From: Brumimicrobium oceani
GTDB taxonomy: Bacteria; Bacteroidota; Bacteroidia; Flavobacteriales_D; Crocinitomicaceae
DNA: 64,000 nucleotides
Reading direction: 5' to 3'
Assembly (NCBI RefSeq): GCF_003143775.1
Contig: NZ_QFRJ01000013.1
Location: 35,459 to 99,458, forward strand
Shown here: positions 1-64,000 of the stretch, piece by piece
How the letters are laid out: each line of letters opens with the position of its first letter
How positions within the stretch are numbered: the first letter of the stretch is position 1
Notes under the pieces: model-generated
Seen by the model: only the letters and a program-made list of their open reading frames with translations
Databases searched by the model: none
What the model was told of the DNA's origin: nothing
Translations under genes and position numbers: made by a program

Positions 1-2
1 AT

Positions 3-80
3 CGTGCTAACCTAACAAATAATACTTATAATGCCAATCGAAACAAACAGACAGGAGGAAGAGGAGTTAGACAATTTTAG
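3..80 (+). CDS. 3' end of an unidentified gene cut by the window edge
   Basis: An open frame enters from the left edge and stops with TAG at 80, twelve bases before the next ATG. The 25 visible residues are rich in Asn, Gly and Arg and end in Phe, a C-terminal residue common in outer-membrane proteins. The short spacing suggests co-transcription with the T9SS protein that follows. Too little is present to name a family, and the frame could be open by chance. Confidence 0.35.
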   Translation, partial: RANLTNNTYNANRNKQTGGRGVRQF

Positions 81-91
81 ACCAATAAATC

Positions 92-1168
92 ATGGCTATA
101 ACAGCAAGATATTCTTTTATTGCGTTACTTTTCACCTTACTCAAATTCCATGGCAATTCACAATTTCTGGGCGGTAAGTTTGATGGAAGCAGCAATGCAC
201 TCCTCGCTACCAACAACTGCAATTCAATTTCTGTTTCTCCATTTTCGGGTGGAATAAACGGTGGGTTTGCTAAGGCTCACTTTGGCAACGTCTGTAACGC
301 TATTGCAGTTAGTCCTTTTAGTGGTGGTGTAGCCGATGGATATGCAGGTTCAAGGTTTGGCGACACCTGCTATTCCATATCCGTCAATCCATTTTCAGGA
401 GGAATTGCAGATGGTTTTTCAAATATTAGGTATGGTGATTCTTGTAATGCTATAACTATCACTCCTTTTGCCGGTGGTTTGGCAGACGGATTTTCAAGCT
501 TTCAAACGACCAATGAGATCTGTTATTCAATATCTGTTTCACCTTTTTCAGGCGGGAATGCGGATGGTTTTGCCCAATTCTCTCATATTGTCGTTGATCC
601 AGAAACTTGTACACCCCTAATTCCACTACCAATAAACCTTCTATATTTTGATGCAATTAAAGAGATTGACAGAGTCAGGACAAAATGGGTCACTTTAAGT
701 GAAAGAGACAATGATTATTTTACTGTTGAGAAATCAACAGATGGATATAACTGGAAAAGCCTTGGCAAAATAAACGGTGCTGGAAATTCTACTTATGAAA
801 TTGAATACACCTTATACGATTTAGAACCTGAAATAGGTTTTCAATACTACAGATTAAAACAAACTGATTTTAATGGGGACTACGAGTACTCAACAATAAA
901 ATCTGTATTATTTGAAGAAGAAAACACCTACTCAATAACTGTTTTCCCTAATCCGACGCATGGAAATATCAACATGTCGGTATCTGGTAAAGCACTGAAA
1001 AATTCAACAATTACTATTTTTTCAAGCTTAGGAAAAACAGTATATCACTTCGAAAATTTCTCTGGAAACAATAAAACGTTTGATCTGAGTAGGTTTGAAC
1101 GTGGAATATATTTCTTACGTGTAATTGATAATAATGAGAGCAAAGTATTTAGAATTATCAAGCAATAA
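92..1168 (+). CDS. Repeat-containing secreted protein with T9SS type A sorting domain
   Basis: A predicted exported protein of 358 residues. The first 23 residues look like a signal peptide (hydrophobic stretch ending near GNSQF). Residues 43-165 hold five imperfect 25-residue repeats, each starting with Cys (C43, C68, C93, C118, C144) and following the pattern C-[NY]-[SA]-I-x3-PF-[SA]-GG-x2-[DG]-G-[FY]. A linker region (about 175-275) is followed by a C-terminal sorting domain with the FPNPT motif and a final FRIIKQ, typical of type IX secretion cargo. Function is unknown; the Gly/Cys repeats could form a surface-exposed array. The start is the first ATG of the frame, before the hydrophobic segment. 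Confidence 0.85.
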   Translation: MAITARYSFIALLFTLLKFHGNSQFLGGKFDGSSNALLATNNCNSISVSPFSGGINGGFAKAHFGNVCNAIAVSPFSGGVADGYAGSRFGDTCYSISVNPFSGGIADGFSNIRYGDSCNAITITPFAGGLADGFSSFQTTNEICYSISVSPFSGGNADGFAQFSHIVVDPETCTPLIPLPINLLYFDAIKEIDRVRTKWVTLSERDNDYFTVEKSTDGYNWKSLGKINGAGNSTYEIEYTLYDLEPEIGFQYYRLKQTDFNGDYEYSTIKSVLFEEENTYSITVFPNPTHGNINMSVSGKALKNSTITIFSSLGKTVYHFENFSGNNKTFDLSRFERGIYFLRVIDNNESKVFRIIKQ

Positions 1169-1193
1169 TTTTTAATGAATTGACTAAAATACT

Positions 1194-1217
1194 TGACAAA
1201 TCCGTCATTTTTTTTTT
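1194..1217 (+). terminator. Weak candidate terminator after the T9SS gene
   Basis: TGAC (1194-1197) and GTCA (1204-1207) can form a short stem with a 6-base loop, followed immediately by ten T residues, 26 bases after the stop at 1168. The stem is only 4 bp, so the call rests mainly on the T tract. Confidence 0.35.
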
Positions 1218-1286
1218 CAAAAAACAGCAAGTCATTCTGCACAAAAGGAAGCTTATCTTACAAATCGAATTTACCAAAACATTCTT

Positions 1287-2051
1287 CTAAAACCCAAACA
1301 CCACATCTTCTCCTTTTTCAATATTTCCAGCATCATAAGTCCGCTCCACAAACTTCATCTTTCTACTTTTATCTATAAAAAGCAAAGTAGAACAGCGTGT
1401 TCCATAATTGTCAATATCGATAAAAATAGAGGACAGTTGCTTTTCTAATTCATCTGTTAATCCTGTTTTGGGCAGTTGATCCACATCGGCTTTCTTTTCG
1501 TTTTTAAGAATGGTAAACAATGTTTCTTGGTTCAAATTATGACTTTGAATTTTATCCTCTAATTCACTTTTTGCGAATTCTAATTTCGGCCAAGGCGTGT
1601 TTAACAAAGCATTACTTACTCCATGAATTCCAGGTTGTATTTTAGTAATGGCATTTGAAATATTCGAATAATGATATATTCCATTTTCATCTCCTAGAAG
1701 CAAATTAAAACCATTGTACTCAGCAGCCTTCATCTTTAATTGAGAAAGATACTCTTCCGCTGAATCTGAAGACTTTAGAAAATCAGGAATTAAATTCCCT
1801 CGTGTTGGCGCATTTTCCTTAATATTTTCAATATCTCTGTAATTGGTGACGGCTCCCCACTTGCCATTTTTACTCACTCCAAACCAAGTTCCTCCTCCTT
1901 GTAAATCTTTTCCTGCAAGAATTTCAGGCTCACTTTCTGAATTCCAGAAATGCGCTTTTTGTGCAGGACGATCATAAAACTCATCTCTGTTGGCGATAAG
2001 AATTAAGGGATATTCTTTAGAAACGTTGTATGCAAATGCTATTAGACACAT
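1287..2051 (-). CDS. NRDE family protein (TANGO2-like)
   Basis: A 254-residue protein starting MCLIAFAY and carrying the family motif NRDE at residues 21-24, with the downstream GGGTWFG stretch typical of TANGO2/NRDE proteins. The conserved N-terminal Cys2 resembles an N-terminal nucleophile arrangement, although the biochemical role in bacteria is unsettled (eukaryotic members are linked to haem or lipid handling). It is predicted cytoplasmic with no signal peptide. It is convergent with the T9SS gene on its left and transcribed alone. The length agrees with the family. Confidence 0.9.
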   Translation of the reverse strand: MCLIAFAYNVSKEYPLILIANRDEFYDRPAQKAHFWNSESEPEILAGKDLQGGGTWFGVSKNGKWGAVTNYRDIENIKENAPTRGNLIPDFLKSSDSAEEYLSQLKMKAAEYNGFNLLLGDENGIYHYSNISNAITKIQPGIHGVSNALLNTPWPKLEFAKSELEDKIQSHNLNQETLFTILKNEKKADVDQLPKTGLTDELEKQLSSIFIDIDNYGTRCSTLLFIDKSRKMKFVERTYDAGNIEKGEDVVFGF

Positions 2052-2148
2052 GGTATTGAAAATTAGATGTTAGATATTTAGATTTTAGATATTAGACTTT
2101 GACTAGTCTAAAACCAAAATCTCGGTACAGCAAATCCGCCCTCTGTAT

Positions 2149-2164
2149 CTCCCTCCAAAGGGAG
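2149..2164. repeat. Small CTCCCT/AGGGAG hairpin in a 207-bp intergenic gap
   Basis: CTCCCT (2149-2154) and AGGGAG (2159-2164) form a 6-bp stem with a CCAA loop. It lies between the NRDE gene and the barrel gene, in a region that also has TTAGAT-type direct repeats (about 2066-2096). Similar purine/pyrimidine hairpins recur in Bacteroidota intergenic DNA; I know this only from memory. Confidence 0.4.
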
Positions 2165-2258
2165 AGTTTCTCCGAACCAGCATTTTCTAGATAGGAATTG
2201 TTTCTTTATTAATAGTTGAAAAAGCGTTTTTTTATCTTAGCATTCAAATACAATCTCC

Positions 2259-4004
2259 TTAAAACCTAAAGGTCAATCCTGCCATAAATTGAAATGCGTT
2301 TACTGGATATCCGTTCCAGCGTTGGTAATTTTGTGCTGCAATATTATTGAAATTAGCGAAGATGGATAAACGTGGTGTGTACCTAAATTCTGCTCCAATA
2401 TTCACATCCGCCAAAACTCCTAGTTTTTTGAAATACATTCCATCCTCAAGCTTTGCTCCTTCCAATGTTGGGTCAAAAACGCGTGCATTACGCCCTGTTT
2501 CCAACGAAAAATCAACTTTAGCAATTAATTTATCTGCAATATTGTACGTTCCTCTCGTAATTAATTCCAATTGTGGAAGATTCCATGCATAAGGATTGTT
2601 GTTGGCTGCGTAAGTATTAAAACGACCGATAAGATCAATTTTTAATTTTTCGTCTTGTTGATAAGAGATGCTACCAGAAATTGTGGTTACCGCAACTGTA
2701 TCATATTCTACTCGAAATTGATTTCCTGAAGAATAAATGGTGTCGTTGATAAACAAAGCGTGATTTCTCCAGTTCATAAAGGCAACATTGGCATTAAAAC
2801 TAATGCGAGAAGTTAATGTTCCTTTAATCCCGAAATGAAACTTATATCTGCTTTCATTTTTAATTTGGTTATTAGAGCCAATAAATTCATTTTCGGCTGC
2901 CAAATGCGCGAAACGTTGTTGCTTTAATCCTCCTTCAACTCCCGCGTAAGGAATAAAAATATCATCAAATAAAGAATAACGCACTTCTGCAATCGGATAT
3001 AGGCTGGCTTTCGTTTCTTCATGAACATCCAAAGCAAACTCCCCTCCTACTTTGAATTGAAGTTTTTCATTCATTCCATAAAAGCTGGTTACTGGTCGCA
3101 ATTGGATTACTGTGTTTTTGGAAACTATTCCGGTGTCCAAAAGTGCAATTGAAGTATCTCCAATGCCATATTTATAACCGTTATAACCGATATCTAAATC
3201 CGCACGAAGATTGGACAATAAGACATTCGAACTTGTATTGTATTGCCAACTGGTTTTAATTCCAATGAAATTCTCTCTACCTCGCCAGTCTGACAAACTA
3301 TCGGCTTCTGGTTTTCTATCGCTGAAATTATCGTATTCTACACCAATTCTATAATTCAACATGGCTGAATCTTTCTTGTGAGAATCGTAAAAAGCATTGA
3401 AACCAAAAGATTGATAGCGCTGTTTGATGCTGTCTCTATCGGCATCGGGATTTTGAAATCCATAATAATGCAATCCTTGGTTCAAATAATGCGCTCCTCC
3501 ACCATAAGAAAAACGACTTTCTTCCACTTTTCCAAAGGCTTTAACGCTTGTTTTATCATACATCGAAGGTGCATATTCGCTAATTTCACCCCATTCTGAA
3601 TGATGTAAAGCATGTGCTCCCCAATTGTATTTTCTAGAACGTGTCGAGTTATAATACACTTCTCCCAAACCTCTCAATCGACTTCCTCCACCAATTTTAG
3701 CGTAGCCGTTGTACAACTGAGAAAGTTGTGGACGATGACGAATATTTGCCGGCTCAATTCCCTCCACCTCAAAAGAAGTTTCTTCTTTTAAAACCAGTAA
3801 AGGATAAACCAAAACAGGTGAAGTAATTGCCGTATCAATCATTTTTGGACGCAAATAAATACGAGATGCAGGTGTAATTGAACGATCTGAATCCGTAACA
3901 ATATTTACATCACCTCCACCCTGACCAAAAGCCAATGGCATAGAGAAAAATACGCTTGTCACTGCGCTAAAAAATAAAACCATCTGCTTATTCATCGCCT
4001 CCAT
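2259..4004 (-). CDS. Putative outer-membrane beta-barrel protein (TonB-receptor-like)
   Basis: This 581-residue protein has a signal peptide ending near AFGQ. The mature part is dominated by alternating aromatic and polar segments, and it ends in GLTFRF, the aromatic C-terminus expected for an outer-membrane barrel. No plug domain with a clear TonB box is visible, so it is probably a plain barrel related to TonB-dependent receptors. Its start overlaps the end of the upstream TPR gene by 17 bp, which implies translational coupling and a shared task at the envelope. A second ATG three codons downstream (3995) could also be the start. The substrate is unknown. Confidence 0.75.
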   Translation of the reverse strand: MEAMNKQMVLFFSAVTSVFFSMPLAFGQGGGDVNIVTDSDRSITPASRIYLRPKMIDTAITSPVLVYPLLVLKEETSFEVEGIEPANIRHRPQLSQLYNGYAKIGGGSRLRGLGEVYYNSTRSRKYNWGAHALHHSEWGEISEYAPSMYDKTSVKAFGKVEESRFSYGGGAHYLNQGLHYYGFQNPDADRDSIKQRYQSFGFNAFYDSHKKDSAMLNYRIGVEYDNFSDRKPEADSLSDWRGRENFIGIKTSWQYNTSSNVLLSNLRADLDIGYNGYKYGIGDTSIALLDTGIVSKNTVIQLRPVTSFYGMNEKLQFKVGGEFALDVHEETKASLYPIAEVRYSLFDDIFIPYAGVEGGLKQQRFAHLAAENEFIGSNNQIKNESRYKFHFGIKGTLTSRISFNANVAFMNWRNHALFINDTIYSSGNQFRVEYDTVAVTTISGSISYQQDEKLKIDLIGRFNTYAANNNPYAWNLPQLELITRGTYNIADKLIAKVDFSLETGRNARVFDPTLEGAKLEDGMYFKKLGVLADVNIGAEFRYTPRLSIFANFNNIAAQNYQRWNGYPVNAFQFMAGLTFRF

Positions 4005-7000
4005 TATTTATGTCAATCATTCTGTTTGTATCGTCCTCGAAATCGTCTGGTGAGTTTTTCAATTGCATCAATTCAGACTTTACCTTATCTGCTTCTATCA
4101 ATACACCATCATTTTGATTCGGGTAGTTTTTAATTACTAAATCAATCGTTTGCTCTGCTTGAAACAAATCATCTTTCATCATGAAAACTCTTGTTTGCAA
4201 TATCAATGATTTCGCAATCCAATAGTCATAAGCTGGTTTTCGCTGCAACAATTCATTGTGCAATTGTTCCGCTTTTGCATAATCTTCTAAATGATAATTG
4301 GCATAGGTTAAAGTATAAAGCGCTTCGGTTCCACGAACTTTCCCCGTATTGTCTGCTGTCCAACGCAAGAAAGGCAATGATTTTTGATATTCTTTTATCT
4401 CGAACATCGACATTCCAGCAATGTAATTTCCTTCGATTCTGATTTCTTTGTCATCCAACAACTCATCTTGCAATACTTTATTGGCGGCAATAGCAGCTTT
4501 TGCGAAATTCTCAAGTATGAAATTAGTTCGCATTAGTCCAACACGCGTATTGAAAACAATCTGAGCTTTCGAAGCCAAACTTTCCAATTTTTCATAATGA
4601 GGCAAAGCACGCGAATACTCCTCATTGTTATATAGCAATTTCGACGTTCTCACCAATGCCTCTTCTGTAAAAGCTGAATTTGGTCTGTTGATGATGTTTT
4701 CGTAATAAGTAATTGCCAATTCTTCTTCACTACGTTGGTAATAAATATCTGCCAAATAGCTCAACAATTGAACAGTGAATCTGCCATTCGGATAACGGTT
4801 CAAATATTTATTTAACTCTGGAATAGCTTCATCATAATTTTCGTTGACATATAATTCACTTGCTGTTTCATAAAAGAAAATCTCTTCATCATCTTCAGAA
4901 ATATCGGCACAAGCATATTCTTTACTCAAACCAACGATTTTATCCTGACGACGCGTTGCTCTGTACACATCTACAATTCCTTGCGTTGCTCTTTTACATG
5001 TTGGATCATCCAAAGTAAATTCACTTAAAACACGACGGAAATAGCTTTCAGATTCCTGATACTTTTCTTGCTTAAACTTAATATCAGCAATCTCAATCAA
5101 GGCGTCTTTAACCAAAATGTTATCTGGATAGTTATTGACTATGTGTTCAAAATTAATGAGTGCATTGTCATAGTTTCCGCCATTTTTATAACTCATGGCA
5201 ATGTCAAATTTCGCTGGAATTACGAATGATGACTTTGGAAAATCTTTTAGGATTCTATTTAGAGTAGAAATCTGTTCAGCTCTTTTTCCTGGAATGAGCT
5301 TATACACTTTGGATAAGGAATAGAGGTAATGATCTTTCTTCGCAATTTTGTAGCTTAGTGCCTTTTCATAATTCATGGCGGACTTCTGAAAATCTGGGTC
5401 TTCTTTTGTATAATAGCAATCACCAATTCTAGCGAAGGCATCCGCCAATTTATTCTCGTTTTGGATATCATTTAACTGCGTAAAAGTCCTAAAAGCTTGA
5501 ATGGCTTGTGTCCAGTCTTCTTGCTCAAAATAGATATAAGCGATGTTGTAGTATGCCGATTGCTTCAATTCTACATCATTCATTCCCGGCACGTTTAAGA
5601 ACTCTCTAAATTCTTGAAGCGACAAACTCCATTCTTTCATCATGTAATGCGCATCTGCCTCCCAAAACTTGGCTTTTCCGGTAATCATTGGATCTACATC
5701 ATATTTCGCCACTCCTTTAAGTGCTGAAATACAACCTGGAAAATCGCCACGCTCGTACTTCTCAATTCCCATATTATAGGAAACCACCTGATAAGCTGTT
5801 TTTAATTTGATGTTTAAATTCGGAATGCGTTCTAATGATTTCAATGCTTCTGCATAGTTTTTTGTACTCGAATAAACGTTGACCAAGTAACTATACACAT
5901 CTTCTTTTCTCTCAGAATTTGGAAACTCAGTTAAAAACAATTCAAATGCTTTAATGGCTTCGTTATATGGATTATAGTCTAGCTTATAAGATAAAACCGC
6001 ATAATTATACAAAGCATCTTCTTGAACTATAGGGTCAAAGTTCAGCCCTGCTGCCGACCTAAATGCTGTTCTTGCGTAATTGAGTTCTTCTTTGTACAAA
6101 TAAGCTTGCGCAATATGATAAAAAGAAGTTTGTCCTAACTTATCTTCAGTTCTTGAAACACGATCAAACAAGCGAATGGCCTTTTCATAATTATTACTTT
6201 TGAAGTAAGCGTAGCCCAATGCATAACTTTGATCGCGAGACATTGGTTTTCTATTGCTATAATCTTCCAGGTAAGCAACTGCCTCATCAAACTTCTCAAC
6301 TTTGTAATAAGCATCTCCAATTAGCAGATTCATTTCAGCAGAATTATTGGCAATTCCATTCTCTTCTGCCGAGAAATTTGGGGCAAATTCTGTGACTTTC
6401 TCATAGTCTCCAAGTAAATAATAGATTTGAGTGAGGTAGTACGAAACTTCATCCTTAAAAGTAGGATTCTCTCTCAGTTTCAAGAAACCAACCAAAGCCT
6501 CACTGTAGGTTTTATTTTTGTAAGCTATGTGCGAATAATAATACAAGGCTGGAGCGCTATAACTAGAATTGCCATCTTTAATATCGAAGAATTCATTTCT
6601 TGCCGCAGTGTAGTCACTCAGTTGAAAATTGGAATAACCTAACTTAAAATGGTAAGCTGCGACTTGAGCGGTATCAATCTGCGTGGGATCTGTTTTGTAC
6701 AACCATTCTCTGGCATCTTTATATTTCTTACGCTGATAAAAATGCTCGCCGATCTTGAAGTAAATTCCATTTTTGTATATGCTTTCTGGATATTCATTAT
6801 TGAATTCCATCAATATTTTCACGGCATCTGTATTATACAACTCCAAAGCCGAAATTCCAACATAGTATCTTGCTTTGATGTATTGAGGATCCTGAGGATC
6901 AGAAAACCCTTCTAAAAAAGTTGTAAAAACCTCACGGGCAGCACTGTACTGTTCTTTTTCAAACAATTCCTCTGCACGATAAAAATCTGCATAATCTCCA

Positions 7001-7083
7001 CTATATTTCTCAGTGGATTGACTCCAAACTACTGCAGATAGGAGTATAGAAACGAGAAAAATAAAACCACGCGTTGTAATCAT
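3988..7083 (-). CDS. Large exported tetratricopeptide-repeat protein
   Basis: A 1031-residue protein with an N-terminal signal peptide (hydrophobic residues 7-20, ending near VWSQS). Nearly the whole remainder is made of TPR-type helical pairs: recurring Y-x3-A and A-x2-YF patterns such as YFKSNNYEKAI, and YYEKAL-like motifs. TPR arrays are scaffolds for protein contacts; in Bacteroidota such long periplasmic TPR proteins often accompany outer-membrane barrels. It comes first in a two-gene unit with the barrel gene, overlapping it by 17 bp. The C-terminus is acidic (DDFEDDTNR). No catalytic domain is visible. Confidence 0.85.
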   Translation of the reverse strand: MITTRGFIFLVSILLSAVVWSQSTEKYSGDYADFYRAEELFEKEQYSAAREVFTTFLEGFSDPQDPQYIKARYYVGISALELYNTDAVKILMEFNNEYPESIYKNGIYFKIGEHFYQRKKYKDAREWLYKTDPTQIDTAQVAAYHFKLGYSNFQLSDYTAARNEFFDIKDGNSSYSAPALYYYSHIAYKNKTYSEALVGFLKLRENPTFKDEVSYYLTQIYYLLGDYEKVTEFAPNFSAEENGIANNSAEMNLLIGDAYYKVEKFDEAVAYLEDYSNRKPMSRDQSYALGYAYFKSNNYEKAIRLFDRVSRTEDKLGQTSFYHIAQAYLYKEELNYARTAFRSAAGLNFDPIVQEDALYNYAVLSYKLDYNPYNEAIKAFELFLTEFPNSERKEDVYSYLVNVYSSTKNYAEALKSLERIPNLNIKLKTAYQVVSYNMGIEKYERGDFPGCISALKGVAKYDVDPMITGKAKFWEADAHYMMKEWSLSLQEFREFLNVPGMNDVELKQSAYYNIAYIYFEQEDWTQAIQAFRTFTQLNDIQNENKLADAFARIGDCYYTKEDPDFQKSAMNYEKALSYKIAKKDHYLYSLSKVYKLIPGKRAEQISTLNRILKDFPKSSFVIPAKFDIAMSYKNGGNYDNALINFEHIVNNYPDNILVKDALIEIADIKFKQEKYQESESYFRRVLSEFTLDDPTCKRATQGIVDVYRATRRQDKIVGLSKEYACADISEDDEEIFFYETASELYVNENYDEAIPELNKYLNRYPNGRFTVQLLSYLADIYYQRSEEELAITYYENIINRPNSAFTEEALVRTSKLLYNNEEYSRALPHYEKLESLASKAQIVFNTRVGLMRTNFILENFAKAAIAANKVLQDELLDDKEIRIEGNYIAGMSMFEIKEYQKSLPFLRWTADNTGKVRGTEALYTLTYANYHLEDYAKAEQLHNELLQRKPAYDYWIAKSLILQTRVFMMKDDLFQAEQTIDLVIKNYPNQNDGVLIEADKVKSELMQLKNSPDDFEDDTNRMIDINNGGDE

Positions 7084-7249
7084 CGTAAGACTTTAATAAA
7101 TACTTTTACTTTAACCTATAAAAATAGGGAGTATAGCCAAGGGAAAATGGCAAGCTGTGAAAAGTTTTAAACGCATTTCTGTTAAGATTGTTATTTGTTG
7201 ACCTAATTTTCTTTTATTATTTTAATCATCTTTGTAAAAACAATTAACT

Positions 7250-7957
7250 GTGGAGAAGGTAATCAATATTATTCAGGGAAGAGTTGAGCAGAAAAAAGTA
7301 ACTGTTCTGCAAGATGTTAACGTAACAATTTCTTCGAAAGAATTTGTTTATCTGATTGGTAAAACGGGTTCTGGAAAGAGTAGTTTTTTGAAAACCTTGT
7401 ATGCTGACTTGCGTCTTGTTGATGGTCAAGGAGAAGTTGTGGGCTATGATTTAAACAAACTCAAGAAACGTGAGATTCCATTATTGAGAAGAAAAATTGG
7501 GATTGTTTTTCAAGATTTCCAACTGTTGACAGACCGCTCTGTCATGAAAAATCTATTTTTTGTCATGAAAGCCACCGGCTGGAAAAAGAAAGCAATTATG
7601 GAGCAACGCGGTCTTGAAGTTTTGCGTATGGTAGGAATTGAGGAAAAGGCTTACAAAATGCCCCATGAGCTTTCGGGCGGGGAACAACAAAGAGTTTCTA
7701 TTGCCCGTGCGCTTCTTAACAATCCAGAGTTGATTTTAGCAGATGAGCCTACGGGGAACCTAGACCCTGAAACTTCCGGAGCTATCATGAATTTGTTGCA
7801 TGCTATCGCCAAAGAAGGAACCGCAATGCTAATGGCAACACACGACATGGGATTAGTTGAGAAATTCCCAGGAAGAGTCTTACGTGTGGAGAAAAACACC
7901 ATTAAAGAAGTGGAAGCCATGGGGAACTTTAATCCGTTTGAAGTGAAAGAATTTTAG
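7250..7957 (+). CDS. ftsE: FtsE-type ABC transporter ATP-binding protein
   Basis: A 235-residue ATPase. Walker A is GKTGSGKS (residues 37-44), the Q-loop is in VFQDFQ, the signature is LSGGEQQR, and Walker B is LILADEPTGNLDP. The size and the TGNLDP box match the FtsE/LolD class, and the closest family resemblance is to FtsE, which with FtsX controls cell-wall hydrolases at division. FtsX is not adjacent, as is common in Bacteroidota. The start is GTG at 7250; no upstream ATG fits. LolD or MacB-type ATPases are the alternatives. Confidence 0.8.
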   Translation: MEKVINIIQGRVEQKKVTVLQDVNVTISSKEFVYLIGKTGSGKSSFLKTLYADLRLVDGQGEVVGYDLNKLKKREIPLLRRKIGIVFQDFQLLTDRSVMKNLFFVMKATGWKKKAIMEQRGLEVLRMVGIEEKAYKMPHELSGGEQQRVSIARALLNNPELILADEPTGNLDPETSGAIMNLLHAIAKEGTAMLMATHDMGLVEKFPGRVLRVEKNTIKEVEAMGNFNPFEVKEF

Positions 7958-8103
7958 GAACTTATTCGCGTATTGGAAAAGGTAAATTCAAACCATCTCT
8001 CTATACTAGCATCTACATCCAGCTCTTCGCTTATGCTTTTTTCAGTTTTCATAGGATCAGTGAAAGGCTAATTTCGACCGAACACCTCTTGACCCCTGAT
8101 TGT

Positions 8104-8442
8104 CTACAATAGTGTTAGCACATTTTCGGGTGGTCTTCCCACAACTGCTTTTTCACCTTTAATAAAAATTGGACGTTCAATTAATTTTGGATATTCTACA
8201 AATGCTGTGATCCATTCGTCATCATTTAAGGTTTTTCCTTTAAAATGCTCTTTGTACGCTGCCTCTCCTTTTCTTACAATGTCCTCCGCTTTCATATCTA
8301 GCTTCTTTAACAAAGCTTTCAATTCCGCTTTACTTGGAGTATTCTCTAAGTATTTCACAACTTCTACATCCAGCCCTTTTTCTTCTAATAATTGTAAAGC
8401 GTTTCTACTTTTGGAACAGCGAGGATTGTGATAAATTTTCAT
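8104..8442 (-). CDS. arsC: ArsC/Spx-family thioredoxin-fold reductase (arsenate reductase-like)
   Basis: A 112-residue protein starting with a thioredoxin-fold strand and the motif NPRCSKSRNAL, whose single Cys is the catalytic thiol of glutaredoxin-linked arsenate reductases. The C-terminal part has PKLIERPIF and VVGRPPENV, the conserved Arg-containing segments of the ArsC family. It would reduce arsenate to arsenite using glutathione/glutaredoxin or another thiol; many ArsC-like proteins have untested substrates. It is 17 bp downstream of the MlaF gene on the same strand, with no arsenic-resistance neighbours (no ArsR or ArsB), so a general redox role is possible. Confidence 0.85.
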   Translation of the reverse strand: MKIYHNPRCSKSRNALQLLEEKGLDVEVVKYLENTPSKAELKALLKKLDMKAEDIVRKGEAAYKEHFKGKTLNDDEWITAFVEYPKLIERPIFIKGEKAVVGRPPENVLTLL

Positions 8443-8459
8443 ATTCTAAATCTTTTATT

Positions 8460-9215
8460 TTAAGCCAACTTCCCTTTTAAGGTCTTCATAAATTTGGAAG
8501 CATAAACGAAATTATTAATTTCCTTATTGTCTGTTTTAATGATTTCTTCTTTAGTTCCTTGCCACCAATTTCTCCCGTTGTATATAAAAACAATATGATC
8601 TCCAATTTCAATTACACTATTCATATCATGAGTAATCACCACTGTTGTCATATTGTATTCATAAGTAATTTCCTGAATAAGGTTATCTATCAATATAGAA
8701 GTACTTGGGTCTAAACCGGAATTGGGCTCATCGCAAAACAAGTATTTTGGCTTCATGGAAATTGCCCTGGCAATCGCAACACGCTTCATCATCCCACCGC
8801 TCAACTCAGCAGGCAAAAGTTTATTTCTACCCACCAAATCAACACGTTCCAGACAAAAATTAGCCCTATCCTCCATTTCCTTCTTAGACATTTTGGTAAA
8901 CATCTTTAAAGGAAACATGATATTTTCTTCCACTGTCATGGAATCAAAAAGTGCTGAACCTTGAAAAAGCATACCAATCTCTGTTCTGATTCCTTTTCGT
9001 TCTTTTCTGTTCATCTTAGAGAAATCTCTATCGTTGTACAGAACGCTTCCAGAGTCTACCTCCATTAAACCAACAATACATTTGGTAAGAACGGATTTTC
9101 CTTGTCCGGATTGACCAATAATCAAGTTTACTTTTCCTGCTTCGAACTTAGCCGAAAAATCATGCAAAACGTGATTATCCCCAAATGATTTATTTATACC
9201 TTTCACTTCAACCAT
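8460..9215 (-). CDS. mlaF: MlaF-type ABC ATPase for lipid transport
   Basis: A 251-residue ATPase with Walker A GQSGQGKS, a Q-loop in LFQGSALFDSM, signature LSGGMMKR and Walker B YLFCDEPNSGLDP. The LSGGM signature and the FQGSALFDS segment are hallmarks of the MlaF/Ttg2A group, which powers phospholipid trafficking between inner and outer membrane. It overlaps the MlaE stop by one base (TAATG), so the two are translationally coupled. No MlaD-type (MCE) gene follows in this window. Confidence 0.9.
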   Translation of the reverse strand: MVEVKGINKSFGDNHVLHDFSAKFEAGKVNLIIGQSGQGKSVLTKCIVGLMEVDSGSVLYNDRDFSKMNRKERKGIRTEIGMLFQGSALFDSMTVEENIMFPLKMFTKMSKKEMEDRANFCLERVDLVGRNKLLPAELSGGMMKRVAIARAISMKPKYLFCDEPNSGLDPSTSILIDNLIQEITYEYNMTTVVITHDMNSVIEIGDHIVFIYNGRNWWQGTKEEIIKTDNKEINNFVYASKFMKTLKGKLA

Positions 9216-9955
9216 TACATCAGAATTAATTGGGTGAGTACAAAATTGGTCAATAGAATAACGATGCTACTCCAAACCACTGCATGGGTAGAGGAAGTCC
9301 CCACATCTAACGCTCCACCTTTGGTATAATACCCGTAAAAGGAAGACACTGACACAATGATAAATGCAAAAACACAAGTTTTCACCAAAGCATAAATAAT
9401 ATCGCTTGTTTTGAAGAAAGCGCGCACACCATAAACAAACTCTTCATGCGAAGCTAAACCAGATGCTGTAACAGAATAATACCCCCCCAGAATGCTTAAT
9501 CCCATAGAAAAAATAATTAAGAATGGAAAAAAGAAAACAGCGGCAATTATTTTTGGCAAAACAAGGAAAGACAGTGAGTTCACCCCCATTATTTCAAGAG
9601 CATCAATCTGTTCAGTTACTTTCATTGTTCCAATTTCGGAAGCAATATTAGAACCCACCTTACCCGCTAGAATAAGCGAAATAATGGTTGGAGAAAACTC
9701 TAAAATGGTACTGGATCGGGTGATGTAACCAATGGTATACTTGGGGAGTAAGGGACTATCCATATTTGAGGCGGTTTGCAATGCAATTACAGCCCCCATA
9801 AAAACGGATAAAATAGCCACTATTCCTGCCGAATTTATTCCAATTGTATTAATCTCTGATATTGTACGGGTATAATATACTTTAAAGCGTTCTGGCTTAG
9901 AGAACACCTCTTTCATCATTCCAACGTATTTTCCTATGCTTACTATATAGCTCAT
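9215..9955 (-). CDS. mlaE: MlaE-type ABC permease
   Basis: A 246-residue membrane protein with several hydrophobic segments. It has the family signature region around GNIASEIGTMKVTEQIDAL (seen here as GSNIASEIGTMKVTEQIDA), which marks MlaE/Ttg2B permeases. It forms the inner-membrane part of the lipid transporter with the ATPase encoded immediately downstream. The unit reads mlaE, mlaF, arsC-like. Expression probably starts in the 80-bp gap shared with the divergent sprT gene. Confidence 0.9.
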   Translation of the reverse strand: MSYIVSIGKYVGMMKEVFSKPERFKVYYTRTISEINTIGINSAGIVAILSVFMGAVIALQTASNMDSPLLPKYTIGYITRSSTILEFSPTIISLILAGKVGSNIASEIGTMKVTEQIDALEIMGVNSLSFLVLPKIIAAVFFFPFLIIFSMGLSILGGYYSVTASGLASHEEFVYGVRAFFKTSDIIYALVKTCVFAFIIVSVSSFYGYYTKGGALDVGTSSTHAVVWSSIVILLTNFVLTQLILM

Positions 9956-10022
9956 TACTATGCTAAATTAATAGCTTATTCTTAAACGAGACAAATTATT
10001 CGATAAAAAATAAACTTATAAT

Positions 10023-10030
10023 TACATTTG
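10023..10030 (+). promoter_or_regulatory. -7 element TACATTTG upstream of sprT
   Basis: TACATTTG matches the Bacteroidota -7 consensus TAnnTTTG exactly. It ends only four bases before the GTG start, so the transcript would have almost no leader. No clear -33 TTG is seen, so this may be a chance match. Confidence 0.4.
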
Positions 10031-10034
10031 AGCT

Positions 10035-10661
10035 GTGAATTCGAAAAGACAAAATATAACCAAAGCCTTAGAACGCTACATCCCAGAGTGCTACATTCCT
10101 TATATTGTAGACTTAATGTTTTCTGAAAATATCGCCTTTAGAATTAGCAAACCAAGAAAAACTAAAGCTGGAGATTACAGACCACCTTTTCGTGGAGAAC
10201 CACATCGTATTTCCATAAATGGTGATCTAAATCCTTATGCGTTTTTAATTACCACAGTTCATGAATTTGCACACATGACCACTTATATTAAATACGGAGG
10301 AAAGGTGCTACCCCATGGACAAGAGTGGAAAAGTGAGTTCAAAAGACTCTTGATTCCAGTTTTAGAGAAAAAAGAACTTCCAGAATCAATAGAACAGGCT
10401 CTTCTTCGCAGTTTGAATAATTTAAAAGCTTCGAGCTGCTCTGACATTCATTTAATGAGAGCCCTTAGAGCGTTTAATAAAGATGCTCACAAAAAGGAAC
10501 TCCTTGAGAACATTGGTAACAATATGTACTTTAGACTGGGTAAAATGACCTTTCAACGCGGAATATTACGCAGAAGAAAGTATCTTTGCACGGAAGTAAA
10601 AACTGGCAAACAATATCTCGTCAATCGATTGGCGGAAGTTGAGCCATTAAAAGAGGAATGA
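10035..10661 (+). CDS. SprT-like zinc metalloprotease-fold protein
   Basis: A 208-residue protein with the HEFAH (HExxH) zinc motif near residue 76 and the downstream PHGQEW segment, whose His is the usual third ligand in SprT/Spartan folds. The KAGDYRPP stretch upstream is also typical of Bacteroidota SprT proteins. Spartan relatives cleave DNA-protein crosslinks; bacterial members are little studied. The GTG start at 10035 gives the usual N-terminal length. The 3' end overlaps manC by 4 bp (ATGA), so the two are coupled. Confidence 0.85.
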   Translation: MNSKRQNITKALERYIPECYIPYIVDLMFSENIAFRISKPRKTKAGDYRPPFRGEPHRISINGDLNPYAFLITTVHEFAHMTTYIKYGGKVLPHGQEWKSEFKRLLIPVLEKKELPESIEQALLRSLNNLKASSCSDIHLMRALRAFNKDAHKKELLENIGNNMYFRLGKMTFQRGILRRRKYLCTEVKTGKQYLVNRLAEVEPLKEE

Positions 10662-11734
10662 TGAGAGAGAATAACTACGCAGTAATAATGGCGGGTGGTG
10701 TTGGTAGCCGTTTTTGGCCTATGTCTGTTGAAGAATACCCAAAGCAATTTCTAGACGTTTTAGGAATTGGTAAAACATTGATTCAATTGACACACGAACG
10801 TTTGCGCAATGTTGTTCCCGACGAAAACATCTTCATCGTTACCAATGAAAATTATGTAGAATTAGTAAAAACACAATTGCCTGCTCTTCATGGAAATCAG
10901 ATTTTAACTGAGCCAGAAAGAAAAAATACTGCACCTTGTGTTACTTATGCAGCTGCAAAAATATATGCCATTAATAAAGATGCCAACTTAATAGTTGCGC
11001 CTTCGGATCATCTCATTTTAAAAGAATCAAAATTTGATCGCATCATTGAAACGGCACTCATTCGCTCGGATAAAGAAGATAGAATTCTTACGCTAGGAAT
11101 AAAACCTACACGTCCAGACACGGGGTACGGTTATATTCAATTCCACCAGGACGGAGATATTATTGCAGGTCAAATTTCGAAGGTGAAGCAGTTTACTGAA
11201 AAGCCCAATCGAGAAATGGCTGAAATTTTTCTTAAAAGCGGAGATTATTACTGGAATTCGGGAATTTTTGTTTGGAAAGCCAAAACCATATTGAAAGCCA
11301 TTAAAAAGTTCAAACCGGATTTACACGAATTGTTCTGCGATAATTTTAAAATCTACAATACACCAGGAGAATATGAATTTGTAAACGAAGCCTTTAGAAA
11401 CTGCGAAGACATTTCAATTGATTTTGCCGTAATGGAAAACGCGAAAAACGTGGATGTTATTTTAGCCGATTTTGACTGGAGCGACCTAGGAACTTGGGGT
11501 AGCCTTTTCGATCATTTAGATAAAGATGTCAACGGAAACAGTGTAAAAGGAGACAATACTCATGTTTTTAAATCTACTGATTGCTTAATTAATTTACCCA
11601 ATCATAAATTAGCGATTATTCAAGGCTTGGACAATCATATTGTTGTAGAAGCTGATAATCGTTTGCTTATTTTGGATAAAAAAGATGAACAAAGCTTGAA
11701 AACCTATTTAAAAGCTATTAAAGAAGAGAAGTAA
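10658..11734 (+). CDS. manC: Mannose-1-phosphate guanylyltransferase
   Basis: A 358-residue nucleotidyltransferase making GDP-mannose from mannose-1-phosphate and GTP. The N-terminal signature is AGGVGSRFWPMS (pyrophosphorylase loop), followed by APSDH and the FTEKPN motif, all diagnostic of ManC/GMP. It is the short monofunctional type, without the isomerase domain of longer ManC proteins. GDP-mannose feeds surface glycan and O-glycan synthesis, the latter relevant because many secreted Bacteroidota proteins are glycosylated. It is translationally coupled to sprT through a 4-bp overlap. Confidence 0.95.
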   Translation: MMRENNYAVIMAGGVGSRFWPMSVEEYPKQFLDVLGIGKTLIQLTHERLRNVVPDENIFIVTNENYVELVKTQLPALHGNQILTEPERKNTAPCVTYAAAKIYAINKDANLIVAPSDHLILKESKFDRIIETALIRSDKEDRILTLGIKPTRPDTGYGYIQFHQDGDIIAGQISKVKQFTEKPNREMAEIFLKSGDYYWNSGIFVWKAKTILKAIKKFKPDLHELFCDNFKIYNTPGEYEFVNEAFRNCEDISIDFAVMENAKNVDVILADFDWSDLGTWGSLFDHLDKDVNGNSVKGDNTHVFKSTDCLINLPNHKLAIIQGLDNHIVVEADNRLLILDKKDEQSLKTYLKAIKEEK

Positions 11735-11782
11735 AACAAGAGCAAAAAAGCTAATTCAGAACTTTTTGAATATTTGACAATT

Positions 11783-12340
11783 ATGAATTTAGAGATCCCC
11801 AACGATTTTAACTCAGACAGCGACGATCAACCCTTTACGGCTTGCAAAATTTGTGAGCGAGAACTAAGTAATGGAAGCACGCCTTACACCATTGAAAAAG
11901 CCTACAAAAGAGTAGACGAAGGTCAGGATGTAACTTTGTTTGAAGTAGCGATTTGTGTTCCGTGTGCTGAAAAGCAGTCTGAAAAAATGAGTAAGGAATC
12001 AAAGGCTTATCTCATGAAAATGATGGGCGGCGCTTCATTTTTAGAAAAACGTCAAAGTCGGTGGAGCAAAGACTGGAGAGCTGATTGGAAATCTAATTGT
12101 TTGTTCTCGGATGAAGAAATCAAACTCAACGATGAATATCATATTGTAGGTCAATTTCAAGGAGGAAAGATTATTCCACAAATGACACCTTTTGTTATTG
12201 GTCAAACATACATAGAAGAAATTCAAGAAAATCTATCTAAAGAAACGAAAGAAGAAATGGATAGATTTGGCGAACAGTTTTTAGGGCCAGATCCAGCGCT
12301 GAGGGCTTTGTTGAAAGATCATCAGTTTGTGATGGTTTAG
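11783..12340 (+). CDS. Conserved hypothetical protein with a CxxC pair
   Basis: A 185-residue cytoplasmic protein. CKIC near residue 21 and CVPC near residue 56 could form a four-Cys zinc site. The remainder is hydrophilic, with a GQFQGGK and MTPF region and no recognised catalytic motif. The ATG at 11783 is preferred over the in-frame TTG at 11774. It lies 48 bp after manC and may be co-transcribed. It resembles lineage-specific hypothetical proteins of Flavobacteriales; the function is unknown. Confidence 0.75.
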   Translation: MNLEIPNDFNSDSDDQPFTACKICERELSNGSTPYTIEKAYKRVDEGQDVTLFEVAICVPCAEKQSEKMSKESKAYLMKMMGGASFLEKRQSRWSKDWRADWKSNCLFSDEEIKLNDEYHIVGQFQGGKIIPQMTPFVIGQTYIEEIQENLSKETKEEMDRFGEQFLGPDPALRALLKDHQFVMV

Positions 12341-12942
12341 AGAATCAATTACGAATGTTGGAATTAGGAATGACGAATTGGTTGAAGTTTATTGTACTCA
12401 GTTTGGGTTTTTCATATTTGTGTAGTGGTACGGTGGGTTTATCGACGTAGCCTTTAAGGGTTATTTTTCAATAAAAAAGGGGGGCACATTAATTCGTGGC
12501 GATTTGTTATATTATAAAAGTGTTTACCCGCTATCATACCAGTTCTTTATAATAGAAATAACTAGCTATAAACTATGACTTTGAAGCCAAATTAATTTTT
12601 AACGATAATCAAAATGAGATTCCTCAGTCGTTTATCTCCTTCGGAATGATAGGTGTTATATATTATTGATTGTCATTTCGAAAATACCGAGTATTGTGGA
12701 ATCTCTTTTGTTGATTACAAAATCTTCAATAAGTCATACTAAACTAATCTCAAAGGTTTTAAATTGAAATTAGTGGTAACTTTAAGTGGAATCAATTTAT
12801 AAAACAATGGCTATCTAATACCCACATGTCAATTACAAGTAAAATCAGGTCAATATTTTTCGATCTGTTTTTCATTTCGAAATAAGCTCGACATTTAGCG
12901 AGAAGCTTTTTTTGTGGCTTATTGATGAGGGAATAGGCCAAG
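12341..12942. other. Non-coding region with degenerate inverted repeats
   Basis: About 600 bp without a convincing gene. It contains an imperfect inverted repeat at 12616-12705 (listed separately) and a third, weaker relative near 12870-12910 (CATTTCGAAATAAGCTCG and GCGAGAAGC). Confidence 0.6.
12616..12705. repeat. Imperfect inverted repeat (GAGATTCC ... GGAATCTC)
   Basis: Outer arms GAGATTCC (12616-12623) and GGAATCTC (12698-12705) pair perfectly. Inner arms CGGAATGA (12642-12649) and TCATTTCG (12673-12680) pair with one mismatch. The two halves look like divergent copies of one roughly 35-bp unit in opposite orientation. Units of this kind (ending near CGGAATGACA) are, from memory, common in Bacteroidota intergenic DNA. 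Confidence 0.6.
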
Positions 12943-12982
12943 AAATAAAAAAAGTTCCCACAAGATTAAATCTTGTGGGAAC
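12943..12982 (-). terminator. Rho-independent terminator of the NmrA-like gene
   Basis: GTTCCCACAAGAT (12954-12966) and ATCTTGTGGGAAC (12970-12982) make a perfect 13-bp stem with a TAA loop. On the minus strand it is followed by a run of T, 50 bases beyond the stop of the gene that ends at 13032. Confidence 0.9.
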
Positions 12983-13031
12983 GCTTTGTTCAATAGAATA
13001 AATATATTCGTGAAAATTTAGAATAAACACA

Positions 13032-13904
13032 CTAACCTAGAAACAGCGCTCTATTTCTCTCAACAAACTCCTTTAAAATTGTTGGTTTACTTCCCGTCAA
13101 TTTCTTAAAATTATCAGAAATTTCTGGTTCCTTTTGTAATCTAGGTAAAAAGTGCAAAATCGTCATTACAATAGCAAAAGCACTTTCTATTCCCTCCTTT
13201 TTCTTTTTGAAGTAAAACCGAATAGGATTGATGCTTTTAAAATTAATTTCGCTTCCTATTTCTTTAGAAATCAACTCGGATGCTTGATAGAAATCTAAAT
13301 TTTCAGAACCTGTAATTTCATAGGCTAGGTTTCTATGTGAATCGAAGGAACTTAACAAAACCGCAGTGGCTTTACCAATATCCTTCACATCAATCCAATT
13401 GAACTTGGCTTTTCCTGAGGGTAAAGTAATTGTTCTTTTCTCTTGAATTTCTGAAATTAAGCTTGTAGTCAAATTCTGCATAAAATAGCTTGGCCTCACA
13501 AATATGTACTCAAAGTCAAGCGATTGTATTAGTCTTTCTATTTTGTTGTGCGGGATTACTTTGCTTTTTTCCGCTCCCTGAACAGAGAGAAAAACAATTT
13601 TGTTAATTCCCGCTTTTTTAGCCGCTTCTAATAAGGGTTTAAAATATTTTTCGACCTCTGATATGTGAGGCGGCCGAAGTAGAAACAAAATATCTATTTC
13701 TTGAAAGGCAGAGACAAAAGTAGCACTATCTTCGAAGTCAAACTTTCTAAAAGCAATTGATTCTAAAATCGCTAATTTACTTTTAGCACGATTCACATCA
13801 CGTACTCCTGCAACAATTTCACATTTATTACTATAGGTATAAAGGTGTCGCAAGACCTCCTCTCCAACATTTCCTGTAGCCCCCGTTAATAATACTCTGT
13901 TCAT
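13032..13904 (-). CDS. NmrA-like NAD(P)-binding oxidoreductase
   Basis: A 290-residue protein with an N-terminal Rossmann motif GATGNVG (residues 8-14). It then follows the atypical short-chain dehydrogenase layout seen in NmrA and azoreductase-like proteins (VFLSVQGAEKS, FVRPSYFMQN, and an N-W-I-D-V-K-D-I-G segment). Members act as NAD(P) sensors or reductases for quinones and azo dyes; the substrate here is unknown. It is monocistronic, with a strong terminator on its 3' side. Confidence 0.85.
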   Translation of the reverse strand: MNRVLLTGATGNVGEEVLRHLYTYSNKCEIVAGVRDVNRAKSKLAILESIAFRKFDFEDSATFVSAFQEIDILFLLRPPHISEVEKYFKPLLEAAKKAGINKIVFLSVQGAEKSKVIPHNKIERLIQSLDFEYIFVRPSYFMQNLTTSLISEIQEKRTITLPSGKAKFNWIDVKDIGKATAVLLSSFDSHRNLAYEITGSENLDFYQASELISKEIGSEINFKSINPIRFYFKKKKEGIESAFAIVMTILHFLPRLQKEPEISDNFKKLTGSKPTILKEFVERNRALFLG

Positions 13905-14017
13905 TAGCGCTTTGATTTGAAAACATCAATCTTCAACCATTTTTGATCAACCTGACTTCATCGTGCGCTATGGCAAAGCTAAGTTCGTCGGGGATTGTAT
14001 CCACTATGAATGAAGAA

Positions 14018-15217
14018 TCAGTACAAAAAGTTATTATATGGATATCGAATTTGAAAAATGGTTTTCACCTCTTCGTAAACCACATGTTTCAACTCATCAA
14101 AATTGAGTTTCTCTTGTGCTGAGATGAATACACATTTATTCGTATCCATTTTTGCTATCCACTGCGCTTTTAATTCCTCCAAAGTGTAATTCTCTTTCTT
14201 TTTAGGTGACAAATCATCTTCGTCTTGCGGAGTATATTGATAAGCGTCAATTTTATTAAAAACAACAATTGTTGGTTTGTCTGTTTTATCAATTTCTGCT
14301 AAGGTTTCGTTGACCACTTGGTAATGGTCTTCGAAATTTGGATGAGAGATATCTACAACATGAATCAGTAAATCGGCTTCTCTTACCTCATCCAATGTAG
14401 ATTTGAATGATTCAACCAATTGGTGAGGAAGTTTTCTTATAAAACCTACCGTATCCGTTAACAGAAAAGGAAGGTTCTCAATCACCACTTTTCTTACAGT
14501 TGTATCTAAGGTTGCAAAAAGTTTATTTTCAGCAAACACTTCTGATTTACTCAAAGCATTCATGATTGTACTTTTCCCAACGTTGGTGTAACCCACCAAT
14601 GCAGCACGAACAAGCTGCCCACGATTTCCGCGTTGAACAGCTTTTTGTTTATCAATGCTTTTAAGTTTGTTCTTTAATAAGGTGATTCTGTCTTTAATGA
14701 TCCTACGGTCAGTTTCAATTTGACGCTCACCTGGACCACGCATCCCGATTCCCCCTTTTTGCTTATCAAGGTGGGTCCACATATTGGTCAATCGGGGCAA
14801 TAAATATTGATATTGCGCCAATTCGACTTGTGTTCTCGCATGTGAAGTTTGAGCACGCGAGGCGAAAATATCCAGAATCAGATTACTCCTATCCAGAATT
14901 TTCACCTGCATTATTTTTTCAATATTTCTTAATTGGGATGGAGAAAGTTCATCATCAAAAATCACCATGTCAATACATTCATCAACAACGTATTTTCTTA
15001 CCTCTTCGATTTTACCTGAGCCTAGAAAAGTTTTAGAGTCTGCCCTTTGAAGCTTTTGCAGAAATCTCTTTTCTGTTATTGCTCCAGCAGTAAGTGCTAA
15101 GAACTCTAATTCGTCAATGTGATCAATCGCTTCTGCTTCAGATTGGTTTTGTTCAATTACACCAACTAAAACGGCTTTTTCTCCTTCTAACTCCTCTGAT
15201 AATTTACCTATTTCCAT
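14018..15217 (-). CDS. hflX: GTPase HflX
   Basis: A 399-residue ribosome-associated GTPase that helps split stalled or heat-damaged ribosomes. It has the N-terminal HflX domain, the linker motif GPGERQIETDRR, then G1 GYTNVGKST, G3 DTVGF and G4 NKID. The length and order of motifs match HflX exactly. It appears to be transcribed alone; the small membrane protein gene upstream is on the same strand but 55 bp away. Confidence 0.97.
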   Translation of the reverse strand: MEIGKLSEELEGEKAVLVGVIEQNQSEAEAIDHIDELEFLALTAGAITEKRFLQKLQRADSKTFLGSGKIEEVRKYVVDECIDMVIFDDELSPSQLRNIEKIMQVKILDRSNLILDIFASRAQTSHARTQVELAQYQYLLPRLTNMWTHLDKQKGGIGMRGPGERQIETDRRIIKDRITLLKNKLKSIDKQKAVQRGNRGQLVRAALVGYTNVGKSTIMNALSKSEVFAENKLFATLDTTVRKVVIENLPFLLTDTVGFIRKLPHQLVESFKSTLDEVREADLLIHVVDISHPNFEDHYQVVNETLAEIDKTDKPTIVVFNKIDAYQYTPQDEDDLSPKKKENYTLEELKAQWIAKMDTNKCVFISAQEKLNFDELKHVVYEEVKTIFQIRYPYNNFLY

Positions 15218-15271
15218 TCAATAATACTACGTATATTTTCCAACAATAAGACTACTCTTAACTAATTTTGG

Positions 15272-15709
15272 CTAGAAATATCCAGCACCAACATTATAGA
15301 TAAATGGCCAAGGAATGGCAATGAAAATAATTAATAAACCTAAACCATAATATCTCAATATCATCTTGTGACGCTTAGCTGGTTCTGCTTGCTTTTCCGC
15401 CTTTTTCCTTCCTAATGTGATAAAAATGATTGCAATGACCATCAATAAGATGTGCTCTACAGTGTAAAACCTCAAAATTGGTTCACTCATTGTTTCTTTC
15501 ACGAATTGAACTTTTGGACTGATGAAGTACAAAACCAACCCCAACAACAATTGAATATGAATGAAAATCATTGCGAAAAGATTGATCATTTTATCCTTCT
15601 TTTCATACTTATTTGATTTTAAATTTGCTATTGCATTAAAGATGGCAATTACCAATAATGCCAATACAATGTACCTTAAGCCTGAGTGAGCTGCTATTAA
15701 TCCTTTCAT
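15272..15709 (-). CDS. Small four-helix membrane protein (cytochrome b-like annotation)
   Basis: With the ATG at 15709 the protein has 145 residues and begins MKGLIAAHSGLRYIV. It has about four hydrophobic segments, and His residues (AAHSGLRY, FIHIQ, EHILL) that could bind haem in the manner of small membrane cytochromes. A longer reading from 15745 is possible, but a promoter element at 15727-15734 falls inside that extension, which favours 15709. The family is common in Bacteroidota and has no proven function. Confidence 0.7.
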   Translation of the reverse strand: MKGLIAAHSGLRYIVLALLVIAIFNAIANLKSNKYEKKDKMINLFAMIFIHIQLLLGLVLYFISPKVQFVKETMSEPILRFYTVEHILLMVIAIIFITLGRKKAEKQAEPAKRHKMILRYYGLGLLIIFIAIPWPFIYNVGAGYF

Positions 15710-15726
15710 TTGTTTATTTTTTTGGT

Positions 15727-15734
15727 CAAATATA
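15727..15734 (-). promoter_or_regulatory. -7 element TATATTTG of the small membrane protein gene
   Basis: On the minus strand TATATTTG matches TAnnTTTG and ends 17 bases before the ATG at 15709. It decides the start, because the upstream ATG at 15745 would lie before it. Confidence 0.55.
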
Positions 15735-15807
15735 CCTAAAATCAACTGAATTGATTTATCGATTCTTTATAAATGATTAATTTCGCATCTTTAAATATGA
15801 AAGGTCA

Positions 15808-18800
15808 ATGAAAACAATATATTTTCTGTCATTTTTACTCCTATTTACTGTTACTTTTTCTTTTGGTCAAATTCCTGTTCCCAACAACGGAATGAAAAAA
15901 TCTGAGCCCTCAACCTACGTTTTGCGAAATGCCAAAATAATCGTAAGTCCAGAAAAAATAATCAAGAAAGGTTCACTCGTCATCAAAGACGGAAAAGTCA
16001 TTTCTGTTGGAAAATTAGTTCGCTTTCCCGATGGTGCAATTGTAATGGATATGGAAGGAAAAACAATTGTTCCTTCATTTATTGAAAGCTACTCATCGGT
16101 TGGACTTCCTAAAGCAGAAGTTTCAAAAAACGCTGAGGATCCGCAGATTGAAACCAGCAAAGAGGGCGCATATTATTGGAATGAATCCATTCACCCCGAA
16201 GTTAATGCTGCCAATGAATTCAAGGTAGATAAAAAAGCTTCGGAAACTTTACAAAAAATGGGGTTTTCAGTTGCTGCCACACACATCGATGATGGGATTG
16301 CACGTGGAAATGGAGCTTTGGTCGCTTTAGGGGATATTCCTTATAAAAAAGCAATTTTAAAAGCGAATGGTGCTGCATACTTCTCACTTGAAAAAGGAGT
16401 GTCTAGGCAAACCTACCCTTCATCACAAATGGGGGTAATCGCTTTATTGCGTCAAGCACTTTATGATGCCGAATACTATAAAAACCACGAGGAATCGATT
16501 GCTGCAAATTTATCCTTAGCAGCATTAAATAAGCAACTTTCTGGCCCAATAATCTTTAGTGTAAATGACAAGCTAGAAGTTTTAAGAGTTCAAAAAATAG
16601 CGGAAGAATTTGGATTGGAATTCGTGATTGTTGGCGGTGGAAATGAGTTTGAACAAATTCATGACTTCAAAGACTGGAAACAGCCGATGATTTTACCTAT
16701 CAACTTCTCGGCAGCTTATGACGTAGGTGACCCTTATATTTCTCAACAAATCCCTTTAGGTGATTTAAAGGAATGGGAATTGGCTCCATCAAATCCATAC
16801 TTGTTGAAAAAGAATAATGTGCAGTTTGCCATTTCCTCAAAAGGACATACCAAAGCAGAAGACTTTTGGAAACATTTTCATAGTGTGCTCGAAAGAGGTT
16901 TATCGCGAGAGGATGCTTTAGCAGCATTAACAACAATTCCTGCTGAGATTTTCAATATGGAAGATCAATTGGGAACTTTGGACGAAGGTAAAATTGCTAG
17001 TTTCTCCGTTTTCGACAAAGACCCATTTGAAATGAAGAATGCTATTTTGGAAGAATCTTGGTCGATTGGGAAACAACATCTCATAAGCAACACACCTGAA
17101 ATTGACATTCGTGGAAAATACAGAATTAGCCTTCCTGAAACTTCTTACGTTGTCGATATTAAAGGTTCGGCAGAAAAACCAACAGGAACTGCAGTGAGTT
17201 ACAAAAAAATTACCGACTCCTCCACAATGAAAACAAGGGTGGATACATTGACATCAAAAGTAGGCGTAAAAGTAGACTACAGAGACGCTGTTTTCTATTT
17301 CGAGATAAAAGACAACAAATATGAAGGCGTAATTACTTTACACGGAAATTTCAGTCCGAAAATTGATGCTTTCATTGGTAACGCACAACTGCCCGATGGA
17401 ACATGGGCAAAATGGTCTGGAATACAACTCTCGGGCTACAAAGTAGACCCTGAGGATTTGGAAAAAAACAAAGTAAAGGTGGACACAAATTCAGTTGGAA
17501 AAGTTTGGTTTCCTAACATGGCGTATGGGCTGGACTCATTACCAGAAACAAAAACATACGTTATTAGAAATGCCACTATTTGGACCAATGAAGCGAAAGG
17601 AGTAATTAAGAATGCAAGCATCGTGCTTAAGAATGGGAAAATAGATTTTGTAGGAACAGGCACCTTTAGCATTCCAGCCAATGCAATAGAAATAGATGGT
17701 AATGGAATGCATGTTACCTCTGGAATTATTGACGAGCATTCGCATATTGCCATTTCAAAAGGAGTAAACGAAAGTGGACAAGCTATTTCTGCAGAAGCGA
17801 GCATAGCCGATGTAGTAAGAAATGATGACATCAATATTTACAGGCAATTATCCGGTGGAGTTACCGTTTCTCAATTACTTCACGGCTCAGCTAATCCAAT
17901 TGGCGGTCAGTCTGCAATTATCAAACTAAAGTGGGGCTATTCTCCAGAGGAAATGTTAGTGAAAGACATGCCTAAATTCATCAAGTTTGCCTTGGGGGAA
18001 AATGTGAAACAAAGCAATTGGGGAACTCATCAAACAGTACGTTTTCCGCAGACAAGAATGGGAGTTGAACAGGTTTTCTACGACGCATTCATTCGCGCTG
18101 AAGAATACAAGAAAAAATGGGAGGAGTACAATGCACTTTCCACTAAAAAGGCGGAGCGTTTAAATATTTTACCTCCAGCTAAGGATTTGGAATTAGAAAC
18201 CGTTTGGGAGGTTAAAAATGGAGAACGATTTATTTCTTGCCATAGTTATGTACAAAGTGAAATAAATATGTTGATGAAAGTTGCAGACTCTATGGGATTC
18301 ACCGTAAATACTTTCACTCATATTTTGGAAGGTTACAAATTGGCAGATAAAATGGCGCAACATGGTGCTGGCGGGAGTACTTTTTCTGACTGGTGGGCGT
18401 ATAAATATGAGGTGAAAGATGCTATTCCCTTCAATGCAAATTTAATGCAGGAGCAAGGTGTTGTTGTAGCGATTAACTCTGATGATGCCGAAATGGGACG
18501 TCGTTTGAACCAAGAGGCTGCTAAATCTATTAAATACGGTGGAATGTCTGAAGAAGATGCATGGAAAATGGTGACATTAAATCCTGCCAAACTTTTACAT
18601 CTTGACGAAAGAATGGGAAGTTTGAAAAAAGGAAAAGATGCTGATGTTGTAATTTGGTCAGACAATCCATTAAGCATAAATGCGCAGGTGGTCAAAACAT
18701 TTGTGGACGGAGAGTTGCTTTATGATTCTTATAAAAGCGTAGATCACTTTTACCGCATTCAAACTGAGAAAGCACGAATAATTACCAAAATGCTCAGTGA

Positions 18801-18888
18801 AAATCAGAATGGAGAAGCCAAGAAACCTTTCGTGAAAAAAAAGGAAAAACATTGGCATTGTGACAGTATTGGAGACTCAAAACATTAA
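15808..18888 (+). CDS. Exported tandem amidohydrolase-family protein
   Basis: A 1026-residue protein with a signal peptide ending near FSFGQ. It contains two amidohydrolase-type units, each opening with a small beta-sandwich segment (YVLRNAKIIVSPE and YVIRNATIWTNEA). The second unit has the metal motif HSH in IIDEHSHIA and a later INSDD, as in active imidazolonepropionase or dihydroorotase-type enzymes. The first unit replaces the HxH with ESYSS and is probably inactive. The substrate is unknown; a periplasmic hydrolase of cyclic amides or peptides is likely. The following gene starts 3 bp downstream and is part of the same unit. Confidence 0.85.
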   Translation: MKTIYFLSFLLLFTVTFSFGQIPVPNNGMKKSEPSTYVLRNAKIIVSPEKIIKKGSLVIKDGKVISVGKLVRFPDGAIVMDMEGKTIVPSFIESYSSVGLPKAEVSKNAEDPQIETSKEGAYYWNESIHPEVNAANEFKVDKKASETLQKMGFSVAATHIDDGIARGNGALVALGDIPYKKAILKANGAAYFSLEKGVSRQTYPSSQMGVIALLRQALYDAEYYKNHEESIAANLSLAALNKQLSGPIIFSVNDKLEVLRVQKIAEEFGLEFVIVGGGNEFEQIHDFKDWKQPMILPINFSAAYDVGDPYISQQIPLGDLKEWELAPSNPYLLKKNNVQFAISSKGHTKAEDFWKHFHSVLERGLSREDALAALTTIPAEIFNMEDQLGTLDEGKIASFSVFDKDPFEMKNAILEESWSIGKQHLISNTPEIDIRGKYRISLPETSYVVDIKGSAEKPTGTAVSYKKITDSSTMKTRVDTLTSKVGVKVDYRDAVFYFEIKDNKYEGVITLHGNFSPKIDAFIGNAQLPDGTWAKWSGIQLSGYKVDPEDLEKNKVKVDTNSVGKVWFPNMAYGLDSLPETKTYVIRNATIWTNEAKGVIKNASIVLKNGKIDFVGTGTFSIPANAIEIDGNGMHVTSGIIDEHSHIAISKGVNESGQAISAEASIADVVRNDDINIYRQLSGGVTVSQLLHGSANPIGGQSAIIKLKWGYSPEEMLVKDMPKFIKFALGENVKQSNWGTHQTVRFPQTRMGVEQVFYDAFIRAEEYKKKWEEYNALSTKKAERLNILPPAKDLELETVWEVKNGERFISCHSYVQSEINMLMKVADSMGFTVNTFTHILEGYKLADKMAQHGAGGSTFSDWWAYKYEVKDAIPFNANLMQEQGVVVAINSDDAEMGRRLNQEAAKSIKYGGMSEEDAWKMVTLNPAKLLHLDERMGSLKKGKDADVVIWSDNPLSINAQVVKTFVDGELLYDSYKSVDHFYRIQTEKARIITKMLSENQNGEAKKPFVKKKEKHWHCDSIGDSKH

Positions 18889-18891
18889 AAA

Positions 18892-20178
18892 ATGAAAGCA
18901 ATAAAAATACTATTAACGATTGCACTTACTTACTTTATTGGACTTTCGGGAACAGCGCAGAAAACAATGTTGCTTTCTAAGGGAACGGTCCATGTTGGAA
19001 ATGGAAAAGTGATCAACCAAGGACTCATAGGAATAAAAGGCAATAAAATTATTTTAGTCGATAATGCACTTACACACAACCTAGACCCTACCTTATGGGA
19101 CACTATTATTGATTTAAAAGGCTTGGATGTTTACCCTGGATTTTTTGCTCCAAACTCTAAACTAGGTTTAACAGAAATAGACGCTGTGCGTGCCACAAGA
19201 GATTTTAGAGAAGTAGGGACATACAATCCGCATGTGCGATCACTAACGGCATACAATGCAGAATCTGAAATTATTGGAACAGTAAAAACGAACGGTGTTC
19301 TATACACACAAGCAACACCTGAGGGCGGCATAATTTCTGGAACTTCCTCTATTATGAGTTTAAATGCTTGGAATTGGGAGGACGCAGTAATCAAAAAAGA
19401 TGATGGTATTCATTTGAATTGGCCATCCACTGCTGTGGGCGGGAATTGGAACTCCTCTTCTCCTACCAAAAAATCTAATGATAACTACAGTAGCCGACTA
19501 AAGGAAATTAGGGCGTTTTTTGAAGCAGCATTGAGCTATAGTGAAACAAAAGACCTCTTTGACCCGCGTTTTGAAGCGATGAGAGAACTTTTTAAAGGAG
19601 AAAAAAGGTTATATATACACGCTGATGAAATGCGTGCTTTATTAGATATTATTGACTTTCAACGCGAGCTTGAGATAAAATTCCCTGTAATCATTGGAGG
19701 CTATGACGCTTATAAAGTAGCAGATCAATTAAATGCATACAATATTCCTGTTATGATAAAAGGAGGTCACACCCTGCCATCCAACGAAGACGATCCAATA
19801 GATTTACCCTATCGCCTACCTTACCTGCTCAAAGAGGCTGGTGTTTTATTTTGCATTCAAAACTCTGGAAGAATGGAAACGATGAATACGAGAAATATTC
19901 CATTTTTAGCAGGAACAGCAATGGCCTATGGATTAACAGAAGAAGAGGCAATATCAGCAATATCTCTAAATACTGCAAAAATATTGGGCATAGAAAAATT
20001 AGCCGGAAGTATAGAGGAGGGAAAGTTAGCTACTTTATTTGTAAACAAGGGAACACCTTTGGATATGAGAAGCAACAATTTAATTTTAGGCATGGTAAAC
20101 GGAGCGTTTATTGACTTAACAAATGTTCAAACCAAGCTTTATGATAAGTATAAAAGCAAATACGAAAACGAGAAATAA
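18892..20178 (+). CDS. Exported amidohydrolase-like protein, metal site degenerate
   Basis: A 428-residue protein with a signal peptide (ending near LSGTAQ) and the amidohydrolase layout: an N-terminal strand region, a TIM-barrel core, and the C-terminal AGSIEEGKLATLFV segment. The position of the first metal-binding HxH is occupied by APNSK (in VYPGFFAPNSKLG), so catalysis is doubtful. It starts three bases after the 1026-residue paralogue stops, which suggests the two form a hetero-complex in which the second domain of the larger protein is the active one. That is inference. Confidence 0.8.
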   Translation: MKAIKILLTIALTYFIGLSGTAQKTMLLSKGTVHVGNGKVINQGLIGIKGNKIILVDNALTHNLDPTLWDTIIDLKGLDVYPGFFAPNSKLGLTEIDAVRATRDFREVGTYNPHVRSLTAYNAESEIIGTVKTNGVLYTQATPEGGIISGTSSIMSLNAWNWEDAVIKKDDGIHLNWPSTAVGGNWNSSSPTKKSNDNYSSRLKEIRAFFEAALSYSETKDLFDPRFEAMRELFKGEKRLYIHADEMRALLDIIDFQRELEIKFPVIIGGYDAYKVADQLNAYNIPVMIKGGHTLPSNEDDPIDLPYRLPYLLKEAGVLFCIQNSGRMETMNTRNIPFLAGTAMAYGLTEEEAISAISLNTAKILGIEKLAGSIEEGKLATLFVNKGTPLDMRSNNLILGMVNGAFIDLTNVQTKLYDKYKSKYENEK

Positions 20179-20263
20179 AGGACTTCACTAGCCCATTTCT
20201 TTTGTGGGTTTTAGGGCGCGATAAAAAAGCATTGTAGTTTACTATGGTAGTTGAATTAAAAAA

Positions 20264-20321
20264 GTGCGCTTAAGGTACTCCAGTGCTATAGCTAATAAAT
20301 CAAACACCTGATTAAGCGCAC
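20264..20321. repeat. Perfect 10-bp inverted repeat GTGCGCTTAA / TTAAGCGCAC
   Basis: GTGCGCTTAA (20264-20273) and TTAAGCGCAC (20312-20321) are exact complements separated by 38 bases; AGGT and ACCT just inside them could extend the pairing. It lies between the amidohydrolase gene and the small lipoprotein gene. It has no T tract directly after it, so it is not a standard terminator. Confidence 0.5.
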
Positions 20322-20360
20322 AACCCAAGATGTTTTTCAAATCGAACAAGCTAGAGTTAC

Positions 20361-20393
20361 AAACAAAAAAAGAGCTTACGAATAAGCTCTTTT
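20361..20393 (-). terminator. Terminator of the 127-residue lipoprotein gene
   Basis: AAAAGAGCTTA (20368-20378) and TAAGCTCTTTT (20383-20393) form a perfect 11-bp stem with a CGAA loop. T-rich sequence follows on the minus strand, 35 bases beyond the stop at 20428. Confidence 0.85.
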
Positions 20394-20427
20394 CTCTTTG
20401 AATTGAATTTCTTCAATTAAGCAAGAT

Positions 20428-20811
20428 TTATTTCTTTTGCAAAGTTGGCGCATCTTTAGCTGGAGACTTTGCAGGGTGTTCATTTGTTTTAGCTGGGTGC
20501 TCATTCACTGCTTCTTTCACCTCTTGCTTTGCTTCAGTCGCTTTCGCTTCAACTTTGTTTGCACCTTTCTCTACAGATTCTTCAACATCATTTGAAGTTT
20601 CTTCGATTTTGTCTCCTGCTTCTTCCGCAGACTCTTCAACATTATCTTTCACCTCTTCAGTTGATTCTTCAATTTTGTCGCCTGCTGCTTCACCAGCTTC
20701 GTTCAACTCTTCTCCAACATCCTGCATTTCAGACTCTACTGTATTCTCTTCACAAGCAGTGAATGTCATTGCAAAAGCAAATGCTGTAGCATAAATAAAT
20801 ACTTTTTTCAT
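20428..20811 (-). CDS. Small acidic lipoprotein with Glu/Lys coiled repeats
   Basis: A 127-residue protein with a lipoprotein signal (lipobox FTAC, Cys near residue 20). The mature part is almost entirely Glu, Lys, Ala and Val in heptad-like patterns. It contains an internal duplication (AGDKIEESTEEV and AGDKIEETSNDV) and ends in an Ala/Pro/Lys-rich tail (EHPAKTNEHPAKSPAK). It looks like an amphipathic helical surface or periplasmic lipoprotein. A shorter paralogue is encoded 87 bp upstream. The function is unknown. Confidence 0.8.
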   Translation of the reverse strand: MKKVFIYATAFAFAMTFTACEENTVESEMQDVGEELNEAGEAAGDKIEESTEEVKDNVEESAEEAGDKIEETSNDVEESVEKGANKVEAKATEAKQEVKEAVNEHPAKTNEHPAKSPAKDAPTLQKK

Positions 20812-20898
20812 AAGATAAATTTTAGTAAACTATTATTAGATAGCGTAAAGATATAAATAATTGAAAAGATGAAGGTTAGACAGTGAAAAAATCACGTT

Positions 20899-21081
20899 TT
20901 ATTCCTCAATATCCTCTTTCACTTCTTCCGTTTTCTCTTCGATTTGATCGCCTGCCGTTTCACCAGCTTCGTTTAGTTCTTCTCCAACATCCTCCATTTC
21001 ATCTCCTACCGTCTTTTCTTCACAAGATGTAAAGGCAAAAGACATGGCAATAGTTGTGCTAATCAATAGTAACTTTTTCAT
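20899..21081 (-). CDS. 60-residue paralogue of the neighbouring acidic lipoprotein
   Basis: This short protein has a lipobox (FTSC), and its mature region DVGEELNEAGE, then AGD-x-IEE-x-TEEVK, closely matches the N-terminal half of the 127-residue protein next to it. The two genes are a tandem duplication in which the copies differ in length, either by loss of the repeat-rich tail here or by expansion in the partner. There is no detectable enzymatic motif. Confidence 0.75.
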   Translation of the reverse strand: MKKLLLISTTIAMSFAFTSCEEKTVGDEMEDVGEELNEAGETAGDQIEEKTEEVKEDIEE

Positions 21082-21164
21082 AGTATAGATTTTAATTTTT
21101 AGTTTGTTGATCTCAATATACAGACTTCATAAAGTTTGAAAGTAGCACTTGCAGTGTTTTTTCT

Positions 21165-21172
21165 TAATTTTG
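21165..21172 (+). promoter_or_regulatory. -7 element TAATTTTG
   Basis: TAATTTTG matches TAnnTTTG and lies 35 bases before the ATG at 21208. No well-spaced -33 TTG is visible. Confidence 0.4.
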
Positions 21173-21207
21173 GTTAAGAAAGAACTATAGCACCAAATAC
21201 TTAAGAT

Positions 21208-22107
21208 ATGAAGTTAACAACTAAAGTGTTTATCATTTTGTCCCTATTTCAATCCATAAGCCTTGCCCAAGACTTCAATCTTTTCCGTCTAACAAGTTTT
21301 GGAGATCCTCATCAAATGCGGAACATGATTTCCATGTCGGAGGTTTATCCATTATCTCCTCATCCCGACTCCGCAGCGATTCCAGAACTGAAAGAAATGA
21401 ATGCTTCAGAAATAGCTTATTTCACGCTAAACGCAGAGTATCGAACCCGGTTTTTAGATGGAACAAATACATCAGAAAACGACACAATTTTTATTTATGA
21501 CTATGTCAACAATTCCCTCAGCACTATCCCTGTTAGTTTGGCCAAGCTTGTTGCCATGCTAAGTCCTTATGAAATTGGAGGCAAATATGAACTCACTCAG
21601 CACGAGTACATGATTGGTTTTGAAGTTGATGAATTATTGCTAAATCAAGGAAATCATGATGAGGCCAGCTTAGTCTATGTTGGTCAAAAAAATCCTTTTC
21701 TCAAAGACAAGCTCAAAAACATTGAATGGAAAGAAATCAACAGCAGTGAAATTCCTTACACTAGAAGTAGGCAAAATCATCCCGAAATGATTCCTGAAAA
21801 AGCCTACACTTATAAAAATGAAGACAAAAGCTACTTTATTCAAAATTTTCTGAGGTACAATTACGTTTGGGCCAAGCACCTATTAATCATCGATGCTAAA
21901 ACAAAGACAAAAATAATCGACACCATGCTCTACAGCGGTGAAGGTTCAGATTTTACTGAATTAGATTCACAATATACAGGACAACTATTTAAAGAAAAAC
22001 CCGAAGTAATATTCGGTTTTAATTATCACTCTTTTGGATGCAGCCTGATTTATTTTATGGACAAAAAAGAACAACCCGTTGAAGTAAAGTGCGACAATAG
22101 GCATTGA
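21208..22107 (+). CDS. Exported hypothetical protein
   Basis: A 299-residue protein with a signal peptide ending near SLAQ. The rest is hydrophilic and mixed, with no motif I recognise; it has a short Cys-containing C-terminus (FGCSLIYFMDKK and VKCDNRH) that might form a disulfide. It is transcribed alone, preceded by a good -7 element and followed by a structured RNA-like element. Confidence 0.7.
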   Translation: MKLTTKVFIILSLFQSISLAQDFNLFRLTSFGDPHQMRNMISMSEVYPLSPHPDSAAIPELKEMNASEIAYFTLNAEYRTRFLDGTNTSENDTIFIYDYVNNSLSTIPVSLAKLVAMLSPYEIGGKYELTQHEYMIGFEVDELLLNQGNHDEASLVYVGQKNPFLKDKLKNIEWKEINSSEIPYTRSRQNHPEMIPEKAYTYKNEDKSYFIQNFLRYNYVWAKHLLIIDAKTKTKIIDTMLYSGEGSDFTELDSQYTGQLFKEKPEVIFGFNYHSFGCSLIYFMDKKEQPVEVKCDNRH

Positions 22108-22121
22108 GTAATTCTTGCGTG

Positions 22122-22250
22122 AGGGGTAGCAGTGGCATCCTCTGACGCGTTAGTCAGAGATATAACGAATGACCCGACCCAAAGATTCTTTTTAAGCCAT
22201 CATTTAGCAAAAGCCTAAAGACTAAAGTAAAGAATTCTTTGGGGCACGCC
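22122..22250 (+). ncRNA. Structured RNA-like element, copy 1 (possible Flavo-1-type motif)
   Basis: Two stems are visible. CTCTGAC (22140-22146) pairs with GTCAGAG (22153-22159) around a 6-base loop. CCCAAAGATTCTT (22178-22190) pairs with 22230-22243 with one bulged base. The element shares GGCATCCTCTGAC and GTCAGAGATATA with a second copy on the minus strand at 57146-57245, where the second stem has different bases that still pair. The layout resembles intergenic elements of Flavobacteria that I recall as the Flavo-1 motif; the name is from memory. Confidence 0.6.
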
Positions 22251-22331
22251 CAAAACAAAAACTAATGTCACATATAAGTATCTCTTAACAGAATATCAGA
22301 GCGAAAAGTCAACTTTCTGAATATAGCTTTG

Positions 22332-22339
22332 TACCTTTG
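22332..22339 (+). promoter_or_regulatory. -7 element TACCTTTG of sufS
   Basis: TACCTTTG is an exact TAnnTTTG match 21 bases before the sufS ATG at 22361. It argues against the in-frame TTG at 22337 as the start. Confidence 0.6.
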
Positions 22340-22360
22340 TGTGTAATCAAATTTATAGCT

Positions 22361-23575
22361 ATGAATATTAAAGCAATTCGTTCTCAGTTCCCAATTTTAG
22401 AGGAGAAAATTCATGGGAAACCTTTAGTTTATTTTGACAATGGGGCCACAACACAAAAGCCTTTATCTGTTATTCAACGCGTTAATGATTACTATTCAAA
22501 AGAGAATGCGAATATCCACAGAGGTGTTCACACTTTGAGTCAGGAAGCGACAACCGCTTATGAAAATGCAAGAAATACAATTCAAGAATATTTAGGCGCA
22601 AAGCAGAGTCACGAGATTCTATTTACGAAAGGAACAACGGATAGCATTAATTTGGTTGCCTTTTCTTTTGGTGAACTCTTGAATGCAGATGATGAAGTTA
22701 TCATATCGGCGATGGAGCACCATTCTAACATTGTTCCATGGCAAATGCTTTGTGAGCGAAAAGGCTGCAAATTACGGGTTATTCCGATGAACGAAAAAGG
22801 TGAATTAGAACTGGATGTTTATGACACTCTACTTTCTGAAAAAACAAAGTTGGTTGCGGTAACGCATATCTCCAATGCTTTAGGAACGGTAAACAACGTT
22901 GAACACATCATTGAAAAAGCGCATGCTGTAGGAGCTAAAGTTTTGATTGATGGTGCTCAAAGTATTCAACATATAAAAGTAAACGTACAGGATTTAGGTT
23001 GTGACTTTTATGCCTTTTCTGGACATAAATTATTTGGTCCAACTGGAATTGGTGTTTTATATGGAAAAGAAGAAATTTTAAATCAAATGCCACCCTACCA
23101 GGGAGGAGGAGACATGATTAAGGAAGTTACTCTGGAGAAAACTACTTATAATGAACTCCCGCATAAATTTGAGGCAGGAACACCCAATATTGCTGGAGGA
23201 ATTGGTCTAGGAACTGCTTTCGAGTTTTTGAATTCGCTAAATATGGAAGATGTTCTCAAGCATGAGCAGGAATTACTGAATTATGCTACTGAAGAATTAT
23301 CAAAAATAGAAGGCATTCAATTTTATGGTGAAGCGGAAGAGAAAACGAGTGTAATTTCTTTTTTGATTGATGGCTTACACCCTTATGATGTAGGAACTTT
23401 ATTGGATAAAATGGGAATTGCGGTAAGAACTGGACACCACTGTACACAGCCCATTATGGATCAATTTGGAATTCCTGGAACCATTCGTGCTTCTTTTGCA
23501 CTTTACAACACCAAAGAGGAGATTGATTTATTCATTGCTGCTTTAAACAGAATAATTCCTATACTTCAAGACTAA
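22361..23575 (+). CDS. sufS: Cysteine desulfurase SufS
   Basis: A 404-residue PLP enzyme that strips sulfur from cysteine for Fe-S cluster assembly. The PLP-binding Lys is in FSGHKLFGPTG, and the active-site Cys is in RTGHHCTQP, the arrangement of group II (SufS) desulfurases. The ATG at 22361 is chosen because a promoter element covers the alternative upstream TTG. sufE follows 27 bp downstream. The SufBCD scaffold genes are not in the window. Confidence 0.96.
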   Translation: MNIKAIRSQFPILEEKIHGKPLVYFDNGATTQKPLSVIQRVNDYYSKENANIHRGVHTLSQEATTAYENARNTIQEYLGAKQSHEILFTKGTTDSINLVAFSFGELLNADDEVIISAMEHHSNIVPWQMLCERKGCKLRVIPMNEKGELELDVYDTLLSEKTKLVAVTHISNALGTVNNVEHIIEKAHAVGAKVLIDGAQSIQHIKVNVQDLGCDFYAFSGHKLFGPTGIGVLYGKEEILNQMPPYQGGGDMIKEVTLEKTTYNELPHKFEAGTPNIAGGIGLGTAFEFLNSLNMEDVLKHEQELLNYATEELSKIEGIQFYGEAEEKTSVISFLIDGLHPYDVGTLLDKMGIAVRTGHHCTQPIMDQFGIPGTIRASFALYNTKEEIDLFIAALNRIIPILQD

Positions 23576-23602
23576 TCTCTGAAAATTATTAATTTTAGAA
23601 CC

Positions 23603-24016
23603 ATGAGCATTAAAGAAAAAGAACAAGAAATAATTGATGAGTTTGCTATTTATGAGGACTGGATGGACAAATATGAGTACATCATTGAACTGGGTAAAGA
23701 GCTACCATTAATTGAAGAACAATATAAAACAGAAGACCGACTAATAAAAGGATGTCAGTCTCAGGTTTGGCTAAATGCAGAATGCATTGACAATAAAATG
23801 AATTTCACAGCAGATTCAGATGCTATTATAACAAAAGGCATAATCGCGTTACTGATTCGTGTAGTAAACGATGAATCTCCTGAAGATGTGGCAAGATCTG
23901 AGTTCAAATTTATTAAGGAAATCGGACTTCAAGAACATTTATCCCCTACCCGCTCAAACGGATTGGTTAGTATGGTAAAAGACATGAAGTTGAACGCATT
24001 AAAAGCTGTAAAATAA
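23603..24016 (+). CDS. sufE: SufE-family sulfur acceptor
   Basis: A 137-residue protein with the SufE signature GCQSQVWL, whose Cys accepts sulfur from SufS and passes it to the Fe-S scaffold. The fold segments (DWMDKYEYIIELG at the N-terminus, IKEIGLQEHLSPTRSNGL at the C-terminus) match the family. It lies directly after sufS, and its stop overlaps the start of the following small lipoprotein gene by one base (TAATG). Confidence 0.95.
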   Translation: MSIKEKEQEIIDEFAIYEDWMDKYEYIIELGKELPLIEEQYKTEDRLIKGCQSQVWLNAECIDNKMNFTADSDAIITKGIIALLIRVVNDESPEDVARSEFKFIKEIGLQEHLSPTRSNGLVSMVKDMKLNALKAVK

Positions 24017-24264
24017 TGAAAAGGGGAATAAAAGCCTTTGGTTACTTGTTGTTTACTGTTTTATTCTCCACACTTTTAAACAGCTGTGAAGACCCAGAAC
24101 TCGATGCTTTAATGTCGGATTATTGTGATTGCATCAGTGCATCGCGTTACGATGATAGTAAACATATAGAATGTATTGAAAAAATGGATTCTATTAAAAC
24201 CAAGTACAAGGAACAGCCAAGAAAAATTTTGAAGGTAATTGAGAAAACCGACGAATGTTACTAG
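24016..24264 (+). CDS. Small Cys-rich putative lipoprotein
   Basis: An 82-residue protein with a hydrophobic N-terminus and a possible lipobox (LLNSC, Cys near residue 24). The mature part has Cys at YCDC, ECIE and ECY, enough for two disulfides. It is translationally coupled to sufE by a one-base overlap. The function is unknown. Its 3' end overlaps that of the convergent gene on the other strand by 4 bp (CTAG). Confidence 0.65.
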   Translation: MKRGIKAFGYLLFTVLFSTLLNSCEDPELDALMSDYCDCISASRYDDSKHIECIEKMDSIKTKYKEQPRKILKVIEKTDECY

Positions 24265-24635
24265 TTTTCGATTCCTTTTAAAAAGCTTTCAAGATTACCG
24301 TTTTTAGCGACTTCATCGTCTCCTAAAATCAATAAAGATTGTGGTCTATTTCTGTCTAACCACATGTTGAAATTTGAGTTTGTAGCTGCTAAAGTCCCGT
24401 TAATATCTACTTTATGAACAGCGATATTGCTGCTACTCATCTCCTCTTGCATTTCATTATCGTCTTTAGAGAAGTTATGGTTTTCATGGAACAAAACTAC
24501 CCCATCCACCAATTCACTTAAATCGTCTTTCTTTTGGTTGGTTGGAACCACTTGTATACGTTTATCCTCAGCCCATTCAGTGATGGCTTTACCAAACTTG
24601 TTGTCTTCGATAACGTATATGATTTCTATTTTCAT
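24261..24635 (-). CDS. Conserved hypothetical cytoplasmic protein
   Basis: A 124-residue protein starting MKIEIIYVIEDNKFG, with an alternating strand and helix pattern that suggests a small alpha/beta (receiver-like or flavodoxin-like) fold. No catalytic residues are evident. It is convergent with the small lipoprotein gene, sharing 4 bp at their stops. I do not recognise the family. Confidence 0.65.
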   Translation of the reverse strand: MKIEIIYVIEDNKFGKAITEWAEDKRIQVVPTNQKKDDLSELVDGVVLFHENHNFSKDDNEMQEEMSSSNIAVHKVDINGTLAATNSNFNMWLDRNRPQSLLILGDDEVAKNGNLESFLKGIEN

Positions 24636-24824
24636 TCTTTAAACGGTTAAAAAAGCCTTTATTTGTGGCGGACAAAATGAGGCACAAAAATAATGACTTC
24701 TTATTAATATCAAACTAAAACAGCGGAATAAAATGAAAAATAAACATCAGCCAAAAGGAAGTAATTAATAAAAGAGAAGAACAATAAAAAAGTAAAATTA
24801 TTTTCGAAGTTTAAAATTAAATCC

Positions 24825-25511
24825 TCAATCTGTTTTTTCATCAATATACTTATAACCAACTCCTTTCACAGTTTGAATATAATGAGCGCCTATTTTCTCA
24901 CGTAATTTTCTGATGTGAACATCAATCGTTCTATCTCCCACTACGATATCTACGCCCCAAACAGAGCTTAAGATAGACTCTCTATCGAATACATCTCCGG
25001 GTTTAGAAGCCAACAAGGCCAGTAACTCGAATTCTTTTCTGGGTAAATGAATACTTTCTCCCTTTAGTAGAATCTCGTACTTATTTCGGTCCACAATCAA
25101 GTCTGATTTCCCTGATTTTTCTGCTCTAAATCGTCCATTATTTCTTCTTAACAAAGCGTTTATTCGACTTATGAGCACTTTTGGCTTAAGCGGTTTGGCA
25201 ATATAGTCATCAGCTCCTGCATCTAAGCCCGCCACCTGACTATAGTCTTCATTTCTTGCGGTTAAGAAACAAATTAATATACTATCATAGTTTGGATTTT
25301 TTCTTATGATTTCGCATACTTCAATTCCATCCATAATTGGCATCATCACGTCCAATAAAACAAGGTTGATGTTATCTTTTTCTTGCGCCAATACTTCCAA
25401 ACCCTCTTTTCCATCACTCGCCAAGTAGCATTTAAAACCATGTTTGGTTAAATTATATTCTAATAATTCACGAATTTCCTCCTCGTCATCTAAAATCAAT
25501 ACACCTTTCAT
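24825..25511 (-). CDS. PhoB/OmpR-type response regulator
   Basis: A 228-residue regulator with a receiver domain (phospho-acceptor Asp in VLLDVMMPIMDG, conserved Lys in YIAKPLKPK) and a C-terminal winged helix (DRTIDVHIRKLREKIG, then TVKGVGYKY). It is of the OmpR/PhoB class, activated by a sensor kinase, but no kinase gene is adjacent. The ATG at 25511 is used; the longer frame to 25574 would put a -7 promoter element inside the gene. Confidence 0.93.
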   Translation of the reverse strand: MKGVLILDDEEEIRELLEYNLTKHGFKCYLASDGKEGLEVLAQEKDNINLVLLDVMMPIMDGIEVCEIIRKNPNYDSILICFLTARNEDYSQVAGLDAGADDYIAKPLKPKVLISRINALLRRNNGRFRAEKSGKSDLIVDRNKYEILLKGESIHLPRKEFELLALLASKPGDVFDRESILSSVWGVDIVVGDRTIDVHIRKLREKIGAHYIQTVKGVGYKYIDEKTD

Positions 25512-25530
25512 GGAATTGTAGTTGTTTGTA

Positions 25531-25538
25531 CAAAGATA
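25531..25538 (-). promoter_or_regulatory. -7 element TATCTTTG of the response regulator gene
   Basis: TATCTTTG on the minus strand matches TAnnTTTG and lies 19 bases before the ATG at 25511, which supports the short start. Confidence 0.55.
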
Positions 25539-25670
25539 AGGATTCTCAAACATTAATTTGGGAGCAGCAACCAAGCATTTTACGGATTTTTATGAATTTA
25601 ACGGGAAATCACCCCATCCTAATTATTCTACTATCCCTATATTAGCATATATTAATCATTAAAAAGTTTT

Positions 25671-26171
25671 ATGAAAAAATTATTGCTATTTACAAGTCTT
25701 ATTATGTTAACTACTTTTTCCTATGCACAGACTTACGGTTCTGGAATAGGTGTTAAAGCCTTAAGCCCGGGAGGAGGTCCTTTTGGTGGTGCAGGTGTTA
25801 ACTTCAAAACTTTTATAGGAAGCGGTAGTGCATTAGATATGACTTTTGGTGGTGGATCGCATCATCTTGCTGGGCAGTTGCTCTATGAGTGGCAACAAGA
25901 AACAGGTTGGACCGGCGGTCTAGATTGGTATGTTGGACTTGGAGGAACTTTGGGAGCATGGAGCAATGATCATTATTGGAATAATAATGATTATTATGAC
26001 AGTGGATTCTTTTTAGGTGCTGACGCCGTTATTGGTTTGGACTTTAATTTCGGGCCAAATACTGGAATTCCTGTTGGGGTTTCTTTAGAGGCAGGGCCAA
26101 GCGTTGGTGTCATTAACAGCAGAGGATTTGGATGGAACTCTGCACTAGCGATTAGATATATACTTAACTAA
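25671..26171 (+). CDS. Small outer-membrane-type protein
   Basis: A 166-residue protein with a signal peptide ending near FSYAQ. The mature part is rich in Gly and aromatic residues with short beta-strand-like segments (GAGVNFKTFIG, LEAGPSVGVINSRG), and it ends LAIRYILN. This resembles small barrel proteins of Bacteroidota. There is no recognised ligand. It ends 17 bp before a strong bidirectional terminator shared with pyk. Confidence 0.7.
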   Translation: MKKLLLFTSLIMLTTFSYAQTYGSGIGVKALSPGGGPFGGAGVNFKTFIGSGSALDMTFGGGSHHLAGQLLYEWQQETGWTGGLDWYVGLGGTLGAWSNDHYWNNNDYYDSGFFLGADAVIGLDFNFGPNTGIPVGVSLEAGPSVGVINSRGFGWNSALAIRYILN

Positions 26172-26188
26172 TGGTTTTAGTTCACAAT

Positions 26189-26228
26189 AAAAAACGCCCA
26201 ATAAATTTTAATTTACTGGGCGTTTTTT
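26189..26228. terminator. Bidirectional terminator between the small OMP gene and pyk
   Basis: AAAAAACGCCCAATAAA (26189-26205) pairs with 26212-26228 over 17 positions with one mismatch. A and T tracts on the two sides give a T run on either strand. It serves both convergent genes. Confidence 0.92.
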
Positions 26229-26260
26229 TCATATCTAAATCCTAAGTTGATGTCGTAGAT

Positions 26261-27679
26261 TTATTCCACATAACTCAACCTCAACATATTTGATTTCCCT
26301 TTTGCTTCTATTGGCATTGAGGCTACGTTGATGACCAATTCACCTTCCTTAATTAAACCTTTATCTTTCAGTATGTATTTGATGTCAGCGATCGTGTGAT
26401 CCGTACTTACCATTTTGTCGTAATAAATAGCTCTAACACCCCAAACCAAATTCAATTGCGTTAAAATCTCACGGTTACTTGTAAACACAAAAATCTGAGA
26501 CTTTGGACGCTGAGAAGCGATTTTATACGCTGTATACCCTGAAAAAGTCATGGTTACAATTGCCTTTGCGTTAACCCTATTTCCTAAACGTGTAGCGTTA
26601 AAACAAATCGAGTCTGAAATGAAACGCTCCTGATTTTTCTCGGGAACTTCTTCCTTGTAGTAAATCAAATCTGAGTCTTCAATCTTACGAACAATTTTAT
26701 CCATTGCTTGAATAACCGTGATAGGATGCCTACCAATAGAGGTTTCACCTGACAGCATAACAGCATCCGTTCCATCCAAAACAGCATTGGCCACATCATT
26801 TACCTCTGCACGTGTTGGTGTATAGTCTTCAATCATACTTTCCATCATTTGCGTTGCTACAATAATTGGCTTTGCATGCAAATAACACTTTTTAATCAGC
26901 ATTTTTTGAACCAATGGCACATCCTCCATCGGGATTTCTACCCCCAAATCTCCACGTGCAACCATAATGGCATCCGTTTCGCGAATTATACCATCAATAT
27001 CTTTAATGGCTTCTGGCTTTTCAATCTTCGCTACAATTTTTGCTTTATTGTGGTGCTTACTGATGATGTGCTTTAATTCAATAATATCTCTGGCAGAACG
27101 AACAAAAGACAATCCGATCCAATCCACGTTGTGATCCATCGCAAATTGCAAATCTTCTGTATCTTTCTCCGTTAAAGAAGGCAAGGAAATAACAGTATTT
27201 GGCAAGTTCACTCCTTTGTTAGAAGACAAGATTCCTCCGTGCGTTACCACGGCTTGAATTACTTTTCCATCTGTTGAAACGACTTCTAGCTCTAGTTTAC
27301 CATCGTCTAAGCGGATGCGTTCTCCACTGTTGATGTCTTGCGCAAGTTGTGTGTAATTAATTGAGAACTTTTTACTTGTTCCCAAAACACCTTCATCGGT
27401 TACAATCTCAACACTTTCACCTGGAATCAATTCTACGCCATTGTTTTCCATTTCACGTGTACGAATTTTCGGACCTTGTAAATCGGCTAATATGGCAATA
27501 TTTAAACCTGTTTCTAGGTTAAGCTCACGAATAATATTGATTACTTTTTCGTGATCTTCGTATTTACCGTGTGAAAAATTGATCCTTGCAACATTCATCC
27601 CCGCTTCCATCATTCCTCTCAAAACTTTTTTTGAAGATGAGGCAGGACCTAACGTAGCTACAATTTTTGTTCTTTTCAT
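26261..27679 (-). CDS. pyk: Pyruvate kinase
   Basis: A 472-residue enzyme converting phosphoenolpyruvate and ADP to pyruvate and ATP in glycolysis. It has the N-terminal RTKIVATLGPAS, the active-site block VDWIGLSFVR, AKIEKPEA with the catalytic Lys, MVARGDLGVE and ATQMMESM. The length is normal for the family. The gene for an IPExxxVDY-type protein lies 45 bp upstream on the same strand, an arrangement typical of Flavobacteria. Confidence 0.98.
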   Translation of the reverse strand: MKRTKIVATLGPASSSKKVLRGMMEAGMNVARINFSHGKYEDHEKVINIIRELNLETGLNIAILADLQGPKIRTREMENNGVELIPGESVEIVTDEGVLGTSKKFSINYTQLAQDINSGERIRLDDGKLELEVVSTDGKVIQAVVTHGGILSSNKGVNLPNTVISLPSLTEKDTEDLQFAMDHNVDWIGLSFVRSARDIIELKHIISKHHNKAKIVAKIEKPEAIKDIDGIIRETDAIMVARGDLGVEIPMEDVPLVQKMLIKKCYLHAKPIIVATQMMESMIEDYTPTRAEVNDVANAVLDGTDAVMLSGETSIGRHPITVIQAMDKIVRKIEDSDLIYYKEEVPEKNQERFISDSICFNATRLGNRVNAKAIVTMTFSGYTAYKIASQRPKSQIFVFTSNREILTQLNLVWGVRAIYYDKMVSTDHTIADIKYILKDKGLIKEGELVINVASMPIEAKGKSNMLRLSYVE

Positions 27680-27724
27680 TTCTATATTATTTTATTCTTT
27701 ATTGAGTATTTTATTCCCTTCGAT

Positions 27725-28144
27725 TTAAAATATAAACTTATTGGCTGATTTTAAATCGTAAGGATCAAAACTAAATGCGGTTAAAATACTCGGTATATTT
27801 TTGAGTTGTAACATCAACTTATCAATATCTACAACTCCCGCGTCTTTAATCACCAAAAAGAAATCAATTTGTGATTTCTCTGGGACCAAATATTTCCCTT
27901 GATTTTTATTCTGTATAAAATAGTAGATTACATTATCCTCTTCATCAAACCACTCATACAGTGAATGAGATGAGTTTATCGCACCATTTTTCCCTGAAAC
28001 CATAAAAGGTTCAATAGATTTTTTGAGCTTTAAACCGATCTTCTCATTTATTGACCAGCAAACCCTGTAATCTCCTTGATGACTGCATAAACCTATGATA
28101 TCAAAATCAAAATCATCTTCTAAACTTAAGGTATATTTCGCCAT
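27725..28144 (-). CDS. IPExxxVDY family protein
   Basis: A 139-residue protein; the naming motif appears here as LVPEKSQIDFF. The family is confined to Bacteroidota and is regularly encoded just upstream of pyruvate kinase, as in this window, but its role is unknown. It has no signal peptide or membrane segment. A -7 promoter element lies 23 bases upstream, so it likely forms a two-gene unit with pyk. Confidence 0.85.
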   Translation of the reverse strand: MAKYTLSLEDDFDFDIIGLCSHQGDYRVCWSINEKIGLKLKKSIEPFMVSGKNGAINSSHSLYEWFDEEDNVIYYFIQNKNQGKYLVPEKSQIDFFLVIKDAGVVDIDKLMLQLKNIPSILTAFSFDPYDLKSANKFIF

Positions 28145-28473
28145 AAAAAGAATAATCTACAAGAGCTCAAATCTAAGAAATTTTGATTGATACTCCATAT
28201 TAAATTTTCATTAAATACTTATCGGGAACTTTACCAGCTGTTCAATATACTAAAATAAAAAGCACTCTCTTTAACTTGGTCGGATTCTACCCTGGTTGAA
28301 AATCTTAATTCTCAACTATAGTCAAGAGAACCCTAGCTTAATTTCATCCTGAATTGATTGTCTTTTTTCAATGGGTTGGACATAGAATATTGCGAAGAAT
28401 CTTATCGGTTAAGGGCTTATTCACCTTAATCATGGATTTGATATATTTACTGGTAACGGAAAGGCATCTTCCA
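28145..28473. other. 329-bp intergenic region with nothing further recognised
   Basis: Apart from the -7 element TAGATTTG on the minus strand (28168-28175), which drives the IPExxxVDY gene, I see no gene, hairpin with a T tract, or repeat here. Confidence 0.5.
28168..28175 (-). promoter_or_regulatory. -7 element TAGATTTG of the IPExxxVDY/pyk unit
   Basis: An exact TAnnTTTG match on the minus strand, 23 bases from the ATG at 28144. Confidence 0.5.
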
Positions 28474-30636
28474 TTAATTCAATTTCTCAATTCTGTACCA
28501 CAATAAAGGGGTTTTTGATTTTTCAGGAACAAGTAATGGATGGGTGAGTTTTAATTTCCCAAACAAGGAAGAGCGAATTTTCGCCTCTGTTAAAAGGGAT
28601 TTTCCGGAGTAATCGTAGAACAAAACACGGTAGTTGCTCAAGGATTTTAAGCCTTCTACTTTCAATCGGTTGGGACGCCATGAAATCTCTATCGGAGTAG
28701 AAAGATCTTCATTTATTTTCATGCATGGAGTGTCAGAAATATCCACTCCTCGTCTTGACCCTGCGGTTCTGATATTGAAAGTTCTGTTGTAAACATATCC
28801 CACAGCGACATCTTCCTTTCTTCCGATAATATACTGATGCTCGACAATCTCCTTTTCTGAAGATTTAAATTTACTTTTTTCTCGGCCCAATGCAGACTTA
28901 TCCAATGCTACCTCAATAAAATCGTCGCTATTAAAATAATCTTTTGCATTTATGGCATACGGCCATGCATCCGTTTCATCTCTCACCCGAATATTATTGT
29001 CAAAATTATCTGAACGGGTAAAACCAGCCCATATAAAATGACCGATAGCGCCCGTAAAAGGATAACGCATGAGGTCAATTTTGTGCCCCTGATAATCTGA
29101 ACATTCATGCGAAGCATCTCCATGGTCTGACTCACCAAAAAGAACTGGCTTATCATAGGTTCTCTTCAATCTTTGAATTGTAGCCGCCATTGAGTTTTCT
29201 TCACTTCCATATACATTATTTGCGCTAGACTTGGAATGAATCAATTTTTCTGGGCTTCTTGAATAATACGAAATTGATATAAAATCAAGATCATCTAAGT
29301 ACCATGTACTATCAATAAAACCGGGTGTTTCACTGGTAAAATGAGAATATATTGCAGATCTACCAACTGGAAATCGTCCTACACCCGCCAATAAGTGTTG
29401 AGTATACTGGATTGAATCCTTAATGTAACTCGCTATTTGCTTGTGGTATTCGAAAACTGCTTTTCTTGCAGTATCTCCTGCCGCAGTAAGATCATCGTAA
29501 GGTGCTTCGTTGTTGTGGGTATGTTCATCAATATGCCAAGGTTCACAGAGCAATTCAATAGCAGAAAGACTGTTAGAATACCCCCATCTGGCCATAACAT
29601 AGCGTGTTCTTTGTTTTAAATAACGCATGGCCTCCTCTTTTAAAAACATATCGGATGGCGTATTGCTTTTCAAGAAAACGGAATAGCCCGAAGGAACATT
29701 TGGATCTTTGTATGGCCAAGCTTTTGGGTCGTGCCAATTATCTGTAAAGTCATACCTGAATTGATTATAATCACCTAACTTCATGAAATAGGTGTGGTAC
29801 ATCAAATTAAACTGAATCAATGTATTGTTCTCTTCACAAAATGACAAAAGTTGATCCATCTCCCAAGCTTGATTTTGTCTATCTTGATAAAAACCTACTT
29901 CTTCAAACTCTATTTCTGTGGCACTGGGATGCATGAAAAAACGAAAGTACTCACCACCATTTCTCACATATTCTTTTACCAAGTTAGCATACTCTTCCCA
30001 AGCTGCTAAATCCAGCGTTTCTTTTTTATCTAAACTATAGAACAAATTATTTTTATTACTGGGAAAAGGAAGGTTAACACCAGTGGGCATAATCATTCTT
30101 CCTTCTCGCTCAAGATATTGAGTAGAATCGTTTAGCGTAACAAAGCCCATTTGCTTAGAATCGATTACAGTAAAATCTAAGGTATCCGAAATGTAAAGCG
30201 GAACGCCCTTAATTGCCGCAGTTAAATAAACACTCCATCCGCCCAGTTGGTCTGGAGCATAACGAATTCTGAATTGATGATCGGTTTTTAATTGATCCCA
30301 TTTATTCGCTTTTTGATTTCGTCGGATATCCGTAAACCAAAAACCTATGGCAGAAAATTGTGCTTTACTGCTGGTATGTTCAAAATGTGCCTGAACATCT
30401 ATATCCCAACTCACAAACGGGTTCAAGCCTTTCCTTTGATTCGGATTTCCAGCCATGTAATATTGAATCAATTGAAGAATTGAGTCTGGCAGGTCCAAAC
30501 CTAACTCTAATCTGGCATTTTTAGCTACTTCAGTTCTCTCTTGGTTCATGAACTTGAAATCAATTTTTCCCAGTGATTTATTTTGTCCGAAAGAAAAAAT
30601 TGGAAATAGAAAGAATAAAAAAATGATACGGCGCAT
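28474..30636 (-). CDS. Exported DUF5060-type, glycoside-hydrolase-like protein
   Basis: A 720-residue protein with a signal peptide ending near FSFGQ. After the N-terminus it has a beta-sandwich segment typical of DUF5060 proteins (SWDIDVQAHFEH, then APDQLGGWSVYL). Next comes a TIM-barrel-like region with candidate acid residues in LLCEPWHIDEH and PVLFGESDHG, which align by position with the acid/base and nucleophile Glu of GH5/clan-A enzymes. A C-terminal beta domain completes it. It probably acts on polysaccharide outside the cytoplasm. No sugar-transport genes are adjacent. Confidence 0.7.
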   Translation of the reverse strand: MRRIIFLFFLFPIFSFGQNKSLGKIDFKFMNQERTEVAKNARLELGLDLPDSILQLIQYYMAGNPNQRKGLNPFVSWDIDVQAHFEHTSSKAQFSAIGFWFTDIRRNQKANKWDQLKTDHQFRIRYAPDQLGGWSVYLTAAIKGVPLYISDTLDFTVIDSKQMGFVTLNDSTQYLEREGRMIMPTGVNLPFPSNKNNLFYSLDKKETLDLAAWEEYANLVKEYVRNGGEYFRFFMHPSATEIEFEEVGFYQDRQNQAWEMDQLLSFCEENNTLIQFNLMYHTYFMKLGDYNQFRYDFTDNWHDPKAWPYKDPNVPSGYSVFLKSNTPSDMFLKEEAMRYLKQRTRYVMARWGYSNSLSAIELLCEPWHIDEHTHNNEAPYDDLTAAGDTARKAVFEYHKQIASYIKDSIQYTQHLLAGVGRFPVGRSAIYSHFTSETPGFIDSTWYLDDLDFISISYYSRSPEKLIHSKSSANNVYGSEENSMAATIQRLKRTYDKPVLFGESDHGDASHECSDYQGHKIDLMRYPFTGAIGHFIWAGFTRSDNFDNNIRVRDETDAWPYAINAKDYFNSDDFIEVALDKSALGREKSKFKSSEKEIVEHQYIIGRKEDVAVGYVYNRTFNIRTAGSRRGVDISDTPCMKINEDLSTPIEISWRPNRLKVEGLKSLSNYRVLFYDYSGKSLLTEAKIRSSLFGKLKLTHPLLVPEKSKTPLLWYRIEKLN

Positions 30637-30699
30637 AATGCTGTTTTAGTTGCTGAAAGATAATGAAATTAAGTTAATACAAATACTACCTCTGGGTGA

Positions 30700-31437
30700 T
30701 TAGTGCAGCTTAAATAGGACTGGTCTGCTAGGTGCAGCATCATTTTCGAAAGGAGCCACTTGAAGATTCAACAGATACTCTCCATCTTTTACTTCCTCAG
30801 GTACAAAAATCATTTCCGTGATGGTCCTATCAAATCTTGGATTCTTCGGCACCTCCCAAAAGCCATGATGAAAAGCCAACTCTCCATTGTCTGACTCTTT
30901 ATCTACACTTGGCAGATCAATGAGTAAGTGCTTTACATTTAACTGATTGATGATTTCTAGGCATTCAATAAGGATATACGGCGGATTGGTAGACGAATAG
31001 TTTTTCGATTTTTTCTCCTTCGTATTAGGCAAAGTCCTGATGACCAATGCTTCAACGGTTTCATAACGTTTCAATTCTTCCAGTTGTTTTAAAGCAATTA
31101 CGCTATCCTCGCCTCTTTTTTCTGGAGAAACGCTAATCACCGCTGTTTTAAAGAAGTATTGCTTTAAATGTTTATTTACCGAATAAATCTCTGGAGTTAT
31201 GTGCCCCAAACATTCAGTATGCGTTCCATGTCCATGCGGGTTAAAAAAGATATTTCTGAAATTAACCGCTCCACCTTTTTTCACTTCACCTATCCAACCA
31301 TCTTCCATTACAGGTTCAAAGCGTGGAGCTTTCACATACCAAGCCAGCGGATTATTTTCATCGTTTGATAAGGGAATTGACAAATCTATTCCTTTCGTCA
31401 AATCAATTTTCTTACCATTTTCTGTGGATAGGATCAT
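30700..31437 (-). CDS. Cyclase family protein (kynurenine formamidase-like)
   Basis: A 245-residue metal-dependent hydrolase with the family motif HGHGTHTE (HxGTHxD/E), which binds divalent metal. The later PSVDKESD and HHGFWE segments also fit. Relatives hydrolyse N-formylkynurenine or similar amides. No tryptophan-degradation neighbours are present, so the substrate is open. There is no signal peptide, so it is likely cytoplasmic. Confidence 0.85.
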   Translation of the reverse strand: MILSTENGKKIDLTKGIDLSIPLSNDENNPLAWYVKAPRFEPVMEDGWIGEVKKGGAVNFRNIFFNPHGHGTHTECLGHITPEIYSVNKHLKQYFFKTAVISVSPEKRGEDSVIALKQLEELKRYETVEALVIRTLPNTKEKKSKNYSSTNPPYILIECLEIINQLNVKHLLIDLPSVDKESDNGELAFHHGFWEVPKNPRFDRTITEMIFVPEEVKDGEYLLNLQVAPFENDAAPSRPVLFKLH

Positions 31438-31516
31438 GTGTTTTTATTTTCTCAATATGATTTTTTTAGTTTTGAATAGAAAACCTTGAAGCATGCACCG
31501 CGCGGAAGTTGCTGAC

Positions 31517-32317
31517 CTAAGGAAGTGATCTTACGAATGACGCATAACGCGCCTCGTATCTTTCTTTCCCTGTACAACCTTGCTCTGTGGCTTGATTATA
31601 GAAATATTCTATTCTATTAGAAGGGCTTGGGTGCGTGCTTAACCATTCTGGTTGTGTTGCTCCTCCTTCTGCCTCTATTTTCTCGAAAAACTTAGCTCCA
31701 CCTGCGGCATCATAATCTGTTGGACACAAATAGGTAACCGAAGCCTTGTCCGCCTCTGTCTCATGAGTTCTTGAGAATTTCAAACTAATAATACTCGCTG
31801 TTAAATCTTTAACTAAAGCACGATCACCAGCTATTATACTTAACAAGACATCCACCCCGTACAATTTAGTCATCTGACGTGTTGAATGACGTAAATCTGC
31901 GTGACCTATTTCATGAGCTAGAACTCCTGCCAACTGTTCTTCAGAATCTAAGTATTTTATCAATCCTGTGTAAACATAAATATAACCTCCTGGCGTACAA
32001 AAGGCATTTTTCGTTTTATCATCCTTAATGATTCGAACCCGCCAAGCGAATTCATCTTTATTGGTTACATTTCCTGAGTTCAGTATTTTATTCCTCATGT
32101 CATAAATAAACTTGTACGGCACAGGATTTCTAGCACTATCCAAAACTGGATATTCTTGTGGGTTGCTATCAATTTCAGCTGCTACTTGCTTTCCTAACTC
32201 TCTATCATCTTGAATGGTAAAAAGGTTGAAGTTTTTTATCCCTCCTTGAAATAGTCCACAACCTGTAAACATCATTAAGGTGCTTAATAAAATAGTAACA
32301 CTGAATACTTTTCTCAT
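31517..32317 (-). CDS. M48-family metalloprotease lipoprotein
   Basis: A 266-residue protein with a lipoprotein signal (lipobox FTGC near residue 20). The zinc motif is HEIGH in LAHEIGHADLRH, and the third ligand Glu is in THETEADKASV, both typical of M48 (HtpX/BepA/LoiP-like) proteases. Outer-membrane members of this type monitor barrel assembly. It is encoded 13 bp after the PAP2-like gene and forms a unit with rpoN. Confidence 0.92.
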   Translation of the reverse strand: MRKVFSVTILLSTLMMFTGCGLFQGGIKNFNLFTIQDDRELGKQVAAEIDSNPQEYPVLDSARNPVPYKFIYDMRNKILNSGNVTNKDEFAWRVRIIKDDKTKNAFCTPGGYIYVYTGLIKYLDSEEQLAGVLAHEIGHADLRHSTRQMTKLYGVDVLLSIIAGDRALVKDLTASIISLKFSRTHETEADKASVTYLCPTDYDAAGGAKFFEKIEAEGGATQPEWLSTHPSPSNRIEYFYNQATEQGCTGKERYEARYASFVRSLP

Positions 32318-32330
32318 AGTTTGTTAATTT

Positions 32331-32978
32331 TTAAGGGTAAAAATAAATACAAATAACTTGTGATGCAAATCCTAATAAATAGCCCAAACCCACTTCTTTC
32401 AAGGTATGAGCTTTTAGAAACAAACGACCCGCTAAAACTATCCCACCCGCCAACAGCACTGTGATTAACATAGCAATAGGCGCTTGCTCTAAGGGCAATG
32501 AGAACATATATACGAAACCAAAAAGCGATCCCATCCCCATTCCATGCAAGCTTATTTTAATTTTTTTTGTGATAAAATAAGCAGTTCCTGCCCCTAGCGC
32601 CCCACCAACTACCATTGCTTTTATAACAGAAGGTATCATTGCGTTTTCTGCTTGAAACATTAAAAAAAGATACAATACCAAACAGTAAAAGGTCATGATG
32701 GCTATGGGGGTTAAGCGCTCTTCCCTACTCTCCATTTGTAAGGAGGTAATGGTCTTATTGAGTCGCAAAACCACTAAGGATAGCCCAGGAGCCATAACGA
32801 TAAAAACTAAAAAGAGCAAAAGGAACAAAAATTTCACTGCTGGATCTAACATATACAGCGATTCACTAGCCACAAACGAGCTTGATTGAACTGGTAAATA
32901 CAATACAATGAGCAACCCATAAATTGGCGTAAACAAGGGTAAAAAAACCCATGAAAGAAGCGTTGAAATTTGTTTCAT
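32331..32978 (-). CDS. PAP2-like integral membrane protein
   Basis: A 215-residue protein with about six hydrophobic segments. Three short motifs resemble a degenerate PAP2 phosphatase site: SREERLTP in place of Kx6RP, SLHG in place of PSGH, and GRLFLKAHTLKE in the form Rx5Hx3E in place of SRx5Hx3D. Bacteroidota relatives are often annotated as PA-phosphatase; activity is unproven. Its start overlaps the rpoN stop by one base (TAATG), so it is translationally coupled to the sigma factor. Confidence 0.7.
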   Translation of the reverse strand: MKQISTLLSWVFLPLFTPIYGLLIVLYLPVQSSSFVASESLYMLDPAVKFLFLLLFLVFIVMAPGLSLVVLRLNKTITSLQMESREERLTPIAIMTFYCLVLYLFLMFQAENAMIPSVIKAMVVGGALGAGTAYFITKKIKISLHGMGMGSLFGFVYMFSLPLEQAPIAMLITVLLAGGIVLAGRLFLKAHTLKEVGLGYLLGFASQVICIYFYP

Positions 32979-34423
32979 TAGAGTTCTTTTCTCAGTCTAG
33001 CTACAGGAATATTTAATTGTTCTCTATACTTAGCAACAGTTCTTCGGGCAATATTATACCCTTTTTCTTTGAGTAAGCTGGCTAACTTCTCATCTGTTAA
33101 AGGTTTGCGTTTATGCTCGTCCTCCACGGCTTCAAGAAGAATTTGCTTTACTTCTCTGGTAGAAACTTCCTCACCTGAATCTGTTGAAAGAGATTCAGAG
33201 AAAAAATGCTTTAATGAAAAAGTTCCATATTGTGTTTGCACATATTTTGAATTGGCTACTCTAGAAATAGTTGAAATATCAAGATCTACAATTTCCGCTA
33301 TATCCTTTAAAATCATTGGGCGTAATTCTGTGTCGTCCCCTGTCAAGAAATAATCCTTTTGGTAATTCATTATTGCGGTCATGGTAGAAAACAAAGTATT
33401 TTGACGTTGCTGAATTGCGTCTATGAACCATTTGGCTGAATCCAATTTACTCTTCACAAAAGTAAGTGCTTCCTTATCTTTTTTCTGCAGTTTGGCCCCT
33501 TCCGAATAGTTTTGCAACATTTTTTTATAGCCCTGACTTACTTTTAGTTCTGGTGCGTTTCTGCCGTTTAGAGACAAAACGAGTTTCCCATCTTCATCCA
33601 CTATTTGAAAATCTGGAACGACTTGTTGAAGCGACTTTGAAGAGCTTTTGAGTGAACCTCCTGGCTTTGGATTTAAACGAATAATTTCGTGAACAGCATC
33701 TTTTAAATCCTCCTCAGAAATCTCCATTTTAGCGGTGATTTTTTTGTAATGTTTTTTAACGAATTCATCAAAATGGTCTTCCAAAATTTTCAAGGCTGTA
33801 TAACGCGTAATGTCACCATCTTGTCTTCTCTCCATCTGAAGAATCAAACATTCTTGCAGGTCTCTAGCACCCACTCCCGGAGGATCTAACTCTTGAACAT
33901 AATGCAATACGCCCTCTAATTCATCTTCGGTAGTCATTACATTTTGAGAAAAAGCTAAATCATCAACAATTGATTCTAAATCACGTTCTAAATAGCCAGC
34001 ATCATCTAAACTCCCGATCAAATAAGTTGCTATAAGCACCTCTTTCTCGGTTAGTTTTTGCATGTTTAGCTGACTCAACATTAACTCCTGGAATGTTTTA
34101 CCGGAAGAGAGTGGCATTGACTTTTCTTCGTCGTCTTTGCTTTTATTAGAAACACTTGTTTTATAAGCTGGCTCGTCGTCTGTGAGATATTCATCGATAT
34201 CAAAATCTCTCTCATCCTCGCCTATTTCCTCCTCATACTCTTCCTGCTCAAACTCGTCTTCCTCTTCTTCTTTACCTTCTTCAAGTGCAGGATTTACCTC
34301 TAATTCTTCCTTAATGCGCTGATCCAACTCCATTGTTGGCACCTGCAATAACTTCATCAATTGAATTTGTTGAGGGGAGAGCTTTTGCTCCATCTTTTGG
34401 GAAAATGACTGTTTAAGTGCCAT
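32978..34423 (-). CDS. rpoN: RNA polymerase sigma-54 factor
   Basis: A 481-residue sigma factor. Region I is Gln/Leu-rich (KMEQKLSPQQIQLMKLLQVP), region II is very acidic (residues about 50-85), and region III ends with the RpoN box ARRTVAKYRE, just before the C-terminus. It directs transcription from -24/-12 promoters with AAA+ activators; none is encoded nearby. It heads the operon rpoN, PAP2-like, M48. Confidence 0.97.
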   Translation of the reverse strand: MALKQSFSQKMEQKLSPQQIQLMKLLQVPTMELDQRIKEELEVNPALEEGKEEEEDEFEQEEYEEEIGEDERDFDIDEYLTDDEPAYKTSVSNKSKDDEEKSMPLSSGKTFQELMLSQLNMQKLTEKEVLIATYLIGSLDDAGYLERDLESIVDDLAFSQNVMTTEDELEGVLHYVQELDPPGVGARDLQECLILQMERRQDGDITRYTALKILEDHFDEFVKKHYKKITAKMEISEEDLKDAVHEIIRLNPKPGGSLKSSSKSLQQVVPDFQIVDEDGKLVLSLNGRNAPELKVSQGYKKMLQNYSEGAKLQKKDKEALTFVKSKLDSAKWFIDAIQQRQNTLFSTMTAIMNYQKDYFLTGDDTELRPMILKDIAEIVDLDISTISRVANSKYVQTQYGTFSLKHFFSESLSTDSGEEVSTREVKQILLEAVEDEHKRKPLTDEKLASLLKEKGYNIARRTVAKYREQLNIPVARLRKEL

Positions 34424-34560
34424 AGTTGTTGTTATTGTTTTTCAGGCTTAAGATAAATATAATTAACCAATTCAATGTTTTTATTACTAAAAAAGTTTAG
34501 CAAACTAACTCAAATTACTCTGTGCAGGTAAATTTAAAAATATTTGGCGGTTTGGGGTTG

Positions 34561-34755
34561 TGGCGATGCCACGTTTTGTTTTTACACAGAGAGAAAAAGA
34601 GGGTTTTCACAATGATTCCCCGCCCCCCCAATGTAGAGCCACACGGCCGTGTGGCTCTACATTGGGGGGGCGGGGGGGAATATGGCGAATATAAAACCTT
34701 CTCTTTTTCCTCTGCGAAACTCCGCTCCTTTGCGCAGCTCTGCGTCCTCTTTAAC
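34561..34755. repeat. Nested inverted-repeat region between rpoN and asnS, with 50-bp repeat copy A
   Basis: 34561-34610 (starting TGGCGATGCCAC and continuing with ACACAGAGAG) is an imperfect direct repeat of 36357-36420 on the other side of asnS. Its end (CAGAGAGAAAAAGAG) also faces an inverted relative at about 34698-34719 (CTCTTTTTCCTCTG). Inside these arms sits the palindrome 34615-34681. No gene is credible here. Confidence 0.6.
34615..34681. repeat. Long palindrome, member 1 of a 28-bp palindrome family
   Basis: The core 34633-34660 is a perfect 28-bp palindrome whose left half is GTAGAGCCACACGG. Pairing continues outward through AT and CCCCCCC/GGGGGGG to 34615 and 34681, with only a 3-base bulge. 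The same core recurs at 54568-54595 with different but still complementary flanks. Confidence 0.85.
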
Positions 34756-36195
34756 CTAAAAATCAGCGTTACCCGGCGTTCTTGGGAAAGGAATTACATC
34801 TCTAATATTGGTCATTCCGGTAGCAAACATCACCATCCTTTCGAATCCTAAACCGAATCCTGCGTGCGGAACTGTTCCGAATTTACGTGAGTCTAAATAC
34901 CACCAAACTTCTTTCTCGTCGATGTTGAAATCAGCGCATTTCTTCTTTAAGACATCCATACGCTCTTCACGTTGTGAACCACCAACAATTTCTCCAATTC
35001 CAGGGAATAAAACATCCATTGCTGCAACGGTTTTTCCATCGTCGTTTTGACGCATGTAGAACGCCTTAATCTCAGCAGGGTAATCTGTAATAATTACCGG
35101 ACAATTGAATTCTTTCTCAACCAAATAACGTTCGTGCTCAGAGTGTAAATCTACGCCCCAGTCTACGTCATATTTGAATTTCTTCTTCTTGAATGGTTTA
35201 GAATTCCTTAAAATTTCTATTGCTTCTGTGTATGTAATTCTCTTGAAATCATTATTGGCTACAAACTGTAATCTTTCAATTAAAGTTAATGGATTTCTGT
35301 CTTTTTCCGGCTTCGCTTTTTGCTCTTGTGCATCACGGTCATTCAAAAACTGAAGATCGTCGGCGTAGTGATCTAAAATGTAATTGGATAGATATTTCAA
35401 AAATTCTTCCGTTAAATCCATGTTGTCTTTCAAGTCATTAAAAGCAACTTCTGGTTCAATCATCCAAAATTCTGCCAAGTGACGAGAAGTATTTGAATTT
35501 TCTGCTCTAAATGTCGGTCCAAATGTATATACTTGCCCCAAAGCTAAGGCTCCTAATTCAGCCTCCAACTGACCAGAAACAGTTAAATTTACTGGTTTAT
35601 CGAAGAAATCTTTGCTGTAATCTACTTTTCCATCCTCTGTTTTCGGAACATTGTTTAAGTCGAAATTCGTAACGTGGAACATTTCACCCGCCCCTTCTGC
35701 ATCAGATGAAGTTAAAATTGGAGTATGTAAATTGTAATATCCTTTATCGTTAAAGAACTTATGAATTGCGAATGTTAATCCATGACGAATTCTAAACACT
35801 GCTCCAAAGGTATTCGTTCTGAAACGCAAGTGCGCTTGTTCTCTTAAAAACTCTAGACTGTGCTTTTTAGGCTGCATCACTGTTTTCTGAACCTCATCTG
35901 GATTTGCTTCTCCAAGAATTTGAACATTTTCAACAGCTATTTCAACTGATTGTCCTTTTCCTTGAGATTCAATTAAAGTTCCTTGCACTTCAACAGCTGC
36001 GGCAGTACTGATTTTTTTCAGGATTGCTTCATCAAAATTTTCATATTCAATTACCGCTTGGATATTATTGATCGTTGATCCATCATTAATCTGGATAAAA
36101 CGATTGCTTCGAAAAGCCCTCACCCAACCTTTTACAATAACTTTTTCGCCGACTTCAGACGTTTCCAATAACGCTTTTATTTTTGTATGTTTCAT
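34756..36195 (-). CDS. asnS: Asparaginyl-tRNA synthetase
   Basis: A 479-residue class II synthetase charging tRNA-Asn. It has an N-terminal OB fold ([20 protein letters not shown]), motif 2 around [21 protein letters not shown], and motif 3 [12 protein letters not shown], ending in the usual [10 protein letters not shown]. The length is typical. A -7 promoter element lies 20 bases upstream of the ATG. The gene is bracketed by two imperfect copies of a 50-bp repeat. Confidence 0.98.
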
Positions 36196-36215
36196 TGATA
36201 TAATTTTGACTTCTG

Positions 36216-36223
36216 CAAAAATA
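36216..36223 (-). promoter_or_regulatory. -7 element TATTTTTG of asnS
   Basis: A TAnnTTTG match on the minus strand, 20 bases before the asnS ATG at 36195. Confidence 0.5.
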
Positions 36224-36356
36224 GAAAATTACATGAAGATACGCAGGAGTTTTAATAAAGGTTGTGAGGAAGAAAAATCTAGACAGGTGTGCAAAGCTAT
36301 TTACTATAAGAAACAAGCCATACTTTATAGAACTTCTGGTGCAAAATACATTGTTA

Positions 36357-36420
36357 TGGCGGTGCCACTTTTTTTTACACAGAGACAAAAGAGGGGTTTC
36401 ACAGAGGTACACAGAGATTC
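36357..36420. repeat. 50-bp imperfect direct repeat, copy B (other side of asnS)
   Basis: TGGCGGTGCCAC at 36357, followed by TTTACACAGAGACAAAAGAG and a TTTCAC segment, aligns with 34561-34610 with few differences. A further ACACAGAG unit follows near 36409. The surrounding 36224-36592 region has no convincing gene. Confidence 0.6.
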
Positions 36421-36571
36421 GCCAGTGGTGAAAAACAAGAAACCAAATCAAGAGCATTTAAAATTTTATTAGATTAGCTAACTCTATAAATACTTTTAAT
36501 ACACTTGAAACACATCAAAGAAAAAAGATAGGACTTTCAAGCAGAATAGTAGAAATAAGGAAAAGAGGGAA

Positions 36572-36588
36572 TGATCAGCATGTGATCA
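36572..36588. promoter_or_regulatory. TGATCA-N5-TGATCA symmetric site
   Basis: Two TGATCA hexamers (36572-36577 and 36583-36588) form a symmetric site just upstream of a small open frame starting at 36593. The shape suggests a dimeric regulator site; which regulator is unknown. Confidence 0.35.
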
Positions 36589-36592
36589 ATGA

Positions 36593-36778
36593 GTGAAAAT
36601 TCTAGAAATCGATTACTTAACTGGTGAAACAAAAGAAGTTCCTTTATTAAACGGAATTCATGGTTTATACCATTGGGAAGTAAATGATGGTAGACTTTAC
36701 ATTCTTAAAAAAGAATTTCCGACAAGTTGGAAAAGGATATTGTATTCCTATAATATTAATGATGTAAGATTAGAATAA
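36593..36778 (+). CDS. Possible 61-residue hypothetical protein
   Basis: An open frame from GTG at 36593 encodes a protein-like sequence (KILEIDYLTGETKEVPLL, GLYHWEVNDGRLYILKK) with balanced composition and no signal peptide. It has no identifiable family or -7 element, and the only start is a GTG. The symmetric TGATCA site lies directly upstream. It could be a small real gene or the remnant of a larger one. Confidence 0.4.
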   Translation: MKILEIDYLTGETKEVPLLNGIHGLYHWEVNDGRLYILKKEFPTSWKRILYSYNINDVRLE

Positions 36779-36884
36779 AAAGCATAATCTTTTCTTCTTA
36801 ACAAAAACATAATCTCCACAAATCCATCCTTTTTACTATATTCGTTAGAATTGTTGAAATTGACAAGACATAATTACATAATAT

Positions 36885-38561
36885 ATGAGTGATAAAAAAT
36901 TGACCAAAGCCCAAGAAGCTACACAAGCCATAGAGCGTATTTACATTGCAATGCGCCATTTATTTAACCGCGGATTTTACAAACCAATGGGCGTTTCTGG
37001 ACGCACTTTGCGAGAAGGCTTACTTGCCTTACAACCTGAAATTTATGGCTCTATTGGCGAAGATAAAGTGGAATTAAGCGGATTGCTTTATGTTTTGGAT
37101 AGACTTCCTCATGGAATTGAAGAATGTCCAATTATAAATTTGACTGGCGACGAAGGCTATCAATTATCTCACATAAAATCTATCATTCCACCTAAAAGAA
37201 GAAGAAATTGCTATAGAATTGACAAAGACCAAATGAATGTTGAAATTACACGTGGTCGATCGGATATTTATGATATTCTGACACACTTGACATTCCTCTT
37301 TATTGAATCTCACAAAATTGCAAATCGTGCTGTCATTAGTGAAAAAGGTACTTTAACCAGCGAATGGCTTAAATTCGAAAAAATCATTTTACAAGATGAA
37401 ATCTCTAATGATGAATTAGAAGTAGCCATGTTTCATTCAGCGAATATTTTAGGCAGGACTTTTGAAGAAGTTTTAGCGGTTCACAAGGCACTTGCCACTG
37501 AAGAAATGCCTCACCGCCTGCTAAAAGTAATTTATTGGTTAGGGAAATTAGCCATTGATGAAGTGCTAGAAATTAACAAAAGAATAATCTTATTTAGTCC
37601 TGTTTTGCGTGAGAGAACGGGACACCACATGCATGGAGAAAGATGGGCAAATCGAATTAAGCGAGAATTAGAAAAACAAGAACTTTTAGAACGTCCAGTC
37701 CACATTATTAGTGCGAATATGCACAGTGTAATGAATTATTTGTTCAGTAAACAAACGATAACGAGCAAAAAAGAAGAGCTCAATAAAAGAGAAGTTTTTG
37801 AAAGATTGAGTCAGCCCGAAAATTCAAAAGACAGAAAACAAATTAGTGATTTGGCCAAAAATCAAGGCATGACTTATCTGAAAGATGTTTCTGGGACTAA
37901 TATTGATGTTCAGATTTTTGATTTATCAAAGATGGACTTCAGCAAAAGCTATTTATCGGATGTTATTGACGAAACAAATGCTGTAATTATCGTAATGGAT
38001 TACGCCTTTGGAGAACAAGCTTTTGAAACAATGGATGAATTGTTGAAACCCTATAAAAAAGCTAAAAACGGCCCTGTAAAGCTCAATGTAAGTTCTGTTT
38101 CCATCATGGGGAAAGCTGGAATTCTAAAAGGAAATAAAGGTGATTTGATGATTCCACAAGCTCACGTTTTTGAAGGAACGACGGACAATTATACTTTTAA
38201 AAATGAAATAACACTAGAAGATTTCGAAAAAGAAGATATTGAAGCAAGCGATGGTCACATGATTACCGTTTTAGGAACCTCTTTACAAAACAAAGAGATG
38301 TTGAGCTATTTCAAAAAGTCAACCTGGAAAGTTGTAGGACTAGAAATGGAAGGTGCGCATTATCAAAAAGCTATTCAAGCGGCATCACAAATTAGAAACA
38401 GCATTAGTCCAGATGTTAAAGTGAGGTACGCTTATTATGCCTCGGATAACCCATTGGAAACAGGAAGTACGCTAGCTTCTGGAGGACTTGGATTGACAGG
38501 CGTGAAACCAACGTATTTGATTACGGAGAAGTTTTTGAAACAGATTGTTCGACAGTCGTAA
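36885..38561 (+). CDS. DUF6909-type protein with nucleoside-phosphorylase-like C-terminus
   Basis: A 558-residue cytoplasmic protein conserved in Bacteroidota and usually left as DUF6909 or hypothetical (family name from memory). The C-terminal third contains GLEMEGAHY, which resembles the MEG substrate-binding motif of PNP/UDP phosphorylases and AMP nucleosidases. It also has HMITVLGTSL before that motif and a ASGGLGLTG segment after it. The N-terminal two thirds are alpha-rich with no known motif. A role in nucleoside or nucleotide cleavage is therefore possible, not shown. It appears to be monocistronic. Confidence 0.7.
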   Translation: MSDKKLTKAQEATQAIERIYIAMRHLFNRGFYKPMGVSGRTLREGLLALQPEIYGSIGEDKVELSGLLYVLDRLPHGIEECPIINLTGDEGYQLSHIKSIIPPKRRRNCYRIDKDQMNVEITRGRSDIYDILTHLTFLFIESHKIANRAVISEKGTLTSEWLKFEKIILQDEISNDELEVAMFHSANILGRTFEEVLAVHKALATEEMPHRLLKVIYWLGKLAIDEVLEINKRIILFSPVLRERTGHHMHGERWANRIKRELEKQELLERPVHIISANMHSVMNYLFSKQTITSKKEELNKREVFERLSQPENSKDRKQISDLAKNQGMTYLKDVSGTNIDVQIFDLSKMDFSKSYLSDVIDETNAVIIVMDYAFGEQAFETMDELLKPYKKAKNGPVKLNVSSVSIMGKAGILKGNKGDLMIPQAHVFEGTTDNYTFKNEITLEDFEKEDIEASDGHMITVLGTSLQNKEMLSYFKKSTWKVVGLEMEGAHYQKAIQAASQIRNSISPDVKVRYAYYASDNPLETGSTLASGGLGLTGVKPTYLITEKFLKQIVRQS

Positions 38562-38609
38562 GGGGTTTTAATGATTAATGTTTAGTGTTTAATTATTAAT
38601 GTGGTTTGG

Positions 38610-38712
38610 TAAGGATGATTTGCAAAATTTCTTTGCACCGATTTTTGATTGGCAATTTGTGCGGATGATTTGCAATGTAGTACGGACGATTTGCAAATCG
38701 TCCCTACATTGC
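38610..38712. repeat. Palindrome family member 3 with degenerate GGAYGATTTGCA repeats
   Basis: The core GGACGATTTG (38684-38693) is followed by its exact complement (38694-38703). After a 3-base bulge (38681-38683) the outer arm GCAATGTAG (38672-38680) pairs with 38704-38712. Without the bulge it is a 28-bp palindrome with the same GTAG...CTAC ends as those at 34633 and 54568. Further partial units GGATGATTTGCA lie at 38613 and 38663. The right arm includes the last three codons of the sco gene. Confidence 0.75.
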
Positions 38713-39336
38713 CAATTCCTCAATTGCTTCTATAGTAGCAGAATCATCTACACCCAAGCCTTCTTTTTGATGTACCAAAACACCTTCTTGATCAAACACA
38801 CTTATGATATTTGAATGTGAGAAATCCATTGTAGAGATACGTTTATAACTAACTGCTAAAACAGCTGCAAACTCTCTTGTATCTTCAATATCGCCTCTTA
38901 AGAAAACCCATTGGTCGTTATCCATCTCGTTTTCTTTGGCAAATTCTTTCATTCTTTCAGGTGTGTCTACTTCCGGGTCTATACTCACAAACACATATTT
39001 TACTTGCTCGTTGGCTTTGTCGCTCACTTTTTCATGAATCCTGCGAATATCTGCCACCAATCTTGGACAAGCAGCTTTACAAGTAGTGTAAATCATAACA
39101 GCCACTACAATATCGCCTTTTAAATCTTCTAGTTGAATGTCTTCACCATTTTGGTTTGTCCAGTTGGAAGGTAAATTATATACTGAAAGTTCTGGCAATT
39201 CTCCAGTGAACTCTTTTTTCTCGGTTTTCAGTTCTACTTCTTCTACCTGAGTTTCTTCTGCTTCTTTTTCGGCACAACTGTTCAATATTCCAAAAGAAAA
39301 GAAGGCTGTTAAACTTAATATCAAATATTTTTTCAT
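38704..39336 (-). CDS. SCO1/SenC-family copper chaperone lipoprotein
   Basis: A 210-residue protein with a lipoprotein signal (LNSC near residue 21) and a thioredoxin fold. The copper site CxxxC is in TTCKAACPRL and the distal His is in FSHSNIIS. SCO proteins deliver copper to CuA or other copper enzymes. It lies five bases after the NirV-like gene, in the nitrite reductase unit, so it probably metallates NirK. The last two codons and stop come from the right arm of a palindromic repeat, so the original C-terminus may have been replaced. Confidence 0.9.
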   Translation of the reverse strand: MKKYLILSLTAFFSFGILNSCAEKEAEETQVEEVELKTEKKEFTGELPELSVYNLPSNWTNQNGEDIQLEDLKGDIVVAVMIYTTCKAACPRLVADIRRIHEKVSDKANEQVKYVFVSIDPEVDTPERMKEFAKENEMDNDQWVFLRGDIEDTREFAAVLAVSYKRISTMDFSHSNIISVFDQEGVLVHQKEGLGVDDSATIEAIEELAM

Positions 39337-39341
39337 GGCTA

Positions 39342-40109
39342 TTACTTTATAGATTTAGCACATCTAAATCCTAGGGTTCTAATTGAATAATTTGCTTTTA
39401 CACTTCCTCTAAAGGCATAGCGCATAAACGCTGCGTAGTTCATTAAATCGGATGATCCAACAGCTGCTCCACCACAAAAAAGGCTATTGCCTCCATCCAC
39501 ATCTTTTCTGGATTCTCCGGAAATTAACACCGAGTTAAAATCATGGGTCCACTCCCAAACTAATCCATGCATATCATAGACTCCCCAATAATTTTTAAAA
39601 GTACTTCCTACTTCTTGATTGTAAGAGTTTGGCTTTTCATACCAACTTAAAATAAATTTATTGTAGTCGTCTTTTGTTCGGGCATCTGCTTTTTTTTCGT
39701 CTGCCATTCCAACATATTCCCATTCATCGAGTGTTGGTAATCTTTTGCCTTGACATTCGCAGTATTTCTTAGCTGCAAACCAAGAAACGTTTGTCATTGG
39801 TGCTTTTTGAAGTTCGCCTTCTTTTAAATTTGAGTCATCTTTAAAATGTCTCAAATAATTTCCGTCGGCATAAAGGGCGATTACATTTTCCTTTTTCCAT
39901 TTTGGATTTTCCTCTAAGAATTTGACGAACTCTGCATTTGTTACAGGATACTTATCAATATGAAAATCAGCAACTTTAACAGGCATTGAATCTGTACCGT
40001 AAAGCGGTATATAACTACCACCTTGAATTAAAGCCATGCCCTCCAATTGTCCATAGCTTGTGAGAGAGAAAAACACGATGAAAACTATATTAACAAATTT
40101 GGAAAACAT
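39342..40109 (-). CDS. nirV: SUMF1/formylglycine-enzyme-like protein (NirV-like)
   Basis: A 255-residue exported protein (signal peptide ending near LTSYGQ) of the FGE-sulfatase fold: an N-terminal GMALIQGGSYIPLYG and DKYPVTNAEFVKF, then WEWTHDF and a C-terminal LGFRCAK. FGE-like proteins called NirV are co-encoded with copper nitrite reductase in several denitrifiers; their function is uncertain. Here it lies 34 bp after nirK and just before sco, which supports the NirV reading. Confidence 0.8.
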   Translation of the reverse strand: MFSKFVNIVFIVFFSLTSYGQLEGMALIQGGSYIPLYGTDSMPVKVADFHIDKYPVTNAEFVKFLEENPKWKKENVIALYADGNYLRHFKDDSNLKEGELQKAPMTNVSWFAAKKYCECQGKRLPTLDEWEYVGMADEKKADARTKDDYNKFILSWYEKPNSYNQEVGSTFKNYWGVYDMHGLVWEWTHDFNSVLISGESRKDVDGGNSLFCGGAAVGSSDLMNYAAFMRYAFRGSVKANYSIRTLGFRCAKSIK

Positions 40110-40143
40110 GACTTTAAAATTTTAAGGTGAATATTAAACTATT

Positions 40144-41622
40144 TTATTTATTTCGAACTTTCTTTACCATATCTTCGGTAACTACTGTTCCGTTGTTACC
40201 CCAGCTGTTGTAAACATAAGTCATTACAGCGGCAACTTCTTTATCATTCAAGTTTTGAGCTGTCATTACACTATTGTATGTTTTACCATTTACAGTGATT
40301 TCACCAGATTTCCCTCTAAGAACGATCTCTATTGCACGACTTACATCATCATTTAAGTAATCTGCTTTAGCTAAAGGCGGGAATGCATTTGCAATTCCTT
40401 CACCGTTTGCTTGGTGACATGCAAAACAAGTAGATCCATAAAGCTTTTTACCTAAATCCATTTTTTCTGCTTTACTCAACTCCACTGTTGGTTCATCCGC
40501 CTTTTTCTCATCCACAGGCATCGATTGAATCGTTCCTCCTTCTGGCAAATATATACCTTCTTGAATAGTTCCAGCAAATATATCTTTCTTTTCATCTCCA
40601 GTTACATTCATCATTCCTAAAGCACCTTTATTGAATGCTCTAAAAATAGAGTGGTCAACAAGCACCAATTCTCCTGGCACGTCTACTTTAAACTCAACAA
40701 TTGCCGCTCCACCTGCTGGAATCAATGTAGTTTGAACATTTTCGTTGATCAAATCTCCACCTTCTACATGAACTCTGTCGAATATCTCTCCAATAACGTG
40801 GAAAGAAGACACTAAATTTGGCCCACCATTTCCTACGAAAAGACGCACCGTTTCACCTACTTTGGCTGTCAACTCATTTTCGCCAGTTAAACCACCAACT
40901 TTACCATTGAAAACCACATAATCCGCATCTTCATCTACTGCTTTCTGCATATCAAATGCTTGCAAACCTTGCTCACCAAATTCTCCTTTAGTGTAGAAGT
41001 CTCCTTGCATTATGTAGTATTCCTTATCTACTGGAGCCAATCCTTCTTCAGGTTCAACTAAAATTAAACCATACATTCCGTTAGCAATGTGCATTCCAAC
41101 AGGTGCCGTAGCACAGTGGTATACATACAAACCTGGGTTTAAGGTTTTAAATGAGAAAGTAATCTCATGTCCTGGCGCTACAAAAGAAGATGCAGCTCCA
41201 CCACCTGGTCCGTTTACCGCGTGAAGGTCAATATTGTGAGGCAATTTATTGTCTGGGTGGTTTTTTAAAGTGAATTCTACTTCGTCTCCAACTTTTGTTC
41301 TAATGAAACTTCCTGGAACTGTACCTCCAAATGTCCAATACACGTATTCAACGCCATCTGCCATTTCTCCCGTTTCTTCCAAAATCTCCATATCAACGAT
41401 AAGCTTAGTAGCTGCTCTATTCGCAGTAGACTTTGGAACAAATGGTGGAGAAGTTAAATCTGCTTTCATTTCAGAAACAACCTTAATATCCTCTGCTTTA
41501 ACCTTTCTTGTTTCGCTCTCTTGGTTTGCCCCTCCAGAACAAGAAAATAAAGATGCCCCTCCTATAATGAGAGTTAAGGATGCGAACATCTTTAATTTTG
41601 ATTTAATTTGTGAATCAATCAT
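40144..41622 (-). CDS. nirK: Copper nitrite reductase with C-terminal cytochrome c domain
   Basis: A 492-residue lipoprotein-type enzyme reducing nitrite to nitric oxide. Two cupredoxin domains carry type 1 and type 2 copper ligands (HNIDLHAV, HCATAPVGMH, and the second-domain HSIF). The C-terminal about 100 residues hold a c-type haem site CFACH, giving the fused NirK-cytochrome form known in Bacteroidota. The ATG at 41622 is chosen because it precedes a lipoprotein signal (LFSC); the open frame extends 60 codons further without such a signal. It heads the unit nirK, nirV-like, sco. Confidence 0.95.
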   Translation of the reverse strand: MIDSQIKSKLKMFASLTLIIGGASLFSCSGGANQESETRKVKAEDIKVVSEMKADLTSPPFVPKSTANRAATKLIVDMEILEETGEMADGVEYVYWTFGGTVPGSFIRTKVGDEVEFTLKNHPDNKLPHNIDLHAVNGPGGGAASSFVAPGHEITFSFKTLNPGLYVYHCATAPVGMHIANGMYGLILVEPEEGLAPVDKEYYIMQGDFYTKGEFGEQGLQAFDMQKAVDEDADYVVFNGKVGGLTGENELTAKVGETVRLFVGNGGPNLVSSFHVIGEIFDRVHVEGGDLINENVQTTLIPAGGAAIVEFKVDVPGELVLVDHSIFRAFNKGALGMMNVTGDEKKDIFAGTIQEGIYLPEGGTIQSMPVDEKKADEPTVELSKAEKMDLGKKLYGSTCFACHQANGEGIANAFPPLAKADYLNDDVSRAIEIVLRGKSGEITVNGKTYNSVMTAQNLNDKEVAAVMTYVYNSWGNNGTVVTEDMVKKVRNK

Positions 41623-42504
41623 AATATTTAGTTTTAAATTACAGTGTAAAAGTAGCCAATGACATTTGCATGACAATACGAATTTATGGAGAAAGTTAAA
41701 AATCTGTAAAAAATCAGGATTCTCACTGACGGAACGCATAATTTCGGATAAAATGGTCTTTTTATGACAAAACACAACTGACTTGTCCCATAATGACATC
41801 ACAAGAAAGGTGCTTGCATAGCACAGAAGAACTTCACAATGCCATTTATTTGCCTTATCTGCTCTCTATTTCTAGAAATTCTTTTCTACTATATAAACCC
41901 ATAAGAAGGAAGCTTTGAAAAACAATACTTTTAAATTAAAATGCTCACCAACATTTAAGCATATCAAGTCTTTTTACCCAAAATTGATAAACTAGTGTCT
42001 GGACGGAAACACAAGCAACTTAATACAGATTATCTTGATTTCATTTCTACTTGAATAATGCGTATTTCCAAATGACGAAACAAGCTTAGTCCAATTGGTA
42101 TGAATATAATCCTCATCGAATTTTAATCAACCAACTTAAGTTGAAAATCACATAGGTTTAGATAAGAATAAAGCTATCTTCTTATGAAAGAACTAGCCAT
42201 TAAATGCTAACCATTAGTATTTTAAATAAAAGCTAATTTGTATCACTTGACCAAGTTTCTATCAGCTAAACTTAGAGGCATTAAAGTACAAAGTTTTAAT
42301 AGTTGACGAGACCAACAAAAATCAACTACTTCATAGAAATCACAAATTAAAAACACCATCAAATCTTGTTTATTTCACATTCATTTTCAAATGAATATGT
42401 TAATTAAGGTCAATATATACAAAGCGTCACTTTAAAACCTAGATGATTTTGATATTCACTTTTTAATTGCTTACTTTTGTAATCGATTTAAGAAAAATAT
42501 AGAA
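41623..42504. other. Long AT-rich intergenic region between nirK and ahcY
   Basis: This is the longest gene-free stretch in the window. It holds the ahcY promoter at its right end. On the minus strand near nirK there is an imperfect -7 element (TACTTTTA, 41647-41654) and several GTCAT motifs, including TGTCAT-GCAAA-TGTCAT just upstream (around 41660-41676), which might bind a nitrosative-stress or oxygen regulator. No gene is apparent. Confidence 0.5.
42447..42479 (+). promoter_or_regulatory. Complete Bacteroidota promoter of ahcY
   Basis: TTTTG (42447-42451) as the -33 element, a 20-base spacer, and TACTTTTG (42472-42479) as the -7 element, 25 bases before the ATG. This is the best promoter match in the window. 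Confidence 0.75.
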
Positions 42505-43815
42505 ATGAGCGAAGCAAAAGAACAATTAAAATACAAGGTTAAAGACATTAGCCTTGCAGATTATGGAAGAAAAGAAATAAGACTTGCTGAGGCGGATATG
42601 CCAGGATTAATGTCTTTACGTGAGGAATTTGGTGCGTCTAAACCACTAAAAGGAGCGCGTATTGCAGGTTGTTTGCACATGACAATTCAAACTGCAGTTC
42701 TAATTGAAACGTTGGTTGAATTAGGTGCAGATGTTACTTGGTCTTCTTGTAATATATTCTCTACGCAAGATCACGCAGCAGCGGCAATTGCAGCAGCGGG
42801 AATCCCAGTTTTTGCATGGAAGGGAATGAATGAAGAAGAATTTGACTGGTGTATAGAGCAAACATTATTTGCTTTTGAGGATGGTCAGCCTTTAAATATG
42901 ATTCTTGATGATGGTGGTGACTTAACAAATATGGTTTTCGATCGTTATCCTGAATTAACAAAAGACATTAAAGGACTTTCTGAAGAAACAACTACAGGAG
43001 TTCACCGTTTATACGAAAGAAAGAAAGCCGGTACTTTAGTGATGCCAGCAATCAATGTTAATGACTCTGTTACAAAATCTAAATTTGACAACAAATACGG
43101 ATGTAAAGAATCATTAGTTGATGCTATTCGTCGTGCTACAGATACAATGATGGCTGGAAAAGTGGCTGTTGTTTGTGGTTATGGTGATGTTGGAAAGGGT
43201 TCAGCAGCTTCGTTAAGAGGTGCTGGAGCGCGTGTTATTGTTACTGAAATCGATCCAATTTGTGCACTACAAGCTGCAATGGACGGTTTTGAAGTTAGAA
43301 AATTAGACAATGTTGTTGGAAATGTTGATATCGTTGTTACGACAACTGGAAACAAAGACATCGTTGTTGGACGTCACTTTAAAGCGATGAAAGACAAAGT
43401 TATTGTTTGTAACATAGGACACTTCGACAACGAAATCGATGTGGCTTGGTTAAACCAAAACGCAACATCTAAAGATGAAATTAAACCACAAGTTGATTTA
43501 TACGACTTAGACGGAAAAGACATCATTCTTTTGGCTGAAGGACGTTTAGTAAACTTAGGTTGTGCTACAGGTCACCCTTCATTCGTAATGTCTAACTCTT
43601 TTGCGAATCAAACTTTGGCGCAAATGGAATTATGGTCGAACTCTGACAAGTACGAAAACGACGTATATATGCTACCAAAACACTTAGATGAAAAAGTAGC
43701 TGAATTGCACCTTTCAAAAGTAGGAGCTGAATTAGAGGAGCTTTCTAAGGAACAAGCTGACTATATTGGAGTAGATGTGAAAGGTCCTTATAAACCAGAG
43801 CACTACCGTTACTAG
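42505..43815 (+). CDS. ahcY: Adenosylhomocysteinase
   Basis: A 436-residue enzyme splitting S-adenosylhomocysteine into adenosine and homocysteine, which regenerates the methyl cycle. It has the NAD-binding CGYGDVGKG motif, the substrate-domain [14 protein letters not shown] and the C-terminal KPEHYRY, all diagnostic. The length is normal. It has its own strong promoter upstream and a perfect terminator downstream, so it is monocistronic. Confidence 0.98.
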
Positions 43816-43893
43816 TCTTTTCTGTTTATAAAGCTCAAGAGCTTTCTAAATCAGAAACTAGATTCTACTGATAAATAGAATTACAGTGTATTG

Positions 43894-43931
43894 AAAAGAG
43901 TCCAAACTTAATTGTTTGGACTCTTTTTTTT
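43894..43931 (+). terminator. Terminator of ahcY
   Basis: AAAAGAGTCCAAAC (43894-43907) and its perfect complement (43914-43927) enclose a TTAATT loop and run into a T tract, 78 bases after the ahcY stop. Confidence 0.92.
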
Positions 43932-43932
43932 G

Positions 43933-44134
43933 AAATCAATCTCAAGTAAAGATAATGCACCAGCGATTTGTAAACTTAGCGAAGCGATCTCATGACCAAA
44001 GGGAGTAATCATCATCCCAATCATTAGCTACCTTCTACTCATCATTGCAAAAGATGGATTAAATAGAGCATTTAAACATTCCATTTTTCAAATCCCATCT
44101 CAAGAAAAGATAATGTAAGGACGGTTTGTAAACT
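43933..44134. repeat. Pair of imperfect 44-bp direct repeats
   Basis: 43933-43976 and 44090-44134 share AAATC, ATCTCAAG, AAAGATAATG and TTTGTAAACT in the same order, about 157 bp apart, with scattered differences. They fill the gap between the ahcY terminator and that of the CotH gene. The origin is unknown. Confidence 0.5.
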
Positions 44135-44195
44135 GCTACCCTTAGCATTAGCTTCCAGAGACTACCATCGATCAATTCAACTGAAAGAAATTCAT

Positions 44196-44234
44196 AAAAA
44201 AAGCATCTTCCTAATCAATAGAAAGATGCTTTTT
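44196..44234 (-). terminator. Terminator of the CotH/T9SS gene
   Basis: AAAAAGCATCTT (44198-44209) and AAGATGCTTTTT (44223-44234) form a perfect 12-bp stem; on the minus strand it ends in a T run, 30 bases beyond the stop at 44264. Confidence 0.88.
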
Positions 44235-44263
44235 ACTTTTATTAAAGTGGTAAACCTGTTAAA

Positions 44264-47200
44264 CTACCTTTTAATTAGTCTTAAAGTTTCTTCTGAAGTC
44301 TTGGTAACTACTTTCACTAAATACACTCCAGGAGAGAAAGTATGCATATCAACTACCGTTGTATTTTGATTCGGTTGGCTTTTGTGTACCACTTGCCCAT
44401 AAATATTATAGACTTCAACACGCGCTAATGGAATGTCGGCTGCTACATTAAAAGTAGTGCGGGCAGGGTTAGGATAAATGTTAACAGTGGATAAATCCGC
44501 ATAATTCTCTGTGGATAAAATTTTCGATGCAGCCATGATGATGTTGTTCATAATTACCTCATCGCTATTATCAACCGTCATATCCAGACCATCAAAGCGC
44601 AATCTTATCTTAAAGTTTAAATTATCATTTGCAACAGCAACATTCGAAAAATTAAATGTCAATACTTGATAAGCACTAGTAATTGCTTGGGTAGCATTCA
44701 CCAAATCATCATCAATCCATTGTGAACCATCCCAATAGTCAACGATTAAGGTTTCCGCTCCACCATTAGACATTATAGCAAGAGAGAAGCTAATGTTTTC
44801 TAAACCTATTGTAGGAACATCAAAAACTAGGTTGTTCTCTAAATTCCCTGCTCTAAAGGGTTGTCTTACTTGAACTCCGCGCATATTTGAATTAGGATAA
44901 GAGACGTTATTGTTGGACTCTGATGAATAATTCAATGGTGTTGGAGCGTTTTTTCTTTCTAAAGAAGCCTTTCTCCAATTTGGGTCATTTATAGTAAAAG
45001 GATATCCCGATAAACAAGAATTGTAGTTAAGCATAGCAGCCAATCCGTTACTGGCGTAAGTAACACTTAAATTCTCCATTGGTGTATCATTAGGTAAATC
45101 ACTGTCCATCAACCAGAAATAAACAACTTCTTGCGGAGCAACTACAGCATCGAAGTTAGCCTGGATGTTCATATTACTCGTTGGAATAATTTCAATCTCT
45201 GCGTTTGTTCCCGTCACATCACCCGACCAATGCGAGAAAGTATAACCCGGCAAAGCAATCGCTTTTAAAGTCACGGGAACATCCTGAAAGTACTGACCTG
45301 TCCAAGGGTAAGGATTTTGAGGGATTCCAGGTGTCGACTCCTTAATCTCAATTGTACTAATGTTTATATAACCTGCATTAACATCAGAAACATTGAGGAT
45401 AAAGTCTAGAACATTCGCAAATGAGAAATAGTCTTTTATTTGATCTTGTTGAATAGCTTCTCTTGTTGTCCCCCAATTTAGCAGATCAGTCTTTTCTTGT
45501 AATTCAAAAAATTCAATTTTTGGATATCTATTGGCATCTTCGGTTAAATAAGGAGAGACCTCGTTAAATACTTTATTTACTACGCTATTAAAATGTTCAG
45601 GAGTAAAAACTGTATTTAAAACATCAGCAAACCTGTTTACAAATTGAATTTTAAACCCTTCATTTGCCAATAAATTCCCCAAAAACAATTCATTCGGCGA
45701 ACCTGTAAGCACTGCATGATAATCCAACCAATTGATATTACTCTTCATTGAGGCTTCAAAATCTTGAACAGTAACACGCCATTTCCCATCTCCGTAGGAA
45801 GTATTTTCGGGTGTACGAACTTTCCAAAACTTCCTTTCGTAGCTATCATTCGCTGCATATATTTCCAATACAATGTGATCGATATAAGAGGACATATCTA
45901 ACATAGCACTAGCTTGGTCAAACAGCATTTGATTTGACATATCGTTGTTGATAATAAAATCTCTCATTGCTATAAAATCAGAGTAATCTGAGCTCAACCC
46001 TTCATCCAAATCACAATTTACTCCCTTACAATCAACAATTGCAATATTATTGTCATTTAATCCATAATTTAAGGCAAAATGCTTATCATCCACCCTGTCT
46101 CTTAACGCCGTTAAGCCCCAATATTCGCCATTAATAAAATGGATTGCAGGCTGTATTCGCGTTACACCATCATAAATGGGCTGCATTGCTTTATTGAACA
46201 CAACATCGTAAGCAACTGGACCACCTGTTCCGTTTCCCCTTAGCAATATTCGTTTAAAAGCATTATTTGGCATAGGAGTTCCCGGAATAGTGTTATCAAA
46301 CAAGTCATGCTCAAAAAGGTCGTTATTATCGTAATCACTTCTTGCATACAATCTTAAGTTCTTAATCCCCAATGATCTTGAGTTATTTCCGTGAATTCTA
46401 AAACCTGCATTTAAATTTGTAATGGAATTCAGTAAAGTTGGTGTAGACTCAAACAGCTCAACGTTGACAGGGTATTCCCACTGGCTACCACTGCGCCAAT
46501 AGTTGTTCCATTCAGGTCTATAAAACTGATTATTTGCAGGGTTATTTGCTCTCCATGTATCAAAATCTACCCCAGACGTATATATCCCATCATCATAATC
46601 AAACAGATAATTTTCTTGAATCTGCAAAGAAATCACAGGAATATCATAAGGATTTCCCTGACTCCAAACAAAGAAAGTTTTGGAGATTGTAGCAGATCCA
46701 ATTCCATTTAGAAAAGCTTTTGCTCTAATTACAGTGGCTTTTCTTATTGAATTAATAGGAACATATTGATCAAATTGAAATGTATTTTTCGCAGCTAACT
46801 CCTCTGGATCATTGGAACGATCATAAATATTAATCGCGGAAACATATGCATTAGAGGTAAAACTATCAGAAAGCAAAGGCCCAGGCGAACTTCCTACCTG
46901 AGTAGGATAATCGTTTTTATAATTATAAACTGTTCCTGTTAAATTATTAGGCATTGGCTCAGAGCCATCCAAAGTATAAATAATTGAAACGTTAGGATTG
47001 GCATGAGACAGGGTTAAATCGAAACTAGAAGTATACAAGCCAGACTCATGTGAAAAAGTTGGAGGAAGTAATAATTCTGTTAATCCAGTTCCTGTATTGG
47101 ATGCTTCTGGTGTGGGTGTATAAAAAAACAACCAAGTCCCAATTCCATTAGGCTGTCGACCATAAGAAACGTCTGGCTGCAATTCAGTAGCACCCACTTG

Positions 47201-47599
47201 GTCTACAATACTACCAGAGCTATTCGACAAAACCAAAGGTTCACCAGCAGAGCTTATTTTAAAATTGGTATGGAGCTCTTGACCTTGAACTGCTCTATCT
47301 TTGTTAGATGCCCAAACCAATAGAAATTCACCTGGTTGAATTGTTTGAGTTGGAAAAATCCATTTATTCAAAATTGTAGGGTCGTCTGTTAAACCATAAC
47401 CAGCTAAGTTAACTGGAGAACTTCCGTAATTATAAATTTCTATCCAGTCTTCATAATCGCCGTCTTCATCATCGATTACGGTATTATTAGAGCTCATCAC
47501 TTCGTTGATAGCAACATCTTGAGCTAGAGCAACTTGACTCGAGAAAAACAAAATGGTAAAGAAAGACAAGTAAAGTTTAAAGTAATTTTCAATTTTCAT
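44264..47599 (-). CDS. Secreted lamin-tail/CotH-kinase protein with T9SS sorting domain
   Basis: An 1111-residue exported protein (signal peptide ending near VALAQ). The order is: a lamin-tail domain (VAINEVMSSN, then DWIEIYNYGSSPVNLAGY); a chitobiase-type region (YTLDGSEPMP); a CotH-like kinase core (GFRIHGNNSR, VTVQDFEASM); a bacterial-repeat segment (GYTFSHWSGDV); and a C-terminal T9SS domain (IYPNPARTTF, ending LRLIKR). CotH kinases phosphorylate coat or surface proteins in spore formers; the role in Bacteroidota is unknown. It is flanked by terminators and stands alone. Confidence 0.88.
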   Translation of the reverse strand: MKIENYFKLYLSFFTILFFSSQVALAQDVAINEVMSSNNTVIDDEDGDYEDWIEIYNYGSSPVNLAGYGLTDDPTILNKWIFPTQTIQPGEFLLVWASNKDRAVQGQELHTNFKISSAGEPLVLSNSSGSIVDQVGATELQPDVSYGRQPNGIGTWLFFYTPTPEASNTGTGLTELLLPPTFSHESGLYTSSFDLTLSHANPNVSIIYTLDGSEPMPNNLTGTVYNYKNDYPTQVGSSPGPLLSDSFTSNAYVSAINIYDRSNDPEELAAKNTFQFDQYVPINSIRKATVIRAKAFLNGIGSATISKTFFVWSQGNPYDIPVISLQIQENYLFDYDDGIYTSGVDFDTWRANNPANNQFYRPEWNNYWRSGSQWEYPVNVELFESTPTLLNSITNLNAGFRIHGNNSRSLGIKNLRLYARSDYDNNDLFEHDLFDNTIPGTPMPNNAFKRILLRGNGTGGPVAYDVVFNKAMQPIYDGVTRIQPAIHFINGEYWGLTALRDRVDDKHFALNYGLNDNNIAIVDCKGVNCDLDEGLSSDYSDFIAMRDFIINNDMSNQMLFDQASAMLDMSSYIDHIVLEIYAANDSYERKFWKVRTPENTSYGDGKWRVTVQDFEASMKSNINWLDYHAVLTGSPNELFLGNLLANEGFKIQFVNRFADVLNTVFTPEHFNSVVNKVFNEVSPYLTEDANRYPKIEFFELQEKTDLLNWGTTREAIQQDQIKDYFSFANVLDFILNVSDVNAGYINISTIEIKESTPGIPQNPYPWTGQYFQDVPVTLKAIALPGYTFSHWSGDVTGTNAEIEIIPTSNMNIQANFDAVVAPQEVVYFWLMDSDLPNDTPMENLSVTYASNGLAAMLNYNSCLSGYPFTINDPNWRKASLERKNAPTPLNYSSESNNNVSYPNSNMRGVQVRQPFRAGNLENNLVFDVPTIGLENISFSLAIMSNGGAETLIVDYWDGSQWIDDDLVNATQAITSAYQVLTFNFSNVAVANDNLNFKIRLRFDGLDMTVDNSDEVIMNNIIMAASKILSTENYADLSTVNIYPNPARTTFNVAADIPLARVEVYNIYGQVVHKSQPNQNTTVVDMHTFSPGVYLVKVVTKTSEETLRLIKR

Positions 47600-47995
47600 G
47601 GTTGATAAAATTTGTTTAGCAATACAGAGCTATCCCAAAGCCCTAGTTGCTACAAATATAAGACAAATAATAAGCCGAATTAAAAAAATAATTTGCAGAA
47701 AATAAAGGGAGATCGACTTAACCCAACACATTAGTATTAAACAATAGCGCCACCCTTTTAAGTCGCAGATTATAAAAGCCAATTTTCTTCCCTGCGAAAT
47801 TTAAATTCTGTATTGATAATCAAAAGCATTGTCCTCGGAAAATCAACTGGAATAAATCATATCAGTTCCTCCGGAAAATAAAAAATTGAGTTTTTTATTT
47901 GTTGATACAAGAAAGACAAATAGGGTTAAACAATAGTGGTTATTTCGATTTAAATGACTAGCTCTATCGAACTATTACCCCCACCATTTCCACAA
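47600..47995. other. Upstream region of the CotH gene
   Basis: It contains a -7-like TATATTTG on the minus strand (47653-47660), 53 bases before the ATG at 47599. Nothing else is recognised. Confidence 0.45.
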
Positions 47996-47996
47996 T

Positions 47997-48027
47997 AAAA
48001 AAAGCCCAGACAATTTCGTCTGGGCTT
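47997..48027 (-). terminator. Terminator of the rplY/prs operon
   Basis: AAGCCCAGAC (48002-48011) and GTCTGGGCTT (48018-48027) pair perfectly around AATTTC; on the minus strand a T run follows, 28 bases after the L25 stop. Confidence 0.92.
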
Positions 48028-48054
48028 CTAAACATTTTATGGTATTCTTTATTT

Positions 48055-48663
48055 TTACTCTTCGGTTGCTTCTGCAGCGTCTTCTGCTCCCTCTTCTTCG
48101 TCGTCGTCCACATCAACAGCACCACGAGACATTTTCACTGAAACTACAACTGCACTTTCATTTTCCAATGTTTTAACACCTGGGATTTCGATATCTCTAA
48201 CGCGAATTGACTGACCAATACGAAGAGGTGTAATGTCGATTTCTACGAAATCTGGAAGATCTTTTGGTAAACCTTCTACTTTCAATGTACGGAAGATAGT
48301 CATTAAACGACCACCATTCATAACACCTTTAGAACGACCTGTAACACGGATTGGAATACCCACTTTTACTGGTCTGTCATCAGCTAATTCAAGGAAATCA
48401 ACATGCGTTGGCTTATCTGTAAGCGGGTGCATTTGTTTTGCTTGAATAATCGCCATTTTCTTTGTTCCGTCAATATCCAATTCAATTTGGTATACATCTG
48501 GAGAGAAAATTAATTTCTCCATATCTACTGAACGAACAGAGAAGCAAGTTTGCTCTCCTGATCCGTAAAGTACACAAGGAACTCCGCCTTCCTTACGAAC
48601 AGCTTTTGTTGCCTTCTTTCCTACGTTCGCTCTAAGCGAACCGCTCAATTGTACTATTTTCAT
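48055..48663 (-). CDS. rplY: 50S ribosomal protein L25/general stress protein Ctc
   Basis: A 202-residue protein with the N-terminal 5S-rRNA-binding L25 fold (VRKEGGVPCVLYG) and the C-terminal TL5/CTC domain, then an acidic tail (DDDEEEGAEDAAE). It binds 5S rRNA in the central protuberance of the large subunit. It is co-transcribed with prs, 13 bp downstream of it, a linkage common in Bacteroidota. Confidence 0.96.
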   Translation of the reverse strand: MKIVQLSGSLRANVGKKATKAVRKEGGVPCVLYGSGEQTCFSVRSVDMEKLIFSPDVYQIELDIDGTKKMAIIQAKQMHPLTDKPTHVDFLELADDRPVKVGIPIRVTGRSKGVMNGGRLMTIFRTLKVEGLPKDLPDFVEIDITPLRIGQSIRVRDIEIPGVKTLENESAVVVSVKMSRGAVDVDDDEEEGAEDAAEATEE

Positions 48664-48676
48664 CTTTTTGTTTTAA

Positions 48677-49615
48677 TTATGATATAATAAAATGTTTACT
48701 GATTGATTCGTTGTGCACCATTTTTTGAATTATATCTCCAAACAAGGCAGCAACAGAAACTACACGAATCTTATCGCTTTGTTTCTTTAAAGGAATTGTA
48801 TCTGTCACAATCAATTCCGTAATTTTAGAAGCTTCAATTCTGTCATAAGCAGGACCAGAAAGCACAGCATGCGTACAATATGCACGAACACTATTTGCAC
48901 CTTGTTCCATCAATAAATCTGCGGCTCTGGTTAAAGTTCCAGCAGTATCTATCATGTCATCCACTAGCACAACATCTTTTCCTACTACATCACCAATTAC
49001 AGTCATTTCAGAAATTACATTGGCTTTTTTTCTTTGCTTGTGACAAATACAAAGGCCTAAATCTAACTTTTTAGCATAAGAGTTAGCGCGTTTTGCACCT
49101 CCAACATCTGGAGCAGCCATAACGGCATTTCCGCTTTTTGCCATTTCTTGAATTTCTGGGAAGAACACCGTTGATGCATACAAATGATCTACAGGAACTT
49201 CAAAGAATCCTTGAATTTGGTCGGCATGTAAATCCATCGTCATCACACGACTCACCCCGGCCGCCATCAACATATTGGCTACCAATTTTGCTCCAATAGC
49301 AACTCTTGGTTTATCTTTTCTATCCTGACGTGCCAAACCAAAATAAGGAATAACGGCAATTATTTTTCTCGCAGAAGCGCGTTTCGCCGCGTCTACCATC
49401 AATAACAATTCCATTAAATTATCTGAAGGTGGTGTAGTTGATTGAACAATAAATACATCTTTTCCACGAACCGTTTCTTCGAATGAAGGCTGAAATTCAC
49501 CATCGCTAAACTCGGCAACATCCACTTTTCCAAGGGGAGCTCCAAATTCTGCAGCTATTTCTTTCGCCAACTTCTGTGTGGCTCTTCCGGCAAATATTTT
49601 TACTTCTTTTGACAT
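48677..49615 (-). CDS. prs: Ribose-phosphate pyrophosphokinase
   Basis: A 312-residue enzyme making PRPP from ribose-5-phosphate and ATP. It has the N-terminal FSDGEFQPSF, a PYFGLARQDRK flexible-loop region, and the PRPP-binding VLVDDMIDTAGT. The ATG at 49615 is preferred to the GTG one codon upstream. It is the first gene of the unit with rplY; a -7 element (TAACTTTG) lies 22 bases upstream. Confidence 0.97.
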   Translation of the reverse strand: MSKEVKIFAGRATQKLAKEIAAEFGAPLGKVDVAEFSDGEFQPSFEETVRGKDVFIVQSTTPPSDNLMELLLMVDAAKRASARKIIAVIPYFGLARQDRKDKPRVAIGAKLVANMLMAAGVSRVMTMDLHADQIQGFFEVPVDHLYASTVFFPEIQEMAKSGNAVMAAPDVGGAKRANSYAKKLDLGLCICHKQRKKANVISEMTVIGDVVGKDVVLVDDMIDTAGTLTRAADLLMEQGANSVRAYCTHAVLSGPAYDRIEASKITELIVTDTIPLKKQSDKIRVVSVAALFGDIIQKMVHNESISKHFIIS

Positions 49616-49637
49616 CACTTGATAGTTTTCAAGGGCA

Positions 49638-49645
49638 CAAAGTTA
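49638..49645 (-). promoter_or_regulatory. -7 element TAACTTTG of prs
   Basis: An exact TAnnTTTG match on the minus strand, 22 bases before the prs ATG. Confidence 0.55.
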
Positions 49646-49784
49646 CATAAATAAATTGTCTAAGCATCATATCTTAAAAATAGAATGAGCTTTTATTTGA
49701 GTCCTTCCACAGACTTTAAAATCATGGTTCTGGTCTGTAAATCTTAGAATTTTAAGTTTTAAATAATTAATCCACAGTCAAAGA

Positions 49785-49815
49785 TTTGGAATAAGCACAC
49801 ATTCCCTTAAATTTG
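49785..49815 (+). promoter_or_regulatory. Promoter of hutI
   Basis: TTTG (49785-49788), a 19-base spacer and TAAATTTG (49808-49815), 28 bases before the ATG at 49844, fit the -33/-7 consensus. Confidence 0.65.
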
Positions 49816-49843
49816 AGCTGTAATAAAAATAGAACACAGCGAA

Positions 49844-51109
49844 ATGGCAAAAGTATTGATCAAAAACATCAAAGGATTATTTCAAGCAGGTAATGAATTA
49901 CCAAAATACAAAAAAGGGAGTCAAATGGACGATGGAGACCTCATTGAAAATGCCTTTTTAGCGCTTGAGGACGATGAAATTATTGCCTTTGGAAAAATGG
50001 AAGATTGGGGAGGGATTACCGATTGGAGAGACTTGGAGGTTATTGATGCCGAAGGAAAATATGTTTTACCCACTTTTTGTGATTCGCATACGCATGCTGT
50101 TTTTGCTGCCACAAGAGAAGAAGAATTCGAAGACAGAATAAAAGGATTGTCTTATGAAGAAATTGCATTGAAAGGTGGTGGAATTTTAAATTCTGCTGGT
50201 CGACTTCAAGAAATGGACGAAGATACTTTGTTTGAAGAAGCGCTAGAAAGAATTCATGGTTTAGCAGAATATGGAACAGGAGCAATTGAAATAAAATCGG
50301 GATATGGACTTTCTGTTGAAGGGGAATTGAAAATGTTGCGCGTTATAAAAAGACTGAAAGCCGCTTCGCCAATGGCAATAAAAGCTACTTTTTTGGGTGC
50401 ACATGCTTTTCCTAAGGAGTACAAAGAAAATCATGAAGGCTATATGAAATTGATGATCGATGAAATGTTGCCTAAAATTGCTGAAGAGGGTTTAGCAGAT
50501 TATATCGATTGCTTTTGTGAACGCAACTACTTTACTGTTGCACAAATGACACGCTTATTAAAGGAAGGTGCAAAATATAATCTGGTTCCAAAAGTGCACG
50601 TAAATCAATTTTCTATCATGGGAGGAATTCAGGCAGCTGTTGAACACGGCGCTTTATCTGTAGACCACCTAGAAGAATTGAACGAAGACGACATTAAAGC
50701 ACTGAAGGGAAGTGATACCATGCCAACATTCTTACCTGGTTGTTCTTTCTTTTTGTCTATTCCTTATGGAAAAGCAAGACAAGTGATTTGCGCCGATTTA
50801 CCGCTGGCTTTGGCTTCTGACTTTAATCCAGGGTCGGCACCAAGCGGAAACATGCAGCTTTTAACTTCTGTAGCTTGCGCTAAAATGAACATGACGCCAT
50901 TTGAAACATTAAATGCCACCACATTAAACACTGCTTATGCCATGGGAATTTCCGACACACATGGTTCAATTACAGTAGGAAAAAAGGCAAACATTATGAT
51001 TACGAAACAAATTTCATCATTGGCTAGAATTCCTTATTCTTTTGGAGAAAACAATATTGAAACTGTGATTTTGAATGGTGAAATTTTTCATAGTCATTTA
51101 AAAAACTAA
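49844..51109 (+). CDS. hutI: Imidazolonepropionase
   Basis: A 421-residue amidohydrolase that opens imidazolone-propionate in histidine degradation. It has the metal motif HTH in CDSHTHAVF, IEIKSGYGLS, HVNQFS and LASDFNPGS, all characteristic of HutI. The remaining hut genes are not in the window. The following TraB/GumN gene starts 24 bp downstream and may share the transcript. Confidence 0.95.
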   Translation: MAKVLIKNIKGLFQAGNELPKYKKGSQMDDGDLIENAFLALEDDEIIAFGKMEDWGGITDWRDLEVIDAEGKYVLPTFCDSHTHAVFAATREEEFEDRIKGLSYEEIALKGGGILNSAGRLQEMDEDTLFEEALERIHGLAEYGTGAIEIKSGYGLSVEGELKMLRVIKRLKAASPMAIKATFLGAHAFPKEYKENHEGYMKLMIDEMLPKIAEEGLADYIDCFCERNYFTVAQMTRLLKEGAKYNLVPKVHVNQFSIMGGIQAAVEHGALSVDHLEELNEDDIKALKGSDTMPTFLPGCSFFLSIPYGKARQVICADLPLALASDFNPGSAPSGNMQLLTSVACAKMNMTPFETLNATTLNTAYAMGISDTHGSITVGKKANIMITKQISSLARIPYSFGENNIETVILNGEIFHSHLKN

Positions 51110-51133
51110 CTCGTATTTTCATTCAAACTATTT

Positions 51134-54100
51134 ATGCGTAAAAGCCTTATCTTCTTTATTGCCTTATTGTCCTTTCATTCCTTAGCTCAGCAAAAGGATA
51201 TTGATCGGTCAAACTATCAATTGTTTTGGGAAATAACGCGCGGTGATTCTGAAGCTAAGGCCTACTTATTTGGTACTTATCACAGTAATGATAGTGACGT
51301 TTTCGATTTTCCTGATGAATTGTATCCGGCTTTACTGAATGCCGAAGCCGTAATTCTAGAAACAGACATCACCGACTTCATGTTAGAAGAATCCACTGTA
51401 GTTCCTGATGTGGGATATGAAAAATCGAACCTTTTACAATGGGTAGTGCCCGCAAGGGCAACAGACAAAGTCACTTATACGGCCTATGGATCTGATGAAG
51501 GAAGGCCGCAGTTTATTGATATGTACTTCAAACAAGTAGCAGACAACTGTAACAAAGTCTTCCACCCTCTTGAAACCTTGGAAGATCAGATGAAAATTGG
51601 ACTGCTAAATGAAGTAGATCCCAATGCCCAGAAGAATATTAAGTTAATTTCTAGGGAAGAACTAAAGCAAAAATACCTAGAGGGAAATGCTAGCGATATA
51701 CACAAGTACACACGCAATTCGACCTTAGAATACATCGATTTGTACAAAGACCTAATTGTTGACCGCAACATTAAAATGACAGCGGGAATTGATACTTTAA
51801 TTCATCAACACAAGTCTTCTTTTATAGCAGTTGGGGCGTCGCATTTATTGGGTCCTCAAGGAATCGTTCCTTTACTTAGGCAAAAAGGCTACACTTTGAA
51901 AGTTGTTAAATCTGAATTCTCTAAAAACAAATCGCAAGCAGAGATTGACTTACAGCAATGCAATCAATACAATTATAAAGATGAACGTTATGCTGTTTCA
52001 TTAAAATTTGGCGGAAAACCAGCATTAAAAGAATTGGGAAATGCCGACCGCTTGATTCGATATCAAGAATTAGGTCAAGGAAATACCTATTCCCTTTCGA
52101 TTTACAATTACGGTGTGGAAGTTAATTTAACAAAACACCTGAAGGATTACTTTTCAAACCCTAACCTTACAATTACGCATTTCGACAGTTTACTAATAGG
52201 CAACATAAAAGCTTATCAAGGATTATTAAAGTCTGATGAAGGCAACGATAAATGGGTGCGCATTATAAAGAAAGGAAATGTACTCTACAATCTTTCGGCC
52301 GAGGGAGGATATCGTTTTATGAATTCAAATCGACACCTTAGCTTTTTTAATGGCTTTCAATTTTTAAACAGAAAAACAGACGAAAGCTTATCGGAAAATG
52401 TGATGAGCACATCGAAAACCATGCATTTAAAATTTCCAAAACATTATTTTTCAGAAACAAGAACTTTAGAATACGATCATATTTGGGAAGCCAAGTGGGA
52501 CAATCCTAACGCTCGTGAGTTTCTCTATGCCCATGAAAGTATAATGACTGACAATTCAATAAGTTATACAAATAAAGAATTTGGAACATATATTTTGAGC
52601 AAATATCCTGCAGACAGCGTTAAAATTGAAGAAGAAAAACGTGAAATAGGTAAATATCATTTAAAATCTTACACTGCTCAATTAAACGGATATACTGTTT
52701 ACGGGAAAATTCGGCAAGTGGGAAACATGATTCAATTTATTGAATACATAGGCAATGACAAATCCCGAAGAGCACTTTTTCTAAGTAGTTTTGATACTTT
52801 GCACGCATTTCCAGCAGTAAAAGAAGAGCTAAGCTTAAGCAACGCAGATTTTGAGACCGTATCCACCACAAAAAACCTTCAGTTAGATACCGTTAAAAAT
52901 GATGAGCAAAACTACAGGGATATAAAAGTATATTCTGCAACAGACGTGGAAACTGGTATTTCTCATCATGTGCTCATCAAGAAGTTTAATTCTTGGGCTT
53001 TTTCGCAAAAGGACATCAAAACACTTTTAATTGATCAACTTCAATGGCCGCTTGATGGAGGCGCATATGAAATAGATTCGGTTTTTACGCTGAATTCCTC
53101 TACACCTCATTTAGATTTTAGCCTTTATTACCCAGATACTGAAAACTTGTTCAAAGGGAAAGCTACTTTAGTTGGAAAAACGATTGTAATTGCGAGCTTA
53201 ACTTATCCTAAAGCCGCCGAGGTACAATATGAGGATTTGGCTTTTCTAGACAGTATGAAATTCACTGCAAACAATCAAAACTTAATTTCTGAAATGAACA
53301 TTCCTATGCTAAAAAATGAAATTATGGTAAATGGTGGTGAGGCAGTTGAAAATCTGATTTTTGATGGTCACTTAAATGACAGCATTCTTAAAGTAATGCT
53401 AGATTGGTCACCTCAATTTTGGAATAGCTTTGACGAACAAGGGGCTTTGTTATCTGCCGTAATTGTTTCATACAACTGGAATTTGTCAGACAAAACTGTA
53501 ATCAATTATTGGAAAGAAAGTAGCCATGCACAAAAGGAGTTGTTAACGGTTTCTACATTATACACTTTACAAGAAGCTCAAGATCCTGAAGGCTATTTAT
53601 CCGTGATAGAAGAAGCAAAAAATAAGGAAACAGCACAAATTGATTTGTATAGATTATTGATGACCAGGAATGCAGACACTGATTTCTTGAGTCAAGTTTG
53701 GCCTGCTTACGCTGAATTACTAGAAGACAGTTTGTCGTGGAATTTCAGTTTTATGCTGCCCCAACTATTGGAAACTGAGTTTTATCAAGATTATTTCACC
53801 AGTGAGCAGTTCAGCAATGCTGTTTTAAAAGAAAGTCAACCTCCTTGGGCGGCGTTTCGCTACTTCGAAATCATGTATGAACATGGAATTCCGAGAGTTC
53901 AATTTTCTAGGCTTTTGAAGAAATGGGGCGAAACAAAAAACGATCATAAAACAGGCAGTATTGCTGCATGGAAAACCATTATTGGAGAAAAAATATCGAG
54001 AAAAGAAAAGCGATTAATCAAAAAAGATGCGGCTGTGGCTATTTCTTATTCGAAAGTGATGGCGGTATCTGAAACTCCTGTTTTTGAATTGCTAAGCTAC

Positions 54101-54397
54101 GAAGAAATGATTGGCTACATCGCTTTTGACCACTATAAAGACGCCTATTTTGATAAGGATAAATCTTTGAGTTACATAGAAAACAGAACGATTACAGTGA
54201 AAGAAGAAAAAGTAAACTTTGCCATTTTTAAAGTAGTGGAAAATGACAAAACTTATTTTATGGCCAGAGAAATCCCAAAAGACAAGCTTTTACCGTCTTA
54301 CGGCGGATTTGGAAGCAATACCTTTTTTATTTACGGAAGCGAAGAATATCAACCCAAGGTAATTGAAGAGGAATTGGTGAAGAAAATTGAGGGGTGA
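51134..54397 (+). CDS. Exported TraB/GumN-domain protein with a long unknown C-terminal region
   Basis: A 1087-residue protein with a signal peptide ending near SLAQ. Residues about 25-270 form a TraB/GumN domain, with the metal-binding GTYHSND at its start and VGASHLLGPQGI with LLRQKGY at its end. The following 800 residues have no motif I recognise and appear to be helical and strand mixed. TraB/GumN proteins are membrane or periplasmic putative proteases; the large extension is unusual. It is encoded after hutI. Confidence 0.75.
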   Translation: MRKSLIFFIALLSFHSLAQQKDIDRSNYQLFWEITRGDSEAKAYLFGTYHSNDSDVFDFPDELYPALLNAEAVILETDITDFMLEESTVVPDVGYEKSNLLQWVVPARATDKVTYTAYGSDEGRPQFIDMYFKQVADNCNKVFHPLETLEDQMKIGLLNEVDPNAQKNIKLISREELKQKYLEGNASDIHKYTRNSTLEYIDLYKDLIVDRNIKMTAGIDTLIHQHKSSFIAVGASHLLGPQGIVPLLRQKGYTLKVVKSEFSKNKSQAEIDLQQCNQYNYKDERYAVSLKFGGKPALKELGNADRLIRYQELGQGNTYSLSIYNYGVEVNLTKHLKDYFSNPNLTITHFDSLLIGNIKAYQGLLKSDEGNDKWVRIIKKGNVLYNLSAEGGYRFMNSNRHLSFFNGFQFLNRKTDESLSENVMSTSKTMHLKFPKHYFSETRTLEYDHIWEAKWDNPNAREFLYAHESIMTDNSISYTNKEFGTYILSKYPADSVKIEEEKREIGKYHLKSYTAQLNGYTVYGKIRQVGNMIQFIEYIGNDKSRRALFLSSFDTLHAFPAVKEELSLSNADFETVSTTKNLQLDTVKNDEQNYRDIKVYSATDVETGISHHVLIKKFNSWAFSQKDIKTLLIDQLQWPLDGGAYEIDSVFTLNSSTPHLDFSLYYPDTENLFKGKATLVGKTIVIASLTYPKAAEVQYEDLAFLDSMKFTANNQNLISEMNIPMLKNEIMVNGGEAVENLIFDGHLNDSILKVMLDWSPQFWNSFDEQGALLSAVIVSYNWNLSDKTVINYWKESSHAQKELLTVSTLYTLQEAQDPEGYLSVIEEAKNKETAQIDLYRLLMTRNADTDFLSQVWPAYAELLEDSLSWNFSFMLPQLLETEFYQDYFTSEQFSNAVLKESQPPWAAFRYFEIMYEHGIPRVQFSRLLKKWGETKNDHKTGSIAAWKTIIGEKISRKEKRLIKKDAAVAISYSKVMAVSETPVFELLSYEEMIGYIAFDHYKDAYFDKDKSLSYIENRTITVKEEKVNFAIFKVVENDKTYFMAREIPKDKLLPSYGGFGSNTFFIYGSEEYQPKVIEEELVKKIEG

Positions 54398-54940
54398 TGG
54401 TGGTTGCGCTGTAATGGCACGCGGGCCTTCGACAAGTCACCGCAAAACGGATGCATCGACAAGCTCAGCAGAACTGCAAGCAACGCGGATTTTCACGGAT
54501 TTTTTTTGTGGTGTTTTTGAAACGGGATTTTTTATAATGTGTTTCCCCATAACGTGTTTCCCATAACGTAGAGCCACACGGCCGTGTGGCTCTACGTTAT
54601 GGGAAACAATACGCAATGGATAAATATTCACGTTGCGAAAAAACGTTTACGTTTTACAAATATAAATTCGGTGTATTTCTAACAATGATTCATAAATATT
54701 ATTGTGACAAAAAAACAACAAAGTTTCAAACCCTGCACGCACGCCCTAATATACGCCCTACAATTTTTTCATTCTTCATTTTAAATTTTTCATTAAATAA
54801 AAGGCCAAAACCCATTTTTGGAATGAAGACGTCAAAGACAAGGCTTGTGAAGGTTCTAATTCAAAGTCCCGACTGATAACGTCGGGATGAATGTAATTAT
54901 AAACAAGCATAACGCAGTATTTGACGTTTTCAATCAAAAA
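54398..54940. other. Intergenic region between convergent genes, carrying a palindrome
   Basis: Apart from the palindrome at 54541-54607 it contains TTCGACAAG and ATCGACAAG repeats (54428, 54457) and a short hairpin TCCCGAC/GTCGGGA (54867-54887) with no T tract. No convincing gene is present. Confidence 0.5.
54541..54607. repeat. Palindrome family member 2
   Basis: 54556-54607 is a perfect 52-base palindrome: the same 28-bp core as at 34633-34660 (54568-54595), extended by GTTTCCCATAAC and its complement. The left flank is duplicated directly (GTTTCCCCATAACGT at 54541-54555). Flank sequence differs completely from member 1, yet both flanks pair. Confidence 0.88.
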
Positions 54941-55555
54941 TTATTTATAAAAATTCATTTCCTCGATATATTTCTGAACAGGAGCAGTCAATAAATAACG
55001 TACATCGTGCTTATCTTTAATGGCTTGGCGAATAAAACTAGAACTCACTTTCATTACTGGAGCATCGTCGCACATAATGATGTTTTTGTGGTTTTGCAAT
55101 TCATTTTCTGGCAAATAACCAATTTGTTCTACCTCTTGTTCTTCTTGAATCGTTAAAACCCTAGGGTAAACAAATATTTTATGGTTTTCTAAGATATTTT
55201 CGAAGTTTTTCCATTTGTGGAGCGTTCTTAAATTATCTTCTCCCATAATGAGATGAAATTCATTTTTAGGATGTTTATCTTTCAAATAAGCTAAAGTATC
55301 TGAAGTGTAGGAAGGACGTGGCATTTTAAATTCAATGTCACTTTCACGTAAATTGTCGTTGTCTTCTATGGCTACCCTAACAATTGCCAAACGGTGATAA
55401 TCTTCCAGCAGCGATTTCTTCTTTTTTAGAGGGTTTTGTGGCGAAACCACTAGCCAAACCTCATCCAAATCAGTATAATCCGCCATGTAATTGGAAATAA
55501 TTAAATGTCCAATATGTATAGGGTTAAAGGTTCCGAAGTACAATCCTACTTTCAT
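54941..55555 (-). CDS. nadD: Nicotinate-nucleotide adenylyltransferase
   Basis: A 204-residue enzyme joining nicotinate mononucleotide and ATP to form deamido-NAD. It has the nucleotidyltransferase motif GTFNPIHIGH at residues 8-17 and the C-terminal SSFIRQAI. The length is as expected. It overlaps gmk upstream by 4 bp. Confidence 0.97.
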   Translation of the reverse strand: MKVGLYFGTFNPIHIGHLIISNYMADYTDLDEVWLVVSPQNPLKKKKSLLEDYHRLAIVRVAIEDNDNLRESDIEFKMPRPSYTSDTLAYLKDKHPKNEFHLIMGEDNLRTLHKWKNFENILENHKIFVYPRVLTIQEEQEVEQIGYLPENELQNHKNIIMCDDAPVMKVSSSFIRQAIKDKHDVRYLLTAPVQKYIEEMNFYK

Positions 55556-56136
55556 TCTTTAATGTATTCTTTTATCATTCCTTCCACTTCTGCTATGGTC
55601 AATTCCAGGTCATTATTAACGACCACCTTATCGAAATGCACACTTTTTGACAACTCTTCACCTGCTTTTTCCATACGGGTTTTAATTTTATCCTCTGTCT
55701 CTGTTTTACGATTTCTCAATCGCTCTTCCAACACTTCAATTGATGGAGGTTGAATGAAAACACTTAAAGCAGAATCGCCAAAGTATTTCTTCAAATTAAT
55801 TCCTCCATAAACATCAACATCAAAAACCACTACTTTGTTCTCTGCCCAAAGTCGATCTACTTCATGTTTTAAGGTTCCATAGAAATGATCTTTGTAGACT
55901 TCTTCCCACTCAATAAAGGAACCATCAGCGATTTCTTCCTTAAACAAATCCACTCCAAGAAAATAATAATCCTCTTTGTGAATTTCATTTGCACGTGGGG
56001 CTCTAGAACAAGCCGAAATAGAAAAAGCAAGTTCGTCCATTCTTGCCAATAAAGCACGCACAATCGTTGTTTTACCAGCTCCAGAAGGTGCTGAAAAAAT
56101 AATGCATTTCCCGGTTTGTTGTTGATTGTTTTCCAT
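55552..56136 (-). CDS. gmk: Guanylate kinase
   Basis: A 194-residue kinase phosphorylating GMP to GDP. It has the P-loop SAPSGAGKTT and the GMP-binding SRAPRANE, IEWEEVYKDHFYG and VVFDVDVYGG segments. It is the middle gene of yicC, gmk, nadD, a conserved Bacteroidota order, overlapping nadD by 4 bp. Confidence 0.97.
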   Translation of the reverse strand: MENNQQQTGKCIIFSAPSGAGKTTIVRALLARMDELAFSISACSRAPRANEIHKEDYYFLGVDLFKEEIADGSFIEWEEVYKDHFYGTLKHEVDRLWAENKVVVFDVDVYGGINLKKYFGDSALSVFIQPPSIEVLEERLRNRKTETEDKIKTRMEKAGEELSKSVHFDKVVVNNDLELTIAEVEGMIKEYIKE

Positions 56137-56151
56137 TGCTTTTAATGTGCA

Positions 56152-57018
56152 TTAAAGTGTATTCAATACTTGTTCTTTTATTTTTTCAAGATAATCTTTC
56201 ATTTCTACTACTATCTTTTGCAAATCTGCATGGTAAGCTTTACTTCCCAATGTGTTGATTTCTCTTCCCATTTCTTGTGAAATAAATCCTAGTTTTTTCC
56301 CCATCGCACCAGATGCATTCATTGTAGTTCTGAAATAATCTAAATGATGTTGCAAACGTGTTTTTTCTTCAGAAACGTCTAGCTTTTCGATGTAATATAT
56401 CAATTCTTGTTCAAAACGATTTTCATCTACTCCATCAGTTAATTTTTCAAGGCCTTTTCGCATACGTTCACGAATAATATCTATTCGTACTTGTTCGTAT
56501 TTAGGAACTTCTTGCAACAATCTTTCAATCTCATTTATTGACGAAGAAAAATCTGTAATTAAAGATTGACCTTCCTCTTCTCTAAAAGTTGTGATATTTT
56601 TCAATGCTTCTTCAATCAAGGCTTTAAGCTTCTGCCACTCTTCTTCGGAAATTTCAGATTCTTGCGCTTGTAAAACTTCTGGCATGCGCATAATTGTGGT
56701 CAAAAAATCCTTTGACTCCTCACCTACTTCATTCGCCAAAGCTTTCATTTCACTGTAATAAGCCACCACCAAATCCGTATTGATACTCACTTTCGCCTTT
56801 CCTTCAATACTTTCTTCGGTAATTAAACACTCCACTTTGCCGCGTTCTAACGCATTTCCAATCATTTTACGAATGGGCAATTCATACGCTTTATAAGTAT
56901 TTGGAATTTTCAAATGAACATCTGTTCCTTTACTATTCAGAGAGCGCATTTCTACGGTAACTTTCTTATTAAAAAAAGTTCCAAATGCCTTTCCGTAACC
57001 TGTCATTGATTGCAACAT
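56152..57018 (-). CDS. yicC: YicC/YloC-family endoribonuclease
   Basis: A 288-residue protein with the N-terminal MLQSMTGYGKA signature and the C-terminal QEMGREINTLGSKA segment of the YicC family, endoribonucleases that affect small-RNA turnover. It is the first gene in the unit with gmk and nadD. A -7 element (TACTTTTG) lies 15 bases upstream. Confidence 0.95.
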   Translation of the reverse strand: MLQSMTGYGKAFGTFFNKKVTVEMRSLNSKGTDVHLKIPNTYKAYELPIRKMIGNALERGKVECLITEESIEGKAKVSINTDLVVAYYSEMKALANEVGEESKDFLTTIMRMPEVLQAQESEISEEEWQKLKALIEEALKNITTFREEEGQSLITDFSSSINEIERLLQEVPKYEQVRIDIIRERMRKGLEKLTDGVDENRFEQELIYYIEKLDVSEEKTRLQHHLDYFRTTMNASGAMGKKLGFISQEMGREINTLGSKAYHADLQKIVVEMKDYLEKIKEQVLNTL

Positions 57019-57033
57019 AGTTTAATCTTTTGG

Positions 57034-57041
57034 CAAAAGTA
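57034..57041 (-). promoter_or_regulatory. -7 element TACTTTTG of the yicC unit
   Basis: An exact TAnnTTTG match on the minus strand, 15 bases before the yicC ATG at 57018. Confidence 0.55.
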
Positions 57042-57145
57042 GAAATTTGAAGGGAATTAGCGGTGATTTGTAGGGAAATAAAGTTTTTGAGGTGAGGATA
57101 GGACACAATCTTTAAGCGTTTTTCAAAGTTGTTTATTTGGACATT

Positions 57146-57245
57146 ACCCAGACGGTTTTTCACCACTTCGCTTTTAAAAACGTCTGGGTCGGGCTATCCG
57201 CTATATCTCTGACCCAAACGTCAGAGGATGCCGCTGCTATCCCTA
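57146..57245 (-). ncRNA. Structured RNA-like element, copy 2 (possible Flavo-1-type motif)
   Basis: Read on the minus strand this matches copy 1 at 22122-22250. It has a stem of CTCTGAC (57207-57213) with GTCAGAG (57220-57226) around a 6-base loop, as in copy 1, and a second stem of ACCCAGACG (57146-57154) with CGTCTGGGT (57181-57189). The second stem has the same position but different bases from copy 1, which is compensatory change. A partial direct repeat (CCCTAATGCGA) follows at 57241 and 57291. Confidence 0.65.
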
Positions 57246-57388
57246 ATGCGAAAGATTCACGAGTTCCATTTATAGAAAGTCACGAGTAATCCCTAATGCG
57301 AGAAGATTAAATGCTAATTAAAGTTGTTGATTGAATAGATAAAGCAATTTTAAGCAAGCCTTATTAAAATTGTAATTGCTGTGTTTTT

Positions 57389-57760
57389 TCAACCACCCAT
57401 ATACTCTTGCCACTTCACCAAAACGTATTTTGACTTTCCGTTTTCTGTTATAGAAAGAAATCCGAATTCATAGCAAAACAGATAAACCGTTCCTTTTTTG
57501 GTTTTCCAATAGTGGGTAAAATATTTTGGATTAAATCCTTCAGCTAAAAGTTTTTCTTTGCGAACAGTACTTTTTCCAGCTTTATTGAATGATTTTAGTA
57601 GCTTCCTATTCTGTTTTAATTGTTTATCAATAGTTTCAAAGAGCGATTTCTCTTCTTCTTTTTTCTTTTTATACTGAAAAGAAGATTTGCAATAAACATC
57701 ACAAAACAACTTGTCTGATCGACCAAAAACTTCGGCTTTACAATTTAGGCACTTTCTCAT
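57389..57760 (-). CDS. Small zinc-ribbon-type hypothetical protein
   Basis: A 123-residue protein. CLNC and CDVYC near the N-terminus (C4, C7 and two further Cys about residues 20 and 24) look like a treble-clef or zinc-ribbon nucleic-acid-binding site. A Lys-rich helix follows, then a C-terminal YLFCYEFGFL segment. From memory, similar proteins are widespread in Bacteroidota and have no known role. It is divergent from the recombinase gene with only 82 bp between, which contains a symmetric site, so it may regulate or assist recombination; that is inference from position only. Confidence 0.7.
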   Translation of the reverse strand: MRKCLNCKAEVFGRSDKLFCDVYCKSSFQYKKKKEEEKSLFETIDKQLKQNRKLLKSFNKAGKSTVRKEKLLAEGFNPKYFTHYWKTKKGTVYLFCYEFGFLSITENGKSKYVLVKWQEYMGG

Positions 57761-57763
57761 AAT

Positions 57764-57800
57764 AGTATAATTATACGAATAATATACGGATAATTATACT
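57764..57800. promoter_or_regulatory. Inverted repeat between divergent zinc-ribbon and recombinase genes
   Basis: AGTATAATTAT (57764-57774) and ATAATTATACT (57790-57800) pair perfectly over 11 bp, with 15 bases between. The position between divergent starts suggests an operator controlling one or both genes. Confidence 0.5.
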
Positions 57801-57842
57801 GCTATTTTCCTTTAGCTACTATAAATCAACCATTTTCGCACT

Positions 57843-58991
57843 ATGAAAGCAAATAACAACAAATCGATAACCTTAAAAAACCTCTTGATTAACGAGGAAA
57901 AGCAGATTGGAATACAGTTTCAGTCTGATAAAGTAGTGCAGGCTCTATTAAAGGAATTGCCAAACATCAAGTGGAGCAAAGAGTTTGGTATGGCTTATAT
58001 TCCCAACAACAAATTAAACATCAAACTCATATTCCAAAAATTTAAAGGAGTAGCTTGGGTAAATGGGAATTACTTTTTTAGTAAAAAAAGAGTTTTTAAT
58101 CAAAACGAACCCATAAACGTAGAATGGTTTAGGAATCGGAAAGTAGCACCTGGCTATAAGGTTTGCCCGGAGGAGTATCTTCTAAAACTAGAATTAAAAT
58201 GTTATGCGAACAATACAGTAAAAACTTACGTAAATTGTTTTGAGAGATTCATTAACGCACATGAGGAAACTGATTATATGAGAATTGATGAAAGAGAAAT
58301 TAGAAGTTATCTGCAAAAGCTTATTCAAAAAGGATACTCTGATAGTTATGTCAACCAAATGATCAATAGCATCAAGTTCTACTATGAATTAGTGAAAGGA
58401 ATGCCCAATCGATTCTATAGTATAGAAAGACCCAGAAAAAAAGACCCTCTACCAAAAGTGATAAGTTTAGAAGAGGTTCAAGGAATTATTTTAAACACGA
58501 ATAACATCAAGCATAAGTGTATTGTGAGTTTACTATACTCTGCTGGATTAAGAAGATCGGAACTACTGAACTTAACATTAAAAGATATTGATAGTAAAAG
58601 AATGACTATCCTGATTAAAAATAGCAAAGGCGGCAAAGATAGATTAACCATGTTAAGTGAAAATGTGCTGAAAGATTTAAGGGTTTACTATAAGAAATGG
58701 AAACCAAAAAAATATCTATTTGAAGGTAAGAATGGCAACAAATATAGTGCAACAAGTGTTTTGAGTATTATTAATAAATCAGCCAAAAAAGCAGGTATTA
58801 ATAAAAGCGTTAGTCCACACATTTTAAGGCATAGCTTTGCGACGCATCTTTTAGAAAACGGAACAGATTTAAGATATATTCAATCTTTAATGGGCCACAG
58901 CAGTAGTAAAACGACGGAAATATATACTCAAGTAGCAACAAATCATCTAAAAAACATTAAAAGTCCGATTGAATTATTAAATTTGAGTTGA
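57843..58991 (+). CDS. Tyrosine recombinase of the cassette array (non-canonical integron integrase)
   Basis: A 382-residue recombinase. Residues 1-105 are an extra N-terminal domain (WSKEFGMAYIPNN, GVAWVNGNYFF), then a SAM-like core-binding domain (about 108-190) and the catalytic domain. Catalytic residues: R237 in GLRRSEL, K265 in KGGKDR, H326 and R329 in HILRH, H352 in MGHSS, and Y361 in EIYTQ. The C-terminus IKSPIELL resembles that of IntI proteins, but the IntI-specific insertion between the catalytic Lys and HxxR is absent (61 residues separate them). Its stop lies 5 bases before the first att hairpin, and it reads into the cassettes. A XerC/D or phage integrase is the alternative family label. 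Confidence 0.9.
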   Translation: MKANNNKSITLKNLLINEEKQIGIQFQSDKVVQALLKELPNIKWSKEFGMAYIPNNKLNIKLIFQKFKGVAWVNGNYFFSKKRVFNQNEPINVEWFRNRKVAPGYKVCPEEYLLKLELKCYANNTVKTYVNCFERFINAHEETDYMRIDEREIRSYLQKLIQKGYSDSYVNQMINSIKFYYELVKGMPNRFYSIERPRKKDPLPKVISLEEVQGIILNTNNIKHKCIVSLLYSAGLRRSELLNLTLKDIDSKRMTILIKNSKGGKDRLTMLSENVLKDLRVYYKKWKPKKYLFEGKNGNKYSATSVLSIINKSAKKAGINKSVSPHILRHSFATHLLENGTDLRYIQSLMGHSSSKTTEIYTQVATNHLKNIKSPIELLNLS

Positions 58992-58995
58992 AAAT

Positions 58996-59038
58996 ACAGG
59001 GTGGATATGCGCAATGCGTATATCGACCTGTTAGCTCC
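58996..59038 (+). other. attI-like hairpin site next to the recombinase gene
   Basis: ACAGG (58996-59000) pairs with CCTGT (59027-59031), with G59001 bulged; TGGATATGCGC (59002-59012) pairs with GCGTATATCGA (59016-59026) with one G-G mismatch and one G-T wobble; the loop is AAT. The core GTTAGCTCC (59030-59038) marks the start of cassette 1. Unlike classical attI, this primary site can itself form an attC-like hairpin with an extrahelical base. Confidence 0.7.
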
Positions 59039-60399
59039 AATTATAATATGACGACTTTGAGAACCACTATAATGGCACTATTTATCTGCTTGAACTTAAT
59101 AGCTCAGCCGTCTATTACGGAAAGAATAAGTAAAATAGATAATATTGCAATAGCTGAGATAAGTACTAAAGATGGTTTTTCAAAATGTTTCGAAATCATG
59201 TTTAGGCAACCCGTAAATCATTCTGATACTTCAGAAGGTTTTTTTTATCAAAAAATGTATTTATCGCATAAGAGCATAGATAAACCGATGGTTTTAAATG
59301 TAAATGGTTACGTGTCCTCTTCGAATAGAATAAGTGATTGGACCCATTCGTTAGATGCCAACCAGATATATGTTGAGCATAGATATTTTGGGGAATCGAA
59401 ACCAAAAAAGATGAATTACGAACATTTGAATATGTTGAACTCTGTTTCAGATTTACATTGTATCAAAATGGCTTTTTCTCAAATTTATCAAAATGGCTGG
59501 GTTAGTGTTGGAGTCAGTAAAGGGGGGCTAACAGCACTATCATATAAATATTTCTATCCTGATGATATAGATGCTACAATAGCGCTTTCAACATCTGTAA
59601 AAACCTCAGAATGTGATTCAAGTTTTTTTAATTTTATTGATAGTCTAAATTCCAATCAAGGCTGCAAAGATGAACTAGATTCTTTTCAGCGACTTTTATT
59701 GAAAGAAAAAGACAACATAATACCATATCTTAACGATTACCTGATTCAGCGGGGTAAAAGCTTCGATCATTTAGGGCTTACAACTATCTATGAAATTGCC
59801 GTTTTAGAGATTCCTTTTTCAATCTGGCAGAATGGTAAAGGATGCCAAACGATCGATTTCAGCGTTTATGATCCTAAAAGTTTATTTAACGAGATGAGAA
59901 AAAGCTTAAATGGTTGGTTTATGACCGATGAAGTTTTCACTAGAATTAATTCTTATCATATTCAGGCATTGACTGAATTAGGTTACTACTGCTATCCTGT
60001 TACTAGATTTTCAAATTTACTTGAATCTGATTTTGAAAAACTAACTCCAGTGCATCCAATAGAAGGTGTTAAAATATCTTATTCAAATGAACTAATGACT
60101 CAGATTAAAAAGTGGGCGATAACAAAAGGAAATAGAGTTATTTATATCTCAGGTGGAAATGACCCTTATTCAAAATATAGAATTGTTCCTTTAGAAGGAG
60201 TCAATGCCAAAAGCTTTCTTCTCGAAGGGAAGAATCACAATGAAGTATATAATTATTATATTGATTCGGCAACTTACGACGAAATAAAGTCATTAATTAT
60301 TAATTGGATAGAATAGTAAAAACAGGAGCTAACATCACCTAAGCCTCAAGCCTTTTACGTACATTCGTGGTAGCGGCTCGAAGGCTTAGCTGAAGAACG
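59031..60399 (+). mobile_element. Gene cassette 1 (serine peptidase)
   Basis: A 1369-bp unit from the TT of GTTAGCTCC to the G of the next GTT. Its start GTTAGCTCC (59030-59038) is complementary over 9 bp to GGAGCTAAC (60325-60333) at its end. It contains one gene. Confidence 0.8.
59048..60316 (+). CDS. Secreted S28/S37-like serine peptidase (cassette 1)
   Basis: A 422-residue exported protein (signal peptide ending near NLIAQP). It has an alpha/beta-hydrolase core with VEHRYFGES and nucleophile motif GVSKGG, then an acidic candidate in SGGNDPYS and a candidate His in GKNHNEV, matching the S28/PS-10 (S37) prolyl aminopeptidase group. The ATG at 59048 is preferred; the open frame runs back to a TTG at 58988, but that would cover the att site and lacks a signal peptide. 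The gene begins 17 bp after the cassette border. Confidence 0.8.
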   Translation: MTTLRTTIMALFICLNLIAQPSITERISKIDNIAIAEISTKDGFSKCFEIMFRQPVNHSDTSEGFFYQKMYLSHKSIDKPMVLNVNGYVSSSNRISDWTHSLDANQIYVEHRYFGESKPKKMNYEHLNMLNSVSDLHCIKMAFSQIYQNGWVSVGVSKGGLTALSYKYFYPDDIDATIALSTSVKTSECDSSFFNFIDSLNSNQGCKDELDSFQRLLLKEKDNIIPYLNDYLIQRGKSFDHLGLTTIYEIAVLEIPFSIWQNGKGCQTIDFSVYDPKSLFNEMRKSLNGWFMTDEVFTRINSYHIQALTELGYYCYPVTRFSNLLESDFEKLTPVHPIEGVKISYSNELMTQIKKWAITKGNRVIYISGGNDPYSKYRIVPLEGVNAKSFLLEGKNHNEVYNYYIDSATYDEIKSLIINWIE

Positions 60400-60405
60400 T
60401 TGTGT
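60325..60405 (+). other. attC-like site 1
   Basis: Outer box GGAGCTAAC (60325-60333), which is complementary to the start of its own cassette. The inner arms are CTAAGCCTCAAGCC (60339-60352) and GGCTCGAAGGCTTAG (60375-60389); they pair with one unmatched base and one mismatch, around a 22-base loop. The site ends at GTTGTGT (60399-60405). About 81 bp, within the size range of attC sites. Confidence 0.8.
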
Positions 60406-63237
60406 TTAATTAATCGACATATCAAAAATGGATTCCATTGAGAAGCACATAAAAAACTTAAATGAACAGCAATTGGAAGCTGTAACTTCTACAGAAGGGT
60501 ATGTCCGAGTAATTGCAGGTGCCGGTTCAGGTAAAACTAAGGCCCTTACTTCACGATACGCATACATTGTTGAGACGCTTGGTATCAGTGCTTCAAATAT
60601 TCTCTGCGTAACCTTTACTAATAAGGCTTCTAGAGAAATGAGATTACGAGTAAAAAAGTTAATAGGAGATCAACATGACTTGAGTTATATTACAACTTAC
60701 CATGGCTTTTGCGTGAGAGTGCTGAGGGAAGATATTAATAAGATTGGTTATCCGAAGAATTTTGTGATTATGGACGTTGAAGATCAGAAAACCATTCTTC
60801 GCGACATTTACAACGAATTTGGAATCACCTCAAAGCTGATTACTTTCAAACAAGTATTGAGGCATATAAGTAGAAGAAAAAGCTCTCAAGAATATTTGGA
60901 TTATATTATTAATCCAACCAAAAAAGAACCAAAAAATGATCTTGATAAGATTTTCTATAGATACCTGCAAAAACAGCAAAGGAATTTCGCTTTAGATTTT
61001 GATGATTTAATCAACTTTACATTATATATTTTCCTGACAGATAAAGTAGTTTTTGAAAAGTGGAAGCAGAGACTTCATTATATTCAAGTTGATGAAATGC
61101 AGGATAGTTCTGAAAAACAATTCAGGCTAGTTTCAATGTTATCAGAAACACATAAAAACCTCTTTGTTGTCGGTGACCCTGATCAAACAATTTATGAATG
61201 GCGCGGAGCGAGGCCAGAATTTTTAGTTGACTTTAATCAACAATTTCCAAGTTCAAAGACCATTTTAATGAATCAAAATTATCGTTCAACACCTAATATC
61301 CTGACACTAGGTAATCATATTATTAAGAATAATAAGGTCAGAGTTGATAAGGATATGTTCACTCAAAACCCTCAAGGGGTTGAGGTAGTCCATTTTCACG
61401 CGAAAAACGAAAGTGAAGAAGGTAACTGGATTGCTGAAGAAATATCCAGACTTGTATCAAAAGAGGTCTGTAATTTCTCAGATTTCGCAATTCTTTATAG
61501 AGCAAATCATATTTCTAGAAGCATAGAACAAGCCTTAGTCAAAAAGAACATTCCATACACAATTTTCGGTGGAATTAGATTTTTTGAAAGGAAAGAGATT
61601 AAAGACATTCTATCCTATTTAAGAATGGTTGAATTTGAAGATGACATTTCATTCCTAAGAATTATAAACACTCCAAGTCGCGGTCTTGGCAAAAAATTCA
61701 TAGAAGAAGTTTCTATGATTGCTGAAAATGACAACATATCATTATATTCTGCGCTCCAAAAAAACATAGCATCAGACGGCTTAAATCGGAAAGGAGCAAA
61801 AGATTTTATAGATTTAATTGAAGAATTCCAGAAATTAAGATCAAAGAAGAAAATCTCTGATCTAATAAAAATCATCCTTGATCAAAGTGGCCTGACTGAA
61901 TTGTTCAGAACTGATGGAGACACTGATCGTCTGGATAACCTTATAGAATTGCAGAACTCGATAATCGCATTTGAATCAGAAGATGAGGATATATCTCTTG
62001 ATGAGTTTCTTCAAGAGATCACTCTTTATTCTGATGTCGACTTAGAAGAGGATCAGGGAGATAAAGTCAAATTAATGACTATCCATACGTCCAAAGGATT
62101 GGAGTTCCCCTTTGTCTTTTTGTGTGGCTTCAATGAAGGTATTCTCCCAAGCGCAATGTCAATTAAAGAAAGGAGAGCTAAAGCTATTGAAGAAGAAAGA
62201 AGACTTACATATGTAGCAATTACAAGAGCGGAAAAAGCTCTTTACTTAACTGAATCTGAAGGATATAATTTCAGCACTGGTCAGAACAAGCAGCCTTCAA
62301 GATTTTTATTTGAAATCAATGAAAATTTTCTAGTGCGTAAAGGTGAATTTCGAAAAGATGTAGATGACTCTCACTTAAGAATGCCATCTCGATTAACTGG
62401 TATCCCGATTGATCAAGAATTTAAAGTTGGGGACATTATAGAACACAAAGTATGGGATGAAGGAGAGGTTATTGAAGTGAATCGTGAAAAAGGAGAATAT
62501 CTAATCTATTTCAGCTTAATCGATAGTAAAAAGCCAATAAATTTTGAATTCAAAGGGTTGACTCTAATTGAAAGTAAAACTAGTGAAGATATTGTTGAAG
62601 ATACCGCAGAAGAAGTCACAATTAAAAAATCTGATAGTGAAATATCTGAGACCGAAGATCTTGCCAAATCACTTCAGAAAGAAAATGATTTTAAATCAAT
62701 AGAATCAGACATTAGAGCACAAATAAGACAGTTTGCTTCAAAAGAATATCCTAAAGACAAAGAAATGCAAGACTATGTTTTTAGTAATCAGCTAGAAGAT
62801 TTCAAATTCATGGACAACGTTAAAGATAAGCAAGTAAAGAATATTGCTATTAAAGACTGGCCTGAAGATTTTACAATGCAAAAGCATGTCTATGAGAAGA
62901 ATATAGTATCAAAAAATTTCATGAAAAACGTGTCTGATAAGAAGTTAAACAAGTACGCGAAAAAAGAATGGCCTTCTGACTTCACAATGCAACAGCATGT
63001 TTATGAAGAACAACTTGAAGCAAAAAATCAGATGATAGAATTCGAACACAGGGATTTCGCAAAAAGGGCTGAAGAAGAATGGCCTGAAGATTTCAAAATG
63101 CAGGTGTATTTTTATGAGAAGCTTGTATCGGGAGAAGAAAAGTAATTTAACGGAATGAAAAACTAAACACAACAACAAATAAACAAAATAGCGCCGATAG
63201 GGTTCAAGGTTTGCGCTAATTTGCTTATTTTAGGCCG
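60400..63237 (+). mobile_element. Gene cassette 2 (helicase)
   Basis: A 2838-bp unit, long for a cassette. Its start GTTGTGTTTA (60399-60408) is complementary over 10 bp to TAAACACAAC (63164-63173) at its end. Confidence 0.8.
60428..63145 (+). CDS. UvrD/PcrA-like SF1A helicase with novel C-terminal repeats (cassette 2)
   Basis: A 905-residue 3'-5' DNA helicase. Walker A is GAGSGKT, motif II VDEMQDSS, motif III GDPDQTIYEWRGA, NYRS follows, motif V is TIHTSKGLEFPFV and motif VI is ERRLTYVAITRAEKAL. A Tudor-like segment (VGDIIEHKVWDEGEV) follows, as in PcrA. The last 160 residues contain about four 37-residue repeats built on E-[WY]-P-x-D-x2-MQ-x2-[VF]-[YF]-E, which I do not recognise. Why a cassette carries a helicase is unclear; defence or plasmid-related roles are possible. 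Confidence 0.92.
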   Translation: MDSIEKHIKNLNEQQLEAVTSTEGYVRVIAGAGSGKTKALTSRYAYIVETLGISASNILCVTFTNKASREMRLRVKKLIGDQHDLSYITTYHGFCVRVLREDINKIGYPKNFVIMDVEDQKTILRDIYNEFGITSKLITFKQVLRHISRRKSSQEYLDYIINPTKKEPKNDLDKIFYRYLQKQQRNFALDFDDLINFTLYIFLTDKVVFEKWKQRLHYIQVDEMQDSSEKQFRLVSMLSETHKNLFVVGDPDQTIYEWRGARPEFLVDFNQQFPSSKTILMNQNYRSTPNILTLGNHIIKNNKVRVDKDMFTQNPQGVEVVHFHAKNESEEGNWIAEEISRLVSKEVCNFSDFAILYRANHISRSIEQALVKKNIPYTIFGGIRFFERKEIKDILSYLRMVEFEDDISFLRIINTPSRGLGKKFIEEVSMIAENDNISLYSALQKNIASDGLNRKGAKDFIDLIEEFQKLRSKKKISDLIKIILDQSGLTELFRTDGDTDRLDNLIELQNSIIAFESEDEDISLDEFLQEITLYSDVDLEEDQGDKVKLMTIHTSKGLEFPFVFLCGFNEGILPSAMSIKERRAKAIEEERRLTYVAITRAEKALYLTESEGYNFSTGQNKQPSRFLFEINENFLVRKGEFRKDVDDSHLRMPSRLTGIPIDQEFKVGDIIEHKVWDEGEVIEVNREKGEYLIYFSLIDSKKPINFEFKGLTLIESKTSEDIVEDTAEEVTIKKSDSEISETEDLAKSLQKENDFKSIESDIRAQIRQFASKEYPKDKEMQDYVFSNQLEDFKFMDNVKDKQVKNIAIKDWPEDFTMQKHVYEKNIVSKNFMKNVSDKKLNKYAKKEWPSDFTMQQHVYEEQLEAKNQMIEFEHRDFAKRAEEEWPEDFKMQVYFYEKLVSGEEK

Positions 63238-63246
63238 TTAGCACAC
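63164..63246 (+). other. attC-like site 2
   Basis: Outer box TAAACACAAC (63164-63173). Inner arms 63175-63194 and 63213-63232 pair at 16 of 20 positions (ending GCGC/GCGC), around an 18-base loop. The site ends with GTTAGCACAC (63237-63246), the start of cassette 3. Confidence 0.8.
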
Positions 63247-63920
63247 ATAACTTGAAAAAAATTATACCTATACTGATATTTCTACTGTTTGCAAGTATTC
63301 TAACTGCTCAAAGTAGATTAAATGGAACATATAATACACCTTGGGGTTCAGAACTGATACTAGTTGAAGGAAATATTTTCAATTATAAATCTTTCGAATG
63401 TTATCATTTAATTACTGCAAAAGGAAATTGGAATATATCGAATGATACTTTAAGACTAAACACTTTCCCAAAAGCTGGCTATGATAGTATAATAAGTATT
63501 AAACAAAAAAAAACGGACCTAAATTCTTATAGAATTACACTGACTGACTTGAATAATAACATTGCTTATTTCACTTCAATTACTGCTTATATAAATGGTA
63601 AAACTATAAACAAAAATACTGATACTTTAGGTTATATTGACCTTAATACAAATACTATTGATTCAATAAGAGTTGAAAATCAAAAAATAATAAAATATCA
63701 AGCAGATAAAGAAAATCAAAACCACATTATTATTACTTATTTTAATGTTAATATAGCAGATACAGAAAACTTTGAAAATCAACCTTTTCTAATTAAAGGA
63801 AAAAAACTTTTTTACATATATTTAAATACTCACAATAAGAAAAAGTATTTTAAAAAAAAATAAAACGTGTGCTAACAACTAAGTATTCGGCTTGCCGATA
63901 GGCCAAAGCTGAATACCCTG
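63238..63920 (+). mobile_element. Gene cassette 3 (secreted hypothetical protein)
   Basis: A 683-bp unit. Its start GTTAGCACAC (63237-63246) is complementary over 10 bp to GTGTGCTAAC (63867-63876) at its end. It is markedly more AT-rich than its neighbours. Confidence 0.85.
63252..63863 (+). CDS. Secreted hypothetical protein (cassette 3)
   Basis: A 203-residue protein with a clear signal peptide (hydrophobic residues 4-17, ending near LTAQS). The mature part begins with RLNGTYNTPWGSEL and is rich in Asn, Lys and Ile, with alternating strand-like segments; no family is recognised. The start is TTG at 63252, only 14 bases from the cassette border, leaving almost no room for a promoter. The unusual AT richness suggests a foreign origin. 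Confidence 0.75.
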   Translation: MKKIIPILIFLLFASILTAQSRLNGTYNTPWGSELILVEGNIFNYKSFECYHLITAKGNWNISNDTLRLNTFPKAGYDSIISIKQKKTDLNSYRITLTDLNNNIAYFTSITAYINGKTINKNTDTLGYIDLNTNTIDSIRVENQKIIKYQADKENQNHIIITYFNVNIADTENFENQPFLIKGKKLFYIYLNTHNKKKYFKKK

Positions 63921-63929
63921 TTGACGAAT
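63867..63929 (+). other. attC-like site 3
   Basis: Outer box GTGTGCTAAC (63867-63876). Inner arms GTATTCGGCTTGCC (63883-63896) and GGCCAAAGCTGAATAC (63901-63916) pair with one mismatch and two extrahelical bases on the right side, around a GATA loop. The site ends at GTTGACGAA (63920 onward), the border of cassette 4. Confidence 0.8.
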
Positions 63930-64000
63930 CCGGTTTCTCCTTATGGGGAAAACGATTTAACACCTTATTTTTGAAAGCTTGATTTGGTGGTCTACGCATT
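63921..64000 (+). mobile_element. Start of gene cassette 4 (cut by the window edge)
   Basis: The unit begins at the TT of GTTGACGAATCC and runs off the window; no gene start is recognisable in the 80 visible bases. If it is a cassette, its own attC should begin with GGATTCGTCAAC. Confidence 0.55.

Follow-up and report, generated by a model that had tools for sequence, protein, structure and literature searches.

What is the row of single-gene units that follows a tyrosine recombinase gene in Brumimicrobium oceani: an integron, a different system built on the same plan, or ordinary genes separated by hairpins? The window (the whole stretch of DNA analysed, 64,000 nt) has its right edge at base 99458, the end of contig C5, and because the contig ends at window position 64000 there is no sequence further right in this assembly. 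The features of the locus are as follows.

57843-58991, + strand: gene for a XerA-like tyrosine recombinase (382 aa) at the head of the cassette row, with a ~100-residue N-terminal domain, a SAM-like core-binding domain and a catalytic domain without the IntI insertion
59000-59032, + strand: attI-like site, with a palindrome (59004-59024) and then the GTT at 59030 that starts cassette 1
59030-60398, + strand: cassette 1, ORF 59048-60316, S37/S28-type peptidase or hydrolase (Pfam)
60325-60401, + strand: attC-like site of cassette 1, R'' GGAGCTAAC, up to the following GTT
60399-63236, + strand: cassette 2, ORF 60428-63145, helicase of the UvrD/PcrA type (905 aa) with a long extension at the C-terminus
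63164-63239, + strand: attC-like site of cassette 2, R'' TAAACACAAC, up to the following GTT
63237-63876, + strand: cassette 3 as far as its R'' (63867-63876), ORF 63252-63863 with a TTG start (203 aa)
63877-64000, strand not given: terminal part of an IS91-like element that has inserted immediately after the R'' of cassette 3

The sequence-only reading had described an integron-like array whose units begin with the complement of their own ends. This is the case: for the units starting at 59030, 60399 and 63237, with complementary ends (R'') stopping at 60333, 63173 and 63876, the complementary runs are 9, 10 and 10 nt. The other six pairings of starts and ends give just 3-6 nt, so that, as had been said, the match joins both ends of one unit and not neighbouring units. 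All three genes do lie on the + strand behind the recombinase gene. The protein of cassette 3 had no match in Pfam or NCBIfam. An attC-like hairpin had been assigned to every unit, and here the description stands for the first two only. Sites 1 and 2 are imperfect, attC-like hairpins, and in their predicted circular forms the bottom strand is the more stable one (-22.6 vs. -15.2 kcal/mol for site 1, -19.3 vs. -16.0 for site 2). The third hairpin is part of the IS91-like element end.

This third hairpin was considered as an attC and rejected. The segment from 63877 to 64000 has further copies on contigs C16 and C1 of the same genome and partial ones on C34 and C21, with an IS91-type transposase gene (Y2_Tnp, Zn_Tnp_IS91) near the C1 copy; it is an inserted element.

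Units of the same type were expected in relatives, and they are present behind homologous recombinases, with 186 units and 105 unit-to-unit links downstream of these genes in 50 related loci. In the same 50-locus test, none of four controls (upstream, opposite strand, reversed sequence, shuffled) gave a single link. Each of the 50 loci has at least 1 kb downstream; 18 have no link and five have no unit. More broadly, in the family to which the window belongs, 117 of 240 genomes have a recombinase of this wider kin at E ≤ 1e-60. Among 8000 scored database proteins, 7954 match at 1e-40; neither number implies arrays in all cases.

Individual units and sites were compared across 80 loci, with the recombinase end set by hand in 77 and L104, L119 and L121 excluded as cut short. 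Chains in 44 loci comprised 159 units and 115 sites before exclusions. Also left out were L128 and L125, which duplicate L044 and L096; L049, L054, L089, L101 and L113, whose chains are upstream of the recombinase (for L089 this also removed one unit behind it); and units of less than 9 nt. This left 136 units and 101 sites. Of the genes in these units, 109 are on the array strand and 13 on the opposite one, while 14 units have no ORF of 50 aa. In none of the 159 units does the complementarity of the ends extend beyond 10 nt; the A at position 11 is no evidence, since the start pattern itself demands that base. Where sites were located by similarity of their bodies alone, 61 of 78 consecutive pairs had a match of at least 8 nt to their own start, and five had one to the next start.

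At the level of folding, predicted energies favor the bottom strand of the hairpins at 98 of 101 sites, vs. 52 of 101 in the control. The bias is mixed in IntI controls (eight of ten and one of four sites, with orientation assumed). Changes in the two arms covary, with 158 double-changed cells compared to 60 in shuffles and at most 79 in slid structures. Between genomes the attC bodies are 90% identical, and the adjoining R'' and R' bases 37-39%.

The borders, which had been predicted to shift at GTT, part exactly there, both for repeated cassettes and for attI copies within the genome. Identical cassettes are found at attI and within the array (L065, L135), and a cassette 97.4% identical in two species has different neighbors (L087, L102); in both cases homology stops at GTT. 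Three copies of the attI flank in the window's own genome are identical at 196-201 of 202 bases to the left of GTT, with identity dropping to 19-24 of 60 to the right.

In bacteria, genes on the same strand often have hairpins between them, and these could in principle be terminators or other repeats, with the arrays arising by ordinary duplication. This is extremely improbable given the link-free controls, the pairing of each unit with its own end, the exact GTT borders of cassettes and attI copies, and attC bodies that are conserved while their flanking bases are not.

After the recombinase gene, 63 of 78 loci have an attI-like site, a palindrome that ends 0-8 nt before a GTT, as against four of 231 controls. 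In these 63 it is within about 120 bases of the recombinase stop codon. Judged by position, the cassettes are likely moved by the neighboring recombinase. Running counter to this attribution, the recombinase has 13 matches in the genome, some of them Xer-like, and on C34, C21 and C1 there are cassettes at attI-like sites that have no recombinase beside them. The same observations would suit real cassettes moved in trans by a housekeeping Xer protein or some unseen enzyme, with the neighboring gene a bystander. We think this very unlikely, considering how regularly the attI-like site accompanies this recombinase, that its shorter or longer relatives (L042, L133, L135) likewise have attI-like sites or arrays, and that TIGR02249 finds nothing in this genome at E ≤ 1e-60.

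The recombinase passes the NF040815 (XerA-type) cut-off, with 232.9 bits vs. 220, and aligns to TIGR02249 below the cut-off (192.9 vs. 265). Its six catalytic residues (R237, K262, H326, R329, H352, Y361) do not vary in 47 homologs; most homologs also have the extra N-terminal domain. The recombinase could instead be a divergent IntI, and the locus a canonical chromosomal integron, an ordinary family member with the same mechanism. This reading would be in keeping with the TIGR02249 alignment, with IntI4 (2a3v) as second Foldseek match behind 5hxy, and with an IntI array of the same phylum (L187, 11 units) that obeys the own-end rule with runs of 9-14 nt. It would also suit a report that the IntI insertion, regarded in parts of the literature as needed for integron recombination, is not fully conserved within the integron-like subgroup (PMC8138268). 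Against this reading stand the profile scores; the spacing between the first Arg and HxxR, which is 89-91 residues in all 74 homologs measured (of 81) and 131 in all 23 IntI measured (of 29); and a tree in which 17 IntI form one clade (support 100/100) without the window's recombinase, which supports a position outside IntI only, not a place among Xer proteins. A divergent IntI is thus very improbable. The recombinase likely works as in integrons yet fails IntI membership, as judged from its sequence.

Overall, the locus is very probably an integron-like platform, in which single-gene cassettes with attC-like ends follow a XerA-like recombinase and an attI-like palindrome; the recombinase has no IntI insertion and likely excises and inserts the cassettes at G|TT. 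The support is sequence-based: complementarity of own ends, attI- and attC-like sites, covarying arms, exact GTT borders and recurrence in relatives. Points to the contrary are the missing IntI insertion, the 18 of 50 loci without links and the mixed strand bias of the IntI controls. In the mechanism we propose, a cassette would leave as a circle, its attC reading R''-L''-loop-L'-R' with its own start as R'. The bottom strand would fold into a hairpin in which top-strand A.C mismatches become G.T pairs, and would be the strand used by the recombinase. Exchange with attI at G|TT would make the newcomer the first cassette, and the recombinase may also act on the recombinase-less attI-like sites elsewhere in the genome.

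Searches that require the IntI insertion would miss such a system, because the recombinase does not have it. IntegronFinder's protein search, as described in excerpts, requires an IntI-specific profile besides PF00589 (PMC9668308), and the IntegronFinder 2.0 survey, likewise in excerpts, names one complete integron in the Bacteroidetes proper, Salinibacter ruber M1 (PMC9024848). In the open PMC literature, represented mostly by titles and the beginnings of abstracts, no non-IntI cassette array was found in Bacteroidota, papers on rAID (recombinase-associated acquired interbacterial defence) aside. If confirmed, the platform would reveal an extensive reservoir of mobile cassettes, including defence genes, in a very common bacterial group, show that folded attC recombination is possible by routes other than the IntI insertion, and make the assembly of rAID clusters directly testable.

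With sedentary chromosomal IntI integrons the locus shares same-strand single-gene cassettes, an attI-like site beside the recombinase, attC-like hairpins and the GTT border. By a strict definition, genes mostly in one orientation, tandem cassettes with attC (own-start R'', arms and GTT, at two of the three window sites) and an attI beside the integrase gene as entry point are all present, and what the recombinase lacks is the specific additional domain of IntI. The sequence-only reading thus holds up with two corrections, the third hairpin and the recombinase: the term "integron-like" is justified and a strict use of "integron" is not, because the recombinase is not IntI. It lies outside the IntI clade and, like most of its homologs, has an added N-terminal domain, the attI is a palindrome, and own-end complementarity never exceeds 10 nt, whereas in the IntI array L187 it reaches 14 nt. 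To XerA-type recombinases (NF040815; PDB 5hxy, 4a8e) it is linked by the profile cut-off and the top Foldseek match (5hxy), and it differs from them in the N-terminal domain and in preceding a cassette array; XerA itself is a chromosome-resolution enzyme.

The rAID clusters of Bacteroidales, reportedly the subject of a 2019 Nature paper, resemble the locus in their recombinase, a homolog with 38% identity (98% query coverage) and the 89-residue spacing seen here, and in having co-oriented genes. Of three Bacteroidales arrays of rAID type, all with homologous recombinases, two follow the own-end rule in part. Their sites are shorter, about 40 nt, with a CCA|TT core instead of G|TT, and their cargo consists of immunity genes, whereas the three window genes are of a peptidase/hydrolase family, a helicase family and no matched family, with no orphan immunity gene among them. 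In excerpts of one paper (PMC12247911), rAID clusters are recognized by a predicted tyrosine recombinase, co-oriented short genes and a repeated intergenic motif, a combination also found here; the second window gene (905 aa) exceeds the usual 100-300 codons given there. The same excerpts name conserved intergenic motifs and leave the assembly mechanism open, as an area of active research. It is conceivable, if somewhat doubtful, that Bacteroidia have an integron lineage of their own, built around a XerA-like recombinase rather than IntI, that would span marine flavobacterial arrays and gut rAID clusters, explain rAID assembly, act in trans on several attI per genome, and read the folded, G.T-paired hairpin by an N-terminal domain of the XPB damage-recognition type in place of the IntI insertion.

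The array in the window follows directly on a gene for a tyrosine recombinase of the same strand, as the sequence-only reading had it. Each of its units, or cassettes, starts at GTT and carries the complement of that start (R'') at its own end:

57843–58991, same strand as the array: tyrosine recombinase, 382 aa
59030–60333, unit 1, start to end of R'': own-end complement of 9 nt
60399–63173, unit 2, start to end of R'': own-end complement of 10 nt
63237–63876, unit 3, start to end of R'': own-end complement of 10 nt

Between the start of one unit and the R'' of another, complementarity extends over only 3–6 nt in all cross pairings of the three, so the starts do pair with their own ends rather than with their neighbors'. 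A Flavo-1 RNA (RF01705; 48.6 bits, gathering score 42) lies just upstream of the recombinase region, at 57183–57254 on the minus strand.

The third hairpin, previously taken for an attC, is something else. The sequence behind the R'' of unit 3 (63877–64000, up to the end of the 99458-base contig C5) is the end of an IS91-like element, with copies on contigs C16 and C1 of the same genome (L205, L206) and partial copies on C34 and C21 (L204, L207). Since the element recurs, and an IS91-type transposase is encoded near the C1 copy, the hairpin belongs to an insertion; the true attC of unit 3 is therefore either beyond it or broken. Both the window copy and the C16 copy start directly against the R'' of a cassette, and the element may thus target attC-like sites. 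On C1 and C34 it adjoins sequence that, by eye, looks like the R'' predicted by the preceding cassette's own start.

Like units recur in related genomes. One genome per species was searched with the recombinase; 97 of 148 stretches were confirmed, and 80 loci (51–72% identity) were kept, by title mostly Flavobacteriales with a few of Cytophagales type. For 77 of them it was possible to define where the recombinase ends, and 50 of these have 1 kb or more of sequence behind it (279,294 bases in all). Downstream of the recombinase these 50 contain 186 units with own-end matches of at least 9 nt and 105 links from a unit end to the next unit start, against 12 units upstream (262,659 bases), nine on the opposite strand, 26 in reversed and 24 in shuffled sequence, with no links in any of these controls. 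Units were found at 45 loci and links at 32, while five had no unit; the longest chains have 11 (L074) and 10 (L092) units. Because the unit search itself selects for own-end matches, a second set of 117 sites in 35 loci was defined by attC-body similarity alone. Here the R'' matches its own start over 8–10 nt in 61 of 78 consecutive pairs, and the following start in five.

Behind the recombinase stop, an attI-like palindrome (arms of at least 8 nt, at most one mismatch) ends 0–8 nt before a GTT in 63 of 78 loci (the 77 plus the window), compared with 4 of 231 control stretches. Its arms vary between loci yet remain palindromic. Measured from AAC to GTT, the true attC-like sites, imperfect hairpins, span roughly 44 to 165 nt. 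In 52 of them, with the loop omitted, both partners have changed in 158 arm cells; shuffles give 60 such cells and slid structures no more than 79. Two mismatch positions are conserved, with A.C in 31 and 32 of the 52 sites; a count of every arm cell gives 91 A.C and 19 C.A, and an A.C on one strand is G.T, a pair, on the other. When folded as the predicted circle, 98 of 101 sites are more stable on the bottom strand (difference 3.7 kcal/mol on average; Wilcoxon p 4.5e-18), versus 52 of 101 random stretches. A C precedes R'' in 110 of 136 units, often after a run of A.

Several comparisons place the moving borders at GTT. In Arenibacter arenosicollis (L065) one 654-bp cassette occurs twice, in first position at attI and farther along the array; the two are identical from GTT through attC to the next GTT and differ beyond these borders. 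L135 has the same arrangement with a cassette of 1352 bp. A cassette common to Winogradskyella pacifica and W. psychrotolerans (L087, L102) is 97.4% identical between them and has different neighbors in each. Three attI copies from the genome that holds the window, one at either end of C34 and one on C21, have 196–201 of the 202 bases preceding GTT in common, and 19–24 of the 60 following it. Among attC bodies there are 95 pairs with a mean identity of 90%, 83 of them between genomes. The adjacent seven bases of R'' and R' are just 37% and 39% identical, so that near-identical bodies bear very different, still mutually complementary, R''/R' pairs. Correction of R'' by R' on the hairpin template could be the cause.

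The cassettes (136, median 689 bp) have their longest ORF on the array strand in 109 cases and on the opposite strand in 13, and no ORF of 50 aa in 14. Domains were scanned in 100 of 108 listed cassette proteins. They match 76 Pfam families, nearly all of the 25 listed in one protein each; among those listed are restriction enzymes, hydrolases, AAA ATPases, the SLATT domain and one protein of a beta-lactamase family (PF00144). PADLOC gave matches to 160 families, the 25 listed each matching two members and being mostly ATPase-type defence profiles.

Within the window's own genome, attC model R1 recovers the window's second site (E 2.4e-5) and C34:3357-3410 (37.3 bits, E 3.4e-5); the remaining six matches are all at E 0.05 or worse. 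There are additional units on C34 and C1. On C1 (L206, C1:1-9000), near 6.58 kb on the minus strand, an attI-like palindrome is followed by cassettes with no recombinase adjoining, for which reason the C5 recombinase may act in trans. The third cassette start there is followed by genes of SIR2-like and HerA-like type, a combination that also occurs in anti-phage defence. Elsewhere, an adjacent pair of recombinase genes occurs twice on C12 (34649–36334 and 42669–44354), 8,020 bases apart and with equal scores, which suggests a duplicated segment.

Eight near-identical copies of a related recombinase (about 44% identity), three within 7 kb, are found in another genome (G008:C1, L143), and are possibly a mobile element of their own. 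The plasmid matches H10–H20 concern Acinetobacter plasmids, which make up 50 of 162 matching records and have a recombinase 54% identical to residues 147–381 that is named TnpF in one record. Bacteroidales plasmid records H3, H4 and H9 match at 34–38% identity over 98–99% of the window recombinase. In two annotated Bacteroidales records the recombinase is followed by co-oriented genes, including those for immunity proteins, the layout that PMC12247911 describes for rAID (recombinase-associated acquired interbacterial defence) clusters. Own-end chains at 7 nt reach nine in Parabacteroides L216 (at most six in 20 shuffles, four upstream), seven in Bacteroides ovatus L215 (six in shuffles) and six in L217 (five in shuffles); at 6 nt, none of the three exceeds its own shuffles. 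At sites defined by CCATTA alone, own matches of at least 7 nt occur in 6 of 12 (L215) and 4 of 9 (L216), next-start matches of that length in 0 of 12 and 0 of 9, and the bottom strand is stabler in 6 of 6 for L215 and 4 of 4 for L216; sites of this kind are absent from L217. The rAID arrays and that of the window thus probably work by one mechanism.

The control sites from IntI arrays are few and give a mixed picture: with orientation assumed, the bottom strand folds better at 8 of the 10 L187 sites and at 1 of the 4 L194 sites. The own-end complement extends up to 14 nt in L187, in contrast to a sharp limit of 10 nt in all 159 units here (10 in 106, 9 in 40, 8 in 13). Judged from sequence, the window array probably operates on the plan of an integron; by family it is not one, but a variant that uses a different recombinase.
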